Shown piece after piece: positions 1-64,000 of a stretch of 64,000 bases of DNA. The DNA lies in contig NZ_JAQNDO010000001.1 of the NCBI RefSeq assembly GCF_028369105.1, positions 3,713,001 to 3,777,000 of the forward strand. Reading direction: 5' to 3'. Numbering within the stretch: position 1 is the first letter of the stretch; every line of letters starts with the position of its first letter. The notes under the pieces were generated by a model, which was not told where the DNA came from, did not search any database, and saw nothing but the letters and a program-made list of their open reading frames with translations. Position numbers and translations under genes: made by a program. The stretch comes from Polyangium mundeleinium (GTDB taxonomy: Bacteria > Myxococcota_A > Polyangia > Polyangiales > Polyangiaceae).

Positions 1-1221
1 CGCGAGCAGAGCGACGCCGAGCTGAGCAAGCTGCGCGACGATCGCGCGGCGCTCGAGCAACGCGTGACGAACTTCCAGATGCTGCTCGAACGTGTCGAGG
101 AGAAGCTCGCGACGCGCGATGCGGAGCTTGCAGCAGCGCGGCTCGATCGAGAGGCCGCGATCGCGATGCGCGAGGAGCAACTCCGGACGTCGAGCGAGAC
201 GCTCTCGCAAGCGGTCGCCGATGCGGAGGCGCGGACGCGCGCGAGCGAGGTCGAACGGCTCGGCAAGGAGCACGCGGCGGAGAACACGCGGCTCGGAGAG
301 GAGCACGCGGCCGCGATCCAGAAGCTCGGCGAGGAGCACGCGGCCGCGATCGCGAAGCTGCGCGACGCGCACGCGGCCGAGATCGGCGATCTCAGCGCGG
401 AGCAGGGCGCGGAGCTCGGCAAGGCGCGCGAGGAGCACGCAGCGGAGATCACGAAGCTGCGCGACGAGCACGCGGCGGCGATCGAGGCGCTGCGCACGGC
501 GGGCGCGAGCGAGGCGGAGCGCGCGCGAGAAGAGGAGATCGCAAAGCTGCGCGAGGAGCACACGAAGGCCCTCGAAGCGGCGAGCGCGGACAAGGCGCAG
601 GCGATCGTGGAAGCGTCACGCGCGGCCGACGAGCGGCTCGCGGCGCGTGTGCAAGAGCTCGAGGACGAACACGCCCACGCCGTGGGAGATCTCGAAGCGC
701 GGCACGCCGCGGCGATCAAGGGCGCCGAAGAGGCCATGCAGAAGGCCGTCGCGGAGCAGGAGGAGCGAACGCGCGCGATCGAGGCGGCGCGCGCTGCGGA
801 GGCAGAGGAAGAGCGCGAGGTCCGAAAGCGCGCGCTCGCCGAGCAGGAGACGACCTTGCGCGCCGCCGCAGCCGAGCTCGAAGCACGCATCACCGCGCTC
901 GGGGCCGAACTCGAAGAGGCGCGCGGCGCGACCGACGCGGCGCGCCGAGACGAGGGCACGGTCCGCGCGGAGCTCGCGGCGCGCGTGGCCGACGTCGTGC
1001 GGCTCGAAGAGGAGCTCAAGAAGCGCGAGGAGGAGCGCGACGCGCTCGCCGCGGAGAAGGCCACGCTCGTGGCCGACGCCGTGAACGCCGCGTCGCGCCT
1101 CACGCGCGTCCGGGCGCGGTGGGACGAGGACAAGCTCGCGCTCGAACGCGCGCGCGAATCGCTCCTCCATGCCGTGCAGCGAATCCAGGAAGTCGAGTCG
1201 CGCTCGATCGACGCGGAGTGA
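1..1221 (+). CDS. Coiled-coil protein, C-terminal part (5' end outside window)
   Basis: The reading frame is open from base 1, so the start lies upstream; about 406 residues are visible. Composition is almost wholly Ala, Glu, Arg, Lys and Leu. It contains a repeated unit of roughly 11 residues built on EEHAAAIxKL or DEHAAAI, giving one long heptad-like coiled coil with no Cys or membrane segment. The last 40 residues (RVRARWDEDKLALERARES and on) remain helical. The role is probably structural or scaffold-like. Similar low-complexity coiled coils occur in myxobacterial motility and polarity proteins, but no specific family can be named. It ends 21 bp before the convergent cytidine deaminase gene. 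Confidence 0.75.
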   Translation, partial: REQSDAELSKLRDDRAALEQRVTNFQMLLERVEEKLATRDAELAAARLDREAAIAMREEQLRTSSETLSQAVADAEARTRASEVERLGKEHAAENTRLGEEHAAAIQKLGEEHAAAIAKLRDAHAAEIGDLSAEQGAELGKAREEHAAEITKLRDEHAAAIEALRTAGASEAERAREEEIAKLREEHTKALEAASADKAQAIVEASRAADERLAARVQELEDEHAHAVGDLEARHAAAIKGAEEAMQKAVAEQEERTRAIEAARAAEAEEEREVRKRALAEQETTLRAAAAELEARITALGAELEEARGATDAARRDEGTVRAELAARVADVVRLEEELKKREEERDALAAEKATLVADAVNAASRLTRVRARWDEDKLALERARESLLHAVQRIQEVESRSIDAE

Positions 1222-1242
1222 GCCGAGCGGCCGCGCGGCCGC

Positions 1243-1689
1243 TCAGCTCGATTTCGCGCGGAAGGCCTCCGGCAGGAGCGCCGCGAGCGACGTCATCCGC
1301 GAGAGCCCTTCCTGATCGGCGACCGACATCCGGATCGGCAGGTCCTCCGCGAACTCGGCGAGCGTCTGCCGGCACATCCCGCACGGCGCGCCGATCGCCG
1401 GGCTCTCCACGCCCGGCCCGAGCTTCGACGTCCCCGGCGTCACGACCGTGAGCGCGATCGGAGCCCGCTCACCCGCAGCCACCATCTGCACGATCGCCGA
1501 TCGCTCCGCGCAGATCGAGAGCCCGTACGACGCGTTCTCCACGTTGCAACCGGTGAAGATCCGACCCGACGCGGTGAGCACCGCGGCGCCGACCTGGTAG
1601 GCCGAGTACGGCGCATGCGCGCGTGTTTGCACGTCGAGCGCGGCGCGCTCGAGCACCGCCCAATCGATGTTCGTCTGCAGAACGGTCAA
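1243..1689 (-). CDS. cdd: Cytidine deaminase
   Basis: Predicted 148-residue zinc-dependent deaminase converting cytidine and deoxycytidine to uridine forms. The N-terminal substrate motif (GCNVENASYG), the zinc/proton-shuttle motif CAERSAI (Cys-Ala-Glu) and the second zinc pair PCGMCRQ are all present, in the order and spacing of the homotetrameric small CDA family. The start is TTG at 1689, preceded by GGAGGAG at good spacing; the longer frame upstream is the purine nucleoside phosphorylase gene read out of frame. TTG overlaps the PNP stop (TTGA), so translation is probably coupled and the pair forms a nucleoside salvage operon. Confidence 0.93.
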   Translation of the reverse strand: MTVLQTNIDWAVLERAALDVQTRAHAPYSAYQVGAAVLTASGRIFTGCNVENASYGLSICAERSAIVQMVAAGERAPIALTVVTPGTSKLGPGVESPAIGAPCGMCRQTLAEFAEDLPIRMSVADQEGLSRMTSLAALLPEAFRAKSS

Positions 1690-2549
1690 GCTGCTCCTCC
1701 TCGCCAGCTCCCGCCGCCGGTGATCGCCGCGCCGACCTTCTTCACCCAGCCCGAGAGCAGCGCCGTGAACCGCTCGCGCGACGCTCGCGCGGTCGCCTCG
1801 ACCTCGGCGTGATCGAGCGGCGTCGGGCTCAGGCCCGCCGCGAGGTTCGTGATGCACGACATCGCCCCGCAGCGCACGCCCATGTGCCGGAGCGCGATCA
1901 CCTCGTGCACCGTGCTCATCCCGACCGCGTCGGCGCCGAGCGTCCGCAGCATCGCAATCTCGGCCGGCGTCTCGTACGACGGACCGAGCAGGCCCGCGTA
2001 GATGCCCTCGTGGATCGACACGCCCGCGTCCGCGGCCGCCTCGCGCGCGAGCGCCGCGATCCGCCGATCGTAGGCGTGCGTCATGTCGGGGAAGCGCGGG
2101 CCGAGGCCGGCCTCGTTCGGCCCGACGAGCGGGTTCTGGCCTGTCAGGTTCAAGTGATCACGGAGGAGCATCAGGTCCCCGGGCTGGAACGTGGGCCTCG
2201 TACCGCCGGCGGCGTTCGTCAAGAGCGCCGCGCGACACCCGAGCCGGGCGAGCAGCCGCGCGCCGAACACCGCGCGCTCGGGCGCGTGGCCCTCGTAGAG
2301 GTGCACGCGGCCTTGCAGACAGGCGACCGGCACTCCGTTCGCGAGGCCGATCCAGAGCTTGCCCGCGTGTCCGATCACGGTCGACACGGGCATGAACGGG
2401 ATTTCGCTGTAGGGGAGCACCACGTGCTCCTCGAGGCGCTCGGCCCACGCGCCGAGCCCCGAACCGAGCACCACGCCGACCACCGGGGTGAGCGGGCTCT
2501 TCGATCGGATGACGGCGACGGCCTCGTCGAGGTGGGAGATCAGGCTCAT
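1686..2549 (-). CDS. punA: Purine nucleoside phosphorylase (trimeric class)
   Basis: A 287-residue enzyme of the PNP/MTAP family that phosphorolyses purine nucleosides in the cytosol. Visible motifs are the phosphate-binding GSGLG near residue 30, the GRVHLYEGH segment, LLTNAAGG, and the purine-site signature GMSTVHEVI. These place it in the trimeric PNP group rather than hexameric DeoD. ATG at 2549 starts the conserved MSLISHLDEAV N-terminus; the longer open frame upstream has no family similarity. It is the first gene of a two-gene operon with cdd, joined by a 3-base overlap. The symbol could equally be xapA/pnp in other naming schemes. Confidence 0.93.
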   Translation of the reverse strand: MSLISHLDEAVAVIRSKSPLTPVVGVVLGSGLGAWAERLEEHVVLPYSEIPFMPVSTVIGHAGKLWIGLANGVPVACLQGRVHLYEGHAPERAVFGARLLARLGCRAALLTNAAGGTRPTFQPGDLMLLRDHLNLTGQNPLVGPNEAGLGPRFPDMTHAYDRRIAALAREAAADAGVSIHEGIYAGLLGPSYETPAEIAMLRTLGADAVGMSTVHEVIALRHMGVRCGAMSCITNLAAGLSPTPLDHAEVEATARASRERFTALLSGWVKKVGAAITGGGSWRGGAA

Positions 2550-2753
2550 CTGTCGGAGGTTAGTACAGGGCGACGGGCGGGGGAAACGTTTGCCCGCGCC
2601 CGTCGGGCCGTCCGTCCTTTCCTTCGTCGCTTCGAGAAGGGTGCAGGGTTCGAGCGACCGTGATAGGGTGCGCGCCCTCCTGCGTCGTTGAGGGGCTAAA
2701 GCGCCCAACCTCGCGCGTAGCCCGCTTCTCCAGAAGCTTCCAAGGTGAATCCG

Positions 2754-3107
2754 ATGAGCACGTTCGAAGAGTTCCTCAAGGCCAAGGCGATCGACCCGCG
2801 CAGGATCATCGCGGCGTCCCAGAAGATCGAGAAGCTGCGCCCCGAGGATCGGGCGATCCGTTTGACCAAGCGCCTCGCCCGCAAGAGCGAGGACGGCGCG
2901 AAGAAGAAGGAAGGGCTCAAGAAGCCCCGCAGCGGCCGCCCCGTGACGGATCGCGCGATCGCGTCGGCGCTCGCGGGCAAGCCCGTCAGCGGCCCGAGCA
3001 AGACGCGCATCCTCCGCGCGGTGAACCACATCCTCGAGCAGAAGAAGCAGGAGAAGGTCGACCTCAAGGCGATCTTCCCCGGCGAGAAGAAGGCCGCCGC
3101 GGCCTGA
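2754..3107 (+). CDS. Small basic protein of unknown function
   Basis: A 117-residue cytoplasmic protein, rich in Lys, Arg and Ala, with no signal peptide, membrane segment or Cys. The N-terminal third (STFEEFLKAKAIDPRRIIAAS) and central third look helical. A basic linker (KKKEGLKKPRSGRPVTDRAI) precedes a second helical segment ending in GEKKAAAA. ATG 2754 is chosen over GTG 2745 because AAGGTG lies just ahead of it. The basic, Ala-tailed composition recalls small nucleic-acid-binding proteins, but no known domain is recognised. A strong terminator follows at 3118-3162, so it is probably monocistronic and well expressed. Confidence 0.8.
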   Translation: MSTFEEFLKAKAIDPRRIIAASQKIEKLRPEDRAIRLTKRLARKSEDGAKKKEGLKKPRSGRPVTDRAIASALAGKPVSGPSKTRILRAVNHILEQKKQEKVDLKAIFPGEKKAAAA

Positions 3108-3117
3108 GTGACGAGGC

Positions 3118-3162
3118 GGGGGTGAGGCTTCGGGAGACGAAGCTTCGCCCCCGAATCTTTTT
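3118..3162 (+). terminator. Rho-independent terminator after the small basic protein gene
   Basis: A 15-bp stem (GGGGGTGAGGCTTCG against CGAAGCTTCGCCCCC, two G-T wobbles) with a GGAGA loop, followed by GAATCTTTTT. It begins 10 bp after the stop codon at 3107. Confidence 0.88.
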
Positions 3163-3198
3163 CGAAGGGTGCGTCGCGGACGGCGCTCGGGCCGTCCG

Positions 3199-3300
3199 TT
3201 ACAGATCGCCCAGGCGCCTCCGAGCGGGCTTGCGCGAAGAGAGGTCGAGCAGGTCGGCGGCGACGAGGGCGACGGTCAATCCCACGGCGATGTAAAGCAT
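3199..3300 (-). CDS. Possible 33-residue single-span membrane peptide
   Basis: A short frame with start ATG 3300. An N-terminal hydrophobic segment (LYIAVGLTVALVAADLL) is followed by a basic tail (SSRKPARRRLGDL), the layout of a one-pass inner-membrane microprotein. Third positions are strongly G/C as in neighbouring genes, which favours coding, but no Shine-Dalgarno sequence is visible and conservation cannot be tested here. It sits between the terminator at 3118-3162 and the divergent ECF sigma gene. The call is tentative. Confidence 0.4.
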   Translation of the reverse strand: MLYIAVGLTVALVAADLLDLSSRKPARRRLGDL

Positions 3301-3363
3301 GGGCCGACGTTGGGGCCGACCGCGGGAAATGGACAAATTTCGTGCAAAAGGGCGGGCGGGTGA

Positions 3364-4194
3364 ATGCGGCCCCGCCGCCGCGCAACGGAGCCCTTCGTGT
3401 ACCCCGTGGCGCTGCCGCGCGCGATCCCCTCGCTGGTCTCGGCGCGCCGCATCATCCCCTCTGCGTCGTTTTTCGCATGGCCGAGCGCGAGCCTGGCCAC
3501 CCGGGCCTTCGTGGACACCGTCGACGACGTAGACGAGCTCGTCCGGCGTGCCCGGAGCGGGGACAGGGGCGCGTTTTCGGCGCTCTACCGGATGCACCGG
3601 GAGGCTGTGGCGCGGCTTGTGTTCCGCATGCTGGGCCGCGCCAGCGACATCGAGGACGTGGTGCAGGAGGTCTTCCTGCAGGTGCACCGGAGCCTCGGCG
3701 ACTTCCGCGGGCAGTCGAAGTTCTCCACCTGGATTCACCGCATCACGGTGAATGTGGTGCTCATGCTCCGCAGGGCCGAGCGCAGCCGTCCGGTGTTCGC
3801 CGACGAGCCGTTCGCGACCGAGCACGAGCGGGACGCGGGCCTCTTGCCCGACGAGGAGGCCACGCTGCGGCGTCGGCTCGCCGCGTTCAAGCGGCTGCTC
3901 GATCGGATCTCCGAGAAGAAACGTACGGTGTATGTGCTGCACGACATCGAAGGCTTGGCGCCGGCCGAGATCGCGACGATCGTGGATGCGCCCGTGTTGA
4001 CCGTCCGGACGAGGTTGTTTTACGCGCGGCGCGAGCTCGCCGAGCTCATGCGGGAAGAGCCTGCGCTCGCGCAGCTCGTGGATGAAATCGGGGGTTTGGG
4101 GGCGCAGCTCGGCGCGTCCGAGCGGAGCGCTCGATCCGCGGCGGCGCCGCTCGAGGAAGGCCGGCACGTGCCGGCGGAGGGGAAAGCCACGTGA
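3364..4194 (+). CDS. ECF-type RNA polymerase sigma factor
   Basis: Extracytoplasmic-function sigma-70 protein. Region 2 starts at about residue 75 (AFSALYRMHREAVARLVFRMLG, then the DIEDVVQEVFLQV core) and is followed by FSTWIHRITVNVVLMLRR. Region 4 contains KRTVYVLHDIEGLAPAEIA and a helix-turn-helix ending TVRTRLFYARREL. The open frame begins at ATG 3364 (276 residues), but the first ~49 residues are atypical; GTG 3511 (starting VDTVDDVDELVRRARSGD) may be the true start. The stop overlaps the next gene's GTG by four bases, so it is coupled to a FecR-like partner that probably controls it. A Pro/Ala-rich tail extends past region 4. Confidence 0.88.
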   Translation: MRPRRRATEPFVYPVALPRAIPSLVSARRIIPSASFFAWPSASLATRAFVDTVDDVDELVRRARSGDRGAFSALYRMHREAVARLVFRMLGRASDIEDVVQEVFLQVHRSLGDFRGQSKFSTWIHRITVNVVLMLRRAERSRPVFADEPFATEHERDAGLLPDEEATLRRRLAAFKRLLDRISEKKRTVYVLHDIEGLAPAEIATIVDAPVLTVRTRLFYARRELAELMREEPALAQLVDEIGGLGAQLGASERSARSAAAPLEEGRHVPAEGKAT

Positions 4195-5417
4195 GCGACA
4201 ACGACCCCGGCACGCGCGCCCTCGAGGTGATGCGCGGCGCGCTCGCCGACGAGATGCCGCCCGAGCTGCCCTGGGATGCGATCGAGCAGAAGCTCCACGA
4301 GCGCATCGATCAGGACGAGCAAGCGCGCGCATCCCGCGCGCTCCCTCGCATCGGGCGCGGCGCGCGGATCGGCCTCGCGCTTTGCGCGGCCGCTGCAGCG
4401 GTGATCGCCGTCGCGAGTTTTGGCGCGCGATCGAAGAACGAAGCGCCCGCGGGGTTTGCCGTCCGGTGGCGCGCGCCCGAGACGATCGCGTTTCTCGCGG
4501 GCAGCGAGTCCGAGCGGGATCTCTCGCACCTTCGGCCCGGTGACGGCGTGGAGGCCGGCGAGGCGCCGCTCACGCTCGTGCAACGTGGCATCGTCCGCGT
4601 CACGCTCGCGCCCGGCGCGCGCGCGACCGTCGTCGCCGCGGCCACCGAGGCCGGCGATGCGCTCGTCCTCGGCCTCGAACGAGGCTCCTTGCGCGCCGAC
4701 GTCACGCCCCGAAAAATCTCCGCGGGCCTCGTCGAGACGTTCGCCGTCGACGTTGGCCGCACGCGTGTCGCCGCGCATGGCACCGCGTTCACCGTCGTCC
4801 GCGGGAGCGACGACGTCCTCGTGGATCTCGAGCATGGCGCGGTCGCCGTCGGCCCCGCGGGTCGCCCCGGCGTCACCACGGGCCGCCTCCTCGTCGGCCG
4901 CGCGCGCGCCTCTTTCTCGCTCGACGGTGGCGAGAGCGCTCGCATGCTCTCTGTGGAAGACGCGCCCCCCGCGCCGCCTGCGCCCGTGGAGACCACGCCT
5001 CCGCCGAAGCCCGCGATCACGCCGCTGCCACCTCCGAGCGTCGCGGAGCGCCCGCTGCCGCACGTCCCCGATCGTCCGGACGCACCCCCTGCGTCGCCTG
5101 CGCCCGTGGAGGCGCCCTCTGTCGTGCCCGAGGCGCCGCCTGCGCCTGCGCCCGCGCCCGTCCTCACGCGCGCTTCCGTGCATGCGGGCCTCTCGGGCTG
5201 CTTCGAAACGCACTACCGCGGCGGCGACCCTTCCGTTCGCCTCTCGGTCGCGGCCACGGTGACCGTCTCGCTCGACCCCGAAGGCGCCGTCTCCTCCGTG
5301 CGCTTCGACCCGCCGCTCGAACCTCGGTTCATGCAGTGCGTCTTCGCCTCGCTGCGCCCGGGCAAGTTCGTCGGGACGAGCGGGCCCGTCTCCGTGCCGT
5401 TCCAGCTCGGTCAGTGA
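4191..5417 (+). CDS. FecR-domain membrane protein, probable regulator of the adjacent sigma factor
   Basis: A 408-residue protein starting at GTG 4191 inside the sigma-factor stop (GTGA). The N-terminal ~55 residues are cytoplasmic, followed by one membrane helix (IGLALCAAAAAVIAVASFGA) and a periplasmic FecR-like beta domain around residues 105-260 (GIVRVTLAPGARATVV, ERGSLRADVTPR, VAAHGTAFTVV). A Pro-rich spacer leads to a C-terminal ~85-residue domain (GLSGCFETHYRG to SVPFQLGQ) resembling the TonB/AgmX-like C-terminal fold. The arrangement suggests an anti-sigma factor or signal relay for the upstream ECF sigma. The classical zinc anti-sigma HxxxCxxC motif is absent, so regulation is inferred from context. 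Confidence 0.8.
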   Translation: MSDNDPGTRALEVMRGALADEMPPELPWDAIEQKLHERIDQDEQARASRALPRIGRGARIGLALCAAAAAVIAVASFGARSKNEAPAGFAVRWRAPETIAFLAGSESERDLSHLRPGDGVEAGEAPLTLVQRGIVRVTLAPGARATVVAAATEAGDALVLGLERGSLRADVTPRKISAGLVETFAVDVGRTRVAAHGTAFTVVRGSDDVLVDLEHGAVAVGPAGRPGVTTGRLLVGRARASFSLDGGESARMLSVEDAPPAPPAPVETTPPPKPAITPLPPPSVAERPLPHVPDRPDAPPASPAPVEAPSVVPEAPPAPAPAPVLTRASVHAGLSGCFETHYRGGDPSVRLSVAATVTVSLDPEGAVSSVRFDPPLEPRFMQCVFASLRPGKFVGTSGPVSVPFQLGQ

Positions 5418-5418
5418 G

Positions 5419-5453
5419 GTTTGCCCGGGCAGAACCCGGGCCTTGACAAACCT
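5419..5453. terminator. Hairpin between convergent genes, probable bidirectional terminator
   Basis: Nested inverted repeat: GGTTTG pairs with CAAACC and CCCGGG with CCCGGG around CAGAA. It lies in the 43-bp gap between the FecR gene and the PilZ gene, which converge. There is no long T-run, so efficiency is uncertain. Confidence 0.55.
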
Positions 5454-5460
5454 TCCCTGC

Positions 5461-5784
5461 TCAGCGGATCGACGGCGGCGCGCCCGTGAGCAGCTGCATC
5501 ATCGCGTGCGTCTCGCGTGCGCCCATCAGACCGAACTGCACGCCCATTCCATCGGGCTCGGTCCAGCGCACGGTCGCCTTCACCATCACCTCTTGCTTCA
5601 CGCCCGGTAGCTGCATGAAGAGGTTCACGCTCGCGTTGAAGGGCGCGGGCTTGTCGGTGACGATGAACATGCCGCCGATGCTCAGGTCGCGCGAGAAAGC
5701 ATCGACGCGCGGACCATCCCCCATCTGGAACGCGACTGCCAATCGAACGACCCTGCGCGGGTGTCTTCGCTTATCGAGCAACAC
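5461..5784 (-). CDS. PilZ-domain protein
   Basis: A 107-residue single-domain protein. The c-di-GMP binding signature is present: the RRHPRR arginine cluster at residues 6-11 and DLSIGG (D/NxSxxG) near residue 34, followed by a beta-barrel core and the VRWTEPDGMGVQFG strand typical of the family. GTG 5784 follows GAGGAG at suitable spacing. It is expected to bind c-di-GMP and influence motility or exopolysaccharide through an unidentified partner; no effector domain is attached. It is divergent from the next gene (57 bp apart), so the two may share a control region. Confidence 0.88.
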   Translation of the reverse strand: MLLDKRRHPRRVVRLAVAFQMGDGPRVDAFSRDLSIGGMFIVTDKPAPFNASVNLFMQLPGVKQEVMVKATVRWTEPDGMGVQFGLMGARETHAMMQLLTGAPPSIR

Positions 5785-5841
5785 TTTCTCTCCTCGTGCC
5801 CCGACGGCGTCCTACAATAAACGGTCGGAGGTCGGAGCGCG

Positions 5842-6390
5842 GTGGCAAAAAACGAGACGCGCGTCGGCAGGGGGTTCGGCCGGCATTTCGAGGGCTGGCA
5901 GCCGGGCCTCGTCGCCGTCTTCCTCGCCGGCACCGCGGCGCTGCTCGCCGTCCCTCGGTCGGTCCCGCCCGACGGCCTGCCCCTCCCGCTCGTCGAACCC
6001 AAAAAGCTCGCCGAAACCGCGGCAAACGACGACGACCGTGCCCGCGCCGTCGAGGCAAAACCCCTCGACGCCGACGTCCGCGCGCTCGGCTCGCTCCTCC
6101 GCGCCTTCGGACGCGCCGACGCGCGTGGCGACGACGCCATGCTCGCGGAGCTCCGCCGCCAGATCGGCCCCGCTGCCGCCCGCGCCCTCGCCCAAGGGGA
6201 CGCCGCCGTCCTCGCCCTCCGCGCCTACCAGCTCCGCGCCTTCCTGCGCGAGGTCCAAAGCTTCGTTCGGACCGGCGAAACCTCGGACGAGCTCGTCGAG
6301 CTCGAGCTCTCGCCCGACGGACCGTACACGCTCCGCGCGCAAAACCACCTGCGCGCGGCGCTCGAGCGCTCGCTCGCCGACTCTCCTTAG
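5842..6390 (+). CDS. Single-pass membrane protein of unknown function
   Basis: A 182-residue protein from GTG 5842, preceded by GGAGG. A short basic N-terminus leads into one hydrophobic helix at about residues 22-42 (GLVAVFLAGTAALLAVP) and then a periplasmic or cytoplasmic helical domain rich in Ala, Arg and Leu (LGSLLRAFGRADARGDDAM, YQLRAFLREVQSFVRTGET). No Cys and no recognised family motif are present. It may be an anchored accessory protein. Codon use matches the neighbours, and it stands alone between the divergent PilZ gene and a nucleotidyltransferase-like gene. Confidence 0.75.
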   Translation: MAKNETRVGRGFGRHFEGWQPGLVAVFLAGTAALLAVPRSVPPDGLPLPLVEPKKLAETAANDDDRARAVEAKPLDADVRALGSLLRAFGRADARGDDAMLAELRRQIGPAAARALAQGDAAVLALRAYQLRAFLREVQSFVRTGETSDELVELELSPDGPYTLRAQNHLRAALERSLADSP

Positions 6391-6450
6391 CCCCCCGATT
6401 TCTGGCCTCGCGCCCCTTGCGGTACGCACTGCCTGGCAACACGTCGTGCC

Positions 6451-7416
6451 GTGATGTTCCGCCGCACGGTTGATGCAATTCCGTCCTCCGGGACGCCACG
6501 CTCGCTCGACACGACGCGGCTCCCGCTCCCCCAACCCGTGGTCCCTTGCGCACCCGCGCCGAGCGCGCCCGTGGAGCCCACGATCGCCTTGCCTCGTGAC
6601 GCCGATCCGAACGCGATCCTCGCGCTCGACATGACCCCCGAGGCGCGCGACTTCTTCGCCTCGGCGCTCCGCGCGCTCGCCGCGTCGGACGTTCCTTTCC
6701 TCGTCGGCGGCGCCTACGCGCTCGCGCACCACGCCGGCATGCGGCGACGCACCCGTGACCTCGACGTCTTCGTCCGCCGCCGTGACGTCGGCGCGGCGCT
6801 CCTCGTCCTCGAACACGCGGGGTATCCGACGTGCATTGCTTTCCCGCACTGGCTCGCCAAGGCGTACGCGGGGAGCGAGCACGTCGACGTCATCTGGAGC
6901 TCGGGCAACGGCCTCGCCGAGGTCGACGATCCTTGGTTCGAGCACGCGGGCCATGGGGATGTCTTCGGCGTCGACGTGGGCCTCTGCCCGGCCGAGGAGA
7001 CCATCTTCGCCAAAGCCTTCATTCAGGAGCGCGAACGTTACGACGGCGCCGACGTGGCCCACGTGCTGCGCGCGCGCTGCGGGGAGCTCGACTGGCCTCG
7101 GCTCGTCGCGCGCTTCGGCGCTCACTGGCGGGTGCTCCTGAGCCAGCTCATCCTCTTCGGCTTCATCTATCCGGCGGAGCAGCGACGCATCCCGTCGTGG
7201 GTCATGCGCGAGCTCCTCGCGCGCCTCGAAGCCGAACATGCGTCGCCGCCCGAGGCGGGACGCCTTTGCCGGGGCACGCTCCTCTCGCGCGCGCAGTACC
7301 TCGCCGACGTGAGCGAGGGCTGGGACGACGCGCGCCTCTGGCCCGCGGGCAGCATGACGTCCGAGGAGATCGCGCGCTGGACCGCCGCGATCGACCAGCC
7401 GCCGCCGCACCCCTGA
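6451..7416 (+). CDS. Nucleotidyltransferase-fold protein
   Basis: About 321 residues; GTG 6451 and ATG 6454 are adjacent possible starts. The core (about residues 60-240) has FLVGGAYALAHHAGMRRRTRDLDVFV, the GG plus TxDxD-like pattern of minimal nucleotidyltransferases of the DUF6036/AbiEii-like group (Asp of RTRDLDVF as metal ligand). A later acidic position (HVDVIWSS) could complete the site. The ~50-residue N-terminus is Pro-rich and the C-terminus helical. No HEPN or antitoxin partner lies beside it, so a toxin-antitoxin role is not supported. Substrate is unknown. Confidence 0.72.
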   Translation: MMFRRTVDAIPSSGTPRSLDTTRLPLPQPVVPCAPAPSAPVEPTIALPRDADPNAILALDMTPEARDFFASALRALAASDVPFLVGGAYALAHHAGMRRRTRDLDVFVRRRDVGAALLVLEHAGYPTCIAFPHWLAKAYAGSEHVDVIWSSGNGLAEVDDPWFEHAGHGDVFGVDVGLCPAEETIFAKAFIQERERYDGADVAHVLRARCGELDWPRLVARFGAHWRVLLSQLILFGFIYPAEQRRIPSWVMRELLARLEAEHASPPEAGRLCRGTLLSRAQYLADVSEGWDDARLWPAGSMTSEEIARWTAAIDQPPPHP

Positions 7417-7616
7417 GCCTCGCGAACGGGTGAGCACGACTTCGGTTGGCTTGTTTCGAGCGATCTGCCAACCATGTTGCCAAAAGTTCCGTGTAACTGA
7501 AAAATAGCACCCAAAACCGACAAAATAGGACGGCATCCCTTTTGCGAAGAGGGTGGGCGCGCTGCTGCTGAGGCAGCCAACCGCCAGGCACCTCGCAAGT
7601 GAGAAAGGGAGCCCCC

Positions 7617-9944
7617 ATGAACCGCCGTCCTCTTCGTCCAGGTCTTCCGGGCGTCTTCGCTGCCACCTCCGCCCTCGTCTTCCCCGGCCTCGTCACCGTC
7701 GCCGTCTCCGGGTTCGTGGCCATGGGTTGCCTGGACCGACCCATCGACACCGTCGATCCGCGCATCACCTCGACCATCGTCGAGGTCGTCCCGCACAGCG
7801 GCGTCGACAAGATCGACATCGTCCTCGGCATCGACAACTCGGCCTCTATGGCCGACAAGCAGCAGATCCTCGCCCAGGCCGTCCCCGACCTCGTCGAGAG
7901 CCTCGTGAACCCGCCGTGCATCGACGAAGCTGGTTTGCCCCTCGCGGAGGCGGCGCAGCCGAAGAGCCCCAAAGAGGATTGCCCCAAGGGTTCGCGTCGC
8001 GAGTTCGAGCCCGTGCTTGACATCCACATCGGCATCGTCTCGTCGAGCCTCGGTGGTCACGGCGGCGGGCATTGCCCCGACCTCCAGTCCGACCTGAGCT
8101 GCGCCAACGAGAAGGTTTCGAAGAACGATCGGGGTCAGCTCGTCTCGCGCGCCGATCCCTGCGTCGCCGGCGAGGTTGTCCCGACGTACGCCGACAAGGG
8201 CTTCCTCGCGTGGGATCCCGAGGAGAAGCTGAACCCGCCGGGCGAGACGAACCTCGGCACCCTCGACGGCGTCGAGCCCGGCCTCGTGCCCGCGCTCGCC
8301 GACATGGTCAGCGGCACCGGTCAGGTCGGCTGTGGCTACGAGTCCCAGCTCGAGAGCATCTACCGCTTCCTCGTCGACCCCGAGCCGTACGACACCATCG
8401 AGGCGTCGTCGGGCTACGTGAAGGTGAGCGGCAGGGACGACACACTGCTCGATCAGCGCAAGGACTTCCTCCGCCCCGACTCGCTCGTCGCGATCCTCAT
8501 GCTGAGCGACGAGAACGACTGCTCGATCAAGGAGACCGGCTTCTATTACCGCGCCTCGCACACCGACGCGATGCCGCGCCCGCGCGCCGAGTGCGCGGCC
8601 GATCCGAACGACAAATGCTGCACCTCCTGCGGCCTGAAAGCCCCCGAGGGTTGTCCCCCGGATCCGGGATGCTTTGACGCCCAAGGAAACGTCATGTTGC
8701 TGACGAAGTCCGAAGATCCCGTCGACCTGCGTTGCTTCGACCAGAAGCACCGGTTCGGCGTGGACTTCCTCTATCCGACGGACCGCTACGTGAAGGCGTT
8801 CTCGAGCCCCGAGATCACGACCCGCAGCGGCGAGATCGTGGAGAACCCGCTCTTCCCGAAGGCGCGCCCCGCCGAGGGCGTGCCCGTCGTGCGCACGCCG
8901 GACCTCGTCTTCCTCGCCGGCATCGTCGGCGTGCCGTGGCAGGACATCGCCCGTGATCCCGCGGACCTCACGAAGGGCCTCAAGAACTCGCGCCAGCTCG
9001 CCGAGGACGGGACCTGGGACGTGATCCTCGGAGACCCCGCCAAGGGCACCTTGCCGACGGATCCGCTCATGCACGAGTCGACCGCCGCGCGCCACGGCCA
9101 GCACCCGATCACGGGCGAGCAGACCGACATGACCCCGGAGTCGCCGCTCGGCAACACCATCAACGGGCACGAGTACGACACGCTGGGCGAAGATCTCCAG
9201 TACGCCTGCATCTTCGAGCTGCCCGAGGCGACCGATTGTTCGAACGATGCGAAGTGCGCCGAGTGCCGCGACGGCACGGCGAACAACCCGCTCTGCGATC
9301 CGGCCGCCCCCACGATGCGCGTCCGCGCCAAGGCCTACCCCGGCCTGCGCCAGCTCGGCGTTCTCCGCGGCCTCGGCGATCAGGGCATCGTCGGCTCGGT
9401 TTGCCCGAAGCAGGTCGAGGACCGCACCTCGTCCGACTACGGCTACCGCCCTGCGATCGGCGCGCTCATCGATCGGCTGAAGAGCAAGATCGGCGGCCCG
9501 TGCCTGCCGCGCACGCTCGACCGCAACGACGACGACGCCGTGAACTGCCTGCTCATCGAGGCGCGCCCGACCGGCGGAGCTTGCTCGTGTGACTCCGATC
9601 ATGCCCGCCTCCCCGTCGCTCCCGAGCACGCGGCCGCGATCGACGAGGCCAAGGCCCGCTCGCCCGAGTCGAACTGGGACTGCTTCTGCCAGATCCCGCA
9701 GCTCGCAGATGAGGAGCTCACCATCTGCCAGAACGACGTCTCGGATGACCCGGTCACGCCCGCCGGCAAGCCCGTCAGCGGCTTCTGTTACGTGGATGCC
9801 TCGACCGACCCGCCCGTCGGCAACCCCGCGCTGGTCGCCCGCTGCGCCGACTCCGAGCGCCGCATGATCCGCCTCGTCGGTGAGGGCGAACCCTCCCAGG
9901 GCGCCACCCTTTTCGTCACCTGCTCGGGCGACTCCAGCCCCTGA
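7617..9944 (+). CDS. Lipoprotein with von Willebrand factor A-like domain
   Basis: A 775-residue exported lipoprotein. ATG 7617 follows AAGGGAG; the signal sequence ends in a lipobox with Cys38 (FVAMGC). The mature part begins with a VWA fold carrying a MIDAS-type DNSAS motif at residues 73-77 (VLGIDNSASM), later LVAILMLSDENDC and other Cys-rich loops. More than 25 cysteines and repeated Asp/Asn loops suggest disulfide-stabilised, metal-binding inserts. Large VWA lipoproteins of this kind are numerous in myxobacteria and their ligands are mostly unknown. The ~200 bp upstream is AT-richer than average and probably holds the promoter. Confidence 0.85.
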   Translation: MNRRPLRPGLPGVFAATSALVFPGLVTVAVSGFVAMGCLDRPIDTVDPRITSTIVEVVPHSGVDKIDIVLGIDNSASMADKQQILAQAVPDLVESLVNPPCIDEAGLPLAEAAQPKSPKEDCPKGSRREFEPVLDIHIGIVSSSLGGHGGGHCPDLQSDLSCANEKVSKNDRGQLVSRADPCVAGEVVPTYADKGFLAWDPEEKLNPPGETNLGTLDGVEPGLVPALADMVSGTGQVGCGYESQLESIYRFLVDPEPYDTIEASSGYVKVSGRDDTLLDQRKDFLRPDSLVAILMLSDENDCSIKETGFYYRASHTDAMPRPRAECAADPNDKCCTSCGLKAPEGCPPDPGCFDAQGNVMLLTKSEDPVDLRCFDQKHRFGVDFLYPTDRYVKAFSSPEITTRSGEIVENPLFPKARPAEGVPVVRTPDLVFLAGIVGVPWQDIARDPADLTKGLKNSRQLAEDGTWDVILGDPAKGTLPTDPLMHESTAARHGQHPITGEQTDMTPESPLGNTINGHEYDTLGEDLQYACIFELPEATDCSNDAKCAECRDGTANNPLCDPAAPTMRVRAKAYPGLRQLGVLRGLGDQGIVGSVCPKQVEDRTSSDYGYRPAIGALIDRLKSKIGGPCLPRTLDRNDDDAVNCLLIEARPTGGACSCDSDHARLPVAPEHAAAIDEAKARSPESNWDCFCQIPQLADEELTICQNDVSDDPVTPAGKPVSGFCYVDASTDPPVGNPALVARCADSERRMIRLVGEGEPSQGATLFVTCSGDSSP

Positions 9945-10044
9945 GCGGACCCGGACGCACCTTCCCGTCACTGCCCTGCGTTGACGCGCGCTCGGTCCCG
10001 GGCGAGACCCGTACCGAGCAGCGCGAAACCGGAGTCTTCACCGC

Positions 10045-11004
10045 ATGGGCACGATCATCCGCCACACCTTCCTGGACTCGAACGGCATCCGCATGCACGT
10101 GACCGATGCGGGCCGCGGATATCCGATCCTCCTCTGCCACGGCTTTCCGGAGCTCTGGTACTCCTGGCGCCGTCAGATCCACGCCCTCGCCGAGGCGGGC
10201 TTCCGCGTCCTCTGCCCGGACCTGCGCGGGTTCGGGGGAACGGACGCGCCCGAGGAGGTCGAGAGTTACGTGATGCGTGAGCTCGTCGAGGACATCCACG
10301 GCCTCTTCGACGCGCTCGGCATCGACAAGGCGGGCGTGGTTGGGCATGACTGGGGCGGCGCGCTCGCGTGGCAGTTCGCGCTGCGTCATCCCGAGCGCAC
10401 CGAGCGCGTGGCGAGCCTCAACACCCCGTACATCCCGCCGGGCCCCCAGGCTCCGAGCCTCATGTACCGCGACGCCTTCGGCCTCACGGACAAGACGTTC
10501 TACATGCGGCACTTCCAGGAGCTGGGTGTCGCCGAGCGCGAGCTCGAGGCCGACGTGCGCGACACGTTCCAGAAGCTCATGCGCCCTGCGAAGTATGCCG
10601 ACTCCCTGGCGTCGTTCATGACCGTGGGAAATGGCTCCTCGCTGCTCGACAAGATCGGCCCCGGCGAGACGTTCCTCTCGAAGATCGACCTCGACACGTA
10701 CGTACGCATCTACAAGCGCACCGGCTTCCGGGGCGGCCTGAACTGGTACCGCGCGATGGATCTCTCGTGGGAGGAGGAACGCGAGCTCCCGTCGGAGATC
10801 GACCTGCCCGCGCTGCTCGTGGTCACGGACAAGGATCCGGTCCTGCGGCCCGAGATGGCCGAGCTTTCGAGGCCGCACGTGAAGAACCTGCGCATCGAGC
10901 GCATCGCGGACTGCGGCCACTGGACGCAGCAGGAGAAGCCCGGCGAGGTCGCGAGTCTGCTCATCGACTTCTTCGGCGACCTGCGCGATCCCGCGATGGA
11001 CTGA
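10045..11004 (+). CDS. Epoxide hydrolase (alpha/beta-hydrolase fold)
   Basis: A 319-residue cytosolic enzyme predicted to open epoxides to diols through a covalent aspartyl ester. The oxyanion motif HGFPELW is at residues 32-38 and the nucleophile is Asp102 in GHDWGG, where a serine esterase would have Ser. The acid is about Asp264 (DKDPVLRP) and the base His292 (DCGHWTQQE). The lid region includes RTGFRGGLNWYR, the usual place of a ring-opening tyrosine. This full set separates it from haloalkane dehalogenases, which lack the lid tyrosines. It stands alone, facing the GMC oxidoreductase gene. Confidence 0.9.
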   Translation: MGTIIRHTFLDSNGIRMHVTDAGRGYPILLCHGFPELWYSWRRQIHALAEAGFRVLCPDLRGFGGTDAPEEVESYVMRELVEDIHGLFDALGIDKAGVVGHDWGGALAWQFALRHPERTERVASLNTPYIPPGPQAPSLMYRDAFGLTDKTFYMRHFQELGVAERELEADVRDTFQKLMRPAKYADSLASFMTVGNGSSLLDKIGPGETFLSKIDLDTYVRIYKRTGFRGGLNWYRAMDLSWEEERELPSEIDLPALLVVTDKDPVLRPEMAELSRPHVKNLRIERIADCGHWTQQEKPGEVASLLIDFFGDLRDPAMD

Positions 11005-11071
11005 CGGCGAACCCAGGTTCGTTGGTGCAGAAACCATCCGCGCGCGTCGCCCGCGAGGCGACGCGCCGTGT

Positions 11072-12634
11072 TCAGGCCGAGCGCGCGATTCGCCGGAATC
11101 TTTCCGCGATGCGCCATGCGATGCGCGTCGCCATGGCCATGATCGGCACCTGCGAGTTCACGCCGATGCTCGTCGGCAGGATCGATCCGTCGGCCACGAA
11201 GAGCCCCGGCAGCTCGTAGGTCTGGCCGTCCGGATCAACGACCCCGCGCCGCGGATCGTTCGCGGCGCGCGCGCTCCCGAGCGGGTGGAACGCCATGCAT
11301 TCGAGGCGGCGCGCGTCGTAGTTCGATCGTTCGAGCGCGAGCGCGTCGTCCATCGTGCGCACCGGATCGGCGCCCGTCACCGACGTGTAGACCTCGCGCG
11401 CGCCGGCTGCGAGCGCCATCTCCGACACGATCGTGATCCCGCGCCGCAGCCGCGTGAGGTCGCGCGGCGCCATCGCGTACGTCAGGATCGGCTCGCGCCC
11501 CGGCCCTGCGCGCACCGTACCTCCGCCCTCGTCGTGCACCATCGCGCCGAACACCGCGAGTCTGCGGACCTCGCGCGCCATGCGCCGGAGCCGCGGGCCC
11601 ACGCCCGGCATGCCCGCCGCGAGCACGTTCACCGAGCTGTACACGCCGACGAGCTTGATCCCTTCGGGCGCGAAATCGTCCGAGTACACGCTTTGCATCG
11701 CGCCGTCCCAGCCGCCGATCTCCTCGTCGAACATCGCCACGCAGCGCACGCCCGGGTGCAACGTCACCCGTCGCCCGAGCTTCTCGCTCGCCCGTCCGAC
11801 GCCGCTCGCCCCGAGCAGGAGCGGCGTGTGCAGCGTCCCGCAAGCGGCCACGACCACCGGCGCGCGCACCACGAACCGGAATGACGGCCGCCCGCCCGCG
11901 CCGCCGAGCAGCCGTCCCTCGACACCTGCCGCGCGCCCGCCCTCGACGAGCACGCGCGTGACGAGCGCGTCCGACACGATCCGCGCCCCGCGCGCGAGCG
12001 CGCTCGGCAGATAGGAAATGTCCACCGATCGTTTCGCGCCTGCGGGGCAGGTGAAGTTGCACCGCGCGTTGCCCTCGCACGCCTCGGCGTTGCGGCGCAT
12101 GGGCTTCATGGTGATCCCGAGTTTTTCGGCGCCTTCGACGAACTTCAGCGTCGATCGCGAGCGGAGCGCGGCCGGCACCTCGCGCACGGAGAGCCTCCGC
12201 TCGACGTCCTCGTAGGCTGGCTCGAGCGCGCGCTCGGAGAGCGCGTCGAGCCCGAGATCGGCGGCCCAGTGATGATGCACGTCGCTCGGGATCCGGAAGC
12301 AGACGCCGCCCGTCAGCAGCGACGAACCTCCCACGGCCCGGCCCATGGTGATCGCGATGATCGGCGTCTGGCCGAGGCCGAACGCCGTGGCCATCCCCGA
12401 CTCGCGAAACAGCCGGCGCAGCGCCTCGCTCGGCCGGAACCGCTGGTACTCCTCGGGCCGGTAATACGGCCCCTCTTCGAGCACGATCACCCGCAGGCCC
12501 GCTTCGGCGAGCAGCGTCGCCACGACCGAGCCGCCCGCGCCGGACCCGACCACGACCACGTCACACGACGCCTCGAAGGGCCCCGACAAATCACGCCCGT
12601 GGACGACGGGTTCGCCCGATGGAAGGTCGCTCAT
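11072..12634 (-). CDS. GMC-family FAD oxidoreductase
   Basis: A 520-residue flavoenzyme. The FAD dinucleotide motif GSGAGG is at residues 30-35, followed by EEGPYY, GRAVGGSS (flavin contact) and a C-terminal GMC domain with CMAFHPLGSAR and GVNSQVPIMAMA, which supply the His/Asn catalytic pair. An internal Cys-rich stretch (CEGNARCNFTCPAGAKRS) matches the ferredoxin-like insert seen in membrane-linked GMC alcohol and sterol dehydrogenases. ATG 12634 overlaps the upstream stop (ATGA), so it is coupled to the small partner. The substrate is probably a lipophilic alcohol; its identity is not determinable here. Confidence 0.88.
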   Translation of the reverse strand: MSDLPSGEPVVHGRDLSGPFEASCDVVVVGSGAGGSVVATLLAEAGLRVIVLEEGPYYRPEEYQRFRPSEALRRLFRESGMATAFGLGQTPIIAITMGRAVGGSSLLTGGVCFRIPSDVHHHWAADLGLDALSERALEPAYEDVERRLSVREVPAALRSRSTLKFVEGAEKLGITMKPMRRNAEACEGNARCNFTCPAGAKRSVDISYLPSALARGARIVSDALVTRVLVEGGRAAGVEGRLLGGAGGRPSFRFVVRAPVVVAACGTLHTPLLLGASGVGRASEKLGRRVTLHPGVRCVAMFDEEIGGWDGAMQSVYSDDFAPEGIKLVGVYSSVNVLAAGMPGVGPRLRRMAREVRRLAVFGAMVHDEGGGTVRAGPGREPILTYAMAPRDLTRLRRGITIVSEMALAAGAREVYTSVTGADPVRTMDDALALERSNYDARRLECMAFHPLGSARAANDPRRGVVDPDGQTYELPGLFVADGSILPTSIGVNSQVPIMAMATRIAWRIAERFRRIARSA

Positions 12635-13146
12635 GGCGCCTGCTCCGGCGCGGTGGGCAGCCGCCGTCGTGCCGTCGTGCTCGGCCGATCGAACCCCGTC
12701 GAGGTGAGCTCTTCGCCCTCCTCGAACACGGCCACGCTCATCGGCACCTTGAAGGCCACGAGCAGCATGGCGAAGAGCCCGAACCGGCTCCGTTCGAGCG
12801 CCTCCAGGTAACCGACCCGCCGTTCGACGGGCAGCCGGCTCATGCGGGAGAAGGCGCCGATCACGAAGAGCGGCATCATTTCCAGGAGCCACGTGAGCAC
12901 CGCGAAACCACGACGCAGATCGCCGCTCGCGCGCCCGACGGAATGGTCGAGCCACGTCGCCGCGCGCTCGCAGACGGCCGAGCTCGCAGGCACGATCGCG
13001 CCCGTTTCGTCCTCGTCCGCATACATGGCCTCTGCGTAGGCGAAGACCACCCGACGCGCCCGGGGCGACAGGCCCCGCACGGGCCAATCGAGCCGATCGA
13101 GCGCGACTTCGGTCCCCGACGGCTGTCCCGAAGCGACGTCCGACAT
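12631..13146 (-). CDS. Small partner protein of the GMC oxidoreductase
   Basis: A 171-residue protein immediately upstream of, and overlapping by four bases, the GMC gene. It has helical regions LSPRARRVVFAYAEAMY and LTWLLEMMPLFVIGAF, then RRVGYLEALERSRFGLFAMLLVAFKVPMSV. That last segment resembles the N-terminal helical region fused to some long GMC oxidases and the small subunit of membrane gluconate/alcohol dehydrogenases. It may help anchor or mature the flavoenzyme. No Tat or Sec signal is visible. The function is inferred mainly from the coupling. Confidence 0.75.
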   Translation of the reverse strand: MSDVASGQPSGTEVALDRLDWPVRGLSPRARRVVFAYAEAMYADEDETGAIVPASSAVCERAATWLDHSVGRASGDLRRGFAVLTWLLEMMPLFVIGAFSRMSRLPVERRVGYLEALERSRFGLFAMLLVAFKVPMSVAVFEEGEELTSTGFDRPSTTARRRLPTAPEQAP

Positions 13147-13220
13147 CGGGCGAAGCCTAGCACTTGTTCGAGAGAATACAGGTTAAAGGGCCGACGAAAC
13201 CATGCGGCGGGGGGACAAAC

Positions 13221-13250
13221 GCAAAACGCCCCGGGATGTCCCGGGGCGTT
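13221..13250 (-). terminator. Rho-independent terminator of the Pro/Glu lipoprotein gene
   Basis: Perfect 12-bp inverted repeat AACGCCCCGGGA / TCCCGGGGCGTT with a 2-nt centre. On the minus strand the stem runs into TTTTGCGTTTG. It lies 31 bp after the stop of the lipoprotein gene at 13281. Confidence 0.9.
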
Positions 13251-13280
13251 CGGCGGGGTGTACTCGCCGAGATCAGGCGA

Positions 13281-13760
13281 TCAGTGGGAGAGGACGCACT
13301 GCGTGACGCAGCTACCGCCGCTGCCGCCCCAGATGCTCACCGTGCCCTTCGGGGCGAGGATACCGCCGCAGGTCGTGACCTCGACGGCGTTCGGCGGGCA
13401 GGGGGGCTCCTCATCCGGAACGCAGACGCACTCCGGCGGGGCGATGATCGACTGAACGCCGCCCGGCGCCTTCACGCTGCACTCCTCGTGCTCGCCAGGC
13501 GGGCACGGATCGTCGCTCGGCGGCTCCTCGACCGGCGGCTCCTCGACCGGCGGCTCCTCCGGCGGGGGCTCGCACTCGCAGGGCGGCGCGACGATGTTCG
13601 ACGCGCTGCCAACGACCGACGGGCACTCGCAGGGAGGCTCGGCGAGCGACTGCTCGCTCTGCCCGACCCGCTCCTCCGTCTCGCTCACGCTACACCCAGC
13701 GGCGAACGCGAAGAGAGAAGCCATCGCAAAGAGCCCGGTGATCGAACGAAGCGTATTCAT
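13281..13760 (-). CDS. Small Cys-rich lipoprotein with Pro/Glu repeats
   Basis: A 159-residue exported lipoprotein. The signal peptide ends FAFAAGC with the lipidated Cys at residue 23. The mature part has paired motifs PPCECPS and PPCECEPPPEE, a tandem PPVEE spacer and further CVCV, CPP and CGG cysteines, closing with GGSGGSCVTQCVLSH. Sixteen or so cysteines suggest a disulfide-knotted surface domain on a stiff Pro/Glu stalk. A related short phrase (SVVGSASNIVAPPCEC, later SIIAPPECVC) is repeated, pointing to internal duplication. The function is unknown. It has its own terminator and a 400-bp upstream region. Confidence 0.82.
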   Translation of the reverse strand: MNTLRSITGLFAMASLFAFAAGCSVSETEERVGQSEQSLAEPPCECPSVVGSASNIVAPPCECEPPPEEPPVEEPPVEEPPSDDPCPPGEHEECSVKAPGGVQSIIAPPECVCVPDEEPPCPPNAVEVTTCGGILAPKGTVSIWGGSGGSCVTQCVLSH

Positions 13761-14162
13761 GAGACGACTCCTACGCGCATTCTCTCGCGCGTCATGAGAA
13801 CTAGAAACCTCGGATACACGTTCCCCGCACAGTCACGCAGCGAGCCGTGAATCCGAATACCTGCGGAGCCCAATTCGGAGTTCCGCGATGACTCTTCTTC
13901 TTACCAGCTCCCCTCCCGGAAGAGCAAGGACTTTCGTTTTCCAGCGCTCTCGATTCGCACAGGTGAGCAGGAATGCGCCGCTGACGCCGTTCCGCACGTT
14001 TGAACTTCCGTAATGGGACCGTCCGCGGGCATCATGAAGAATTTGGCTCTCGTCCCTGCGGCTTCTTTGCAGTTCTTCACGGCCGGCCTCGCGGGGCCTT
14101 CACGAAGCGCGCGCAAGCTTGGATGACGGCCGGTTTCATGGCCCTGGTACTCTGTCATCGCC
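13761..14162. other. 400-bp intergenic region between divergent genes
   Basis: No convincing gene: reading frames here lack the usual codon bias and the region is less GC-rich than its surroundings. It should hold promoters for the lipoprotein (leftward) and the two-component operon (rightward). An inverted repeat TCCGAAT ... ATTCGGA around 13853-13879 could be an operator or small hairpin. Confidence 0.5.
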
Positions 14163-14849
14163 ATGGCGCTCCGCGTGCTCCTCATCGACGACGACGTTCG
14201 GCTCTTCGACCTCCTGTCGAGTTACCTCGACCAGAATGGATTCCACGTGACCGGAGCCCCGGACGGACCCCGCGGGCTCGCCGCGCTGGAAGCCGGCACG
14301 TTCGACGTCGTGCTGCTCGACGTGATGATGCCCGGGATGGATGGGATCGAGGTCTGTCGCCGGATCCGACAGAAAAACACGATCCCCGTCCTCATGCTCA
14401 CGGCGCGCGGTGACGAGACGGATCGCGTCGTCGGCCTCGAGATCGGCGCCGATGACTACGTCGCCAAGCCCTTCAGCCCGCGCGAGCTCGTCGCCCGCAT
14501 CAAGGCCGTGCTCCGCCGGGCCCGCCCCGAGGTCGCCGGCGAGCGGATCGTCGCGGGCGATATCGTGATCGACGTGCCCGGCCGGGTCGTCACGCGTGAG
14601 GGGGAGCTCGTGGAGCTCACGGGCCTGGAGTTCGATCTGCTCTGCGCGCTCGCACGCCGCCCGGGACGCGTCGTGGCCCGCGACGCGCTGCTCTCGGAGG
14701 CGGGGCGTGGGGACGTGATCGTTGGGGAACGAACGGTCGACGTGCACATCTCGCACCTCCGGCAGAAGCTCGGCGACGACCCACGCTCGCCGCGGCTCAT
14801 CAAGACGGTGCGCGGCGTGGGCTACGTACTCGCGAAAGAAAAGTCGTGA
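14163..14849 (+). CDS. OmpR/PhoB-family response regulator
   Basis: A 228-residue transcription regulator. The receiver domain has acidic pocket DDD at residues 9-11, phosphoacceptor Asp53 (LLLDVMMPG), Thr80 (MLTAR) and Lys102 (VAKPFSPRE). The C-terminal winged helix (about 130-225) includes LTGLEFDLLCALARRPGRVVARD and the recognition segment TVDVHISHLRQKLGDD, ending IKTVRGVGYVL. The layout is close to CpxR-like regulators. It is the first gene of an operon and overlaps the kinase start by four bases (GTGA). Target genes are unknown. Confidence 0.94.
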   Translation: MALRVLLIDDDVRLFDLLSSYLDQNGFHVTGAPDGPRGLAALEAGTFDVVLLDVMMPGMDGIEVCRRIRQKNTIPVLMLTARGDETDRVVGLEIGADDYVAKPFSPRELVARIKAVLRRARPEVAGERIVAGDIVIDVPGRVVTREGELVELTGLEFDLLCALARRPGRVVARDALLSEAGRGDVIVGERTVDVHISHLRQKLGDDPRSPRLIKTVRGVGYVLAKEKS

Positions 14850-16132
14850 ATCGTCTGTCGTGTTACGTGCGCGACCGGTTGCAGCGCCGCCTCTTCTTGT
14901 GGTTCGGCGTGGCGATCCTCCTTTCAGGCGTGGCGTTCTCGATCGTGATGCTGCTCGTCTCGGCCCCGGGCGGCCCGGCCTGGGCGCGCGAGATGGGCCG
15001 CGCGCGTGTGTTTTTGGGCGCGCGCTTCGGCGAGGTGTGGAACGACGACCGCGCCCGCGAGGCGCTCGCCCGCGCGATCGCAGACGACCTCGAAGTGAGC
15101 GTGATCCTGCGGAACACGAGCGGCGCCGAGCTCCAGGCGTTCGGCCACGGCTGCGGGCGGAAGGCGTGGACGCTCGAAGCGCCCGCGGTGCGCGAAGGGC
15201 ACAGGCTCGGGTTCGTGACGATCTGCGCCGAGCGTCCGCGCATCGCCGGCCCGCTGCGCTGGCTCGCGCCGCTCGTGGCGGCGGGCATCATCCTGTGGGC
15301 GCTCTCGGGCACGGTGGCGCGCAGGCTCTCGCGCCCGCTCGAAGAGCTCGCGCGCGTCGCGGGCGAGATCGGTCGCGGCAACTATGGCGCGCGGGCGCGG
15401 ATGGGTCGGAACGTCCACGGCGAGGCGGTCGTGCTCTCGATGGCGATGAACGAGATGGCCGCGCGGATCGACCGGCAGATCAGCGACCAGCGCGAGCTGC
15501 TCGCGGCGGTCTCGCACGAGCTGCGCACCCCGCTCGCGCGGATCCGCCTGCTCACGGAGCTCACGCGGGACGGGGTGAACGTGCAGAAGAACCTCGACGA
15601 GCTCGATCGCGAGATCTTCGAGATCGACGCGCTCGTCGGGGATCTGCTCGCGCAGAGCCGGCTCGATTTCACGGCCCTCGCGAAGGAGCAGCTCGATCCG
15701 GTGGAGATGGGCCTGCGCGCGCTCGATCGCGCGGGGATCGGCGCGGAGGCGCTCGTCGTCGAGGGGACCCCCGAGCCCGTCCTCGCCGACCCCACGCTCT
15801 TCGCGCGGGCCCTCGCGAACCTGCTCGACAACGCGAAGAAGCACGGCGGTGGCGTGGTCGCGCTGCGGATTACCGGGGCGCCCGGCGCGGTCGCGTTCGA
15901 GGTGGAGGACGCGGGCCGTGGCCTCGATCCGGGTGAAGAGAAGCGGATCTTCGAGCCGTTTTACCGGCGTCCGGACGAGAAGGCGCGGGAGCAGGGCTCG
16001 CTCGGGCTCGGGCTCGCCCTGGTCTTGCGGATCGCCGAGGCGCACGGCGGCCGCGCGCGCGCGGCGAACCGGGAGGAAGGCGGCGCGCGGATCGGGCTGG
16101 AGTTGCCCGCTGCCCCGCGCCAAACGGCGTGA
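14846..16132 (+). CDS. Membrane sensor histidine kinase
   Basis: A 428-residue partner of the upstream regulator, starting GTG 14846. Membrane helix 1 is at about residues 18-40 (LFLWFGVAILLSGVAFSIVML) and helix 2 at about 133-153. The periplasmic loop of ~90 residues contains two Cys (GHGCGRKAW, TICAER). A HAMP segment (SRPLEELARVAGEIGRGNYGAR) leads to the H-box SHELRTPLARIRLL near residue 223 and an HATPase domain with N-box NLLDNAKKHGGG, EDAGRGLDPGEEKRIFEPFYR and GLGLALV. All catalytic boxes are intact. Architecture resembles CpxA/RstB-type envelope sensors. Confidence 0.93.
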   Translation: MNRLSCYVRDRLQRRLFLWFGVAILLSGVAFSIVMLLVSAPGGPAWAREMGRARVFLGARFGEVWNDDRAREALARAIADDLEVSVILRNTSGAELQAFGHGCGRKAWTLEAPAVREGHRLGFVTICAERPRIAGPLRWLAPLVAAGIILWALSGTVARRLSRPLEELARVAGEIGRGNYGARARMGRNVHGEAVVLSMAMNEMAARIDRQISDQRELLAAVSHELRTPLARIRLLTELTRDGVNVQKNLDELDREIFEIDALVGDLLAQSRLDFTALAKEQLDPVEMGLRALDRAGIGAEALVVEGTPEPVLADPTLFARALANLLDNAKKHGGGVVALRITGAPGAVAFEVEDAGRGLDPGEEKRIFEPFYRRPDEKAREQGSLGLGLALVLRIAEAHGGRARAANREEGGARIGLELPAAPRQTA

Positions 16133-17286
16133 CGTCTGTGCTAAGCGTGGCGCCGATGTTCCACGTCGAGGCCATTTCGGTTCGCCCCCTGTCGGTCCCG
16201 CTGCACGATCCCTTCGTCATCGCGACGGGGCGCGTGACCGTGACGCGCTCGGCGGAGGTGCGCGTCACGCTCGCCGCGGCAGGCGCGCGGGCCGAGGGGC
16301 TCGGCGAGGGCGCGGCGCTCTGGCCGGTGACGGTCGAGGACCAGCCGGACGTGCTCGCGGCGCTCGGTGCGGCGAGAGAGCGTTTGTCCGGCCAGTCGAT
16401 AGCGCTCCCGCAGGTGGACGAAGCGCTCGGCGTCTCGCTCGCGGGCCTCGTGGAGCTCGGGGCGGCGCTCGACGACGTGCTCGCAGGCAAGCCGGTGGCG
16501 CGGGCGGCGCTGGAGACGGCGCTGCTCGATGCGTGGGCGCGGCTCCTCGGGATGCCGCTTCGGCGCCTGCTCGGCGGATCGCGGGGCGAGGCGACGCGCA
16601 GGCTGGAGACGGACATCACGATCCCGATCGCCGAGCCCGCGCGGATGGCCGAGCTCGCGCAGGGCTGGGCGGCGCGGGGCTTTCGTCATTTCAAGGTGAA
16701 GGTCGGCAAGGACATGGACCAGGACCTCGCGGCGCTGTTCGCGATCCGAAACGCCGTGCCCGATGCGAGGTTTCGGATCGACGCGAACGCGGGGTTCTCC
16801 GCGGCGCAGGCGATCACGATGGGGCGCGCCGTGGAGGCGAGAGGGCTCGTTGTCGAATGCTGGGAGCAGCCCTGCGCCGCGGACGACCTCGAAGGAATGG
16901 CGGAGGTGGCCGCGGCGCTCGCGCCGCCGGTGATTGCGGACGAGTCCGTGAAGACGCTCGCCGATCTCGGGCGGGTGCGCGCGGCGCGGGCCGCGGACGG
17001 GGTGAACCTGAAGCTCGTGAAATCGGGCGGGCCGCTCGGGGCGCTTTCCATCGGGCGCGCGGCAAAAGAGGCGGGGATGCCGATCATGATCGGCGGAATG
17101 GTGGAGACGCGGCTCGGCATGACGGCGGGCGCGCATGTGGCGGCGGCGCTCGGGGGCGTGGATTTCGTCGATCTCGACACGGCGTGGCTGCTCGACGGGG
17201 ATCCCTACCGCGGCGGTTACGAAGCGGACGGCCCGCGGTACGAGCTTTCGGCGGAGCCGGGGCTCGGCGTGACGGCTATCGCGTGA
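16129..17286 (+). CDS. Enolase-superfamily enzyme, probable L-Ala-D/L-Glu (dipeptide) epimerase
   Basis: A 385-residue MLE-subgroup enzyme. Catalytic Lys pair in FKVKVGKD (KxK), metal ligands Asp (RIDANAGF), Glu (ECWEQP) and Asp (IADESV), second-side Lys in NLKLVKSGG, and a late DTAWLLDGD segment. The KxK plus DES plus LKxxKSGG pattern matches dipeptide epimerases acting on muropeptides better than mandelate racemases; substrate assignment in this superfamily is weak by sequence alone. GTG 16129 overlaps the kinase stop; ATG 16156 (starting FHVEAISVRP) is an alternative that better fits family N-termini. Its 3' end overlaps the next, convergent gene by 11 bp. Confidence 0.82.
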   Translation: MTSVLSVAPMFHVEAISVRPLSVPLHDPFVIATGRVTVTRSAEVRVTLAAAGARAEGLGEGAALWPVTVEDQPDVLAALGAARERLSGQSIALPQVDEALGVSLAGLVELGAALDDVLAGKPVARAALETALLDAWARLLGMPLRRLLGGSRGEATRRLETDITIPIAEPARMAELAQGWAARGFRHFKVKVGKDMDQDLAALFAIRNAVPDARFRIDANAGFSAAQAITMGRAVEARGLVVECWEQPCAADDLEGMAEVAAALAPPVIADESVKTLADLGRVRAARAADGVNLKLVKSGGPLGALSIGRAAKEAGMPIMIGGMVETRLGMTAGAHVAAALGGVDFVDLDTAWLLDGDPYRGGYEADGPRYELSAEPGLGVTAIA

Positions 17287-18562
17287 TCAGGACGGGCAAA
17301 CCATCCCCGTCGTCGAGCACGCGGCCGAGGACCACGTCGCGATACCCTTCGCCTGCCACCCTCTCCTGCCGCGCCGCCCCCCAGGCCTCGATTTCGTCGC
17401 CTTCTCGAAGGCAGGTCTCGGCGAGATCGACCCATTGAGGTTCGGCCCGAAGTCCGCGCGCGGAGAGAAATGCAGCCATCCGCGCGGCGGCCTCGGGAGC
17501 GAGCGACCGTGCCCTCTCCTTGGGTTTTCCGAGCACAAGGGCAAAACGCTCGCCGCGGACCTCCACCGATTCGGCGCCGTCCACGAGGGTCATGCCAACG
17601 GCCTCGCTGTCGTCGAGGAGGAGATCGTCGATGCGGCCCACGAGTCGGAACGCGAGGCAGGGTTTGCCCGAGAGCGGGGCGACGAGCGCGGGCTTCGAGC
17701 CGCGTGACACGCGCCCTCGCGCCGAGGTACGCGCGGCGCGGAGCGGTTCGACCGAAGGCGTGTCCTCGATCCGCGCGCTTCTGCGTGCGTCGAGGAGCCG
17801 CAGGGCCGCGACGAGCCGCTCGGTGATGCGGGTGGCGGCATAAAGCGGGAACATCAGGGCGATCATCGCCACCGCGGCGACGGGGATCATCATGACGAAC
17901 AGGGGGCCGACGGAGTTCGCGAAGGCCTTCAAGCTGGTGAATTCGACCGCGGGTTTCGACGCCGTCACCTCGGCGATCACCATCGCCGCCACGAGCACGA
18001 GCAGCGGGATGCGCAGGCTCGGCTTCTGTGTTCCCTTGTGCCACGCGTCGAGCTTCACGTGGAGGGCATCGAAGCGCTCGGTGGCTCGACGCAGCAAGCT
18101 CCGGCGAAGGGGCGTGGGGACGGGCAGCGGCACAAGGAGCGGCGGAGGCAGGGGCTTGTAGCGAAAGCGGCGGTAAATGGCGAACGTGAGGAGGACGAGC
18201 CCTGCCCATACGCCCCACGGGAGCGCGAGCAGCAGGCACCAGATGCCGAAAAAGCACAGGCCCGCGAGCAGCAAAAGCCCGACCCCGAGGGCGTTCTGCT
18301 CGAAGCTCGGCACGTGGATCACCTGATCCCACAGGAACAACGCGTCGACCATCACCGAGAGGAAGAGGCCAAGGGCCGCGGGCACGTAGAGCGCGAGGGT
18401 GCGCGGGACGTCGAGCCACCTGTCCATTTCGATGCGCCCGCGCAGGGTCCGGAGCGCGTCCGCGGCGGGCTGAGTCGCGGCGCGGCAGCGCGGGCAAACC
18501 GAATCCGTCGCCGGCAGGCGGAGCTTGCAGCCGAGGCAGGCCTTGTCGAGATCGTTGCGCAC
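17276..18562 (-). CDS. Zinc-ribbon multi-pass membrane protein with GIDE-like C-terminal region
   Basis: About 428 residues from GTG 18562. An N-terminal zinc ribbon (CLGC ... CPRC) precedes two to three hydrophobic segments around residues 50-140 (VPAALGLFLSVMVDALFL, GLLLLAGLCFFGIWCLLLA) and two more near 210-270. The C-terminal ~150 residues (PLSGKPCLAFRLVG, ESVEVRGERFALVLGK, CLREGDEIEAWG) resemble the GIDE/BAM-type beta domain found in MUL1-like proteins and many prokaryotic membrane proteins of unknown role. The RING of MUL1 is absent. The start is uncertain and the exact function unknown. Confidence 0.72.
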   Translation of the reverse strand: MRNDLDKACLGCKLRLPATDSVCPRCRAATQPAADALRTLRGRIEMDRWLDVPRTLALYVPAALGLFLSVMVDALFLWDQVIHVPSFEQNALGVGLLLLAGLCFFGIWCLLLALPWGVWAGLVLLTFAIYRRFRYKPLPPPLLVPLPVPTPLRRSLLRRATERFDALHVKLDAWHKGTQKPSLRIPLLVLVAAMVIAEVTASKPAVEFTSLKAFANSVGPLFVMMIPVAAVAMIALMFPLYAATRITERLVAALRLLDARRSARIEDTPSVEPLRAARTSARGRVSRGSKPALVAPLSGKPCLAFRLVGRIDDLLLDDSEAVGMTLVDGAESVEVRGERFALVLGKPKERARSLAPEAAARMAAFLSARGLRAEPQWVDLAETCLREGDEIEAWGAARQERVAGEGYRDVVLGRVLDDGDGLPVLITR

Positions 18563-18707
18563 GTGATGCGTCAGTCTACCGCCCTGAACGGGTGACACGC
18601 GAGGGGCGCGGAGGCGCGCCGTTCGGGCAGGTTTCCGCCCTCCGCGGCGTCTTGTGGGGCCGCGCGGCCTGTGTACGCTCACCTTGATCTCGTTCAGGGA
18701 GGTATGA

Positions 18708-19403
18708 ATGTCCGAAGGACCGCTCGTCTCGCCGCAGCTCGTCATTCACAGCCGCATGCTCTACACGAGCTGGATCCCCGCCGATCCCAAGGCCTGTGCG
18801 CGCCTCTTGCCGGCGACGCTCCGCCCGGCGAAGAACCACGCGATCTACATGAACCAATACGTGGTCGATTCGCCCGAGCAGACGACGGGCTTCGGCGCGT
18901 ATTCGCTCACGTACCTCGGGCTCGACCTCGACGGCCACGTCGCGCCTGACGGCGTGACCCCGGGCCGGTTCTTCACGCATTACCTGAACTCGTCCGAGCG
19001 CGTTCGCACCTACGCGCGCGAGCGCGGTGTGCCGGCCTCGTCCGGCGAGACCTCGCTCGAAATCGAGAACGACATCCTGACGGCCACGACCTCCGTGGAC
19101 GGCGTCCCCGTGATCCGCTCCCGCGCCCGCGTCGGCAAGGAGATCGGCATGGTCGCCCGCGGCCATCTTTTTTATCTGACGCGCCTCGGGCATCGCATCC
19201 TGGGCGGGCGATATCCGTACATCGGGGATCTCGTGACCCCGTTCGAGGTGCTCTCGATCGAGATGCTCGCCCCCGATCACCCGGTGTATGCGCTGCGTCC
19301 CGCGTCGCCGCTCCAGGTCGTGCCCGGCGCGTGTTTTTATTCGCCGAGCGACTCGTTCGTATACCCCGGGGGCGAGGTGGACCTCGGCCCCGCCGGCCAT
19401 TAA
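18708..19403 (+). CDS. Acetoacetate decarboxylase-like protein
   Basis: A 231-residue protein starting at ATG 18708 behind AGGGAGG. The fold is that of the acetoacetate decarboxylase superfamily: YTSWIPADPKACARLLPATLRPAKNH, YLGLDLDGHVAPDGVTPGRFFTHYL, GKEIGMVARG. True decarboxylases carry a Schiff-base Lys after an acidic E-E/K-K pattern; here the corresponding place is less clear, so the reaction may differ (aldolase, dehydratase or lactonase activities are known in the superfamily). It faces the rppA operon and ends 28 bp from it. Involvement in that pathway is possible but not shown. Confidence 0.7.
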   Translation: MSEGPLVSPQLVIHSRMLYTSWIPADPKACARLLPATLRPAKNHAIYMNQYVVDSPEQTTGFGAYSLTYLGLDLDGHVAPDGVTPGRFFTHYLNSSERVRTYARERGVPASSGETSLEIENDILTATTSVDGVPVIRSRARVGKEIGMVARGHLFYLTRLGHRILGGRYPYIGDLVTPFEVLSIEMLAPDHPVYALRPASPLQVVPGACFYSPSDSFVYPGGEVDLGPAGH

Positions 19404-19431
19404 ACGGCGGGGCCCGAGGCGCGGAATCCGG

Positions 19432-19869
19432 TCAGTCTTCGTTGCCGTGCACGGGGTCGGTCCTCGGCTTGCCGCTGAGGAAGGCCTCGACGGTGAGCAC
19501 GTCGTAGGCGTTTTCCCAGTGCTCGGTGACCAGGCCGCCGCGGAAGCGCCACACCCCGCAGAATGGCACCGCGAGCGTCGCCCCGTCGCGGTGGGCCCGC
19601 AGGACGCCGAAGACCGCGCCGAAGTGGTCATTCGCGGTGATGTGCTCCACGTCCATCACCAGGGTGCCGCCGGTCATGCGGACGAGCTCGCGCTCGTGCG
19701 CGACGGCGGCTTCCTTGCCGACGGCGCGGCCGGCGGCGGCATCCCGGACGAACGCCCGCTCGGCCTTGTGCAGGACCATATCGTCGGCCGCGTACTCCCC
19801 GATGCGCGTCAGATCGGCGTAAATGGCGCGCAGGGATCGGACGTTCGGATGCATGGCGGAATTGTTCAT
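19432..19869 (-). CDS. SnoaL/NTF2-fold protein, candidate dehydratase or cyclase
   Basis: A 145-residue cone-fold protein: helical N-terminus (VRSLRAIYADLTRIGEYAADDMVLH), then strands with MDVEHITANDHFGAVFGV and the family-typical CGVWRFRGGLVTEHWENAYD. Internal polar residues (Tyr, several His, Asp, Asn) could form an acid-base pocket. The same fold includes SnoaL cyclases, ketosteroid isomerases and fungal scytalone dehydratase. The start ATG 19869 overlaps the stop of the aldo/keto reductase (ATGA), so it is the last gene of the rppA operon. A dehydratase role in naphthol processing is inferred from context only. Confidence 0.8.
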   Translation of the reverse strand: MNNSAMHPNVRSLRAIYADLTRIGEYAADDMVLHKAERAFVRDAAAGRAVGKEAAVAHERELVRMTGGTLVMDVEHITANDHFGAVFGVLRAHRDGATLAVPFCGVWRFRGGLVTEHWENAYDVLTVEAFLSGKPRTDPVHGNED

Positions 19870-20819
19870 GACTTCTCCTGGGTGGGAGACTCGGCAGGCG
19901 GCGTCGGACGCCACGTCGGCACGCTCGCGGCGATGTCCGCGATTTCGCTCATCTCCTTCTCGTCCAGCTTGATTTGCGCGGCGCGGAGGTTCTCCTCCAG
20001 GTGGGTGAGGGACGAGGTGCCAGGGATCGCGAGAATGGCCGGGGACTTGTGCAAGAGCCAGGCGAGGGCGAGCTGGGCGGGCGTGAGGCTACGCTTGCGG
20101 GCAAACCCGGCGAGGATGCTGCCCGGCCCGGCGAGGGCGCCATGTCCCATGGGGAACCACGGGATGAAGGCGATTCCGCGCTCCTCGCAATAACGCAGGA
20201 CCGGCTCGCCGGCGCGATCCGCGACGTTGTAGAGGTTCTCCACGGCGACGATCTCGGTAATCGCGAGCGCCTTTTCGAGCTGCTCGATCGAGACCTCGGG
20301 TTGCCCGGAGAGCGCGATATGGCGGATCTTGCCCTGCTCCCGGAGCCGGACGAGCTCACCGAGCTGATCGGCCAGCGGTACGGCCGGGTCGATGCGGTGG
20401 AGCTGATAGAGCTCGATACGCTCGAGCCCGAGGTTGCGCAGGCTCATCTCCACCTGCTGGCGGAGGTAGGCCGGGCGCCCGCAAGGGACGATGTACGGCT
20501 GGTCGCGGCGCGTCCAATCCTCCGGGCCGGAGCGCAAAAGCCCGCCCTTCGTGGTGATCACGAGCCCCGCAGGATAGGGATGCAAGGCGCGGCGGATGAT
20601 CTGCTCATTGGCGTCCGGGCCGTAGGAATCGGCCGTGTCAATGAAATTGACGCCGAGGTCGACCGCGCGGCGCAGGAGCCGGATGGCCGCGTCCGGGTCG
20701 GTCGGCGGTCCCCACATGCCGGGACCGGTCAAGTACATGGCACCATAGCCGAGGCGCCGCACGGGAAGGTCGCCGCCGAGACGGAACGTCGACGACGGAG
20801 CTTTCAGCGCAGTATTCAT
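19866..20819 (-). CDS. Aldo/keto reductase
   Basis: A 317-residue NADPH-dependent TIM-barrel reductase. ATG 20819 follows AGGGGGA. The catalytic tetrad is visible: Asp and Tyr in FIDTADSYG, Lys in TTKGG and His in LYQLHRID; the C-terminal cofactor segment ILAIPGTSSLTHLEENL is complete. The closest named group is the AKR13/YdbC-like type. It lies 68 bp downstream of rppA and is coupled to the NTF2-fold gene, so it is a candidate to reduce the polyketide naphthol or its quinone. Confidence 0.9.
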   Translation of the reverse strand: MNTALKAPSSTFRLGGDLPVRRLGYGAMYLTGPGMWGPPTDPDAAIRLLRRAVDLGVNFIDTADSYGPDANEQIIRRALHPYPAGLVITTKGGLLRSGPEDWTRRDQPYIVPCGRPAYLRQQVEMSLRNLGLERIELYQLHRIDPAVPLADQLGELVRLREQGKIRHIALSGQPEVSIEQLEKALAITEIVAVENLYNVADRAGEPVLRYCEERGIAFIPWFPMGHGALAGPGSILAGFARKRSLTPAQLALAWLLHKSPAILAIPGTSSLTHLEENLRAAQIKLDEKEMSEIADIAASVPTWRPTPPAESPTQEKS

Positions 20820-20887
20820 GGCAGTTCCCCCTGCTGTCTTCTCGATGCACGACGGCGGCCGAATGCTCGCCGTCCCTATCGGCCGTC

Positions 20888-21934
20888 CTAGGCCCTCCAG
20901 GAACCAACGGCCATTTCCGCCGTGATTCCGGGGCCGAACCCTGCGATCACTCCATGCCCGCCGTCGTGAACGTGGTTGTCCGCGAACAGCCGTCCAATGG
21001 AGTCGAGCACGACCACGCTGGCGATGTTGCCGTATTCCGTCAACGTGGCCCTGCTGTACCGGAACGACTCCTGCGGTACGCCCAGGTACTTGCACAGATC
21101 GTTGAGGATGCGCGGCCCGCCGGCGTGAATGATGTAGAAATCCAGATTGCCTACGTCCCAGCCGTGGCGCTCGACGAGCTCCCGCAGCACGGGCGCGAGG
21201 GGCTTCATCGTCCCCGGGACCCGCTTGTCGAGCCTGAAATGGAACCCCGTTTCTTTCACGAGATACGAGATCCAATCCTCGGTGTCCGGGATGAGGTACG
21301 CCGCATTCCGCTCCAGCCGGATGCCCTTGCCTCCGCTGCCCCGGACGACGACCGCGCCCACCGCGTCTCCGAAGAGCCCGTCGGACAGGAGCGAGCCGAC
21401 GTCGTCGTCGGGCGGCTGGTAGCATAACGAGCAGAACTCGCAGGCCACGATGAGCACGTTGCTGCCGGGATGCGCCACGCAGAAGTCGTGCGCGCGGCTG
21501 ATGGCCGCCGCCCCGGCCGCGCACCCGAGCTGCGCGATCGGGATCTGCCGCGTGTCGTGACGGAATCCCATGGCGTTCACGAGCCAAGCCGTCATGGCCG
21601 GCATCATGAAGCCCGTGCACGAGACATAAATGATGGCGTCGATGTCGCGCGCCGTCAGTTCTGCATGATTGAGCGCTTTTTGTATCACCGGAGGTACCCG
21701 GCGCTTGGCCTCGCTCTCGTAAATCTTGTTGCGGCTCTCGAAGCCATTGTGCTCGAGGGTCTGCTCGAGCGGCTGTACGATGTGCCGCTTCTGTACCCCG
21801 GTGCTGCTGATGAGCCGCATCGCGAGCCTCAACTGCGGTTTGCCCGCGTGGAGCCGCTCAGCCATTTTCAGCGTGTCTGCCATCGTGACGATGTTCTCCG
21901 GAACCGCGACTTCCGGCTTGCACAAGGTGGCCAT
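20888..21934 (-). CDS. rppA: Type III polyketide synthase, 1,3,6,8-tetrahydroxynaphthalene synthase
   Basis: A 348-residue homodimeric thiolase-fold enzyme expected to condense five malonyl-CoA into tetrahydroxynaphthalene, which oxidises to flaviolin. The triad falls at Cys138 (IAQLGCAAG), His270 (YIIHAGG) and Asn303 (TEYGNIAS), the same numbering as in Streptomyces THN synthase. Cys106 (VSCTGF), the CEFCSLCYQP stretch and the terminal AGFGPGITAE also match my memory of RppA, and the N-terminal MATLC phrase is shared. ATG 21934 is preferred over ATG 21946 because GGAGGGG precedes it. It is clearly RppA rather than a chalcone or PhlD type. Confidence 0.93.
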   Translation of the reverse strand: MATLCKPEVAVPENIVTMADTLKMAERLHAGKPQLRLAMRLISSTGVQKRHIVQPLEQTLEHNGFESRNKIYESEAKRRVPPVIQKALNHAELTARDIDAIIYVSCTGFMMPAMTAWLVNAMGFRHDTRQIPIAQLGCAAGAAAISRAHDFCVAHPGSNVLIVACEFCSLCYQPPDDDVGSLLSDGLFGDAVGAVVVRGSGGKGIRLERNAAYLIPDTEDWISYLVKETGFHFRLDKRVPGTMKPLAPVLRELVERHGWDVGNLDFYIIHAGGPRILNDLCKYLGVPQESFRYSRATLTEYGNIASVVVLDSIGRLFADNHVHDGGHGVIAGFGPGITAEMAVGSWRA

Positions 21935-22072
21935 GATCCCCTCCATGTGTTCGATGCCCGAGAAAGGTCCGGTCGAAGAAAATAATCGCGTGGCCGGCGA
22001 TGGTATTCACTGCCATGACGAGAACAAGATCCTATGAAAATGGGCCGCCGTGAAGGGTCGCTCTCGACGACG

Positions 22073-22315
22073 TCATTTTCCCTCTTCCCCTGGGGGGGGT
22101 CGTGATTTTCTGATGCCCGCCGCCGTATCCGATTTCGTCTGTCGCAGGCTCGCGATGACCAGGTCCAGGAGTTCGGTCGCGAAGGTGATGACATCGCGAG
22201 CCTGGTACCCAGCATTCATGAAATCGCGGAACATGGTCTTCGCGAGGACGTGGATCTCCGCGCCCGGCATCGATCCCCGTACGGAGCGCGATTTGTCGCT
22301 GTCTTCCGGCGGCAT
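22073..22315 (-). CDS. Small uncharacterised protein upstream of rppA
   Basis: An 80-residue protein from ATG 22315, with GGAG nine bases upstream. The middle (HVLAKTMFRDFMNAGY, then QARDVITFATELLDLVIASL) forms two clear amphipathic helices, and the tail is basic and Pro-rich. It has no Cys, signal or membrane segment. Same-strand position 139 bp ahead of rppA suggests an operon or a regulator, but no DNA-binding motif can be named. Third-position bias is weaker at both ends than in the centre. Confidence 0.6.
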   Translation of the reverse strand: MPPEDSDKSRSVRGSMPGAEIHVLAKTMFRDFMNAGYQARDVITFATELLDLVIASLRQTKSDTAAGIRKSRPPPGEEGK

Positions 22316-22861
22316 GGCCCTGCTCTCCGATCTCTCCGCTCGTGGGAAGACCCATCGATTGAACGGAAGCGAGCAAGCTCCAGACCAGGCGAGCGCGCCC
22401 CGGGCGTGGATGAAATTACGGTCGCCGGACTCCACCGTTGTCGCTCATTCAATCGATAGGAGCGACCTCGACTACGTCTTGTGCGGCATTGTGGGATATC
22501 ACGCGAGGCGGCCGGGTAAATGCTGCGCGTTTCATTCGCGGCATATGGGTGCGCCTTGCCCGGCCTCGCCCCGCCGCCGTGGCCATATTCGAATGCAGAT
22601 GTCGGGTCGGGAGTGGCCCCTCTGCACTACGCGCGCCCCCTCAGCCGCATGGAACGGCGCCGTCATGCTCCACGGGGCCGGTCGCCCTTGCGTGCGTCAG
22701 GAGCCGCGCGATCGTCCGTCCGCGTCGCAGATACGTCGCCGCGTCCGCCGCCGTCGTGAGGCGCCACGCGCGCACATATGGGCGCTCCGCCCGAAGCGGT
22801 TCGGCCGATGCTCCAGGAGGGCCGCTTTCACCCACGCTCGGCAACCTGCCGAAGGGGTCGA
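22316..22861. other. 546-bp region with no supported gene
   Basis: Frames on both strands here show mixed codon use, many rare codons and no recognisable domain. A 67-codon minus-strand frame (22641-22844) contains a helical stretch but no start signal. The region could include regulatory DNA for the rppA side or a decayed gene. Nothing is asserted. Confidence 0.4.
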
Positions 22862-23566
22862 TCAGAGGTGCGATTTCAGGAACGCGAGCGTGAGCGCCCA
22901 GGCCTGGGACGCGGCGGCCGCGTTGTAATTGCTGCGCGCGTCGCAGAAGAAGCCGTGATCATGCTCGGAGAACTCGACGTTGACGAAGGGCTTTCCGTGC
23001 TTCCGCAGCGCGTCCACCGTGCTCTGCGCCGCTTCCTGCGGGATGAACGGATCCTTGCCGGCCCAGAGGAGCAGGATGGGCCCCGATTGCGTCGCGGCAT
23101 AAGGGAGCTTGTCGGGCGCGATGCTCCCGTAAAAGGAGACCGCGCACTTGAGCGGGGCGACGCCGTTCGTCACGAACGAGAGCCGCCCGCCCATGCAGAA
23201 CCCGAGCGCGGCGACGCGGCCCTCCGCGACGGCCGTGTGCTTGGCGAGGTATTCGGCGGCGGCGCGCACGTCGGCCTCGCTCTGCTCGCCCTTGTACTGG
23301 CCCGCGAGCTTCAGGCTGGGGGCGAAGTCTGCGTAGTTGCCCTCGTAGCCGGGCGCGGTGCGGTGGAAGAGATCCGGCGCGAGCGTCACGTACCCCTCGC
23401 GCGCGAAGCGCTCGGCGACGTCGCGGATGTGCGCGTTGACGCCGAAGATCTCCTGCAGGACGAGGATCGCGGGGCGGGGCGCGTCGCCCTCGGGCCGGCA
23501 GAGATAGCCGTCCATCGTGGTGCCGTCGGCGACGGGGATCTGGACACGCTCGGTGCGAATGGTCAT
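22862..23566 (-). CDS. Dienelactone hydrolase family protein
   Basis: A 234-residue alpha/beta-hydrolase. ATG 23566 follows GGAGAG. Nucleophile Cys124 in GFCMGG, acid Asp172 (AGKDPFIPQ), base His204 (EHDHGFFCD) and the Glu39 of LQEIFG that activates the Cys are all present, which is the full carboxymethylenebutenolidase set. It acts in the cytosol on lactones or related esters. The gene starts 13 bp after the MMPL exporter stop, so both are probably transcribed together, although a metabolic link between them is unclear. No other aromatic-degradation genes are nearby. Confidence 0.9.
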   Translation of the reverse strand: MTIRTERVQIPVADGTTMDGYLCRPEGDAPRPAILVLQEIFGVNAHIRDVAERFAREGYVTLAPDLFHRTAPGYEGNYADFAPSLKLAGQYKGEQSEADVRAAAEYLAKHTAVAEGRVAALGFCMGGRLSFVTNGVAPLKCAVSFYGSIAPDKLPYAATQSGPILLLWAGKDPFIPQEAAQSTVDALRKHGKPFVNVEFSEHDHGFFCDARSNYNAAAASQAWALTLAFLKSHL

Positions 23567-23579
23567 CGGGGTCTCTCCT

Positions 23580-25970
23580 TCAATTGGTTTGGCTGGACGA
23601 ATTCGTCGCAGGAGTTCGGCCCGGCTGCTTCGCCGGCGACGGCTCGGCGTCGGGCTTCGCGCGGAGGACGAGCCAGAGCGCCGCGGGCAGGGCGGTGAAG
23701 TCCGCGATCATCGAGAGGACGAAGGCCACGGCGGAGAGGAGGCCGAACTGCCGGATCGGCGGCAGATCCGCCATGCCGAAGGCCACGAAGCCGCCCGCGT
23801 TGATGAGCGTCGCGAAGAAGATCGCCCGGCCCGAGACGAAGAGCGTGTGCCGGAGCGCCTGCTCCACCGAGCCTTCCTTCCGGCCCTCCTGGAAGTGATA
23901 GAAGAAATGGATCTGGTCGTTCTCGCTCGTCCCGAGCACGGTCGACGCGATCAGGATCGTCGCGACGTTCAGCGTCATGCCGGAGATGCGCATCACGCCG
24001 AACATGACGAGGATCGCGAAGAGCGAGGGGATCATGGCCATGAGCCGCGCCGCGCCGCTCCGGAACACCACGAGGAACGTGACGAAGATGATCCCGACCG
24101 TGAGCTCGAAGCTCTCGACCAGCGTGGGCACGAGGCTCTGCGAGACGCGCGCCTGGAGCGGCGCCATGCCTACGGTCCGGAGCTCGAACTCCTTCAAGGC
24201 AGGGTTTTTCTCGACGGCGCTCTTCCAGTGCTTGTCGATGCTCGCCTGGAGCCGCTCGAAGGCTTCATGCTCGGTCGCCTTCGAGATGATCGTGAAATGG
24301 GTCTGGCCGAGGCCGTTTTTCTGGACGAACCGGCCGAGGAGCGGATCCACGGGCGCGAGGGACTCCAGCGTGCCCGCGAGCTCGTCGAGCGCCTCGGCGT
24401 CCGTGGGGAACGCGTCGCCCGCGCCGCCGAGGTACTGCATCATGCGCAGGATCGTGGTCGGACCGATCGCCGCGCCGACCTCAGGATCGGCGACGAGCCC
24501 CTCGTGAAACGCCTGAAACCCTTTCAGCGCGTCGGGCTCGGAGACGCTGCCGACCCCGCCCTTGAGCCAGACCTCGGTGACGGAGAGCCCGGGGATCTTC
24601 GTCTCGATCGCCTTCGTGTCCGCGTAGAGCCGTGATCCCGAGTTGATGTATTCGACGGGATCGGTGAGCAGCCGCATCGGCTTGACGACGCCGGGCAGCC
24701 CGAAGAGCGCCACGCCACCCGCAATGGAGAGCGCGATCGAGCCGAGGACGAGCGGCCAGCGATAACGATAACTCCACCGGGGCAGCGCCTCCGTGAGGCG
24801 GACGAACCACGCGGCCGCGACCTTTTGCTCGATCGCGGTCGGGGTCTTCAGGATCTTCTGCAGCGCGGGGAAGAGCGTGAAACAGACGATGTAGCTGAGC
24901 GCGAGGCCCACCGCGACCCAGATGCCCATCTGCCGGATCGGCTGGATGCTCGATACGACGAGCGCCGCGAAGCCCACGGCCGTCGCGAAGACCGAGGCGG
25001 TGCAAGCGAGCCACTTGTTGGCGAAGGCGAAGACCTGGTGCTCGTCGACGCTGCGATCCGCGGGGCGCTCGACGAAACGCGATTGCAAGTAGACGAGCGT
25101 CGCCGTGGTCGTGACGAGGATCGTCATCGGCACCATCGGCGAGACGATCGTGAGGATGCCGCCTGTGAGGCCGATGTAGCCCATGGCGAGGGCGATCGAG
25201 ACGCCGAGCGTGATCAAGAAGGCCGCGAGCGTGCGCGCCGAACGATAGAGGAAGAGGCAGAGGCCGATGATGAAGGCCGCGAAGAGGCCGAAATACTTCG
25301 GCCCGGTCTTCTGCATGTCCTCGTCGAGGTAGATGTTGACGTACGGCTGGCCGACCTGGCGCAAGGTCTTCAGCGGGGCGCCGTCGCCGCCCGTCGCCTC
25401 GATGGCGCGACGCACGGCCGAGAGGGTTTCGCGGCGCTCCTGGCTCGTGTGCACGTCGAGCACGAGGGCGATGGCGAGGTAGCCGTCGCCGGCGAGGCCC
25501 TGATCCTGGAAGAGCTTGGTGCCCGAGACGAACTTGCGAAGCGCCTCGGATTGCTCGGGGGTCGGATCGAAGCCAGCCTTGGCGCGACGGTAAATGGAGA
25601 GCGCAGAGTTCGGCTCGACGCGCGGGATCTCCTTCAGCGCGCGTTCGAGTTTGTCGAGACGATCGAGCACCGCGGGCGCGAAGGGATCGTCGGCCTCGGC
25701 GAGCAGGACGGCGAACTCACCGGCGCCGAAGACCTGCTCGAACTCGCGTGTCTTGACGTAGTCGGTGTCGCTCGTCGCGATGAGCCGCTCGATCGCGTTG
25801 TCCTGCTGGACACGCGCCGCGAACCAGGCCGCGGGCGGGAGGACGAGCGCATAAAGGGCGATGATGATCCAGCGGGCCGAGATGATGCGGGAGAAGAGCC
25901 GCACGAGCCACCCGGGCGCGTCGTGGCTCGGGCTCGCGGGGCCGTTCGGAGGGCTCGAAGAAGTCGACAC
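23580..25970 (-). CDS. MMPL/RND-family membrane exporter
   Basis: A 796-residue inner-membrane protein of the RND superfamily with the two-fold layout: helix 1 near residues 32-52, a ~190-residue periplasmic domain, five to six helices at about 220-390, then the pattern repeats (helix 7 near 410, periplasmic domain, helices near 620-780). The sterol-sensing-like parts include MVPMTILVTTTATLVYLQ and STVLGTSENDQIHFFYHF. It resembles hopanoid or lipid exporters such as HpnN and archaeal/proteobacterial MMPL proteins more than drug pumps, and no membrane-fusion partner is adjacent. GTG 25970 lacks a strong Shine-Dalgarno sequence. Confidence 0.88.
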   Translation of the reverse strand: MSTSSSPPNGPASPSHDAPGWLVRLFSRIISARWIIIALYALVLPPAAWFAARVQQDNAIERLIATSDTDYVKTREFEQVFGAGEFAVLLAEADDPFAPAVLDRLDKLERALKEIPRVEPNSALSIYRRAKAGFDPTPEQSEALRKFVSGTKLFQDQGLAGDGYLAIALVLDVHTSQERRETLSAVRRAIEATGGDGAPLKTLRQVGQPYVNIYLDEDMQKTGPKYFGLFAAFIIGLCLFLYRSARTLAAFLITLGVSIALAMGYIGLTGGILTIVSPMVPMTILVTTTATLVYLQSRFVERPADRSVDEHQVFAFANKWLACTASVFATAVGFAALVVSSIQPIRQMGIWVAVGLALSYIVCFTLFPALQKILKTPTAIEQKVAAAWFVRLTEALPRWSYRYRWPLVLGSIALSIAGGVALFGLPGVVKPMRLLTDPVEYINSGSRLYADTKAIETKIPGLSVTEVWLKGGVGSVSEPDALKGFQAFHEGLVADPEVGAAIGPTTILRMMQYLGGAGDAFPTDAEALDELAGTLESLAPVDPLLGRFVQKNGLGQTHFTIISKATEHEAFERLQASIDKHWKSAVEKNPALKEFELRTVGMAPLQARVSQSLVPTLVESFELTVGIIFVTFLVVFRSGAARLMAMIPSLFAILVMFGVMRISGMTLNVATILIASTVLGTSENDQIHFFYHFQEGRKEGSVEQALRHTLFVSGRAIFFATLINAGGFVAFGMADLPPIRQFGLLSAVAFVLSMIADFTALPAALWLVLRAKPDAEPSPAKQPGRTPATNSSSQTN

Positions 25971-26022
25971 GGGACGCTGCTATCACGATCCCGCGCAGGC
26001 CGCCCGTCGATCCCGCGGCGTT

Positions 26023-26727
26023 TCAAGGCGTGGGCGCGGTCGCGGCAGGCTTCGGACATGTAGGGTTGCCCGCGTCCTTGAGGAGCTGCGCGAGGAGCGC
26101 CTGATCGTCGCGGCGAAGCTTGCCGCGGTCGGCCGAGCAGCGGCAGAGGTGGGGCTTGGCAGGATCAACGTCGCCGAGCGCGATGTAGGCTTCGGCGACG
26201 CGCAGGTGGTTCTCGATGACGTCGGGGGCCTTCTGCACGAGGCCTTCGAGCAGCTCGAGCCCGGTCTCCGAGTCGCCATTCCGCAGGAGCGCAGCAGGCG
26301 CGACCACGTAGAGCGTGCCGAGCATGCGCGTCGCGGCGCCGTCGCGGAAGCTCGGATCGAGCTCGCGGCTGCGGCGCGCGTAGTGCTCGACCTCGCCGAC
26401 CATGTCGGCGCCGAGCAAGCCCTTGAGCTGCACGAGGCGCCCCGTGACGACGGCGCGCGCGTACGTGTACGCGGCCGTGTCGACCGCGTGCGCACGCACC
26501 TCCGCGTACGCGAGCTGGCGATCTTCCGGGGTGTCCACGCCCGCGGCGATGAGGTCTTCGAGCGTGTCGGCGATGACGAGCGCGTCTTTCGTGGCGACGG
26601 CGGTCCTGAGCGCAGCGTTGACGGCGGGGCCCTGCGCGCCGGTCACGCCGCCCCAGCAAGCGGGCAAAGCCGCGAGGGCAGCGACGAGGAGGAGAAAGGA
26701 CCAGCGCACGGGCGGGAGAAATAACAT
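26023..26727 (-). CDS. Lipoprotein of the TRAP-transporter TatT-like helical repeat family
   Basis: A 234-residue lipoprotein. The signal peptide (FLLLVAALAALPAC) ends with lipidated Cys24. The mature part is an all-helical TPR-like array: AGVDTPEDRQLAYAEVRAHAVD, ELDPSFRDGAATRMLGTLYVVAP, GDSETGLELLEGLVQKAP, ENHLRVAEAYIALGDVDPAKPHL. The final region has four Cys. The pattern fits the periplasmic T component (TatT) family linked to ligand import and lipoprotein-associated transport. It lies 44 bp after the PhnD-like gene and before the MMPL exporter on the same strand, so the three may form one transport operon. Confidence 0.75.
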   Translation of the reverse strand: MLFLPPVRWSFLLLVAALAALPACWGGVTGAQGPAVNAALRTAVATKDALVIADTLEDLIAAGVDTPEDRQLAYAEVRAHAVDTAAYTYARAVVTGRLVQLKGLLGADMVGEVEHYARRSRELDPSFRDGAATRMLGTLYVVAPAALLRNGDSETGLELLEGLVQKAPDVIENHLRVAEAYIALGDVDPAKPHLCRCSADRGKLRRDDQALLAQLLKDAGNPTCPKPAATAPTP

Positions 26728-26771
26728 CGTCGGCGGGGAGAAGCGCCCCCGCGCAGGCGAGCGAGGAGGCG

Positions 26772-27605
26772 CTACTTGTCGTACGCAGTGACGACGCCGG
26801 CGTAATCGGCGGACGTCGCGGACTTGAGGGCGAGGATGCCCACTTCGCCGCACGTCGCTTTGCCGTCGCCCTCGCAAATCTTGCCGAGGTTTGCCTGGAA
26901 CGCTTTGCGTGCGTCCGCGGGCGCGGAGGGGAAGGCGACGACGACCATGGGTGGAAGCTTGTCGCTCGACCAGACGGATTTGATGCCGGCGGCGCCGTCG
27001 ATCTTGCCGAGCTCGGCGAGCTGCGCGTCGTCGACGAGCGCGCAAGCCGCGTCGCCGCTCACGACCTTCTTGATGGTCTGGATCGGGCGGGTCGTCGTGA
27101 CCAACGTGAAATCGCCGAGCTTGAACGCGCCCTTCGAGACGACCTTGTCGATGAACTTGGGATCGTCGGCGTGGTCGCTGGCGAGCGCCTTGCCCTTGCA
27201 ACCTGCGAGGTCCGACGCGGTCTTGCTGATGAGGTGATACTGCTGGCCGCCGGCGCGATTGACCGCGACCTGGCCGATGATGTCGAGGTTGTGCTTGGCC
27301 TTGAGGCCGAGGAAGGCGCCGAGCGAGAGGATGCCGTACTGAGGTTTCTGCGCGGAGATGAAGGCCTCGGCGTTGCTGCGGCTCGTGTGATACTCGCCCT
27401 TCGCCCCGCCCCAGCCGTTCTGCTTGGCCGCGACGGACACGAACTTGTCGACATAAGGCTGGGCTTGCGCCGCGCTCCCCACCCCATGCTCCCGGAGCAC
27501 GAGGACCCCGACCGTCCCCTCCGCGGCCGCGTCCGCGCACAAGAAACCAGAGGCGGAAGCGATCACGGCGGTGGCGAGCAGGGAGCGAATGACAGTCGTT
27601 CGCAC
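26772..27605 (-). CDS. Periplasmic PhnD-like substrate-binding protein
   Basis: A 277-residue exported protein. GTG 27605 has an excellent AGGAGGT; the signal peptide ends near residue 29 (CADAAA-EGT). The mature protein shows the phosphonate/phosphite-binding fold (PF12974 type): YVDKFVSVAAKQNGW, SQKPQYGILSLGAFL-like hinge region, KGKALASDHADDPKF, then GDAACALVDDAQLAEL. No ABC permease or ATPase is next to it, so it may feed another system or act as a sensor. A TatT-like lipoprotein follows. The ligand is unknown. Confidence 0.8.
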   Translation of the reverse strand: MRTTVIRSLLATAVIASASGFLCADAAAEGTVGVLVLREHGVGSAAQAQPYVDKFVSVAAKQNGWGGAKGEYHTSRSNAEAFISAQKPQYGILSLGAFLGLKAKHNLDIIGQVAVNRAGGQQYHLISKTASDLAGCKGKALASDHADDPKFIDKVVSKGAFKLGDFTLVTTTRPIQTIKKVVSGDAACALVDDAQLAELGKIDGAAGIKSVWSSDKLPPMVVVAFPSAPADARKAFQANLGKICEGDGKATCGEVGILALKSATSADYAGVVTAYDK

Positions 27606-27744
27606 GGGTAGACCTCCTGGCTGACTTGGACGAGGGAGCCGGGAAGGTATGCATCGAGAGCCGTACGGACATCGGAAAAAATGAGGGGAGAGACTTGCTC
27701 GGGTACGTAAAGGTGGGACGGGCGGCGCCAGGGCCAAGAAACCG

Positions 27745-30024
27745 TCATGGATTCGTGAGGTTGGGTGGGTACGTCCCGTCCTCCTCCCAGGTGTCCACGA
27801 AGGTCACCTTCACATCTCCCCGCATCGCAGCGACGTCTACGGCAGTATGCTCCTCCACACGTTGGTACCGAAGGTCGACTTCCCCACGGCCGACGGGGAG
27901 GCGCTTGATCTCGACCCAGTGGAGCCAGCGCGGAAGGGTCGGGCGGACGATCCGAAGCTCGTTGCCCGGCGCGTTGGGCGAGAGGCCAAGGAGAGAGGCG
28001 AGGAGGGTGGCCCACGAGGCAGCGGCCCAGGCCTGGGGGCTGCAAGCGACGGGGTAACGGACGGGGACGCCGAACGCGCTGCGCGCGAAGCCGCAGAAGA
28101 GCTCGGGCATGCGGTAGGCGGGAAAATGCTGCGCAGCCTCGAAGAGCGCGGTGACGAGCTCGAGGGCGAGGGGCTCCTGGCGGTAGCGCTTGAAGCCGAG
28201 GGCGATGAGGGCGTTGTCGTGCGGCCAGACGGTGCCGAGGTGGTAGCCCGTGGGGTTGTACCGAGCCGCGCGCGTGGAGAGCGTGCGGATGCCCCAGCCG
28301 GAGAAGAGGTCCTCTTCCATGAGCCGTCGCGCCATGAGCTCGCCACGCGCGTGCGGGACGGCGCCGGCCCAGAGCGCGTGGCCGGGGTTCGAAGAGACCG
28401 TGGCGACCTGCCGTTTGTCGCCGTCGAGCGCGATGGCGTAGGCGTTCTCCGCAGGCATCCAGAAGGCCACGTCGATGGCGTCGCGGAGCTTGGCGGCGCG
28501 TAGCTCCTCGGAGGCGGCGCGCGCAGGATCGCCGAGGGCGCGGTAGATGCGGGCCGCGGCGCGGCGGCTCGCGTAGGCATAGGCCTGCACTTCGACGAGC
28601 GCGATCGGTGGTTCGGCGAGGGTGCCGTCGGGATGTGTGATCGCCTCGGTGGAGTCCTTCCAGCCTTGGTTGACGAGGCCCGCCTCCGAGCGGCACGCGT
28701 ACTCGAGGAAGCCGTCGCCGTCGCGATCGCCGTAGCGTTCCATCCAGAGGAGCGCGGCGTCGAGGTTCGGGCGGAGCTCGCGGACGAGGTCGAGATCGCC
28801 GGTCGCGCGGTGGTACTCGGCGAGGAGGATGATCCAGAGCGGCGTGGCGTCGACGGTGCCGTAGTACGGCGAGAAGGGGACGACGCCGAGGCGCGCGAGT
28901 TCGCCGCGGCGGAGCTCGTGCATGACCTTGCCAGGCTCCTCGTCGCGCATGGGATCGTCGCGCGTGCCCTGGTGGTGGTGGAGCAAGCGGAGCGCCTGGC
29001 GCGCGGGTTCGGCGGAGATCCAGAGGTAGAGCAGCGCCGTGAGGATGGTGTCGCGTCCGAAGAGGCACGCGTACCAAGGGATGCCCGCGGCGATGAAGGG
29101 CGCGTCGGGATCACCGGAGAGCAGGACGCGGAGGTCGTTGCGGGCCTTCGCGAAGATCGCGTTGAAGAGGCTGTTGCTCGTCTCGACGCCGACCTGGCCG
29201 GCGAGCCACTGCTTGTAACCCGCGAGCGCGCGGCGTGGCATCGGAGGGCCGTTCGTGTTCGTCAGCGGCGAGGCGTCGACGCTGACGCCGAGGGTGATGC
29301 ACGTGGAGCCGCCGGGGCGGAGCTCGATGCGGTAACTCGCGGTGCACGTCGCGAGCCGGTCGGGCGTGGGATCGAAGCGGACCTCGGTGCGACGCGCGAG
29401 GCCGTCGGCGCCGTCGTAGCGGAAGCGCAGGACGGTCGGCGTGTGCTCGGGCGCGTGCGGCTTGCCCTTGCGCGCGCCCTGCACGATGCCGCGGACCTCG
29501 AACATGTCGGAGAAGTCGGCCTCGAAGTGGAGCTCGACGTCGAGCGTGACGGGGAAGCGGTTGTAGTTCTGGAACGTGAGCGACTCGTTGACCTCGGTGG
29601 GACGAACCAGGCGGTAGCGGCGGATCTGGATGGTCTGCTCGTGGACGGCCTGGCCCTCGGGCGTGACGAGGTTCGGGTTTGTGAGCACCTGCGCGCCGAG
29701 GAAATGCGCGTGGTCGCTGGAGAGGAGGATCGTCGGGCGGAGGCCCTGGATGGCGAGCTCGTAGCTGCTCAGGAAGCGCGTGTCGCCGAGGTAGAGGCCG
29801 TACCCCTCGCGGTTCTTGCGCGGGACGTTGCCCTCGGCGTCCGTGAGCAGGAAAAGATCGCCTTCCTTGAGCAGGGTGGCCTCGCGGATGTCGCGCGCGG
29901 ACGGCGGCGCGTCGAGCGAGACGATGCCGGCGGGCGTGTTCGCCTGTGGCGCAGGCGGGGCGAGGTCGACGGGGAGAGGAGGAGGGGCGCCGCGCGCAGG
30001 GTCGTCGTCGGGAGGGCCATTCAT
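27745..30024 (-). CDS. Glycogen-debranching-type amylo-alpha-1,6-glucosidase
   Basis: A 759-residue cytosolic glycoside hydrolase. A Pro/Ala-rich N-terminus is followed by the GDE_N_bis beta domain (about residues 45-260; LLKEGDLFLLTDAEGN, GLYLGDTRFLSSYEL) and an (alpha/alpha)6 barrel with FGRDTILTALLYLW, PYYGTVDATPLWI, the acidic QGWKDSTEAI and TGYHLGTVWPHDNAL. These acidic segments are the expected catalytic sites of GH-clan debranching or trehalose-like enzymes. ATG 30024 follows GAGGTGG and overlaps the receiver-protein stop by one base (TGATG), so both are co-translated. Confidence 0.87.
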   Translation of the reverse strand: MNGPPDDDPARGAPPPLPVDLAPPAPQANTPAGIVSLDAPPSARDIREATLLKEGDLFLLTDAEGNVPRKNREGYGLYLGDTRFLSSYELAIQGLRPTILLSSDHAHFLGAQVLTNPNLVTPEGQAVHEQTIQIRRYRLVRPTEVNESLTFQNYNRFPVTLDVELHFEADFSDMFEVRGIVQGARKGKPHAPEHTPTVLRFRYDGADGLARRTEVRFDPTPDRLATCTASYRIELRPGGSTCITLGVSVDASPLTNTNGPPMPRRALAGYKQWLAGQVGVETSNSLFNAIFAKARNDLRVLLSGDPDAPFIAAGIPWYACLFGRDTILTALLYLWISAEPARQALRLLHHHQGTRDDPMRDEEPGKVMHELRRGELARLGVVPFSPYYGTVDATPLWIILLAEYHRATGDLDLVRELRPNLDAALLWMERYGDRDGDGFLEYACRSEAGLVNQGWKDSTEAITHPDGTLAEPPIALVEVQAYAYASRRAAARIYRALGDPARAASEELRAAKLRDAIDVAFWMPAENAYAIALDGDKRQVATVSSNPGHALWAGAVPHARGELMARRLMEEDLFSGWGIRTLSTRAARYNPTGYHLGTVWPHDNALIALGFKRYRQEPLALELVTALFEAAQHFPAYRMPELFCGFARSAFGVPVRYPVACSPQAWAAASWATLLASLLGLSPNAPGNELRIVRPTLPRWLHWVEIKRLPVGRGEVDLRYQRVEEHTAVDVAAMRGDVKVTFVDTWEEDGTYPPNLTNP

Positions 30025-30401
30025 CAGGCCACCTCTTCGTGGGGACGCTCGACTTCGCGCGCGACGGCGTCGAGGAGGTCGCTCACGTCGAACGGCTTCG
30101 AGAGGACGCGACGGACCTGCGGCGTGAGCCTGAGCTGGGCGAGGAACGCGGAGACGACGATGACGGGCGTGAGCCGCGTCTCCGGCTGATCCGACAGCTC
30201 TTCGAGGACCGCGTTGCCGTCCTTGCCCGGCAGCATGAGGTCGAGCAGGACGAGGTCGGCGTGCTCGCGCTTGACGATCGCGGCGGCCTCGATGCCATCG
30301 GCGACGCCGACGACGTCGTAGCCCTCGGCGCCGAGCAGGAAGGTCTCGAGATCCCGGAGCTCGGGGTCGTCCTCCACGACGACGATCTTCTTCCTCGGCA
30401 C
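30024..30401 (-). CDS. Single-domain response regulator (receiver only)
   Basis: A 125-residue CheY-like receiver. GTG 30401 follows GGAGGAG at good spacing. The acidic pair EDD, phosphoacceptor Asp in LVLLDLMLPGKDG and Lys in LSKPFDVSDLL are intact; Ser replaces the usual Thr (VVSAF). No output domain is fused, so it works through another protein. It is the first gene of an operation unit with the debranching enzyme, linking an unknown histidine kinase to storage-polysaccharide use, or it may simply share a promoter. Confidence 0.9.
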   Translation of the reverse strand: MPRKKIVVVEDDPELRDLETFLLGAEGYDVVGVADGIEAAAIVKREHADLVLLDLMLPGKDGNAVLEELSDQPETRLTPVIVVSAFLAQLRLTPQVRRVLSKPFDVSDLLDAVAREVERPHEEVA

Positions 30402-30767
30402 GAAAAGGCTCCTCCAATCGGTGGGGAAGGCAAACGCACTCGCAGCGTCGAGCGTGCGGCCGGTCGCTGCACGAGCGACCACCAGAGACCCAAGGTGCTC
30501 GCGCCTCGCCATCAGGGTTTCGCGGAGCACGTACGGTGCCGCGCCCGTGTGGCGGACGCGCACGTGCAGGCGTGCTCGGCGAGGCACGAGGGCTCCGGCG
30601 CGCGAGGAGGCGCACGCGGCGCGGTTTTTCGCGGCGCTTCCGGGGGACGACCGTGAAGGAGACGAAAAGCGAAAATCGTCCTTGCGCGCGGGGCTTCGGC
30701 CGATCTATCTATACGCCCCCGCTGGCCGACGGCCGGCGGAACGATGTCCTTCACGGGAAGGCATCAC
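30402..30767. other. 366-bp intergenic region upstream of tRNA-Leu
   Basis: No gene supported on either strand. It should contain the promoter of the receiver/debranching operon (leftward) and that of the tRNA (rightward). Confidence 0.5.
30682..30714 (+). promoter_or_regulatory. Possible promoter of tRNA-Leu
   Basis: TTGCGC at 30682-30687 and TATCTA at 30706-30711, 18 bases apart, resemble -35 and -10 boxes. They lie about 55 bases ahead of the tRNA. The TATCTATAC stretch stands out in GC-rich surroundings. Confidence 0.35.
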
Positions 30768-30851
30768 GCGAAGATGGCGGAATTGGCAGACGCGCTGGAT
30801 TCAGGTTCCAGTGCCCGCAAGGGCGTGGAGGTTCAAGTCCTCTTCTTCGCA
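30768..30851 (+). tRNA. tRNA-Leu (anticodon CAG)
   Basis: Acceptor stem GCGAAGA pairs with TCTTCGC; discriminator A at 30851; D-arm GCGGAATTGGCAGACGCGC; anticodon stem CTGGA/TCCAG with CAG at 30802-30804; long class II variable arm (TGCCCGCAAGGGCG); T-arm GAGGTTCAAGTCCTC. CCA is not encoded. Confidence 0.96.
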
Positions 30852-30961
30852 CTGGTTAGGTTGGACAAACACGTCGTCGAGGGATTCGCGACTTCGCTTG
30901 GATGAGGTAGGCAGCCGTGATCCCTTGTGGATCAGGTGCCAGCCTTGACGAGGACGATCCA

Positions 30962-32341
30962 ATGTCGCAAGGCGTGCCGGGGGGCTCGACGGGGATGAAG
31001 CAGGTTCACTCCCCAGAGGTCGCGGCCGGCACGTGGACCCTCGGGGTCGTCAGTCTCGCGGCGGGCCTGGTCCTCGGTCTCGTCAGCGCCGGGTGTGGGC
31101 AACGCAAGACGGAAGGCGGTGCCGCGCCGGCCCCGAGCGCGTCGGCTGCGACGAGTGCAGCCGCGGCTCTGCCCGCGACCTCGGCGAGCGCCGTGCAAGC
31201 GCCTCCGCCTCCGCCGAGCGAGCCCGTGGGCTCGGGCGTGTCGTCGTTCGTCGCGGCCGCGCAGACCGAGGCGTGCAAGGCGCAGAGCGGGGACATCGCG
31301 ACGTACTTGCAACGCGGCGAGGTGACGGTCGCGGGGCGCGAGGGGGCGCTCGCCGCCTCCTGGCTCATCAAGCTCGCCGCGAACAAGCCGGGCGCGCAGC
31401 TCGCGTTCGCAGGGTTCGCCCTCGACGCGAAGCAGGTGGCGCGCGCGCGCGGCATCGGGACGGCCAACGAGACGGCGCCGCGGATCTTTGCGAACGGGTC
31501 CGGCTGGACGCTCGTGTGGTTCGACGAGACCGGCCTGGCGTACACGAAGCCGCGCTGGGAGACCGCGCCAGCGCCGGTGATCGAGCACCTGAGCACGGTG
31601 AACGCCGCGAACGCGGACGACGTGGCCCTCGCTGCGACGCCCGCCGGGGCGATCGTCGCGGTGGCGCCGTTCAACATGGAGAAGGCGCAGCTCGGCCTGT
31701 TCCAGTTCGCCCCGACGGACGCAGCCGCGCCTGCCGTGCAGGCGCTCGGCGCGACGCACCACGCCCACGAGCCGCGCAGGCCCGCCGTCGCCGCGGATGG
31801 AACTGGCTACACGCTCGCCTGGCACGAGGGGGACGGGCGGATCGTCGTGTCGCGCTTCGATCTCGCAGGCAAGGAGATCGACGAGGCCTACACCCTCGCG
31901 GCGGCCCCGCCGGCCGGCGCGCCCACGCGCGAACGCGTGAACCTCGTGGCCACGACGAAAGGCGCGATGGCCGTATGGATCGAGGGCGACAAGATCCTCG
32001 CGCGTGCCGTCGACGCCGCGGCGCACCCCGGCGAAAAGACGTGGCTGGTCGGGCGCGGCCGGGCTCCGGCGCTCGCGCCGATCGGCGACGGCGCGCTCGT
32101 CGTGTTCCTCGGTCAGGAGGGCGGCAAGGACGATCAGGTTCTCGCGGTGAAGCTCTCGGAGAGCGGCGAGCCGTCGGCCACGGGCATGCGGATCAGCGAC
32201 GGGACGGGCCCGGTGAAGGACGCGGCGGCGGTCACGCCTGCCGGCCCGCGGTTGGGCTTCCTGTGGGCCGAGCCCATGAGCAACGGCGTGAGCACGAAGC
32301 GCGCGATCCTGCGGACGCTCGAGTCGAGCTGCGTCCCCTGA
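30962..32341 (+). CDS. Lipoprotein with repeated beta (propeller-like) domain
   Basis: A 459-residue predicted lipoprotein from ATG 30962; ATG 30995 (starting KQVHSPEV) is an alternative. The hydrophobic signal LAAGLVLGLVSAGC contains a lipobox. A low-complexity Ala/Pro/Ser spacer follows, then six or so ~50-residue blade-like repeats (NGSGWTLVWFDETG, DGTGYTLAWHEGDG, TKGAMAVWIEGDK, IGDGALVVFLGQEGG), consistent with a beta-propeller. The last residues (LESSCVP) contain a Cys that may bond with the early one in AQTEACK. No enzyme motif is seen. Confidence 0.8.
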   Translation: MSQGVPGGSTGMKQVHSPEVAAGTWTLGVVSLAAGLVLGLVSAGCGQRKTEGGAAPAPSASAATSAAAALPATSASAVQAPPPPPSEPVGSGVSSFVAAAQTEACKAQSGDIATYLQRGEVTVAGREGALAASWLIKLAANKPGAQLAFAGFALDAKQVARARGIGTANETAPRIFANGSGWTLVWFDETGLAYTKPRWETAPAPVIEHLSTVNAANADDVALAATPAGAIVAVAPFNMEKAQLGLFQFAPTDAAAPAVQALGATHHAHEPRRPAVAADGTGYTLAWHEGDGRIVVSRFDLAGKEIDEAYTLAAAPPAGAPTRERVNLVATTKGAMAVWIEGDKILARAVDAAAHPGEKTWLVGRGRAPALAPIGDGALVVFLGQEGGKDDQVLAVKLSESGEPSATGMRISDGTGPVKDAAAVTPAGPRLGFLWAEPMSNGVSTKRAILRTLESSCVP

Positions 32342-32431
32342 GCGCGGAAGAACGTGTCGTTCGAGCACGCGCGCAGCGAGCGTCGTCCTGCCCGCGCGCG
32401 TGACGAACGATCGGCCCGTCGCGCCGCGTGA

Positions 32432-33610
32432 TCAGGACGCGAGGAACGCCGACAGCTTGCCGCCGGCCGCGACGTGGGCCTGGGCTGCGCCGAGCTCGCT
32501 GAAGTCGAGGCCGCGCACGGAGAGATCCCGGTGCCGGTTCTTCTCGACGAACCGGAGCTCGTCGGGGCGCGCCCAGTCGATCACGTGGGGCGACTTCGTC
32601 GAGATGATGAGCTGCCGGTGATCGGCGCAGGCCTCGATCACGTCGAGCAGCGCGACGATGTTGCCGGGGACCGCGGCGATCTCGGGCTCCTCGATGAGCA
32701 GCGCCGTCGCCTCCGGATCCACGAGCGCGACGAGGAGCTCGAGCCTTCGGATCACGGCGTCGGACAAACGACCGAAGTCCACGCCTTCGAACGTGATGCT
32801 GGCGCGGTCCTGCGGCGCGACGTCCGCGCGCGCGGAGGTGTCGCGCGTGATCTGGACGGCGAGCTCGCCGGGCGCGCCGATGCGCTGGCAGAGCTCGACG
32901 ACCTTGTTGTAGCGATCGCGGTGGAGATCGAACCAGAGGACGAGCGTCGACGCGAGCGAGAGCAGGCGTGCGTCGAGGCCCCGCGAGGTCCAGAGGACGC
33001 CCGATCGGCCGGTGAGCGTGACGCCCGTGCGATCCTCGAACGGAGGGCGCGCGAGGGCGAGGCCGAGCCAGCGGATGCCTTCGAGGTAGGCGCGGATGCG
33101 GCGCGCATCCTCGGGGACGCGATCGGCGGAGTCACCTGCGAGCGCGAGCGCGCCGACGCCCGAGGGGAGCGAGATGCGGCTGCCGTCGCCGAAGACGGCG
33201 CGTCGATCGCGCACCGTCCAGAGATCCACGTTGGCCTCGTCGGTCCTCGCGGCGTGTTCTTCCCAGCGCATCGAGGGCGGGAAGGGCTCGTCGTCGTCGT
33301 CGAGATCCTGGAAACGCCGATCGTAGCCGTAGACCAGGTGCTCGCCCGCGTCGCCCTCGAACTCGCAGCGGAAGTGGCGCGGTTTTTCCGGGTCGCTCAG
33401 CGCGTGGACCGCGATGTGCGCGCCTTCGGCGATGCCCTGGACGAGCAGCGACGCGAGGGTCCCGCCCTTCGCGACGAGCACGGTGCGGCGCGGGGCGATG
33501 GAGAGCTCGATCGTGCTGCTCCCGATCGCCTGATAGTCGCCGATCGTCACGGACACGAGCCGGGCGGCCAGGGCTCGGGGAAAGACGGAGGAGCGGGCCG
33601 GTTCGATCAT
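32432..33610 (-). CDS. AAA_21/OLD-like ATPase-fold protein with no Walker A motif
   Basis: A 392-residue protein from ATG 33610 behind GGAGGAAGG. The fold follows SMC/AAA_21 ATPases: N-terminal strand VSVTIGDYQAIGSSTIEL, C-terminal Walker B TALLIEEPEI, then QLIISTKSPHVIDWA, typical of this family. However, where GxxGxGKS/T should be (residues 44-56, VLVAKGGTLASLL) the P-loop is missing. It may be a pseudo-ATPase, or bind nucleotide in trans as part of a dimer. No TOPRIM or nuclease partner sits beside it, so a defence role is unproven. Confidence 0.78.
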   Translation of the reverse strand: MIEPARSSVFPRALAARLVSVTIGDYQAIGSSTIELSIAPRRTVLVAKGGTLASLLVQGIAEGAHIAVHALSDPEKPRHFRCEFEGDAGEHLVYGYDRRFQDLDDDDEPFPPSMRWEEHAARTDEANVDLWTVRDRRAVFGDGSRISLPSGVGALALAGDSADRVPEDARRIRAYLEGIRWLGLALARPPFEDRTGVTLTGRSGVLWTSRGLDARLLSLASTLVLWFDLHRDRYNKVVELCQRIGAPGELAVQITRDTSARADVAPQDRASITFEGVDFGRLSDAVIRRLELLVALVDPEATALLIEEPEIAAVPGNIVALLDVIEACADHRQLIISTKSPHVIDWARPDELRFVEKNRHRDLSVRGLDFSELGAAQAHVAAGGKLSAFLAS

Positions 33611-33737
33611 GACAGGGCACCTTCCTCCTACCACGCTGCGTGGGGGATTGGCGTATCCCTTCTGCACGAGCGGGACGCTTCATTCCGTCCATCCTTGGTT
33701 TGCGAGCGTAAGCGAGATTAGGCGCTAGAATTCGTGG

Positions 33738-34676
33738 GTGAGCGAGGCCATTTCCCCGAGGTCCGCGCTTTCGCGCGTCGCCCGAGCCGAGGGCCCGACG
33801 GAGCTCCCTCCTCTCTCGGACCCGTACCTGTGGGGGCCGAGGTCGCCGCACAAAAAGCCGCTCTCGACGCTGGCGTTGACGTCGATCCTGGCGCCGTTCC
33901 TGGGCGGACCGCTGGGCTCGGTCGCCGCCATCGTCTTCGGCTGGGCCGCGCGTCGTGAGCTCGACAGTGTGGGCACACAACGCCGCGGGTATGTCCTGGC
34001 GACACTGGGAATGGGCCTCGGGATTTGCCTGACGGTGGGTTGGGGCGCGGCCATCGCCTTCGGGGTGTGGACGATGGAGCGGCGCAACGAGGCGCAGCTC
34101 GATTCGATCGCCAACGTCATGACGGTCGGGGACACGCCGAGGCCGCCCGAGGGCGCGGTCGAGGCCGCGGAGCCTGCGTCGCCGCCGTCGAAGGCCGTGC
34201 CGGTTTTTCAGAAAGAGACGGCGGTTCACAAGGAGGGCAACGTCACGATCGTGGACGTTGGGGTCTCGGTGTCGTCGCTCTCGCAGGAGCTCGCGAAGCA
34301 ACGTGCGGCCGCGGCTGCGGCGGGCGAGACGATCGTCGTGATGACGACGAAGAGCGAGTGCGTGTCGTGCCGCAGCCTGTCGACGTCGCTCGCGCATCCG
34401 CTCATGCAGACGGCGCTCGCGCGGGTGCGGCTCGTGCGTGTGGACATCGACGCGTTCGACGAGGACCTCACGGGGCTGAAGATGCCGCACGAGCGGGTGC
34501 CGAGTTTTTTCCTCTTGGCGCCAGAGCTCTACCCGCGTGACGCCATCGACGGCGGCGAGTGGGACGAGGACGTGCCCGCGAACATGGCGCCCGTGCTCGG
34601 CGCGTTCGTGCGCGGAAAATACGAGACGCGCCGGCAGAGCTTCGAGCCGATTCAAAACGGCGGGATCAAGCTTTGA
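33738..34676 (+). CDS. DUF4190 membrane domain fused to a thioredoxin-like domain
   Basis: A 312-residue protein from GTG 33738. Residues ~40-115 form the two-helix DUF4190 module (STLALTSILAPFLGGPLGSVAAIVFG, ATLGMGLGICLTVGWGAAIAFGVW). A ~70-residue linker follows. The C-terminal ~110 residues are thioredoxin-like: TIVVMTTKSECVSCRSLS (CxxC), VRLVRVDIDAFDEDL, then VPSFFLLAP with the cis-Pro position. The CVSC active site faces the periplasm if the topology is two-pass with N-terminus outside, or the cytosol otherwise. It is probably a disulfide handler anchored in the inner membrane. Confidence 0.78.
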   Translation: MSEAISPRSALSRVARAEGPTELPPLSDPYLWGPRSPHKKPLSTLALTSILAPFLGGPLGSVAAIVFGWAARRELDSVGTQRRGYVLATLGMGLGICLTVGWGAAIAFGVWTMERRNEAQLDSIANVMTVGDTPRPPEGAVEAAEPASPPSKAVPVFQKETAVHKEGNVTIVDVGVSVSSLSQELAKQRAAAAAAGETIVVMTTKSECVSCRSLSTSLAHPLMQTALARVRLVRVDIDAFDEDLTGLKMPHERVPSFFLLAPELYPRDAIDGGEWDEDVPANMAPVLGAFVRGKYETRRQSFEPIQNGGIKL

Positions 34677-34743
34677 GGCAGGCGCGCGCCACGGGCTCCG
34701 ATCTCGGGCGCGGCGTGCACCTCCGCTGCTAGGATGCGCCGCC

Positions 34744-35019
34744 ATGAAGCGCGCCGGGCAGATCTCGATCTTCGTCCTTTGCGTCTTGTTCAGCGTCTCT
34801 GCCGCGGTGAACGTGATGTCGGACAACAGCGAGGTCGAGCGCGCGGCCGCGGCGGTGGCGTGTGGGGAGCAGGGGCCGAACTGCCGCGCGCAGGTGACGC
34901 GGCTCGAGCGGACGCCGTTTGGGCAGACATTCGAGATGGTGACGCCGAAGCGGACGGTGGACGTGGTCTGCCGGCGCGCGTTCGTGATGGTGGGCGACTA
35001 CGCCTGCAAGCTTCGCTGA
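34744..35019 (+). CDS. Small secreted or anchored four-Cys protein
   Basis: A 91-residue protein from ATG 34744. One N-terminal hydrophobic segment (ISIFVLCVLFSVSAAVNV) may be a signal peptide or anchor. The remainder has four cysteines (ACGEQGPNCR, VVCRRA, DYACKL), enough for two disulfides. The stop overlaps the kinase ATG by one base (TGATG), so they are coupled. The nearby upstream thioredoxin-like protein could act on its disulfides; this is a guess from position. Confidence 0.72.
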   Translation: MKRAGQISIFVLCVLFSVSAAVNVMSDNSEVERAAAAVACGEQGPNCRAQVTRLERTPFGQTFEMVTPKRTVDVVCRRAFVMVGDYACKLR

Positions 35020-36167
35020 TGGGAAGGCCCGCGCTTCGGTCTTCGACCGGGCTCGTTTGCCCGCGCTGCCGCGACCCGAAGCCGGCGTCCGTCGAGACGA
35101 CAGCGCTCGTGTTTTGCCCGCGCGATGGGCTCGCGCTCGTCGCTGCGGCGGTCCTCGCCGATGCGGATGGGGATCCGTTCCTCGGGACGATGATCGCGGG
35201 GCGGTACGTGGTGCTCGGTCGGATTGGCGCGGGCTCGATGGGGGCGGTGTACCGGGCGCGGGACGCGACGCGGGGGCAGGACGTCGCGGTGAAGGTGTTT
35301 CGTGGGGATCGAGGGCTCGGCGCGCGGGCGCTCTCGCGGCTCGATCGGGAGGCGCGGGTCCTCGCGATGCTGCGATCCCCGCATACGGTGCAGGTGCTCG
35401 ACGGGGGGGAGGTCGTGCACGGCGGGGAGGACACGCTCGTCTCGCCCACGGTGTCGCGGTTCCTCGTGATGGAGATGCTCGAAGGCGAGCCGCTCGGCGT
35501 CCGGCTGCGGCGGGAAGGGCGGCTCTCGATCGCGGAGGCGACGCGGCTCGCGACGCATGCGCTCACGTCGCTCTCCGAGGCGCACGAGAAGGGGATCGTC
35601 CATCGGGATCTGAAGCCGGACAACGTGTTCATCGCCTGCCTCGGAGGAGGGGCCGAGGTGGCCAAGCTGCTCGATTTTGGGCTCGCCGACCTCCGGCGCT
35701 CGCCGCGCGATCCGAACGACGCGCTCGGGTGGGGCGGGGGGCCCGTCGGTACGCCGCGGTACATGTCGCCGGAGCAGGCGCTGGGTGAGCCGGTGGATGC
35801 GCGCAGCGATCTGTATGCAGTGGGCGCGCTCCTTTACCAGATGCTCGTGGGCAGGCCCCCGTTCGTCGAGCGGGACGCGGCGCGGGTGATGGCCAAACAC
35901 GTGCACGAGCCGCCGATCGCGCCTCGCGAGGCCGCGCCGGAGGCGGGGATCCCGTGGGCCTTGTCGGACCTCGTGGTGCGGGCGCTCTGCAAGCGGCCGG
36001 AGGATCGGCCGGAGAGCGCGCGGGCGTTCATCGAGGCCCTCGAGGAGGCGTGCGCCCAAGGCCCGGGGCCCGGCGCGGCGCGGTATGCAGTGGACGGGCG
36101 CGAAGCGGTTGTACGGCGCCCGGAGAGCCGTGTACCTTCGCGCACGGACAACGATGGATCCTCGTGA
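35019..36167 (+). CDS. Soluble Ser/Thr protein kinase with N-terminal zinc-ribbon-like segment
   Basis: A 382-residue Hanks-type kinase from ATG 35019. An N-terminal CPRC at residues 14-17 and CPRDG near 33 could bind zinc. The kinase domain runs from about residue 62 to 345: glycine loop GRIGAGSMGAVY, Lys92 (VAVKVF), catalytic HRDLKPDN, DFGLAD, GTPRYMSPEQ, and terminal RPED region. All catalytic residues are intact. No membrane helix or PASTA domain is present. The next gene starts inside its last 14 bases, so the kinase and giant TPR protein are co-expressed. Confidence 0.92.
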   Translation: MGRPALRSSTGLVCPRCRDPKPASVETTALVFCPRDGLALVAAAVLADADGDPFLGTMIAGRYVVLGRIGAGSMGAVYRARDATRGQDVAVKVFRGDRGLGARALSRLDREARVLAMLRSPHTVQVLDGGEVVHGGEDTLVSPTVSRFLVMEMLEGEPLGVRLRREGRLSIAEATRLATHALTSLSEAHEKGIVHRDLKPDNVFIACLGGGAEVAKLLDFGLADLRRSPRDPNDALGWGGGPVGTPRYMSPEQALGEPVDARSDLYAVGALLYQMLVGRPPFVERDAARVMAKHVHEPPIAPREAAPEAGIPWALSDLVVRALCKRPEDRPESARAFIEALEEACAQGPGPGAARYAVDGREAVVRRPESRVPSRTDNDGSS

Positions 36168-39100
36168 AATCGAAATGCTCGTCCAGCGCCTGCTCGCGAA
36201 CCCTCACGATCAGGAGGCGCTCGCGTACGCGCATCGCGCAGGCGCGCAGGACCCTCGCTCGTACGCCATGCTGCTCGAGCGCGTCGGCACGCAGACGCCG
36301 GATCCCGCCTACGGCGCACATTGGCTGAGCGAGGCCGCGAACGTCTGGCAAGCAGCGTTCGGCGACATGAACAACACCGTGCGCACGTTGATGCTCGCGG
36401 TCGACAAGGATCCGATGCATCGCTCGGCCGAGCGGCTCGCGCAGATGTTTCGCGAGAAGGGCGACGTGATGTCGCTCGTCCAGCTTTACGAGCGGCAAGC
36501 GAAAGGGCTCGCGCCCGCGGCAGCCAAGCCGGAGGTGCGGGCGATGCTCCTCAAGCTGCACGAGGAGCTTGGACGGATGTGGAGCGAGCCGCAGCTCGCG
36601 CGGCCCGAGCGCGCGGTGGAGAACTGGCGCAAGGTCGCCGAGCTCGATCCGCGCAACGTGTATGCGATCTACGCGGCGCGCGAGATCCTGAAGGCGCAGC
36701 AGCAGTACGCGGAGGCGATCCCGTTCTTCGCGATGGAGCAGGCCATCGCCGAGGATCCCGAGCGTAAGCTCGCGCTTTACAGGGACGAGGCCGACATCCG
36801 CAAGCGCGTGGGTGACATGCCGGGCGCGACGCAGGCGCTGCGTTCGGCGCGCGCGGTGCGTCCGACCGACGTTGCGTTGACGCAGGAGCTCGGCGTGAGC
36901 GTGCTCGAGCGCATCAACGCGGGCGAGAACGTGCCGCAGCCGGAGCGCGACGAGACCGCCGCGATCTTCGTGCAGCTCGCGGAGACGTACGATGGGGAGT
37001 ACGGGCTGTCGTACTCGTTGTCGGCGCTCGGCGCGTCGCCGGGTCACGATCGCGCGATGCAGCTCGCGGATCACTTCGGGGCGCTGCTCGGTCGTACGGG
37101 AGAGCTCGGTCCGCAGTACGCGGCGTACCTGAAGGCGAACCCGAACGGGTTCATGGCGAACGTGGCGCGGATGAAGGTGGGGAACGCGCAACCCCCGCCG
37201 CCGCCGATGCCCGCGGCGCAAGCCGCGCCCGCCGCGCCCGCCGCGCCGCAGCCGGTGCAGCCGGTGCAACCCACGCAGCCCGCGTCCGTCGCGCAGCCCT
37301 CGCAACCGCCCGCGGCCGCGCAACCCGCGCAGCCTGCGCAGCCCCCGGCGGCCGCGCCCGCGGCGGCACCCGCGTCCGATGCACGTGGCCCTTCGCCTTC
37401 GGTCGTCGCGATGCAGGCGCAGCCGGCGGTGCCGGCGGGGGATGTGCACGCGCTCCTGGAGGAGGCTTCGGCCGAGGCGCAGAAGGGCCGCAAGCCGCAG
37501 GCGTACACGAAGTACCGCGAGGCGCTGAAGATCGATCCGGCGAACTCCGAGGCGCTCTCGTGGGTCGAGGAGTACCTGCGGCAGAAGCGCATGTTCGCGG
37601 ATCTCCGCGACGTGCTGCTCGCGGCGTCGCGCGTGCCGACGGTCTCGCCCGAGACGCGCAAGGCGCAGCTCCGCGACGTGGCCGGCATGTGCGAGTCACA
37701 GCTCCGCGACATCGACACGGCGATCGCGGCGTGGAAGCAGCTCTGCCAGATCGATCGCGGCGACGAGCAGGCGCGTGATCAGCTCCGCAGGTTGCTCGAG
37801 CGCGCGACGAAGTGGGACGACCTCGCGACCGTGCTCGAGCAGGACGCGATGAGCACGCCCGACACGGAGCAGAAGCTCGCGATCGAGAAGAAGCTCGCGG
37901 GCCTGCACGAGACGAAGCGCAAGGATCCGGTGGCCGCGGCCGAGGTGTGGACGCGGATCGCGTCGCTCGTGCCCGAGGACGAAGCGGCCGTGAACACGGC
38001 CGTCAAGCTCTACGAGAAGGGCGAGCGGCTCGACCTCGCGGCGCAGGCCATCGCGGACAACATGACCGGGTTCACGGACCCGAACACGCGCGCCGGGCTC
38101 TTGCAGAAGCTCGGCGAGCTGCGGCTCAAGCTGAACGATGCCGGCGCCGCGGGCGACGCGTTCGCCGAGGCCGCGGAGCTCAGCAAGCAGGCGAAGACCT
38201 GGGAGCAGGCCGAGAAGGCGTATACGGCCGCGGGCCGCATGGCCGACGCTGCGAACGCGATCGAGCAGCGCGCCGAGCTCGCGGACGGCAAGCAACAAGC
38301 GACGTTGCTCGCGCAGGCGGCGGATCTCTACCTCAAGGCGGGTGATGCGCCGGGCGCGGTGATCCGCCTGGAGCGCGCCTCCGAGATCGATCCGACGAAC
38401 GACGCGTACGTGCAGGCGCTGGAGGAGCAATACCGCGCGGCCGGGCGACTGCCGGATCTCGTGCACCTCTTGCTCGGGCGCGCGGAAAAACTCTCCGATC
38501 GCGGCAAACGCGTGGGCTCGCGGCGCGCGGCGGCCGAGGTGCAACGCTCGCTCGGCGACAACGAGGGCGCGCGCGAGAGCCTCCTGCTCGTGCTGTCCGA
38601 CGGCGACGACGAGGGCGCGCTCGCGCTGCTCGTCGAGGACGCGGCGCAGCGCGGCGATCATCAGGAGTGCGTGGAGCTGCTCCGGAGGCTCGGCGGGATC
38701 ACGAAGGCGCCGGCCGACAAACTGAACCACGCGCTGCGTGAAGCGAGCATCCTGGCCGAGGGGCTCGATGACGTGGACGGCGCGATCGAGCGGTACGAAG
38801 GGATCCTGAAGTCGCTCGATCCGAAGAGCCGCGTCGCGCTCGCGGCGATCGCGAACCTCGAGGAGCGGCGGAACAACCCGCAAGGCGCGGCTGCGGCGCT
38901 CGAGCGCGAGGTCGCGCTTGCCGAGGGCGAGCAGAAGGTCGAGCTCGCGCAGCGCCTCGCGCAGATCTACGAGTCCCAGCTCTCCGATCCGCGCGGCGCG
39001 ATCCGCGCGCTCGAGATCGTGCATGCGGCCGATTCGGAGGACTTCGACGCGATTGGCCGGCTCGAAAGGCTCTGCGCCGAGGTCGAGGACTGGCCGCGCG

Positions 39101-41295
39101 TCGCGCATTTCCTCCAGATCCTCATCGAGGTCGAGGGCGACGAGGAGGAGCTGTCCCGCATGACCCGGAGGGTCGCGGACATCCTCTTCGACAAACTCGG
39201 CCGAGGTGACGAGGCGCTCGCGGCGCTCGACAAGGTCGCCGAGACGGGCGACGAGCCGTGCCGGCGCGCGTACGTCGAGCTCGGCGACAAACTCGGGTGG
39301 AAGGGCCTCGTCGCGTCGAAGCTCGTCTCGTGGAACGAGTCGGGCACGGGCCCGGCCCGGAACGAGGCGCTCCGCGGCGCGTTCGAACGGTTCATCGAGG
39401 TCGGGCGCGACGCGGACGCGGCACGCGTGGCCATGGAGCTCGCGCGCTCACGTGGCGCCGATCGCGCGCTCGCCGAGCAGCTCGAGCAGCTCGCGATCAA
39501 GCTGAAGGATCTCGACGCCCTCGGCGTCGCGCACGACCTGCTCGCGAAGGATGTTTCGGGCGCGGGCCGCGCGGCCGAGATGGTGCGGCAGGCCGAGGTG
39601 CAGATCGCTGCCTCCGTGCCCGCGAACGAGGCCATCCAGCACGGCGAGGGCGCGCTGGCCAGCGTCCTGCCGGGCGAGGTGGAGCCCTTGCTCGCGCGGC
39701 TCGCGGCGCTCGCGCCCGACGTCACGCAGCTCATCGACGTGTACGAGCGTCAGGTTGGGCGTTGCCGTTTGCCGGCGGATCGGCTCACGGCGCTCGCACG
39801 CGCGGCGCAGGTCGCGGCTGAGCGCGGGGCGAACGATCGCGCGCGTAGCTTCTTCGAGCTCGCGCTCAGCGCGGGCGTCCAGGAAGAGACGCTCGGCGCG
39901 CTCGAAGCGGCGGCTTCTGCAGGTGACGAACGCGCGGGTGGCACGAGCTTGCGCGGCATCCTGGCCGAGGCGCTCGCCGGCGGCGGTCAGGGCTCGCGCG
40001 ACGGCGGGCGCACGAAGAGCGCGCTCCTCCGGCGCGCCGCGACGATCGCGCACCGCGCGCTCGGCGACGTCGAGCGTGCCTTCAAATGGCTCGGCGACGC
40101 GATCGTCACGCACGTCGACGACGCTTCGCTCGACGCGCTCGAAGCGCTCGGCCGCGAGCTCAATGATCTTCCCCGCGTCGAGGCCACGCTCACGCGCGCG
40201 CTCGAAGAGGTCTTCGACGGCCCGCTCGTCCGCAAGCTCCTGCAGCGCCGCGCACGCCTCCGCCGCGACGCGCTGAACGACAAGAAGGGCGCCGGCGTCG
40301 ACTTCAAGAAGCTTCACGACCTGTCGCCTGCCGATCAGGACGTGATGAACGAGCTCTCGAACCTGCTCACCGAGCTCGGTGATCACCGCGGCATGATCCA
40401 GCTCTACGAGGATCAGATCCTCCGCGGCCGTGATCCCGCCGTCCGCGCCGAGCTCGCGCGCAAGGTTGCGCGGATCTGGGAGGAGGAGCTCGGCGACGCG
40501 CGCGAAGCGGCCGACGCCTGGCGTCGCGTGCTGCGCATGAAGGCCGGTGACGCCGAGGCGACCGCGGGCCTCGAGCGCGCCAAGACCGGCAAGCTCAAGC
40601 GTACGCCGCCGCGCTCGACGATGGCCTCGGTGCCGCCGACCGCCGGCGCAGGGCCCTCTGCGCCGCCGCCTGCGTACGCCGGTCCGTCCACCCCGCCGCC
40701 CGCGTACACCCGGACGTCCACGCCGCCGCCGCCTGCGTACGCCCGTACGTCCACGCCGCCGCCGCCTGCGTACGCGGCTCCGTCGGTGCCGCCGCCTGCT
40801 GCGGTCCCGACGCCGTCGGCGCCGCCGCCTGCGGTCGCGACGCCGTCGGCGCCTCCGGCGTGGCAGGCCCCGACCGACGCCGAGCCGACGCCCCTCGCGC
40901 CCTCGGCGGAGCTGCCTGCGCCTCCGGCGATGGTCGCGCCTCCCGCGTACGTTCAGGCCGAGCCGGCCCCTGCGTACGTCGATCCGCACGCGCAGCAGCA
41001 GGCCTACGCGCAGCAGCCCGCGCAGACGCCGGAGGCGTACGCGCAGCAGCAGGCGTACGCGGCGTACTACGCGCAGCAGCAAGCCTACGCGCAGCAGCAG
41101 GCCGCGCAGCAGCAGCCCGCGCAGACGCCGGAAGAGGCGTACGCGCAGCAGCAGGCGTACGCGGCGTACTACGCGCAGCAGCAGGCATACGCGCAGCAGC
41201 AGCAGGCGTACGCGCAGCAGGCGCAGCAGCCCGTCGCGCAGCCTGCTCCGGGCGAAGAGCTCGAAGAGGCCGAGCTCCTCGACGACGAATCCTGA
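36154..41295 (+). CDS. Giant TPR-repeat protein with Pro-rich linkers and Gln/Ala/Tyr tail
   Basis: A 1713-residue protein from ATG 36154, overlapping the kinase end by 14 bp. Residues 1-345 and ~430-1480 are helical TPR-type arrays (for example ENWRKVAELDPRNVYAIYAA, KYREALKIDPANSEALSWV, AAEVWTRIASLVPEDEAAV). Two low-complexity stretches interrupt them: a Pro/Ala/Gln linker (~345-427) and a long Pro-rich zone (~1481-1610) with YARTSTPPPP-like units. A tail of AYAQQQ repeats ends in EEAELLDDES. No signal peptide or enzyme motif is visible. It may be a scaffold phosphorylated by the adjacent kinase, consistent with large TPR proteins in myxobacterial motility or sporulation. Confidence 0.88.
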   Translation: MDPREIEMLVQRLLANPHDQEALAYAHRAGAQDPRSYAMLLERVGTQTPDPAYGAHWLSEAANVWQAAFGDMNNTVRTLMLAVDKDPMHRSAERLAQMFREKGDVMSLVQLYERQAKGLAPAAAKPEVRAMLLKLHEELGRMWSEPQLARPERAVENWRKVAELDPRNVYAIYAAREILKAQQQYAEAIPFFAMEQAIAEDPERKLALYRDEADIRKRVGDMPGATQALRSARAVRPTDVALTQELGVSVLERINAGENVPQPERDETAAIFVQLAETYDGEYGLSYSLSALGASPGHDRAMQLADHFGALLGRTGELGPQYAAYLKANPNGFMANVARMKVGNAQPPPPPMPAAQAAPAAPAAPQPVQPVQPTQPASVAQPSQPPAAAQPAQPAQPPAAAPAAAPASDARGPSPSVVAMQAQPAVPAGDVHALLEEASAEAQKGRKPQAYTKYREALKIDPANSEALSWVEEYLRQKRMFADLRDVLLAASRVPTVSPETRKAQLRDVAGMCESQLRDIDTAIAAWKQLCQIDRGDEQARDQLRRLLERATKWDDLATVLEQDAMSTPDTEQKLAIEKKLAGLHETKRKDPVAAAEVWTRIASLVPEDEAAVNTAVKLYEKGERLDLAAQAIADNMTGFTDPNTRAGLLQKLGELRLKLNDAGAAGDAFAEAAELSKQAKTWEQAEKAYTAAGRMADAANAIEQRAELADGKQQATLLAQAADLYLKAGDAPGAVIRLERASEIDPTNDAYVQALEEQYRAAGRLPDLVHLLLGRAEKLSDRGKRVGSRRAAAEVQRSLGDNEGARESLLLVLSDGDDEGALALLVEDAAQRGDHQECVELLRRLGGITKAPADKLNHALREASILAEGLDDVDGAIERYEGILKSLDPKSRVALAAIANLEERRNNPQGAAAALEREVALAEGEQKVELAQRLAQIYESQLSDPRGAIRALEIVHAADSEDFDAIGRLERLCAEVEDWPRVAHFLQILIEVEGDEEELSRMTRRVADILFDKLGRGDEALAALDKVAETGDEPCRRAYVELGDKLGWKGLVASKLVSWNESGTGPARNEALRGAFERFIEVGRDADAARVAMELARSRGADRALAEQLEQLAIKLKDLDALGVAHDLLAKDVSGAGRAAEMVRQAEVQIAASVPANEAIQHGEGALASVLPGEVEPLLARLAALAPDVTQLIDVYERQVGRCRLPADRLTALARAAQVAAERGANDRARSFFELALSAGVQEETLGALEAAASAGDERAGGTSLRGILAEALAGGGQGSRDGGRTKSALLRRAATIAHRALGDVERAFKWLGDAIVTHVDDASLDALEALGRELNDLPRVEATLTRALEEVFDGPLVRKLLQRRARLRRDALNDKKGAGVDFKKLHDLSPADQDVMNELSNLLTELGDHRGMIQLYEDQILRGRDPAVRAELARKVARIWEEELGDAREAADAWRRVLRMKAGDAEATAGLERAKTGKLKRTPPRSTMASVPPTAGAGPSAPPPAYAGPSTPPPAYTRTSTPPPPAYARTSTPPPPAYAAPSVPPPAAVPTPSAPPPAVATPSAPPAWQAPTDAEPTPLAPSAELPAPPAMVAPPAYVQAEPAPAYVDPHAQQQAYAQQPAQTPEAYAQQQAYAAYYAQQQAYAQQQAAQQQPAQTPEEAYAQQQAYAAYYAQQQAYAQQQQAYAQQAQQPVAQPAPGEELEEAELLDDES
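40665..40830. repeat. Pro-rich coding tandem repeat
   Basis: Imperfect ~30-bp units containing CCGCCGCCTGCGTACGC, encoding PPPAYA(R/G)(T/P)S(T)PP. Part of the TPR protein gene. Confidence 0.85.
40984..41229. repeat. AYAQQQ coding repeat
   Basis: Repeats of GCGTACGCGCAGCAGCAG, including a larger duplicated ~84-bp block (QTPE(E)AYAQQQAYAAYYAQQQ occurs twice). It encodes the Gln/Ala/Tyr-rich tail of the TPR protein and is prone to replication slippage. Confidence 0.9.
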
Positions 41296-41328
41296 TCCAC
41301 GCGAGGGGGCGGTCCCGCCGCCCCCGTC

Positions 41329-42261
41329 TCACCAGAAGACCGACTTCCGCTCCTTCAGCCCGCGGTTCAGCATCGACTGGATGGTCGCCTTCACGCGGAG
41401 GACCTTCTCCTCGATGATCGCGTCGTCGTCGTCGGGATCGCCGTCGAAGCGCATGGGCTCGCCGAACGAGAGCCTGTAGCGCGTGGGCAAGGGGAGGACC
41501 CCGCCGGGCACGAGGAGCTGCGGCAGGATCGGAAAGCTCGGCAAGTGCAGCGTCTTCGCCACGCGGTGGAGGTTGCCGAGCGAGACGTACTGCTCCTCGG
41601 CGCCGATGACGGCCACGGGCACGATCGGCGTGTTCGTCTCGAGCGCGAGGCGCATGAAGCCGAGCCCGAAGTCCGTGAGCTTGTAGCGCTCGGCGAACGT
41701 CTTCGTCACGCCACGCACGCCCTCGGGGAACACGAGGATCGCCTCGCCGAGCTCGAGCAGCCGCCGCGCGTTCTCGGGCACGCCGACGACCTGCCCGACG
41801 CGCGAGAAGAACGTCGAGACGAACGGCAACGTCTGCGACCACTTCTCCACCATGCTCCGCACGATGCGCGGCGGCTCCGCGTCGAGGAACATCGAGGCTG
41901 CGATGATCACGCCGTCCATCGGGATCTGCCCCGAGTGGTTCGCGATGAGGAGCACGCGCGACGCGGGCACACGCTCGATCCCGCTGACGATCGTGCGGAA
42001 GTAGAAACGGTGGAAGAACGCCGCGCCGCCGATGGCGTACTTCGCCCAGGAAGGATCGAGACCAAAAGGATCGACGCCGCCGCTGCCCAAGGGGATCGGC
42101 ACACGACGCAGGCGCTCTTCGAAGTCGCGGCCGAGCAGCTTGATGCCGAGCTCGTCGATTCCGTCTCGGGCGACGCTGAAGGCCGAGCGCGCGATCGGCA
42201 TCGCCTCGCGTGTCGTGAAGGTCGAGAGCCTGCCGAGGGTGCGCGCTGCTCCATCCAGCAT
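41329..42261 (-). CDS. PlsC-type phospholipid acyltransferase
   Basis: A 310-residue enzyme from ATG 42261 (a GTG at 42336 would add 25 residues). Acyltransferase block I NHSGQIPMD has the HxxxxxD catalytic pair; block III FPEGVRG and block IV VPVAVIGAEEQYV are present. The hydrophobic flank GGAAFFHRFYFRTIVSGIERV suggests membrane association. It probably acylates a lysophospholipid or related lipid. It is divergent from the SDR gene; a PlsC/SDR pair is also familiar in actinobacteria (the Rv0501/Rv0502 arrangement, from memory), so a shared lipid pathway is plausible. Confidence 0.85.
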   Translation of the reverse strand: MLDGAARTLGRLSTFTTREAMPIARSAFSVARDGIDELGIKLLGRDFEERLRRVPIPLGSGGVDPFGLDPSWAKYAIGGAAFFHRFYFRTIVSGIERVPASRVLLIANHSGQIPMDGVIIAASMFLDAEPPRIVRSMVEKWSQTLPFVSTFFSRVGQVVGVPENARRLLELGEAILVFPEGVRGVTKTFAERYKLTDFGLGFMRLALETNTPIVPVAVIGAEEQYVSLGNLHRVAKTLHLPSFPILPQLLVPGGVLPLPTRYRLSFGEPMRFDGDPDDDDAIIEEKVLRVKATIQSMLNRGLKERKSVFW

Positions 42262-42359
42262 GCATGCGAACGTAGCAAACCGAGAGCATCGCAGCACGGC
42301 GCGAAGTGCTTGACGTGACGTGCTCCCGAGCTTCACGGTGAGTGTTGGGGATCGGGGGG

Positions 42360-43412
42360 ATGCGTGTGACGAACGGGGGAGGCGAGGCGATGTTTGTCGC
42401 GCCGCGGCTCACGATGCGGCCGCCGCGCAGGGCGAGCGTGAGTGTGGAGGGGGACTCTTCGCGCGAGCCGAGCGTGGAGAGTGATCGTTCGCATTTGCCG
42501 GTGCTCATCACGGGCATCTGCGGACGGCTCGGGCGCAGGCTCGCTCGGCACCTGCACCGCGAGCGGCCGGTGATCGGCATCGATCGTCGATCGTTTGAAG
42601 ACAAACCAAAGGACATCGTCCACCATCAGGTCGACATCCGCCGCAAGAAGACGCAGGACGTCTTCCGCCACGAGCGCCTCGCCGCGGTCGTGCACCTCGG
42701 CGTCATGCACGATCCGCGCGTGGACCAGGCCGAGCACCACAGCTGGAACGTCGTCGGCCTGCAGCGTCTGCTCGAGTACGTCGCGCACTACGACGTCCCC
42801 AAGCTCGTCGTGCTCTCGAGCGCCAACGTCTACGGCCCTCGCCCGGACAACCCCCAGTTCCTCACGGAGGACGCGCCGCTGCTCGGCGGCGCCTCGTTCA
42901 GCGAGATCCGCGATCTCATCGAGGTCGACATGCTCGCGCAGTCGTTCTTCTGGAAGAGGCCGCGCACCGAGACCGTGATCCTCCGCCCGGTCCACATCCT
43001 CGGCGCCGTGCGAAACGCGCCTTCGAACTACCTGCGCCTGCCCGTCATCCCCACGCTGCTCGGCTTTGATCCGATGGTGCAGGTGATCCACCAGGACGAC
43101 GTCGTCAGCGCCATCGCCCGCGCGCTCATGCCCGGCGCGCGTGGCATCTACAACATCGCGGGCCCGCCGCCTTTGCCCTTGTCGCGCCTCGTCGGCATGA
43201 CCGGACGCACGCGCGTCGCCGTTCCCCACGGGATCGCGCAAGGCGTCGTCCGTAAGCTCTGGCAGTACCGGGCCACCTCGTTCCCCGCGCCTGAGATCGA
43301 TCACATCCGTTACGTGTGCATGGTCGACGACACGCGCGCGCGAACCGATCTTGGCTACGCGCACACGCACGACATCACGCAGACGGTGGCCGCGATCGAC
43401 GACGTCTTCTGA
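42360..43412 (+). CDS. Extended SDR (NAD-dependent epimerase-like) lacking the YxxxK motif
   Basis: About 350 residues from ATG 42360 (ATG 42390 possible). The nucleotide-binding TGICGRLGRRL is near residue 50 and VDI and VHLGVMHDPR follow. The SSANVYGPRP strand is conserved, but where YxxxK is expected the sequence is FSEIRDLIEVD, so the catalytic Tyr and Lys are absent. Later ILRPVHILG, IHQDDVVSAIARAL and YNIAGP match the extended-SDR substrate domain. It may bind NAD(P) or a nucleotide-sugar without catalysing epimerisation. Divergent from the acyltransferase gene, ~100 bp apart. Confidence 0.85.
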   Translation: MRVTNGGGEAMFVAPRLTMRPPRRASVSVEGDSSREPSVESDRSHLPVLITGICGRLGRRLARHLHRERPVIGIDRRSFEDKPKDIVHHQVDIRRKKTQDVFRHERLAAVVHLGVMHDPRVDQAEHHSWNVVGLQRLLEYVAHYDVPKLVVLSSANVYGPRPDNPQFLTEDAPLLGGASFSEIRDLIEVDMLAQSFFWKRPRTETVILRPVHILGAVRNAPSNYLRLPVIPTLLGFDPMVQVIHQDDVVSAIARALMPGARGIYNIAGPPPLPLSRLVGMTGRTRVAVPHGIAQGVVRKLWQYRATSFPAPEIDHIRYVCMVDDTRARTDLGYAHTHDITQTVAAIDDVF

Positions 43413-43489
43413 TGCGCCGCGGCTGCGCGCACGCTTCTGTCGTTCGTCCGGGTGTCACGCAGTGGTACGCTCGGCGTCCATCTCCCGCC

Positions 43490-46000
43490 ATGTCTCTGCT
43501 GCCCGCGCTCCTCGCGGTGACCACCCAGGCGGCCACGCCGCACCTCACCGCGACGCGCGTCTCCACGCCGCCGGTCCTCGACGGACGCCTCGACGAGCTC
43601 CCCTGGAAGCACGCCAAAGGCAGCGACGCCTTCACGCAGAAGCTCCCCACGCCCGGCGAGAAGCCGCGCTACCGCACGCTCGTGCGCGTCGTGTACGACG
43701 ACGAGGCCGTCTACGTCGGCATCGACTGCGAGCAGACGAACGACGAGATCATCGCGCGCCTCACGCGGCGTGACAGGCAAGTCGAGGCCGACGCCGTCAC
43801 GGTCACGCTCGACACGCGCGGCGACGGCAGGAGCGCGCTCGAGTTCGAGGTCAACGCGGCCGGTGTCCTCTCCGACGCGCTCCGCTTCAACGACACCGAG
43901 CTCTCGCGCGAGTGGGACGAGATCTGGGACGCGCGCACCACGCGCACGGCGCACGGATGGTCGGCCGAGTTCAAGATCCCGCTCCGCATCCTGCGCTTTC
44001 GTGATCTGCCCTCGCAGAGCTTTGGCCTCCAGGTGCGGCGCCGTGTGTCGATGCTGCAGGAGGTCGACGAGTGGACGTTCATCCCTCGCGACGCGGGCGG
44101 CGAGGTGTCGCGGTACGGCAAGCTCGACGGCCTCTCCGGCCTCCGGCCCAAGGCCTCGCTCGAACTGCGCCCTTTCGTCGTGGGCGCCCTCCGCTACAGC
44201 GAGAGCGAGGCCGAGATCCGCGGCGCGAGCGTCTTCCCCGCGGGCTCGGCGGGGCTCGATCTCAAGTGGCATCCTTCGCAGAGCCTCACGCTCGACGCCA
44301 CGATCTTCCCGGACTTTGGCCAGGTCGAGGCCGATCAGGTCATCCTCAACCTCAGCAACTTCGAGCAGTTTTTCCCGGAGCGCAGGCCGTTTTTCCTGGA
44401 GGGCTCGGACAACCTCGCGACGCCCTTCAAGCTCGTCTACACGCGCAGGCTCGGCCGCGCGCCGGGCATGCCGGCCGTGCGGGACGACGAGGAGACCGTG
44501 GGATCGTCGGCCCCGGCCACGGTGTACGCCGCGGCGAAGCTCTCGGGCGAGCTCGTGGAGGGCGTGTCGGCGTTCGAACTGCTCGGCGTCACCGCGCCCG
44601 TCCTCGTGAACGTGAAGCGCGCCGATGGCAGCTTCGCCTCGCGTGTCGCCGAGCCCCTCGCCGCGTTCAAGGTCCTCCGTCTCCGCAAGGACTTCGGCCC
44701 TCGCGCCTCGCTCGGCTTCATGGCCACCGCGAAGAGCCGCTTCGAAACACCGTCCGTGTACCCCACCGTCGAGGCCGCTCCCGGCAGCGGCCGCCAGCGC
44801 GTGCTTTGCCCGAAGGAACAGATCGTCGCGCACGGTGCGCGTTGCTTCCACGACGCCTACGTCGCAGGTGTCGACGGCCGCTGGCGTTCGCCGGGCGGCG
44901 AGTACGTGATCAGCGGACAAGCCGTCGCCTCGCTCGTGCACGACGGCCCGCCGCGCACGTTGCCCGATGGCACCGTCCTCTCCTCCGGCGACATCGGCCC
45001 TGCGGTGCAGGCGCGTGTCGCGAAGGAGGGCGGCAAGCACTGGACCTTCAACGCCGAGTACGCCGGGTATGGCCGCAAGGTCGACTACAACGATGTCGGC
45101 TACATGCAGCGGCAGAACCTCCACGCGTTCACCGCGTCCGTCGGCTACCGGACGCTCGATCCGTGGTGGGTGACGCTCGAAACGGAGACGACCATCGACG
45201 TGGTCGAGCGCGACACGCTCGACTGGCTCACGCAGGAGCGCATGCTCCTGCTCGGCAACTACACGCGCTGGGCGAACTTCTGGGAGAGCTTCGTCGGGAT
45301 CCACGCCAAACCCTCGCGGTACGACGACCGCGAGGTCGGTGACGGCACGGCGCTCGAACGCGCGCCCCTCTTCGGCGGCGAGCTCTGGATCGCGACCGAC
45401 GGCCGGCGTGTCGTCAACGGCGAGGCGTGGGTGATGGTGCAGGGCATCGAGACCGGCCTCAACGTGGAGGCCGACGGCCGTTTGTCCGTGCGTATCCTGC
45501 CGCAGCTCGATCTCGATCTGATCCCGACCTTCCTCTACACGCACGGCGAGCCGCGGTACGTCACGACGATCGGAGCAGGCCACGTCTTCGGCCGGCTGCG
45601 GGCGCAGAGCCTCGGGCTCACGATGCGCGCGACGTACACGTTCTCGCCGCGTCTCTCGCTCCAGGCCTACGCGCAAGCCTTCCTCGAAGCGCAGAGCTTC
45701 GACGGCTTCACGCTCTCGAAGGCGCGCGGAGCGGGCCGTGTCGCGCGCCTCGCAGAGCTTTCGCCTTTCGGAGCGCCGCTCGACGACGATCCAGACTGGG
45801 AGGGCGGCTCGATCAACGCAAACATCGTCCTGCGCTGGGAGTACCGGCTCGGCTCGACGTTGTTCCTCGTCTACACGCACGCCCAAGGCGACGGACGCGC
45901 GCCCCTCGCCCGTCGCGGCGCCGGCTTCGACTTCGGATGGCTCGGCCCGCGCGCCTCCGAAGAAACGTTGCTGGCCAAACTATCGTACTGGTGGGGCTAG
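43490..46000 (+). CDS. CBM9-like plus DUF5916 outer-membrane-type protein
   Basis: An 836-residue protein from ATG 43490. A short hydrophobic start (LLPALLAVTTQAA) may be a signal peptide. Residues ~25-185 are a CBM9-like beta domain (PPVLDGRLDELPW, VYVGIDCEQTND, EWDEIWDART). The rest is the DUF5916 region, rich in alternating beta strands (LKWHPSQSLTLDATIFPDFGQVEADQ, FFPERRPFFLEGSDNL, LGLTMRATYTFSPRLSLQAYAQAF) and ending AKLSYWWG, an aromatic C-terminus typical of outer-membrane barrels. Likely an outer-membrane protein for a carbohydrate or other ligand; no TonB box is evident. Confidence 0.85.
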   Translation: MSLLPALLAVTTQAATPHLTATRVSTPPVLDGRLDELPWKHAKGSDAFTQKLPTPGEKPRYRTLVRVVYDDEAVYVGIDCEQTNDEIIARLTRRDRQVEADAVTVTLDTRGDGRSALEFEVNAAGVLSDALRFNDTELSREWDEIWDARTTRTAHGWSAEFKIPLRILRFRDLPSQSFGLQVRRRVSMLQEVDEWTFIPRDAGGEVSRYGKLDGLSGLRPKASLELRPFVVGALRYSESEAEIRGASVFPAGSAGLDLKWHPSQSLTLDATIFPDFGQVEADQVILNLSNFEQFFPERRPFFLEGSDNLATPFKLVYTRRLGRAPGMPAVRDDEETVGSSAPATVYAAAKLSGELVEGVSAFELLGVTAPVLVNVKRADGSFASRVAEPLAAFKVLRLRKDFGPRASLGFMATAKSRFETPSVYPTVEAAPGSGRQRVLCPKEQIVAHGARCFHDAYVAGVDGRWRSPGGEYVISGQAVASLVHDGPPRTLPDGTVLSSGDIGPAVQARVAKEGGKHWTFNAEYAGYGRKVDYNDVGYMQRQNLHAFTASVGYRTLDPWWVTLETETTIDVVERDTLDWLTQERMLLLGNYTRWANFWESFVGIHAKPSRYDDREVGDGTALERAPLFGGELWIATDGRRVVNGEAWVMVQGIETGLNVEADGRLSVRILPQLDLDLIPTFLYTHGEPRYVTTIGAGHVFGRLRAQSLGLTMRATYTFSPRLSLQAYAQAFLEAQSFDGFTLSKARGAGRVARLAELSPFGAPLDDDPDWEGGSINANIVLRWEYRLGSTLFLVYTHAQGDGRAPLARRGAGFDFGWLGPRASEETLLAKLSYWWG

Positions 46001-46011
46001 CTTCCACAGGC

Positions 46012-46312
46012 GCCCCGCACCCGGGGCGCTGCCCCGGTCCCCGCGGGGGGCTGTCCGCCCCCTCGACCCCGGACCAGCCAGGGGCTGGACCCAAACTCGA
46101 TGAACTGCGCTCCGCGCAGTTCATCGAACAGGCCCGGTCAAGACCAGCAGCGACGTTGCCAACCAAGACAGCCGCGCTGCTGGTTCGACTGGCAACCCGG
46201 CTTCTTCGTCGGCCTGTTTGAAAAACTGCGCGGAGCGCAGTTTTTCAACCCTGGGTCCAGCCCCTGGCTGGTCCGGGTGCAGGGGCGGACAGCCCCTGCT
46301 GGGGCCTGGGGC
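46012..46312. repeat. Large imperfect inverted-repeat element between convergent genes
   Basis: Left arm ~46031-46127 and right arm ~46217-46312 are imperfect reverse complements over ~95 bp; the best core is GGACCAGCCAGGGGCTGGAC-like sequence in both. Each arm carries its own hairpin: GAACTGCG/CGCAGTTC at 46102-46122 and AAAAACTGCG/CGCAGTTTTT at 46220-46244. The ~90-bp centre is also partly symmetrical (GACCAGCAGCG against CGCTGCTGGTTC). It fills the gap between the DUF5916 and lipoprotein genes and ends 9 bp before the latter's tandem repeat. It may be a MITE-like mobile unit and/or a strong bidirectional terminator. No transposase is encoded. Confidence 0.85.
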
Positions 46313-46349
46313 AACGCCCCAGCGCAACGCCCCAGCGCAACGCCCCAGC
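46311..46349. repeat. Three tandem copies of a 13-bp unit
   Basis: GCAACGCCCCAGC repeated exactly three times, then a diverged GCTACG. It sits at the right edge of the inverted-repeat element. Confidence 0.93.
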
Positions 46350-46357
46350 GCTACGTC

Positions 46358-47938
46358 TCAGAGCGCCGTGCAGGCTGTGGGCGTTGGGTTCGCCTTGCAG
46401 TAGGCCGCGTCCTTCGGTGCGCCCACGATGAGCATCGCGTCTTGCGACACGAGCCGCGGGCGTGCGTTTGTCACGGCCTTGCAGGTCTTGCCGTCGGACG
46501 TCTGCGGCTCGGCCAGCGCGCACACGCCGGCCTCGTTCGGCACGCTCCACGCCTGCCCCGTCGGATAGACGAGGTTCATCGAGTACTGCCCTTCTGGCAG
46601 GCAGCCGTAGACGATGTCGAATGGGCGGCCGAAGCGCGCCGCGAGGCCCTGCTTCAAGGCCTCCTCGTCGGCGATGATCGCCGCCCCGTCTGCGGCCGTC
46701 TTGCGGCTCAGGACGAACACGCCCTTCTTCGACGGATCGACTGGATCGATGCACAACGCGGCCGGCCGCACCGCGACCGTCACCTCGGGCTCGAACGACT
46801 GGAACGGGGGCACCGGGTTCATCGGATCCGGCATCGCGGGCGGCAGCTTCGTCGACGTGAGCAGGAGGTTCTTGAGGAGCGTCAGGCCTTGCATGATCAC
46901 GCGCGGCCGCGACTGCGTCTCGATGCGCTTGTCGTTCGCGAGCCGCGGCGCGTTGATCTTCGAGAAGACCGAGCTCGGGTAGAGCTGCGGAATGCCCGCC
47001 GACTCGACCACGTGATCCTCGTGGGTGAGCTGGCCGTCGCCGTTCACGTCCTCGAGCGCCATGTAGAGCGTCGCCGCCGGGTCCTTCACGGGCAGGAAAA
47101 ACGGCGTGAGCGCGGCTGCGTCGATCTCGGCATCCGCCACGCCGGCCGAGAACGTGATGCGGATGAACGACGTGTCCTTTGGCGGGAACGTCTCGAACTC
47201 GAAGTCCGATGGCACCACGACCTTGCGTGGATCCGTGTTGCCCGCGACGCTGTCGTCCACGGCCGACGGGTAAAACACGGGTCGTTCGAGCGGGAGCACC
47301 TGCCCGAGCGTCACGCCCACGCCGGGCACATGCACGCCGACGGCCGGGATCACGAAGTTGCCCTTCCCGTCGGGCTCGCCGACGTTGACCTCCGTGTACC
47401 GCGGCGCCGCGCCCATGAGCACCTCGGCGGCGTTGTCGATTGCGCCGCCGCCCACGTCGCCCGCCGTCGGCAGGTTCGAGATGGAGAAGGCCGGGTTGAA
47501 GTCGCCGTCGCGATCGTAAAACCCGCGGAACTGGTACGTCCCCCCGCTCAGCGGCGCGATCGTCCACGTCCCGCTCGCGGTGATGTTTGGCGCCGAGGCA
47601 TCGGGGCAGCGGAGCTTGCCGTCCTTGTCGAAGACGAGCTTGTCGCGGACGCTCGCGAAGAGCACGTCGGCCGGGATCGCGTCGAGGCTCGCGGCGCCGG
47701 TGCCGAGGCCCGAAGGCGGTGGCAGGAGCCGCTTGTCGAACGCGAGTACGAGGGCCGCGCCGACGACCTTGCCGTTCTCCGTGCACGGCGGCGGGCCCGT
47801 GTAGGTCAGCGTTCCTTCGACGACGCCCGCCGGACCGCTGAACCCGGGGATATCCGGGACGAAGGTGTCGGGGTCACCGCACCCGGCGGCGAGCGCGAGG
47901 AGCAGGGCAGGGAAGGGAAGCGCGAGGGAGCGGCGCAT
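46358..47938 (-). CDS. Secreted lipoprotein of unknown function
   Basis: A 526-residue lipoprotein from ATG 47938. The signal peptide LALPFPALLLALAAGC gives lipidated Cys20. The mature part is mostly beta with Gly/Pro turns: GVVEGTLTYTGPPPC, GTYQFRGFYDRDGDFNPAF, VNGDGQLTHEDHVVE (calcium-binding EF-like loop). It carries about eight Cys and no catalytic signature. The gene overlaps the end of the inverted-repeat element only in its 3' flank. Neighbouring genes do not suggest a pathway. Confidence 0.8.
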   Translation of the reverse strand: MRRSLALPFPALLLALAAGCGDPDTFVPDIPGFSGPAGVVEGTLTYTGPPPCTENGKVVGAALVLAFDKRLLPPPSGLGTGAASLDAIPADVLFASVRDKLVFDKDGKLRCPDASAPNITASGTWTIAPLSGGTYQFRGFYDRDGDFNPAFSISNLPTAGDVGGGAIDNAAEVLMGAAPRYTEVNVGEPDGKGNFVIPAVGVHVPGVGVTLGQVLPLERPVFYPSAVDDSVAGNTDPRKVVVPSDFEFETFPPKDTSFIRITFSAGVADAEIDAAALTPFFLPVKDPAATLYMALEDVNGDGQLTHEDHVVESAGIPQLYPSSVFSKINAPRLANDKRIETQSRPRVIMQGLTLLKNLLLTSTKLPPAMPDPMNPVPPFQSFEPEVTVAVRPAALCIDPVDPSKKGVFVLSRKTAADGAAIIADEEALKQGLAARFGRPFDIVYGCLPEGQYSMNLVYPTGQAWSVPNEAGVCALAEPQTSDGKTCKAVTNARPRLVSQDAMLIVGAPKDAAYCKANPTPTACTAL

Positions 47939-48002
47939 CCAGGATAGGGGACCTCATCGACGCACGGCCGTCAAGCTGCGGCCCGTTTGTCGCTCGCGGC
48001 GG

Positions 48003-48233
48003 TCAGCCGGCCGCGCGCTTCGACATGGCGTCGAGCACCTCCTGGAGCTCTGGGAACCGACCTGCCGACTGCTTCGAGAAGATCAGCTCGCCGTCGACGA
48101 TCACGTCGAACTGACTGGGCTTTCCGATCTCGAGCTTGCTGTCGACGTCGAACGCATCCTTGATGGCGGCCGCGAAACTCACGGCCCGGGGCTTGTAGTT
48201 TCAGACGTGGCAGTACTTGATCACGACGTTCAT
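48003..48233 (-). CDS. SelW/Rdx-family selenoprotein with CxxU redox motif (TGA at 48203-48201 = Sec)
   Basis: A 76-residue protein if TGA at codon 11 is read as selenocysteine. ATG 48233 follows AGGAGG at ideal spacing. The N-terminus MNVVIKYCHV carries Cys8, then Sec11 (CHVU), followed by NYKPRAVSFAAAIKDAF, LEIGKPSQFDVIVDGELIF and SKQSAGRFPELQEVLDAM: the SelW pattern of a thioredoxin-like fold with CxxU, NYxPRA, FxVxVDG and SKxxxGRFP, all in order. The frame stays open for 65 codons after the TGA and shows family similarity only after it, so simple termination is unlikely. A SECIS-like hairpin follows. It lies 59 bp after an exported protein gene on the same strand. The expected role is a redox/GSH-linked selenoenzyme; a Sec machinery (selA-D) must exist elsewhere in the genome. 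Confidence 0.88.
48168..48186 (-). promoter_or_regulatory. Candidate bacterial SECIS element
   Basis: On the minus strand GGCCGTG AGTTT CGCGGCC folds into a 7-bp stem with a 5-nt loop. The loop has G as its second base, 23 nt after the TGA. Bacterial SECIS elements typically place such a G within about 16-37 nt. The element lies inside the coding sequence, as is usual in bacteria. Confidence 0.7.
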
Positions 48234-48292
48234 GGACGCCTCCTCGGACGTCCATGGATGCCGGCGCGGCCGAGCGCAAGGGGCGAGGCGCT

Positions 48293-49669
48293 TCACGCCG
48301 AGGGGCGTTCGTCCCGCGCGAGCCAGAGAGCGAGGGCGACCGTGAACGCGAGGGCCGCGGCGGCCGCGACGGCGTTCCGCGTGCGCTTCGAGCGTGCACG
48401 TGCGCGGGGCTTCTCGCGTGGGCTCGCCGCCACGGGACGCACCTCGGGCTTTCCCGTGGGGGCCGAGAGCGTGCCGGGCGCGCCGTCTGCGGGCAGATCC
48501 TCGCGATCGAAGAGCGCGTCCTCGGCGAGCGCGCGTCGCACGTCCCGGTCGAGCCAGTGCGAGATCCACAGGCGTCTTCCTTCCGGCAGGCCCATCACGC
48601 GGCGGAGCTCGGGCGTCATGGCGCGCGCCACGTCCTCCGGTTTCGCCTCGAAATCGTGCAGGAGGCGCGCCGACGCGGGCGGATCTTTCCAGACATACCG
48701 CGAGGGCCCGACGAGCACGAGGTGCGTGCGGCGCGCGGGCGTGCGCGGCGGCTTGAACGCGAGATCCGCGGAGAACTTCCAGCCCTCGTCCGTCCGCGGG
48801 AACTGCCGTGCGCGCAGGATCTTCACGACACACGTCGCGAGCTCGCGTGTCGCCTCGTCGCCCTTCTCGCCTGGTGATCGCAGCGACGCCGTGTCGCCCT
48901 TCGGCCGGATCGAAGCCTCGATCGTCACCTTCGTCGCCTCGCCGGGGCGGCGCTCCAGGAACGCCTCGTAGCAGTCGAGCAAGGGACCCACGCGCGCCCG
49001 CAGCACACGCGCGATCGCCTCGCCGCTCGGCGCGACGGCCTTCGGTTCGGCGCGCACCGACTCCACCACGAGCGGGATCGCCGCGCCTTCCTGTGCTTCG
49101 TCCGCAGGCGGCTCCGCGCGCGGCGGCTCGCGGCGCGCGAGGATCACGCGCGGCGACGCGAACGAGACATGCACGGCCGGCGTCATGATCTCGAGCCAGC
49201 CTCCCGGCGGCGTGACCACGTCGAGCACGGCGAACGAAAAGTTCCGATCGACGTAGCTCTTCGTCCACGCCGCGTCGAAGGGCTGTTCGCCCGCGGAGGG
49301 GGCGACGACGAAGCCCGAGAGCGTCGATCGATCCAGCACCCACGCCGCAGGAGGCGCCGGCGCGCGGCCGCGGGTGCGTCGCTCGTGCGGCTCGACGAGC
49401 GTGTGCACGAGCGCCGCGAGATCGAGCTTGGGCAGCGGCTCGATCGTCGGCGTGCTCGGCGTCGGCAGGCCGACGAGCACGCGCGGCGCGGCGGGCGCGA
49501 GGCGCGCGGCGAAGAGCACGTGTTCACGCCCGCTCGCCTCGTCGTGGCTGACGATCAGGTAGTCCTCGTGCACCACCGGGGACGGCGTCGCACCGCCCAC
49601 GGCCACGGCGCCCGCCGGGGACACGAGCGCCACGATCGAGAGCGCGACGAGCGGGCCGAGCGCCTTCAT
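48293..49669 (-). CDS. Exported protein with TonB/AgmX-like domain and C-terminal membrane anchor
   Basis: A 458-residue protein from ATG 49669, overlapping the acyltransferase stop (ATGA). A signal peptide (LVALSIVALVSPAGAVAVGG) begins it. The N-terminal ~220 residues show a DUF2330-like pattern (EDYLIVSHDEASGREHVLFAARL, YVDRNFSFAVLDVVTPPGG). A middle ~90-residue beta domain (CYEAFLERRPGE, VTIEASIRPKG) recalls AgmX/TonB C-terminal modules. The end has a basic segment and one membrane helix (AVAAAAALAFTVALALWLA). It is exported with its C-terminus anchored. The role is unknown; the downstream selenoprotein may share its transcript. Confidence 0.75.
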   Translation of the reverse strand: MKALGPLVALSIVALVSPAGAVAVGGATPSPVVHEDYLIVSHDEASGREHVLFAARLAPAAPRVLVGLPTPSTPTIEPLPKLDLAALVHTLVEPHERRTRGRAPAPPAAWVLDRSTLSGFVVAPSAGEQPFDAAWTKSYVDRNFSFAVLDVVTPPGGWLEIMTPAVHVSFASPRVILARREPPRAEPPADEAQEGAAIPLVVESVRAEPKAVAPSGEAIARVLRARVGPLLDCYEAFLERRPGEATKVTIEASIRPKGDTASLRSPGEKGDEATRELATCVVKILRARQFPRTDEGWKFSADLAFKPPRTPARRTHLVLVGPSRYVWKDPPASARLLHDFEAKPEDVARAMTPELRRVMGLPEGRRLWISHWLDRDVRRALAEDALFDREDLPADGAPGTLSAPTGKPEVRPVAASPREKPRARARSKRTRNAVAAAAALAFTVALALWLARDERPSA

Positions 49670-50598
49670 GAAGCCGGAAACCAGCCGTGGCGCCCTTGCT
49701 GCTTCAGATCGTTCATCGCCCGTTGCATCGCGCTGCGTACACGTTCGAAGAGGTCCTCCACCGCCTCGGGATCATCCACCGCGGAGGGCGGCAGATCGGT
49801 GCGGATCGGCGCGAGGATGCGCGTGTGGATCTTCACGGGCGGCGGCAGGTGCGGCAGCGGGATGCCGGCGATGAGCCCCCAGGGCAACGCCACGCCGATC
49901 GGCGCCACGTTCGATCGCGCGAGCAGCGGCAGCCGCAGCGCCTCCGCGATACGCCGCCCGTCGGTCCAGATGTAGAGCGAGTGATGCGCGCCCACGCTCA
50001 CGATGGGCACGATCGGGATCTGGTGCCGCAGGGCCGTGCGCACGAAGCCGCGGCGCTTGCCGAACTCGATCTCGTACCTCCGCGAGAACGGCTTGCACGC
50101 GTCGATGTCGCCGCCCGGGAACACGAGCACCGCCGCGCCACGATCGATCGCGCGCGCTGCGTTCTCGGGGCTCGCCGCGATCGCGCCCGCGGCGTTCAGC
50201 CACGCGCCCGCGCCGGGGAAGCGGAACGGCACGTCGTGCATGAGCCCGTACGAGATTCGATCGGGCGAGTAAAGCCTCCAGAACGCGAGCATGTGACAGA
50301 ACATGTCCGGCGTGCCGGTCATCGCGTTGTGGTTGCCGACCACGAGCGCAGGCCCGTCCGTGAAGGGCTCTTCGAGCTCCGTCTCGGCGCGGAAGTAGTG
50401 GTCGTAGAACATCCCCAGGAGCGGCATCGCGCGCTTGATGAAGTGCGGATCACGGCTCGCGAGATCGTTCGGGCGCACGGTCGCGCGCGCCTTCTCCGCG
50501 AGCGCGGCGAGCGCGTCTTTCAACACGTCGACGGGAGGGACTGGCTCATGTGGAACGACGAAAGCAGCCACGCATTCCTCGTATACCGAAACCAACAA
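49666..50598 (-). CDS. Second PlsC-type acyltransferase
   Basis: About 310 residues; the start is uncertain (TTG 50598 is the longest, a start further in is likely). Block I NHNAMTGTPD differs from the usual NHxxxxD by spacing but keeps His and Asp. Block III is FPGGDIDACKPF, not the standard FPEGTRS, so the Glu is replaced by Gly. Block IV VPIVSVGAHHSLYIWTDG is conserved. These changes resemble a divergent clade of lysophospholipid or diacylglycerol acyltransferases. It is first in an operon with the AgmX-like protein and the selenoprotein. Confidence 0.78.
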   Translation of the reverse strand: MLVSVYEECVAAFVVPHEPVPPVDVLKDALAALAEKARATVRPNDLASRDPHFIKRAMPLLGMFYDHYFRAETELEEPFTDGPALVVGNHNAMTGTPDMFCHMLAFWRLYSPDRISYGLMHDVPFRFPGAGAWLNAAGAIAASPENAARAIDRGAAVLVFPGGDIDACKPFSRRYEIEFGKRRGFVRTALRHQIPIVPIVSVGAHHSLYIWTDGRRIAEALRLPLLARSNVAPIGVALPWGLIAGIPLPHLPPPVKIHTRILAPIRTDLPPSAVDDPEAVEDLFERVRSAMQRAMNDLKQQGRHGWFPAS

Positions 50599-50738
50599 AA
50601 GCGTGCCAAGACCCGCGCCCTTTTCGGTGCTCGAAAGGCGTCGCGCGCCTCGCCCCTTCGCCCATTTTTCCTCGAATTCATGCGACGATGGCTCGTCGAT
50701 ACCCCGGCGCCGCGCCCCATCGCGCGGCAGGAGGAGAC

Positions 50739-51224
50739 ATGATGTCCGCGCGTTCGATCTTCGTCATCGCTTGCTCGTTTCTCGCGCTCAACGTGTTCGC
50801 TTGCGCCACAGGCTCGACCGGCGGCGTGGGCGGCGGAGGCGGTGAGGGAGGCGATGACTGGGGGGGTCCAGGACCCAGCTCGAGCTCGAGCAGCAGCGGC
50901 TCGGGTGGCAGTGGCGGCAGCGGCGGCGGCGGCGTCCCCATGACCACCTGCGACATGAACTCGATGGACTGCTCCACGTGCTCAGCGTGTTCGGGCACCA
51001 CCGCCGACGGCCTCTGCAACGCCGAGACCCAGGCCTGCAACAACAGCATCGATTGTGGCGACTTCCTCACGTGCATCGACGGGTGCGCGGACGGCGATTC
51101 GGCCTGTTACACGAGCTGCGAGACGGCCTACCCGACCGGGTACAGCATCTTCAACGACTACGCCTCGTGCGTGATCTGCAACGACTGCTACGTGCGCTGC
51201 AACGGCGCGGATTCCTGCATCTAG
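50739..51224 (+). CDS. Cys-rich lipoprotein with Gly/Ser linker
   Basis: A 161-residue lipoprotein. ATG 50739 (followed by ATG 50742) has AGGAGG upstream. The signal peptide ends ALNVFAC. A Gly/Ser/Asp low-complexity spacer (residues ~24-66) is followed by a ~90-residue domain with 16 Cys (CSTCSACSG, CNNSIDCGDFLTCIDGCADGDSACY, CVICNDCYVRCNG). This fits a disulfide-rich cell-surface module common in the group. The function is unknown. Confidence 0.82.
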   Translation: MMSARSIFVIACSFLALNVFACATGSTGGVGGGGGEGGDDWGGPGPSSSSSSSGSGGSGGSGGGGVPMTTCDMNSMDCSTCSACSGTTADGLCNAETQACNNSIDCGDFLTCIDGCADGDSACYTSCETAYPTGYSIFNDYASCVICNDCYVRCNGADSCI

Positions 51225-51265
51225 CCTTCGTGTCCTCGTTTTTCCAACGCCCATGATGACCGGAG

Positions 51266-51561
51266 GGTGTCGCCGCGTGTCGACCCCCTCGGTACACGGT
51301 GACCCGCAGGTGTCGCCGCGTGTCGACCCCCTCGGTACACGGTGACCCGCAGGTGTCGCCGCGTGTCGACCCCCTCGGTACACGAGGACCGGCGGGTGTC
51401 GCCGCGTGTCGACCCCCTCGGTACACGGTGACCCGCAGGTGTCGCCGCGTGTCGACCCCCTCGGTACACGAGGACCGGCGGGTGTCGCCACGTGTCGACC
51501 CCCTCGGTGCACGAGGACCGGCGGGTGTCGCCGCGTGTCGACCCCCTCGGGAGGCCGTCGT
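51266..51561. repeat. Seven-copy 43-bp minisatellite
   Basis: Unit GGTGTCGCCGCGTGTCGACC plus CCCTCGGTAC plus 13 bases that alternate between ACGGTGACCCGCA and ACGAGGACCGGCG. Copies start at 51266, 51309, 51352, 51395, 51438, 51481 and 51524; the last is truncated near 51561. It fills the gap between convergent genes (51225-51566). Confidence 0.95.
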
Positions 51562-51566
51562 GACCT

Positions 51567-52193
51567 CTAGATCCCTTCGAGACGCACCTTCTGGCCGGCG
51601 CGCACCCCGTGCCGCCGGCAGTATCCGGCGTTCACCTCGATCACGTACCGCGACGCGCACGGCACCGAGAACGTCGAGTCGTTCATCGTCGGCGCGTTCT
51701 CCTCGATCCCCACGATCGTCCCATCGTCGTCGACGAACAACATGTCGAGCGGGATGCACGTGTTGTGCATCCAGAACTGGTGCACCTCGCGCCGCTCGAA
51801 GACGAAGATCATCCCGCGCGCCTCGTCCATTTGCTTGCGGTACATGAGCCCGCGGGCGCGCTCGTGCTCCCGCTGCGCGATCTCCACGGTGACCGCCTCG
51901 TCCTTCGCGTCGGCGAACACGACCTTGCCCTCGCGCAGCAAGGGCGGCTTCGCGAGATCGTCGGGCGGGCACGCCGGATCGGCGCCCGTCCGCGAAAGCG
52001 TGCGCTTGGGTTTGTCTTCGGTCGGGTGGATGCACCGCGCCTTGGCGCTGTGATTCTCCAGGCCCTCGGGTTCTTGCCCGATCGGCACGGGGCGCGCGTC
52101 TCGTGGGGGCGGCACGGGCTCCTCGACGCGCGGCTCGCAGGCGACGACCAGAAACCCGAGCGACAGGGCGACGAAGAGCTTCGTGACGGGCAT
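51567..52193 (-). CDS. DUF192-domain lipoprotein
   Basis: A 208-residue lipoprotein from ATG 52193. The signal ends LGFLVVAC. After a Pro-rich spacer, the C-terminal ~120 residues are DUF192: VTVEIAQREHERARGLMYRK, GMIFVFERREVHQFWMHNTCIPLDMLFVDDDG, VPCASRYVIEVNAGYC. This beta-barrel domain of unknown role is common in exported proteins. The start is divergent from the cyclophilin gene (78 bp). Confidence 0.85.
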   Translation of the reverse strand: MPVTKLFVALSLGFLVVACEPRVEEPVPPPRDARPVPIGQEPEGLENHSAKARCIHPTEDKPKRTLSRTGADPACPPDDLAKPPLLREGKVVFADAKDEAVTVEIAQREHERARGLMYRKQMDEARGMIFVFERREVHQFWMHNTCIPLDMLFVDDDGTIVGIEENAPTMNDSTFSVPCASRYVIEVNAGYCRRHGVRAGQKVRLEGI

Positions 52194-52271
52194 GGCTCGT
52201 GCCCCTTCGTAGCACGACGCGCGCCCGCGCTTGACCTTCGCCGCGCCTCGCCGCAAGGAGAAACATCTCCT

Positions 52272-53099
52272 ATGAAACTTCCCTCGCTCCAAGGTCCTCG
52301 TTTCGCCGCTCTCACCGCGGCATCTGCCCTGGTCGTCGCCGCCCTCGCGAGCGGCTGTGAGTCGAGCCCGCCCGAGCCCACCGCGGCGCCCGATCGCAAG
52401 CCCGAGGCGCAGACCCAGGGCAAGGACACGAACGGACTCCCGACCGAGAAGACCTCGCGGCCGCGCATCCAGCTCCCGAAGCCCACGAAGAAGAAGGTCT
52501 CGGCCAAGCCCGTCGCCGAGGTCAAGCCGAGCGAGGACGATCCGGTCAAGGGCAAGTGGACCCTCGCCGACGCCACGAAGGGCCTGCCCGAGGGCAAGGC
52601 GCTCACGGCCACCATCGAGACGGACCAGGGCACCCTCGAGTGCGCGCTCTTCGACGACAAGGCGCCCATCACCGTCGCGAACTTCGTCGGCCTCGCGCGC
52701 GGCGTTCGCCCGTGGAAGACGCCCGAGGGCAAGTGGGAGAAGAAGCCGGCCTACGACGGCACGATCTTCCACCGCATCATCAAGGGCTTCATGATCCAGG
52801 GCGGCGACGCCAAGAAGAACGGCACGGGCGAGGCCGGATACGTCATCCCGGACGAGGTGTGGGAGGACGCGAACCACGATCGTCCGGGCCTCTTGTGCAT
52901 GGCGAACCGCGGTCCGAACACGAACAGCGCGCAGTTCTTCATCACGGACGAGGCGGCCTTCCACCTCGACAACGGCTACACGATCTTCGGCGAGTGCGCG
53001 CCCGTGGACGTCGTCCACAAGATCGCCTCCGTTCCCACCGTCCGCGAGAAGCCGGAGACCGCGCCCGTCATCAAGAAGGTCACCATCACCCGCAAGTGA
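52272..53099 (+). CDS. Lipoprotein cyclophilin-type peptidyl-prolyl isomerase
   Basis: A 275-residue lipoprotein from ATG 52272. The signal ends VVAALASGC. A charged, Lys/Pro-rich linker spans residues ~30-100. The cyclophilin domain (about 115-275) includes FDDKAPITVANFVGLA, FHRIIKGFMIQGGD (catalytic Arg), NRGPNTNSAQFFIT and the F/W-type pocket FGECAPVDVV. It probably assists folding of exported proteins from an outer-membrane or inner-membrane anchored position. The charged linker is longer than in typical bacterial PpiA. Confidence 0.92.
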   Translation: MKLPSLQGPRFAALTAASALVVAALASGCESSPPEPTAAPDRKPEAQTQGKDTNGLPTEKTSRPRIQLPKPTKKKVSAKPVAEVKPSEDDPVKGKWTLADATKGLPEGKALTATIETDQGTLECALFDDKAPITVANFVGLARGVRPWKTPEGKWEKKPAYDGTIFHRIIKGFMIQGGDAKKNGTGEAGYVIPDEVWEDANHDRPGLLCMANRGPNTNSAQFFITDEAAFHLDNGYTIFGECAPVDVVHKIASVPTVREKPETAPVIKKVTITRK

Positions 53100-53165
53100 T
53101 CTTTTCTGCGCGAAGTCCTCGTCGTCCTCGCGGCGCGCGCGAAAAAATTCGGTTACGCTTCGGGC

Positions 53166-53717
53166 ATGCAGAAGCGGCTTATCTTGGTGGCCGCCGCGCT
53201 TGGCCTCGTCGTCCCGGCCGCGGGTCTCGGCGGGTGCGGCAGCTCGATTGTGCGAGAGACCGAGGGCCAGGGCGGGGGCGGCGGCGAGGGCGGGGATTCG
53301 TCGAGCAGCACCGCGACGGGCCCGATATGGGATGCGGGCAAGGATGCGTTCGACGAGTACATCGATCCCGGCTGCCCCTCCACGCCGCCGCCGATCGAGG
53401 ATTTCCAGTGTGATCCCTTCGATCAACTGAACAGCGGCTGCTTCCCCGGCGAAGGCTGCTTCATCTTCGTTTCGTACCCGAGTGAACCCTGCGGCCAGGA
53501 GGTCTACGGCGCGTTCTGCACGCCCGCGGGATCCGGCGTGCAGGGGGATCCGTGCGGCGGCGGCTCGGGCCTCTGGTGCGCCGCGGGGTTTGCCTGCGTC
53601 GTGACCGGCTCGGGCACCCAGTGCGTGAAGCTCTGTCCGCTCAGTGGCAACGATGACTGCCCGTCCGGGCTCGTGTGCGAGCCCATCGACGTCGAAGGGT
53701 TCGGCGGATGCCTGTGA
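53166..53717 (+). CDS. Cys-rich lipoprotein
   Basis: A 183-residue lipoprotein from ATG 53166. The signal ends VPAAGLGGCG. A Gly/Glu/Ser linker is followed by a C-terminal region with about 14 Cys (CPSTPPPIEDFQCDPF, CFPGEGCFIFV, CGQEVYGAFC, WCAAGFACVV, CPSGLVCEP), an EGF-like or knottin-like arrangement. It overlaps the next gene start region, so the pair may be co-expressed. The function is unknown. Confidence 0.8.
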   Translation: MQKRLILVAAALGLVVPAAGLGGCGSSIVRETEGQGGGGGEGGDSSSSTATGPIWDAGKDAFDEYIDPGCPSTPPPIEDFQCDPFDQLNSGCFPGEGCFIFVSYPSEPCGQEVYGAFCTPAGSGVQGDPCGGGSGLWCAAGFACVVTGSGTQCVKLCPLSGNDDCPSGLVCEPIDVEGFGGCL

Positions 53718-55333
53718 AGCGTTTGCGGAAGGCGCAAGGCGGACGAAGCCTGCTCGGACTCTCGCTCGCCGCGCTCTCGGGCACCCTCGTGGCCGCAGGG
53801 ATCGTGGCGGGCGGGTGCGGCGCGCGCACGCCGCTCGACGTGGGTCCGCCCCAGCCCCCTTGTTTCGTCGACTCGGATTGTCCAGGCCACAAGAACCTCT
53901 GCGAGCCCGTCTACTGCGATCTCGCGGCGGGCGCGGAGGCGGGGGCCCCGCGGAACGGCGGGCTCTGCGTCGACCTGCCGCCCGTCGTCTGCGACGACAA
54001 CGATCCCTGCACGGACGACGCGTGCGTCCCGAAGACCGGGCAATGCACGTACGAGATCGCCACGCGTGACAACGACGGCGACGGCTTCCGCGGCCCGCGG
54101 CCCGGCATGCTCCCGGGGGAGCCGAACGCGTGCGGCGACGACTGCGACGACAAGAGCGAGCTCGCGTATCCGGGCGGCACCGAGGTCTGCGACGGCGTCG
54201 ACAACGACTGCAACGGCATCGTCGACGACGGCGCGACGTACATCCCGCTGCTCAACGAGCCCATCCGCCTCTCGGGCGACATCGCGCCCGCGGGCCCGGG
54301 CGGCATCGCGTGGAGCGGCTCCTCGTACGCGGCCGCGTACACGGGCACCATCTCCGGCTTCTCGATGCGCCTCAACATGCTCGCGCCGACGGGCCTCTCG
54401 CTCGGTCCCGAGACGCCGATCGTCTTCCAGAACGGCGACAACGCCGGCGGCCCGATCGTGTGGGTCGGCGATCGGTACGGCATCGCATGGCAGGATCGCC
54501 GCAGCGGCGACTACGAGGTGTACTTCACGCTCCTCGACGAGAACGGCGCGAAGGTCCTCCCCGACACGCGCCTCTCCTTCGCCGAGGGTTTTTCGATCAA
54601 CGTCTCGCTCGGCTGGACCGGCGGGGAGTTCATCGTCGCGTGGCAGGACGAGCGTGAGGGCCTCTTCGACCTCTACGCGCAGCGCCTCACGATCGACGGC
54701 GCGCCGATCGGCGGCAACGTGAAGCTCACGCAGGCCATCAACGTGGGCAACGAAGCGCCGCAGATGGCGGCCGGCCTCTCCTCGATCGGCGTCGGCTGGG
54801 CGCCCGGCGACGCGCTCCAGCACTTCATCCAGTTCCAGGTCTTCAACCAGGATCTCACGCCGCGCTCGCAGCCCGTCTCCCTCACGGACGGCTTCACCGA
54901 CTCGGTCTACCCCACCGTCGTCTGGAACCAGGATCGGTACGTCATCGCGTGGTTCGACAGGACGGCGAACCCCAAGGCCATCTACGGCGCCGTCGTCGAC
55001 GAGGACGGGAACATCCTCGTCGCGCCCAAGGCCCTCACGAACCCTGGCTCCTTCCGCTCGCGTTACCCGAGCCTCAAGGCCCTCGGCGATCGTGTCCTGC
55101 TCGTCTACGCCGACGATCGGGATCAGAACGACGGCTACGAGCTCTACGCGCTCATGCTCGACCAGGAGCTCAAGCCGTCCGGCCCCGAGCAACGCGTGAC
55201 GTTCGCCAAGAGCGACAGCATCTACCCGATCGCGACGTTCGGCCCCGACGGCAACGTCGGCATCCTCTTCCGCGACGACCGCCAAGGCGAGCAGCACGTG
55301 TTCTTCACGCGGCTCGGCTGCATCGTGCCTTAG
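53708..55333 (+). CDS. Lipoprotein with MopE-type metal-binding motif
   Basis: A 541-residue lipoprotein from ATG 53708 (GTG 53714 overlaps the preceding stop as GTGA and is also possible). The signal ends VAAGIVAGGC. Near residue 120-165 a Ca/Cu-binding MopE-like segment (DNDGDGF ... CGDDCDDKSELAYPGGTEVCDGVDNDCNGIVDDG, shown here in parts) is present. The remainder is beta-rich with blade-like repeats (GRYGIAWQDRRSGDYEVYF, GEFIVAWQDEREGLFDLYA), suggesting a propeller. It may bind metals at the cell surface. Confidence 0.85.
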   Translation: MPVKRLRKAQGGRSLLGLSLAALSGTLVAAGIVAGGCGARTPLDVGPPQPPCFVDSDCPGHKNLCEPVYCDLAAGAEAGAPRNGGLCVDLPPVVCDDNDPCTDDACVPKTGQCTYEIATRDNDGDGFRGPRPGMLPGEPNACGDDCDDKSELAYPGGTEVCDGVDNDCNGIVDDGATYIPLLNEPIRLSGDIAPAGPGGIAWSGSSYAAAYTGTISGFSMRLNMLAPTGLSLGPETPIVFQNGDNAGGPIVWVGDRYGIAWQDRRSGDYEVYFTLLDENGAKVLPDTRLSFAEGFSINVSLGWTGGEFIVAWQDEREGLFDLYAQRLTIDGAPIGGNVKLTQAINVGNEAPQMAAGLSSIGVGWAPGDALQHFIQFQVFNQDLTPRSQPVSLTDGFTDSVYPTVVWNQDRYVIAWFDRTANPKAIYGAVVDEDGNILVAPKALTNPGSFRSRYPSLKALGDRVLLVYADDRDQNDGYELYALMLDQELKPSGPEQRVTFAKSDSIYPIATFGPDGNVGILFRDDRQGEQHVFFTRLGCIVP

Positions 55334-55337
55334 CCTG

Positions 55338-56297
55338 CTAGCTCGGCCGTCGCCGGAAGGCTCCCGCCTTGTGCACCTTGCCGGGGAGGGGGCGCCCGAG
55401 CACCCGCTCGGCCACGTTGCCCGCCTCGATGAGTTGGTCGAGGTCGATCCCCGTCTCGATCCCCATCCCGTGCAGCATGTACACGAGGTCCTCCGTCGCC
55501 ACGTTCCCCGCGGCGCCCGGCGCGTACGGACAACCTCCGAGACCTCCCACCGACGCGTCGAAGTCCCGCACCCCGAGCTCGAGCCCCACCAGGATGTTCG
55601 CCAGCGCCGTCCCGCGCGTGTCGTGCAGGTGCAGCGCGAACTGATCCACCCGCATCGCGTCGAGGCATCGCAGCACGATGTCGCGCGTCTGCTTCGGCGT
55701 CCCGACCCCGATCGTGTCGCCGAGTGACACCTGGTAGCAGCCGAGCTCCAGCAGCTTCTTCGTGATCTCGACGCTCCGCTCGGCCGACACCGGGCCCTCG
55801 TACGGACATCCCCACACCGTCGACACGTACCCGCGCACGCGCAGGCCCGCTTCGATCGCCGGCGGCACGATCTCCGAGAACACCCCCAGCGTCCGGTCGA
55901 TCGACTTGTTGATGTTCTTCTGGTTGTGCGTCTCGCTCGCGCTCATGAAGACCGCGATCTCGCTGAGCCCCGTGGCGAGCGCGCGCTCCAGGCCTTTTGC
56001 GTTCGGACAGAGCGCGCTGAACGTCACGCCCTCGGGCGGGCGCATCCCGCGCGCGAGCTCCTCGGCGTCCGCGAGCTGCGGCACCCACTTCGGCGACACG
56101 AAGCTCGTGATCTCCAGCCGCTTCACGCCGGACGCGACGAGCGCCGCGACGAGCTGCTTCTTCGCTTCGAGCGGCACCACGACCGCCTCGTTTTGCAGGC
56201 CGTCGCGCGGGCTCACCTCGTAGAGCGACACCCGATCGGGCGTGTGGGCGAACAGATCGTGCGGGGCGGCGCTCGAGCTCGAGGGGCGATCCGTCAT
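55338..56297 (-). CDS. mvaB: Hydroxymethylglutaryl-CoA lyase
   Basis: A 319-residue TIM-barrel aldolase from ATG 56297 (ATG 56318 possible). Motifs: SPRDGLQNE, LEITSFVSPKWVPQ, VSLGDTIGVGTP, HLHDTRGTAL (metal His) and the catalytic GGLGGCPYAPGAAGN with Cys. It splits HMG-CoA to acetoacetate and acetyl-CoA in leucine breakdown; in myxobacteria this pathway also feeds iso-fatty acid and isoprenoid routes. No other leucine genes are adjacent. Confidence 0.93.
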   Translation of the reverse strand: MTDRPSSSSAAPHDLFAHTPDRVSLYEVSPRDGLQNEAVVVPLEAKKQLVAALVASGVKRLEITSFVSPKWVPQLADAEELARGMRPPEGVTFSALCPNAKGLERALATGLSEIAVFMSASETHNQKNINKSIDRTLGVFSEIVPPAIEAGLRVRGYVSTVWGCPYEGPVSAERSVEITKKLLELGCYQVSLGDTIGVGTPKQTRDIVLRCLDAMRVDQFALHLHDTRGTALANILVGLELGVRDFDASVGGLGGCPYAPGAAGNVATEDLVYMLHGMGIETGIDLDQLIEAGNVAERVLGRPLPGKVHKAGAFRRRPS

Positions 56298-56357
56298 GGG
56301 GTGACCATTGTTCGGCATGCGCGCGCGCCGTCAACGCGCTGCGCGCGCGCCGTGATC

Positions 56358-57821
56358 TTAGCCGTGGACGAGCCTCAGATGCCGCGATTTCGGGCTCGGG
56401 GAGAAGGGCACCGGGTAGACACCCGAGAAGCAGGCGGCGCAGTATCCGTTCTCGGCCGCCTCCCCGCTGTTCGGCGAGGGCGGAGGGCTCGGGGACGCCG
56501 CCCGCTCGATGTTGCGCACCGACGTGACGAGCCCTTCGAGCGACAGGTACCCGAGCGAGTCGGCCGTCACGTACTTGCAGATTTCGTCGAGGGTGTGCGT
56601 CGCGGCGATGAGCTCAGCGCGCGTCGGCGTGTCGATCCCGTAGAAGCAGGGCCAGCGCGTCGGCGGGCTCGAGATCCTGAGGTGCACCTCGCGTGCCCCG
56701 GCGTCGCGCACCATCTTCACGATCTTCCGGCTCGTCGTGCCCCGGACGATCGAGTCGTCCACGACCACGACACGCTTGTTCGCGAGCGCGGCGCGGTTCG
56801 GGGAGAGCTTCAGCCGCACCCCGAAGTGCCGGATCGACTGCTGCGGCTCGATGAACGTCCGGCCCACGTAATGGCTGCGGATGAGGCCCATCTCGAACGG
56901 AGCGCCCGCGCGCTCGGCAAAACCAATCGCCGCGGGCACCCCGGAGTCGGGCACGGGCACCACGACGACGTCGCCCGCGTCATTCCCGCCTGGGATGGGC
57001 CCTTCTTCGGCGAGCTTGCGGCCGAGCGCCTTGCGCACCTCGTACACGCTCGCGCCTTCGATGAGCGAGTCGGGGCGCGCGAAGTACACGTGCTCGAAGA
57101 TGCAGAGCTTGCGCGTGCGCGGCGCGAAAGGCCGGAGCGAGCGCGTCCCGTTCGCGTCCACGATCAGCATCTCGCCCGGCTCGATGTCTCGCACGTACAT
57201 CGCGCCGATCAGATCAAACGCCGTGGGCTCGCTGGCGATCACGATCGCCTCGGCATTCCCATGCATGAGGCGCCCCATGCAGAGCGGGCGGAAGCCCATC
57301 GGATCCCGCACGGCGATGAGCTCGCGCTCCGTGAGGAACAGGATCGAGTAAGCACCTTCGACCTGCCCGAGCGCCTCGGCGACGCGGCTCTCCACGGTGG
57401 CCTGCGTGCTCGCGGCGATGAGGTGGACGATCACCTCCGTGTCGCTCGCGCTCTGGAAGATGCTCCCGCGCGCCTCCAGCCGATCCTTCAGCGCCTCGAA
57501 GTTCGTCAGGTTGCCGTTGTGCCCGACCGCGATCGACCCGCGCGCGTAATCCACGGCAAACGGCTGTGCGTTGCGGATGTGGGAGCCGCCGGCGGTCGAG
57601 TACCGCACGTGGCCGATCGCCCGGTCGCCGGGCAGCGCCGCGAGATCCGTCGGGGAGAACCCTGCTTGCACGAGGCCCATCGACCTGTGCGGCGTGAGCC
57701 GCTCCCCGTCGCTCGTGACGATCCCCGCCGCCTCCTGACCTCGGTGCTGCAACGCGTGCAGCCCGAGGTACGTGATGTTGGCGGCCTCGGGGTGGCCATA
57801 GATGCCGAACACACCGCACAT
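56358..57821 (-). CDS. purF: Amidophosphoribosyltransferase
   Basis: A 487-residue purine-biosynthesis enzyme. Cys2 is the glutaminase nucleophile (MCGVFGIYG); [14 protein letters not shown] and the glutaminase core follow. The PRPP loop [14 protein letters not shown] is intact. Cysteines at [20 protein letters not shown] and YCAACFSGV could form the [4Fe-4S] cluster seen in the Bacillus-type enzyme. The C-terminal ~35 residues are extra. ATG 57821 is supported by the mature Cys2 context. Confidence 0.95.
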
Positions 57822-57935
57822 GCGGCGTCTCTTTAGTACGAAAGCAGGAGCCGGCCACGCGAGGTGGCCCTTGCGGGGCGGGGAGGTGTGGAGAGGGCGG
57901 AAAGGCGCGGAGAAAACCGCGCTTGCGGGCGAGCG

Positions 57936-58661
57936 CTACTTCTTCGCGATGCCCCAGACCTTCGTGATGATGTCGCCCTCGAAGGGGTCACCGTGGCACG
58001 TGCCGCACTCCATGTCCTTCTTGTCGGCGCGCGTGAGCTTGTCCTCGTACTGCTCGTCCATGAAGGTCTCGAGCGCCTTCTTGTCAGAGTGATTGAGGTT
58101 GTGCTCGTTGCCGTCGTGGCACGTGTCGCAGAAGACCGCGCCGCCCTTCTCGTCGCGGAGCGCGACGACGAAGTTCTTCCACATGCCGCGCGTGATCTTG
58201 ATCTTGCGCGTCTCGGCCTTGAAGTCGCCCTCGACGTGGCAGCCGTTGCAGTCCTTGTAGCCGAGCGCCTTCTGGAAGAGCGGCATCAGCTTCTTCTTCT
58301 GCGCGAGGCCGATCTTCGGCAGGTCCTGGAGCTTGTCCGGGGCGAGGCCGATCTTCTTGATGTCCTCGAGCATCTGGCTCTGCCGGAGGTTCGTCGACGG
58401 TTTGCCCGCTGCGGCCGGCGGCGTCGCGGCCGTCCCGCCCGTGCCCGTGTCCGCGGGCTTCGCGTCGCCGGGCTTCGCGTCGCCGCCTTCGGGCTTCGCG
58501 TCGGTGGCGCCGCCCGGATCGGCGGGCTTGTCGGTCGAGGTCCCGTCCGTCTTCGGATCGTTGGCGGTGTCGGGCGGAGGCGTCGAACCGCCGCCGCAGG
58601 CCGCGGCGACGCCCGACAGGGCGAGAGCAAAAACGAGGGCGAGGTGCTTCGTGGCTACCAT
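57936..58661 (-). CDS. Lipoprotein triheme c-type cytochrome
   Basis: A 241-residue exported protein from ATG 58661. The signal ends SGVAAACGG, a lipobox. A long Gly/Pro/Thr/Asp linker (residues ~25-90) is followed by three CxxCH haem sites: CNGCH, CDTCH and CGTCH, with LFQKALGYKDC and KKDMECGTCHG around them. It is expected in the periplasm or on the cell surface, carrying electrons. Haem maturation genes are not nearby. The role is unknown. Confidence 0.9.
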   Translation of the reverse strand: MVATKHLALVFALALSGVAAACGGGSTPPPDTANDPKTDGTSTDKPADPGGATDAKPEGGDAKPGDAKPADTGTGGTAATPPAAAGKPSTNLRQSQMLEDIKKIGLAPDKLQDLPKIGLAQKKKLMPLFQKALGYKDCNGCHVEGDFKAETRKIKITRGMWKNFVVALRDEKGGAVFCDTCHDGNEHNLNHSDKKALETFMDEQYEDKLTRADKKDMECGTCHGDPFEGDIITKVWGIAKK

Positions 58662-58735
58662 GGTGTCTCGGCCAGACACTACACGACCCGCCTCGCGGGA
58701 CGGAAGTCCAAGGCGCGAAACCCGCGCCGGCGCCG

Positions 58736-59206
58736 TCAGAATTTGCCGGTGACGGTGAGGAACGTGAGCTTGTCGTTCGTCTCGCGGAGCCGTTGCGTCA
58801 GCATCCGGACGAAACTCCAGAGCACCTCGTAGGCGAGGTCCTTGTGCAAGAACAGGAGGTCCTCGAAGGCGTCCTTGGGCACCGTGAGCAGGCGACATCG
58901 CTCGTGGACGCGGGCGTCTGCGGAGCGCGGCGCCTCGTCGAGCAGGCTCATCTCGCCGAACACCGAGCCCGGGCCCAGCACCGCGAGCGCCTCCTCGCCC
59001 ATGCCCGGCACCTCACGGCTGATGCGTACCTTGCCTTCGAGGATGATGTAGAGCTTGTCGCCCGGATCTCCGTGCTGGAAGATCTTCGTCCCGAGCGCGT
59101 GGGACTCTTCGTTGGCGACGCGCGAGATCAGCTCGAGCGCCTGGGTGGTGAGCCCCTCGAAGAGGGGCACCTTGCTGAGCTTCTCGATGCGTTCGGCGAC
59201 GTCCAC
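58736..59206 (-). CDS. Cyclic-nucleotide-binding domain protein
   Basis: A 156-residue protein; GTG 59206 gives a natural N-terminus (MDVAERIEKLSKVPLFEG) but lacks a clear Shine-Dalgarno sequence. The cNMP-binding cassette shows GDPGDKLYIILEGKVRIS and FGEMSLLDEAPRSADARV, the phosphate-binding cassette with Arg. No DNA-binding helix-turn-helix is attached, so it may sense cAMP or cGMP and act through protein contacts. It is convergent with nothing nearby; the TonB gene lies upstream. Confidence 0.85.
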   Translation of the reverse strand: MDVAERIEKLSKVPLFEGLTTQALELISRVANEESHALGTKIFQHGDPGDKLYIILEGKVRISREVPGMGEEALAVLGPGSVFGEMSLLDEAPRSADARVHERCRLLTVPKDAFEDLLFLHKDLAYEVLWSFVRMLTQRLRETNDKLTFLTVTGKF

Positions 59207-59267
59207 AGGTGCGCCGAGGATAATGAGGCGCCGCGCGGAAAGGAAGCGTGGCCGCGGCCTTTGAACG

Positions 59268-60191
59268 TCAGCGCGTGAAGCGGACGCGGATCGGCGGTGT
59301 CGCGGCCACCATCGGCGTCCCGGTCCGGTCGAGCGCGGGCGTGTAGCGCCGCGACAGGGCGCAGAGACGCGCGGCACGGCCGAAGCCGTAGCCCGGATCG
59401 TTCACGACCTTCACGGTTTGCGGCGAACCGTCGGCACGCACCGTCACGATGATCGACACCACGGCCTGATCGATCTGCTCGGCGTCGGCCTCGGGCGGGA
59501 AGGGACAATCCCACGCGGAGCTGCCGACGAGGCCCGCGGCCTTCGAGTTGTCCGGCCCCGTGGGCGCCGGCGGCGGCCCGCCTTTGCCCGTACCCGTGCC
59601 GCCTTCTTTCCCGTCGAGCGAGGCGCCCTTGTTGTACGTCGGGGTCTTTCCGGTCCCCTGCGCGCTCACCATCCCGTACCCCGGGCCGCTCCCGTCGCCG
59701 CTCACGAAGCCTTGCCCCGTCATGTCCACGGGCTCTTCTTCGTCCGGCTCCTGCGTGATCACCTTCGCGGCTTGCGAGGGCGGCGGCGGCGGAACGTTGT
59801 CGGGGACCTCTTCGTCCGGCGCCTTCTCGGCCTTCGCCTGCGGCACGGGCGGCGGAGCTTCGGGCTCCGGCTCCGGCTCCGGGGGTTTTTCCTCGGGCTT
59901 CGGCTTGTCTTCGTTCTTCGGCGTCAGATCGATGTCGTATTCGGTCCAGAAGAACTCGTGCAGCCCTTGACGCATCTCGCCGACCGCGCGGCGCATGTCG
60001 AAGAGGGCCGTCATCGCCTGCGCGGAGGCGTAGCCGTGCGAGAGCAGCGCGAGCACGAGCCCGATCGCCGTGCCCGTCTTCGCGGCGCGATCTCCGAGCG
60101 CGACGACGGGCGCGAGCGGATCACGGTCGCGCCCGGCGGTGTGGTGGAACTGGCTTCCCCCCATCACGACTCTGTTCGCCGCCGAGCTCAT
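59268..60191 (-). CDS. TonB-family energy transducer
   Basis: A 307-residue protein from ATG 60191. One membrane helix near residues 38-58 (AIGLVLALLSHGYASAQAM) lies after an unusual ~35-residue cytoplasmic N-terminus. A Pro/Glu/Lys-rich periplasmic arm (PEPEPEPEAPPPVPQ) spans ~95-215. The C-terminal TonB-like domain (about 225-307) has AVVSIIVTVRADGSPQTVKVV, GFGRAARLCALSRRYTPALD and ends VRFTR. It is in an operon order exbB-exbD-tonB on this strand. Unlike E. coli TonB it carries two Cys in the C-terminal domain. Confidence 0.87.
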   Translation of the reverse strand: MSSAANRVVMGGSQFHHTAGRDRDPLAPVVALGDRAAKTGTAIGLVLALLSHGYASAQAMTALFDMRRAVGEMRQGLHEFFWTEYDIDLTPKNEDKPKPEEKPPEPEPEPEAPPPVPQAKAEKAPDEEVPDNVPPPPPSQAAKVITQEPDEEEPVDMTGQGFVSGDGSGPGYGMVSAQGTGKTPTYNKGASLDGKEGGTGTGKGGPPPAPTGPDNSKAAGLVGSSAWDCPFPPEADAEQIDQAVVSIIVTVRADGSPQTVKVVNDPGYGFGRAARLCALSRRYTPALDRTGTPMVAATPPIRVRFTR

Positions 60192-60266
60192 GATCGATGT
60201 ATCTCCAAGGTTCTAGCGTGGAGCTCCGCGTGGCCTAGCGGAGCCCCTCAAGTCCAAGCGAAGGTA

Positions 60267-60727
60267 TCACGGCGTCACGGGCGTGGGCGGCGGGGCCGGG
60301 GCCGCCTTGCCGTCCTCGGCGGGCACGGGCGTCACGCCGAAGGCGATTTTCGTGATTCCGGCTCGCTTCAGGAGATCGAGCGCGTGAAGCACGCGGCCGT
60401 GCTGAACCGTCTGCTCTGCGCGGATGACGGCGCGCAGATCGGGCGTCTTCGCCTGCGCCTCCTTCGCGAGCGGGAGCGCGGCGTCGTCGGTCGGCAGCTT
60501 CTTGCCGTCGATGACCATGTCCCCGTTCGCGCGGAGCTCGACGCTGAAGACCATCTGCACCTCTTGCCCCGATGCGGCCTTCGGCAGGTCGAGCGGCAGG
60601 GCCTGGGACACGATGATCTTCGCCGTCACCATGAAGATGATGAGGAGCACGAGGGTGATGTCGACGAGGGGGGTGACGTTGATCCCCTCGACCATGTTCT
60701 CCTCGTTGTTGGAGCTCGACCCGGCCA

Positions 60728-60728
<1 letters not shown>
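60267..60728 (-). CDS. exbD: ExbD/TolR-family biopolymer transport protein
   Basis: A 153-residue inner-membrane protein from ATG 60728. One helix (INVTPLVDITLVLLIIFMVTA) bears the conserved Asp of VDI, needed for proton use. A periplasmic domain follows (AELRANGDMVIDGKKLP, LRAVIRAEQTVQHGRVLHALDLL). It overlaps the exbB stop by one base (TGATG). It works with ExbB and the TonB-family protein to energise outer-membrane transport. Confidence 0.92.
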
Positions 60729-61534
<806 letters not shown>

Positions 61535-61632
61535 CTTCCGGTTGTGCCTTTCAATCGTGGGCCGTTGCAGCCCGGCTTTTGATCTGGTTTACACGCCCTC
61601 TCGACGAGGCTCGAGGCGGGCGCGAAGTGGCG

Positions 61633-62736
61633 CTAAGCGGAATCGGAAGGCTCGGAGGAGGACTCGTCGCCTTCTTCGCCACTGTCCGCGTCGCTGGCGC
61701 GGAACGTCGCATCGGCGATCTGACAAGCGGTGGCGAGGACCGTTGTGGCGTAGCCACCCTTCGGTAGCACAAAAGAAACGGTGAGCCCGCCGGATGCGTC
61801 AATCGGACGCACCGAGAGGTCGGCGACCATGAGCCGCAGGGGCCTTCGGGTGCCCTCGCCGAGGGCGCGGAAGGCCTCGAGCCGGCTCGCGTCGGGCAGC
61901 ACCGTGGCGAGCACTTCACGCTCGATGTCCCGCGGCGCGCCCTCGGGCCAGCGCATCTTCGCGCCGAACATCGGTCCGGTTGGTGAGATGGCCCCAGCCT
62001 CGGCCCGCGCCTTCGCGTCGTCGAGGTCCCGCCCTTCCGCGGGGACGGCAAAGATCCCGCCGGAGTCGTGCTTCTTCGCGATGTCCCCCGGCAGCACGGC
62101 GGCCCACGTTCCGGCCGCCACGCGCCGCGCGAGCACGTCGTTGAACAACATCGACTGCAGGGCCGAGAACAACAGCCGCTGCTCGCGCCGGTCCCGCGGC
62201 CCGCGCTCCTCGCCACGCAGCCAGGCGAGCGCCCGCGCCGGGTTCTGGCCGTCGCGCCCGAATCGTTGCGGTCCAAACGAGTTCGGCACGCCCACGCGGC
62301 CGGCCTCCGCGAGCCGCTCGCCGACGCGGGCGGCGTCGTCGCCGGCGAGACCTCGCAGCGTGATCGTGAACCGGTTGCCCACGAGGTGCCCAGGCTTGAG
62401 CTTGTTCCCGTGCCTGCTCGCGCCGAGGATCTCGACGCCCGGCAGCGACACCTGCGCGAGCTTCGCCTCCGCGTCCTCCGCGATCGGCACCTGGATCGAG
62501 ATCGTCTGCGTGGTGATCGCGTGCCGGTCCTTCATCCCGGCGAAGCCCGTGCTGCGGGGGTCGGCGCCGAGGGCGCGGGAGAGGTCACGCACGACGTCGA
62601 GCGTGTTTTTTCCCGTCTTGCGCAGGGTGACGTAGAGGTGCTCGCCCTTGCCGCTCGGCGCGTACGCGGGGATCTCCTCGACGACGAAGTCCTCGGGGCT
62701 CGTACGGATCTTGGCGATCGGGAGGGGCGCCTGCAT
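61633..62736 (-). CDS. truD: tRNA pseudouridine(13) synthase
   Basis: A 367-residue enzyme from ATG 62736. The family motif GFAGMKDRHAITTQ contains the catalytic Asp; earlier EDFVVEEIPAY and later GNRFTITLRG, NSFGPQRFGRDGQN, LLFSALQSMLFN and PKGGYATTVLA match TruD. The C-terminal Glu/Ser tail (ADSGEEGDESSSEPSDSA) is an extension. It is upstream of the Exb operon (98 bp) but functionally separate. It is divergent from the FGE-fold gene. Confidence 0.94.
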   Translation of the reverse strand: MQAPLPIAKIRTSPEDFVVEEIPAYAPSGKGEHLYVTLRKTGKNTLDVVRDLSRALGADPRSTGFAGMKDRHAITTQTISIQVPIAEDAEAKLAQVSLPGVEILGASRHGNKLKPGHLVGNRFTITLRGLAGDDAARVGERLAEAGRVGVPNSFGPQRFGRDGQNPARALAWLRGEERGPRDRREQRLLFSALQSMLFNDVLARRVAAGTWAAVLPGDIAKKHDSGGIFAVPAEGRDLDDAKARAEAGAISPTGPMFGAKMRWPEGAPRDIEREVLATVLPDASRLEAFRALGEGTRRPLRLMVADLSVRPIDASGGLTVSFVLPKGGYATTVLATACQIADATFRASDADSGEEGDESSSEPSDSA

Positions 62737-62852
62737 GGGCGGCAGAGGTTGACCGAAAACCGAGGCCCGTCCAAGCGGCCACGGCGCATTTGCCCTCGCC
62801 GGAAGCTTTCGGTATGAGTCGAAGAGGCGGCTCGCTCGTCCTTCATGGCGCC

Positions 62853-63608
62853 ATGAAGCCCATCGTCTCTTTCCGCTCTCCTCAAGCTTTGGGCCTCGCG
62901 GCCGTCGCGCTCCTCGCGGCGACCTTGCCGGCACCTTCGGAGGCGGAGGCCAAGGGCAAGAAGTGCCCCGAGGGCATGGTGAGCGTCGCCGGCAAGTACT
63001 GCATCGACACGTACGAGGCGCACGTCGTCGAGATCGTCGGCAAAAACAAGACGAAGGCGCACTCGCCGTACCAGTCTGTCGCGGGCCTGCGCATGAAGGC
63101 CGTGAGCAAGAAGGGCAAGGCCCCGCAGGCGTACATCAGCCGCAATGAGGCCGAGGAGGCGTGCAAGAACGCGGGCAAACGCCTCTGCGCGGACGACGAG
63201 TGGATCGGCGCCTGCAAGGGCAAGAAGCCCACGACGTTCCCGTACGGCAACGATCACGTCTCCGGCGTCTGCAACGACGGCGGTTTTTCCTCGTTCAACG
63301 CGCTTTACGGCGTCGCCGGCGGCCCGCCGCCGCAGGAGGCGTACACGTTCGCGAACATGAACGACGAGCGCCTCAACCAGATGAAGGGGACGCTCGCGAA
63401 GAGCGGCGCGCACAAGAAGTGCCGGTCGAGCTACGGCGCCTTCGACATGGTCGGCAACCTGCACGAGTGGACCGCCTCGAAGACGGGCACGTTCCGCGGC
63501 GGCTACTACCTCGACACGCACCAGAACGGCGACGGCTGCGACTACAAGACGACCGCGCACAACGCGCGCTACCACGACTACTCGACCGGCTTCCGCTGCT
63601 GCCAGTAG
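62853..63608 (+). CDS. Exported FGE-sulfatase-fold protein
   Basis: A 251-residue protein from ATG 62853 (ATG 62814 possible). A signal peptide (ALGLAAVALLAATLPAPSEAEA) is clear. The C-terminal domain is of the formylglycine-generating/C-type-lectin-like fold: GMVSVAGKYCIDTYEA, RLCADDEWIGACKG, FDMVGNLHEWTAS, TFRGGYYLD and final GFRCC. The active Cys pair of true FGE is not complete (only DGCDY at the second site), so it may be a binding or structural member. It is probably in the periplasm. Confidence 0.82.
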   Translation: MKPIVSFRSPQALGLAAVALLAATLPAPSEAEAKGKKCPEGMVSVAGKYCIDTYEAHVVEIVGKNKTKAHSPYQSVAGLRMKAVSKKGKAPQAYISRNEAEEACKNAGKRLCADDEWIGACKGKKPTTFPYGNDHVSGVCNDGGFSSFNALYGVAGGPPPQEAYTFANMNDERLNQMKGTLAKSGAHKKCRSSYGAFDMVGNLHEWTASKTGTFRGGYYLDTHQNGDGCDYKTTAHNARYHDYSTGFRCCQ

Positions 63609-63732
63609 CAGGCTGCCGATAAGCTTGCTGCGCGCCCTGGATCGTCGGCGCGTCGTCCTCGGAATCCTGGAGGATTCCTGCGTCCTCCTCCCTAGCTCCA
63701 GGGCGCTCGCGGCGCTTCTCGACAGCCTGCTG
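63605..63732. repeat. Long imperfect hairpin between convergent genes
   Basis: AGCAGGCTG (63605) pairs with CAGCCTGCT (~63723), GCGCCCTGGA (63629) with TCCAGGGCGC (~63698), and an inner GAATCCTGGAGGATTC palindrome sits near the centre. It lies between the FGE-fold gene and the HAD nucleotidase; it may be a terminator or small mobile repeat. Confidence 0.8.
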
Positions 63733-63736
63733 GGAC

Positions 63737-64000
63737 TCAGAGCTCGTGCGGCATCAGGTCCCGGGGGCTGCGCCAGTACTGCAGCGGCGAGTACGCCAGC
63801 ATGTTCGACACGCGTGACGTGTAGATGCAGGCGAACTCCTCGACCTGATCGCCGAAGCTGCTCGGCTCGATCGACTCTTTCAACAACGATCCCCAGTAGG
63901 GGTGGAAGCGTTGATCGATCTCGCGCTCGAGCTTCGTCGCCTCCGCGTCCACCGCGCGCAGCATGCCGCGGATCCGCTCCACGGCGCGCTTTGCCCGGCC
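63737..64000 (-). CDS. HAD-IG family 5'-nucleotidase, C-terminal part (runs off window)
   Basis: The frame is open to base 64000, so the start lies outside. About 87 residues are visible. The end (FHPYWGSLLKESIEPSSFGDQVEEFACIY in parts, then TSRVSNMLAYSPLQYWRSPRDLMPHE) matches the C-terminus of HAD-superfamily IG-type cytosolic 5'-nucleotidases (PF05761). The catalytic Asp motifs would be upstream and cannot be checked. It follows a hairpin on its 3' side. Confidence 0.82.
   Translation of the reverse strand, partial: GRAKRAVERIRGMLRAVDAEATKLEREIDQRFHPYWGSLLKESIEPSSFGDQVEEFACIYTSRVSNMLAYSPLQYWRSPRDLMPHEL

Follow-up and report, generated by a model that had tools for sequence, protein, structure and literature searches.

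Rdx proteins with the motif CxxU are listed as a bacterial selenoprotein family (PMC9312934), and a 2026 review describes the SELENOW-like family as PF10262, with CxxU and one Sec (PMC13188914). SelW-like selenoproteins have been described from clostridia, an actinobacterium, deltaproteobacteria and marine metagenomes (PMC1794560, PMC2398784), and annotation is known to overlook SelW genes (PMC4607533). For Campylobacter jejuni SelW, translation past the UGA is backed by Ribo-seq and mass spectrometry (PMC11955535). These statements follow the portions of the papers that were available to us. The window analyzed here, a whole stretch of 64,000 nucleotides of Polyangium DNA, contains at 48003..48233 on the minus strand what is, by sequence analysis, almost certainly a gene for a SelW-like (Rdx family) selenoprotein, with Sec inserted at an in-frame UGA. 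It shares with the described bacterial SelW-like CxxU selenoproteins the family, size, fold, motif, Sec position and a SECIS directly after the UGA, and differs, as far as we could see, only in its host lineage, Polyangium. Likewise, the C. jejuni gene, a small gene on CJnc60, is described in the available text as encoding about 80 residues, lying outside annotation and having an in-frame UGA. However, the C. jejuni host is epsilonproteobacterial, and the Polyangium product scores 76.1 bits on the equivalog model NF041051 (SelTWH_Campy), under the curated cut-off of 88. Cys-type prokaryotic Rdx proteins (2fa8, 2obk, 2p0g, 3dex, 2oka and 2ojl) have the same fold, but the CxxC genes of Polyangiales, which have no UGA, lie in a branch apart from selW. 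Since SelW-like CxxU proteins are catalogued across bacteria and UGA read-through is supported in Campylobacter, we consider selW a well-supported member of an established family. The literature we searched held no paper on selenocysteine in Polyangium (by title) and none on SelW in myxobacteria. The finding corrects the reading of a gene hidden by a stop codon, in a genus without a selenoprotein report in that literature, and the selW loci provide a well-sampled SECIS in which synonymous sites covary.

The initial annotation had placed a hidden selenoprotein at 48003-48233 without stating the strand. The position stands, and the strand is minus: the ATG is at 48233, the Sec UGA at 48203-48201 and the stop TGA at 48005-48003. 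Translation with TGA as U gave exactly the frame that had been claimed, an ATG and nine codons, then TGA, 65 further codons and a TGA stop. The product has 76 residues, with a predicted Sec at position 11 (codon 48201..48203, minus strand), and reads MNVVIKYCHVUNYKPRAVSFAAAIKDAFDVDSKLEIGKPSQFDVIVDGELIFSKQSAGRFPELQEVLDAMSKRAAG. All four motifs attributed to it (CHVU, NYKPRA, FDVIVDG and SKQSAGRFPE) are there. The CHVU redox motif occupies residues 8-11 (48201..48212, minus strand), and both C8 and position 11 are invariant in the 17 aligned Sec-type rows. The strong Shine-Dalgarno that had been described is GAGGAGG, read from the sequence at 48239..48245 (minus strand), 5 nt before the ATG; GGAGG at this place is common to all six Polyangium genomes. 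Translation of the plus strand of 48003-48233 gave no comparable protein.

The assignment to the SelW family agrees with two profile models. Pfam Rdx (PF10262) matches the product with 60.6 bits against a cut-off of 22.6 (E 1.7e-16), and TIGR02174 (NCBIfam, SelT/SelW/SelH) with 49.7 bits against 34.2. An AlphaFold2 model built from an alignment of 17 relatives reached a pLDDT of 94.6 and a pTM of 0.82, and has residues 8-11, the CxxU, between a strand (3-7) and a helix (14-28). Foldseek with this model returned 22 matches at E <= 0.001. Chains from six bacterial Rdx-family entries, those named above, take the first 21 places, and the other match is MIEN1; mouse SelW (2npb) follows at rank 23 with E 1.3e-3. 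A sequence profile of the 17 relatives led to eight distinct solved sequences, mouse SelW 2npb among them, and recovered the same Rdx-family structure entries as Foldseek. The predicted fold of Polyangium SelW is thus, with confidence, SelW/thioredoxin-like.

By analogy with the family, Cys8 and Sec11 would act as redox partners in a reaction of the thiol-disulfide or peroxide-related kind. Redox function is what CxxU usually serves in a thioredoxin-like fold. The position of CxxU within such a fold in our model, together with verrucomicrobial relatives that have a second Sec, another redox residue, in place of the first Cys, makes it unlikely that this is a working Sec gene in which Sec11 instead has a non-redox role, as a ligand of a metal or of something else or as a residue of a binding site. 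That alternative nonetheless keeps some weight: in one SelW-like locus, L042, Ser replaces the first Cys, we found no partner gene common across clades, and the available text of a 2026 review describes this and similar bacterial selenoproteins as largely uncharacterised in function (PMC13188914).

We surveyed 74 genomes of the family (Verrucomicrobia) to which the genome of locus L117 belongs. An Rdx gene was present in 21 of the 74, with 22 matches: 13 with two TGAs, nine with one and none with zero. The 13 two-TGA matches (L136-L142, L144-L146, L154, L155 and L157, including the same genes as L098 and L117) come from 12 genomes, one of which has two identical copies. Their TGAs fall exactly at both redox positions (UGMU, UGQU, UGVU or USKU), and each locus has a single SECIS-like hairpin after the TGAs, which forms 5-6 of the 7 pairs around the loop AGUUU. 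tRNA-Sec scored 61.3 and 62.7 bits in the two UxxU genomes tested. The tree puts UxxU in two spots (10 and 2 rows; two changes), a placement that is weak because the tree has few columns. Amphioxus and the alga Ostreococcus lucimarinus have a recorded UxxU SELENOW (PMC7539508), and two prokaryotic reviews give SELENOW-like proteins only as CxxU (PMC9312934, PMC13188914), in the sections of these papers available to us. Searches for UxxU with selenoprotein or selenoprotein W, and for SelW with Verrucomicrobi- (the latter by title), returned no bacterial UxxU SelW from the partly accessible literature. This bacterial branch is a natural test of what the second Sec adds.

Sec decoding requires more than a UGA, and the initial annotation had taken a genome without selA, selB, selC and selD as evidence against its reading. 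All four are present in the Polyangium genome (13.25 Mb, 2 contigs): selA with 495.1 bits, selB with 283.6 bits for its main stretch, above the cut-off, and selD with 394.9 bits and no internal stop. A single strong tRNA-Sec (71.3 bits), called by ARAGORN as tRNA-SeC with anticodon tca, lies 59 nt from the match edge of the divergent selB, a 660-aa open frame. By gene content, then, this is a Sec-decoding genome.

We then considered how the UGA is conserved. Of 59 genomes, that of the window included, 26 have an Rdx gene. Sixteen genomes (17 loci) have one in-frame TGA and 10 have no stop, and every stop reported inside the Rdx matches of the 59 genomes is TGA. In all six Polyangium genomes, again including our own, selW has the TGA and the domain behind it is intact; four named Polyangium contigs carry selW with 96-99% protein identity. 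Counting tRNA-Sec as strong above 60 bits, a threshold chosen in the analysis, we found it in 23 of the 59 genomes: 15 of 16 with TGA-Rdx, 1 of 10 with stop-free Rdx and 7 of 33 without an Rdx gene. Fisher's test of the first two groups gave p 3e-5, which is not corrected for kinship and is indicative only, because six of the 59 genomes belong to one genus. The TGA-Rdx genome in which no tRNA-Sec was found, G056, is 95% complete and in 1420 contigs.

A wider scan of genome contigs returned 161 relatives of selW, of which the best 80 were kept. Seventy-nine of these nearest homologues have TGA at the Sec site with the domain continuing beyond it, two of them with a second TGA. Homologues that end at the TGA, the other finding that the initial annotation had held would contradict it, are therefore not what we see, either here or in the six Polyangium genomes. 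Of the two scan patterns, one has Cys at the site (and apparently matches Cys codons only) and the other leaves the site out, so the scan is not biased toward Sec; ranking relatives by likeness to a Sec-type query may favour Sec forms. tRNA-Sec above 60 bits was found in 40 of 47 genomes of homologue loci tested (39 of 46 of those with TGA). Two of the remaining seven had no tRNA-Sec match at the cut-off and five had weaker matches only. The single homologue of the best 80 with Cys at the Sec site, L105, is from Nitrospira, and its genome still has a tRNA-Sec above 60 bits.

A search for Cys at the Sec position in relatives had been suggested, and it found L105 and L042. Could the UGA be read as Trp or some other residue, without selenium? 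This is highly improbable: the non-TGA SelW loci (L105, L042 and nine rows of a Cys branch) have Cys at the site and none of the SelW loci read has Trp, selW itself terminates in TGA, and tRNA-Sec, SelA, SelB and SelD are in the genome. The Cys branch consists of nine of the ten stop-free Polyangiales Rdx genes (CxxC, no UGA), which form a group of their own in the tree with support 100/100. Since they are a separate branch, they are not direct Cys orthologues, or simple Sec-to-Cys swaps, of selW. A Cys-for-Sec comparison within Polyangiales was accordingly dropped; of the Cys forms, L105 and L042 alone group with the Sec forms. L042 (genome G008) and L043 (G043), which carry an insertion ahead of the FPE motif, make up a second type of SelW-like gene. 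The redox motif of L043 is CxxU; that of L042 is SQAC, with Ser for the first Cys and Cys at the Sec position, despite a strong tRNA-Sec in its genome.

Following the Sec codon, the selW mRNA would form a bacterial SECIS hairpin (48168..48186, minus strand), with a 7-bp stem and the 5-nt loop AGUUU, or 8 bp and a 3-nt loop. Nucleotides 15-21 after the TGA pair with 27-33, and G is second in the loop, just as had been described. Single-sequence folding adds the eighth pair, A-U, and gives an MFE of -14.4 kcal/mol for 44 nt. The bacterial SECIS model, in the part of the review available to us, has a loop of 3-9 nt, a stem of 4-16 bp, a G at loop position 1 or 2, a UGA-to-loop distance of 16-37 nt and an MFE <= -7.5 (PMC13188914). 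The selW hairpin fits this model: its loop of 5 nt has G in second place and lies 21 nt from the UGA, its stem has 7 bp and its MFE is -14.4 kcal/mol. Its fold energy is not significant for the composition of the window (z-score -1.36; 21 of 200 shuffles fold as well), and we rejected energy as proof of a SECIS. Among the 1140 TGAs in this 69% GC window, 55 (4.8%) are followed, within the permitted range, by a hairpin that has >=7 bp and a G early in its loop. Given these numbers, the hairpin alone is weak evidence. The exact stem place and loop signature occur at one of the 1140 TGAs, which must be selW itself.

What settles the question, and makes the hairpin more than chance, is covariation across homologues. 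In an alignment of 17 sequences (14 distinct), 96.9% of cells are paired and four of the seven pairs show changes on both sides. Structures slid by 1-3 columns score 0.022-0.118 for covariation, the hairpin itself 0.468. All 96 TGA loci (78 distinct stretches) have the loop NGNNU, with G2 and U5 invariant, and form 5-7 of the 7 pairs; in seven of them the hairpin is shifted by one inserted codon. The Actinomycetota loci L073, L084, L086, L094, L095, L097 and L121 have one extra codon after Sec (CPVUDGYD etc.), and 3 more nt separate the UGA from their SECIS, whose loop is kept.

The hairpin overlaps coding sequence, and we examined the pairs 21/33 and 24/30, which join third codon positions, in 71 distinct unshifted sequences. 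Pair 21/33 forms in 70 of 71 and pair 24/30 in all 71, with shuffle maxima of 50 and 55. With the amino acids fixed, 21/33 forms in 50 of 51 sequences (C-G 21, G-C 20, U-G 6, U-A 3) and 24/30 in 33 of 33 (C-G 20, G-C 11, A-U 2), so coding constraint cannot explain these two pairs. Pair 18/36 is weaker, forming in 41 of 71, equal to its shuffle maximum. Judging from these alignments, the selW hairpin is conserved by compensatory change. Its codons, 12-25, are unchanged among the six Polyangium genomes. In codons 26-75, 19 vary, and 11 of these 19 post-UGA codons also differ in the encoded amino acid, mostly in a single species; with so few changes, and this share of amino-acid changes, the six genomes give no strong signal of codon-level selection. 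The Cys form L105 keeps 3 of 7 stem pairs, counted by eye, and on this one case has lost the hairpin.

The initial annotation had considered the locus hard to explain by chance or as a pseudogene, and the family match and the covariation of the hairpin across homologues bear this out. Although the frame has a stop codon under table 11, we give practically no credence to a pseudogene, an Rdx gene with a nonsense mutation whose translation ends after 10 codons, because six Polyangium genomes, 16 of 59 genomes overall and 79 of the 80 nearest homologues share a TGA at this position, all stops reported inside Rdx matches are TGA, the domain behind it is intact, and the hairpin covaries at synonymous sites. 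For the selenoprotein we favour, the genes present suggest the following route. SelA and SelD would make Sec-tRNA-Sec, and SelB with tRNA-Sec would deliver Sec. SelB would bind the loop, with its invariant G2 and U5, of the hairpin starting 14 nt downstream of the UGA. Sec-tRNA would be brought to the UGA in this way, and the ribosome would continue for 65 codons to yield the 76-residue thioredoxin-fold protein.

SelW is probably not the sole selenoprotein of this genome, because TGA genes with hairpins also occur in AhpD-like and Prx-like families. We searched the genome with PF10262, PF00384, PF00578 and PF02627 and with models of selA, selB and selD. PF10262 had 1 match, with TGA; of 8 matches to PF00384, 21 to PF00578 and 4 to PF02627, 0, 1 and 1 had TGA, respectively. 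The selA, selB and selD matches have no stop inside. The PF02627 match with TGA is an AhpD-like (CMD) gene with CFYU (L167 from 1354 on; C1:6131753-6132292 and beyond, plus strand). Its hairpin, CACGCAG-AGUUU-CUGCGUG, is a perfect 7 bp, starts 9 nt after the UGA and has a loop identical to that of selW. Five of the six Polyangium genomes have the gene with its TGA (91-99% identity); it was not found in the sixth, G001. It is likely a second selenoprotein. The PF00578 match with TGA, a Prx-like (AhpC-TSA) gene (L168; C1:1579886-1580245, minus strand) with W-U-L-Y-C, a UxxC motif, has a hairpin of 8 bp behind the TGA and an N-terminus like that of a lipoprotein; it is a likely third selenoprotein. 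The eight PF00384 stretches, from the molybdopterin oxidoreductases, a group to which FdhA belongs, have no internal stop. At C1:6609482-6610761, L129 and L135 carry a molybdopterin oxidoreductase domain in two frames 26 nt apart and resemble one gene split over two frames, by a frameshift, a sequencing error or another cause.

Polyangium is an aerobic soil myxobacterium. According to the accessible text of a 2006 survey, the FdhA and SelD families are largely responsible for upkeep of the Sec trait (PMC1794560), and a 2026 review, as far as available, states that selenoproteins are rarely retained by aerobic bacteria (PMC13188914). No Sec-type FdhA or SelD was seen in the families searched in our genome. 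It is quite possible, if somewhat short of probable, that Polyangium maintains its complete Sec machinery for the sake of small proteins related to thioredoxin (SelW, AhpD-like and Prx-like), without a Sec-type FdhA or SelD, and that the Sec form is nearly obligatory in its SelW branch, as 79 of the 80 nearest homologues (the best 80 of 161) would have it. Against the FdhA/SelD background, the Sec trait of this genome seems to rest on small redox selenoproteins.

Finally, we looked at the gene neighbourhood. The upstream neighbour (48293..49669, minus strand) lies 59 nt from the selW start, and the downstream neighbour (46358..47938, minus strand), which has a lipoprotein-like N-terminus, starts 64 nt after selW. 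Both are kept in the six Polyangium genomes, and neither has a Pfam match at E <= 0.001. Among the 34 loci compared, these flanking genes had no match in the non-Polyangium ones, some of which have short flanks. The second upstream gene is an acyltransferase with one distant match, at L057. Neighbours are shared within clades (a Reyranella group and a Binatota-like group) and not across them, and we rejected the neighbourhood as a clue to function; in the 25 largest clusters of ORFs around 77 of the 80 loci, the sole cross-clade exception is L091, in the largest cluster. Elsewhere in the window, between genes near 51100 and 51600, a tandem array at 51258-51550 consists of 6.6 copies of a 43-bp unit with 93% matches and a higher-order unit of 129 bp.
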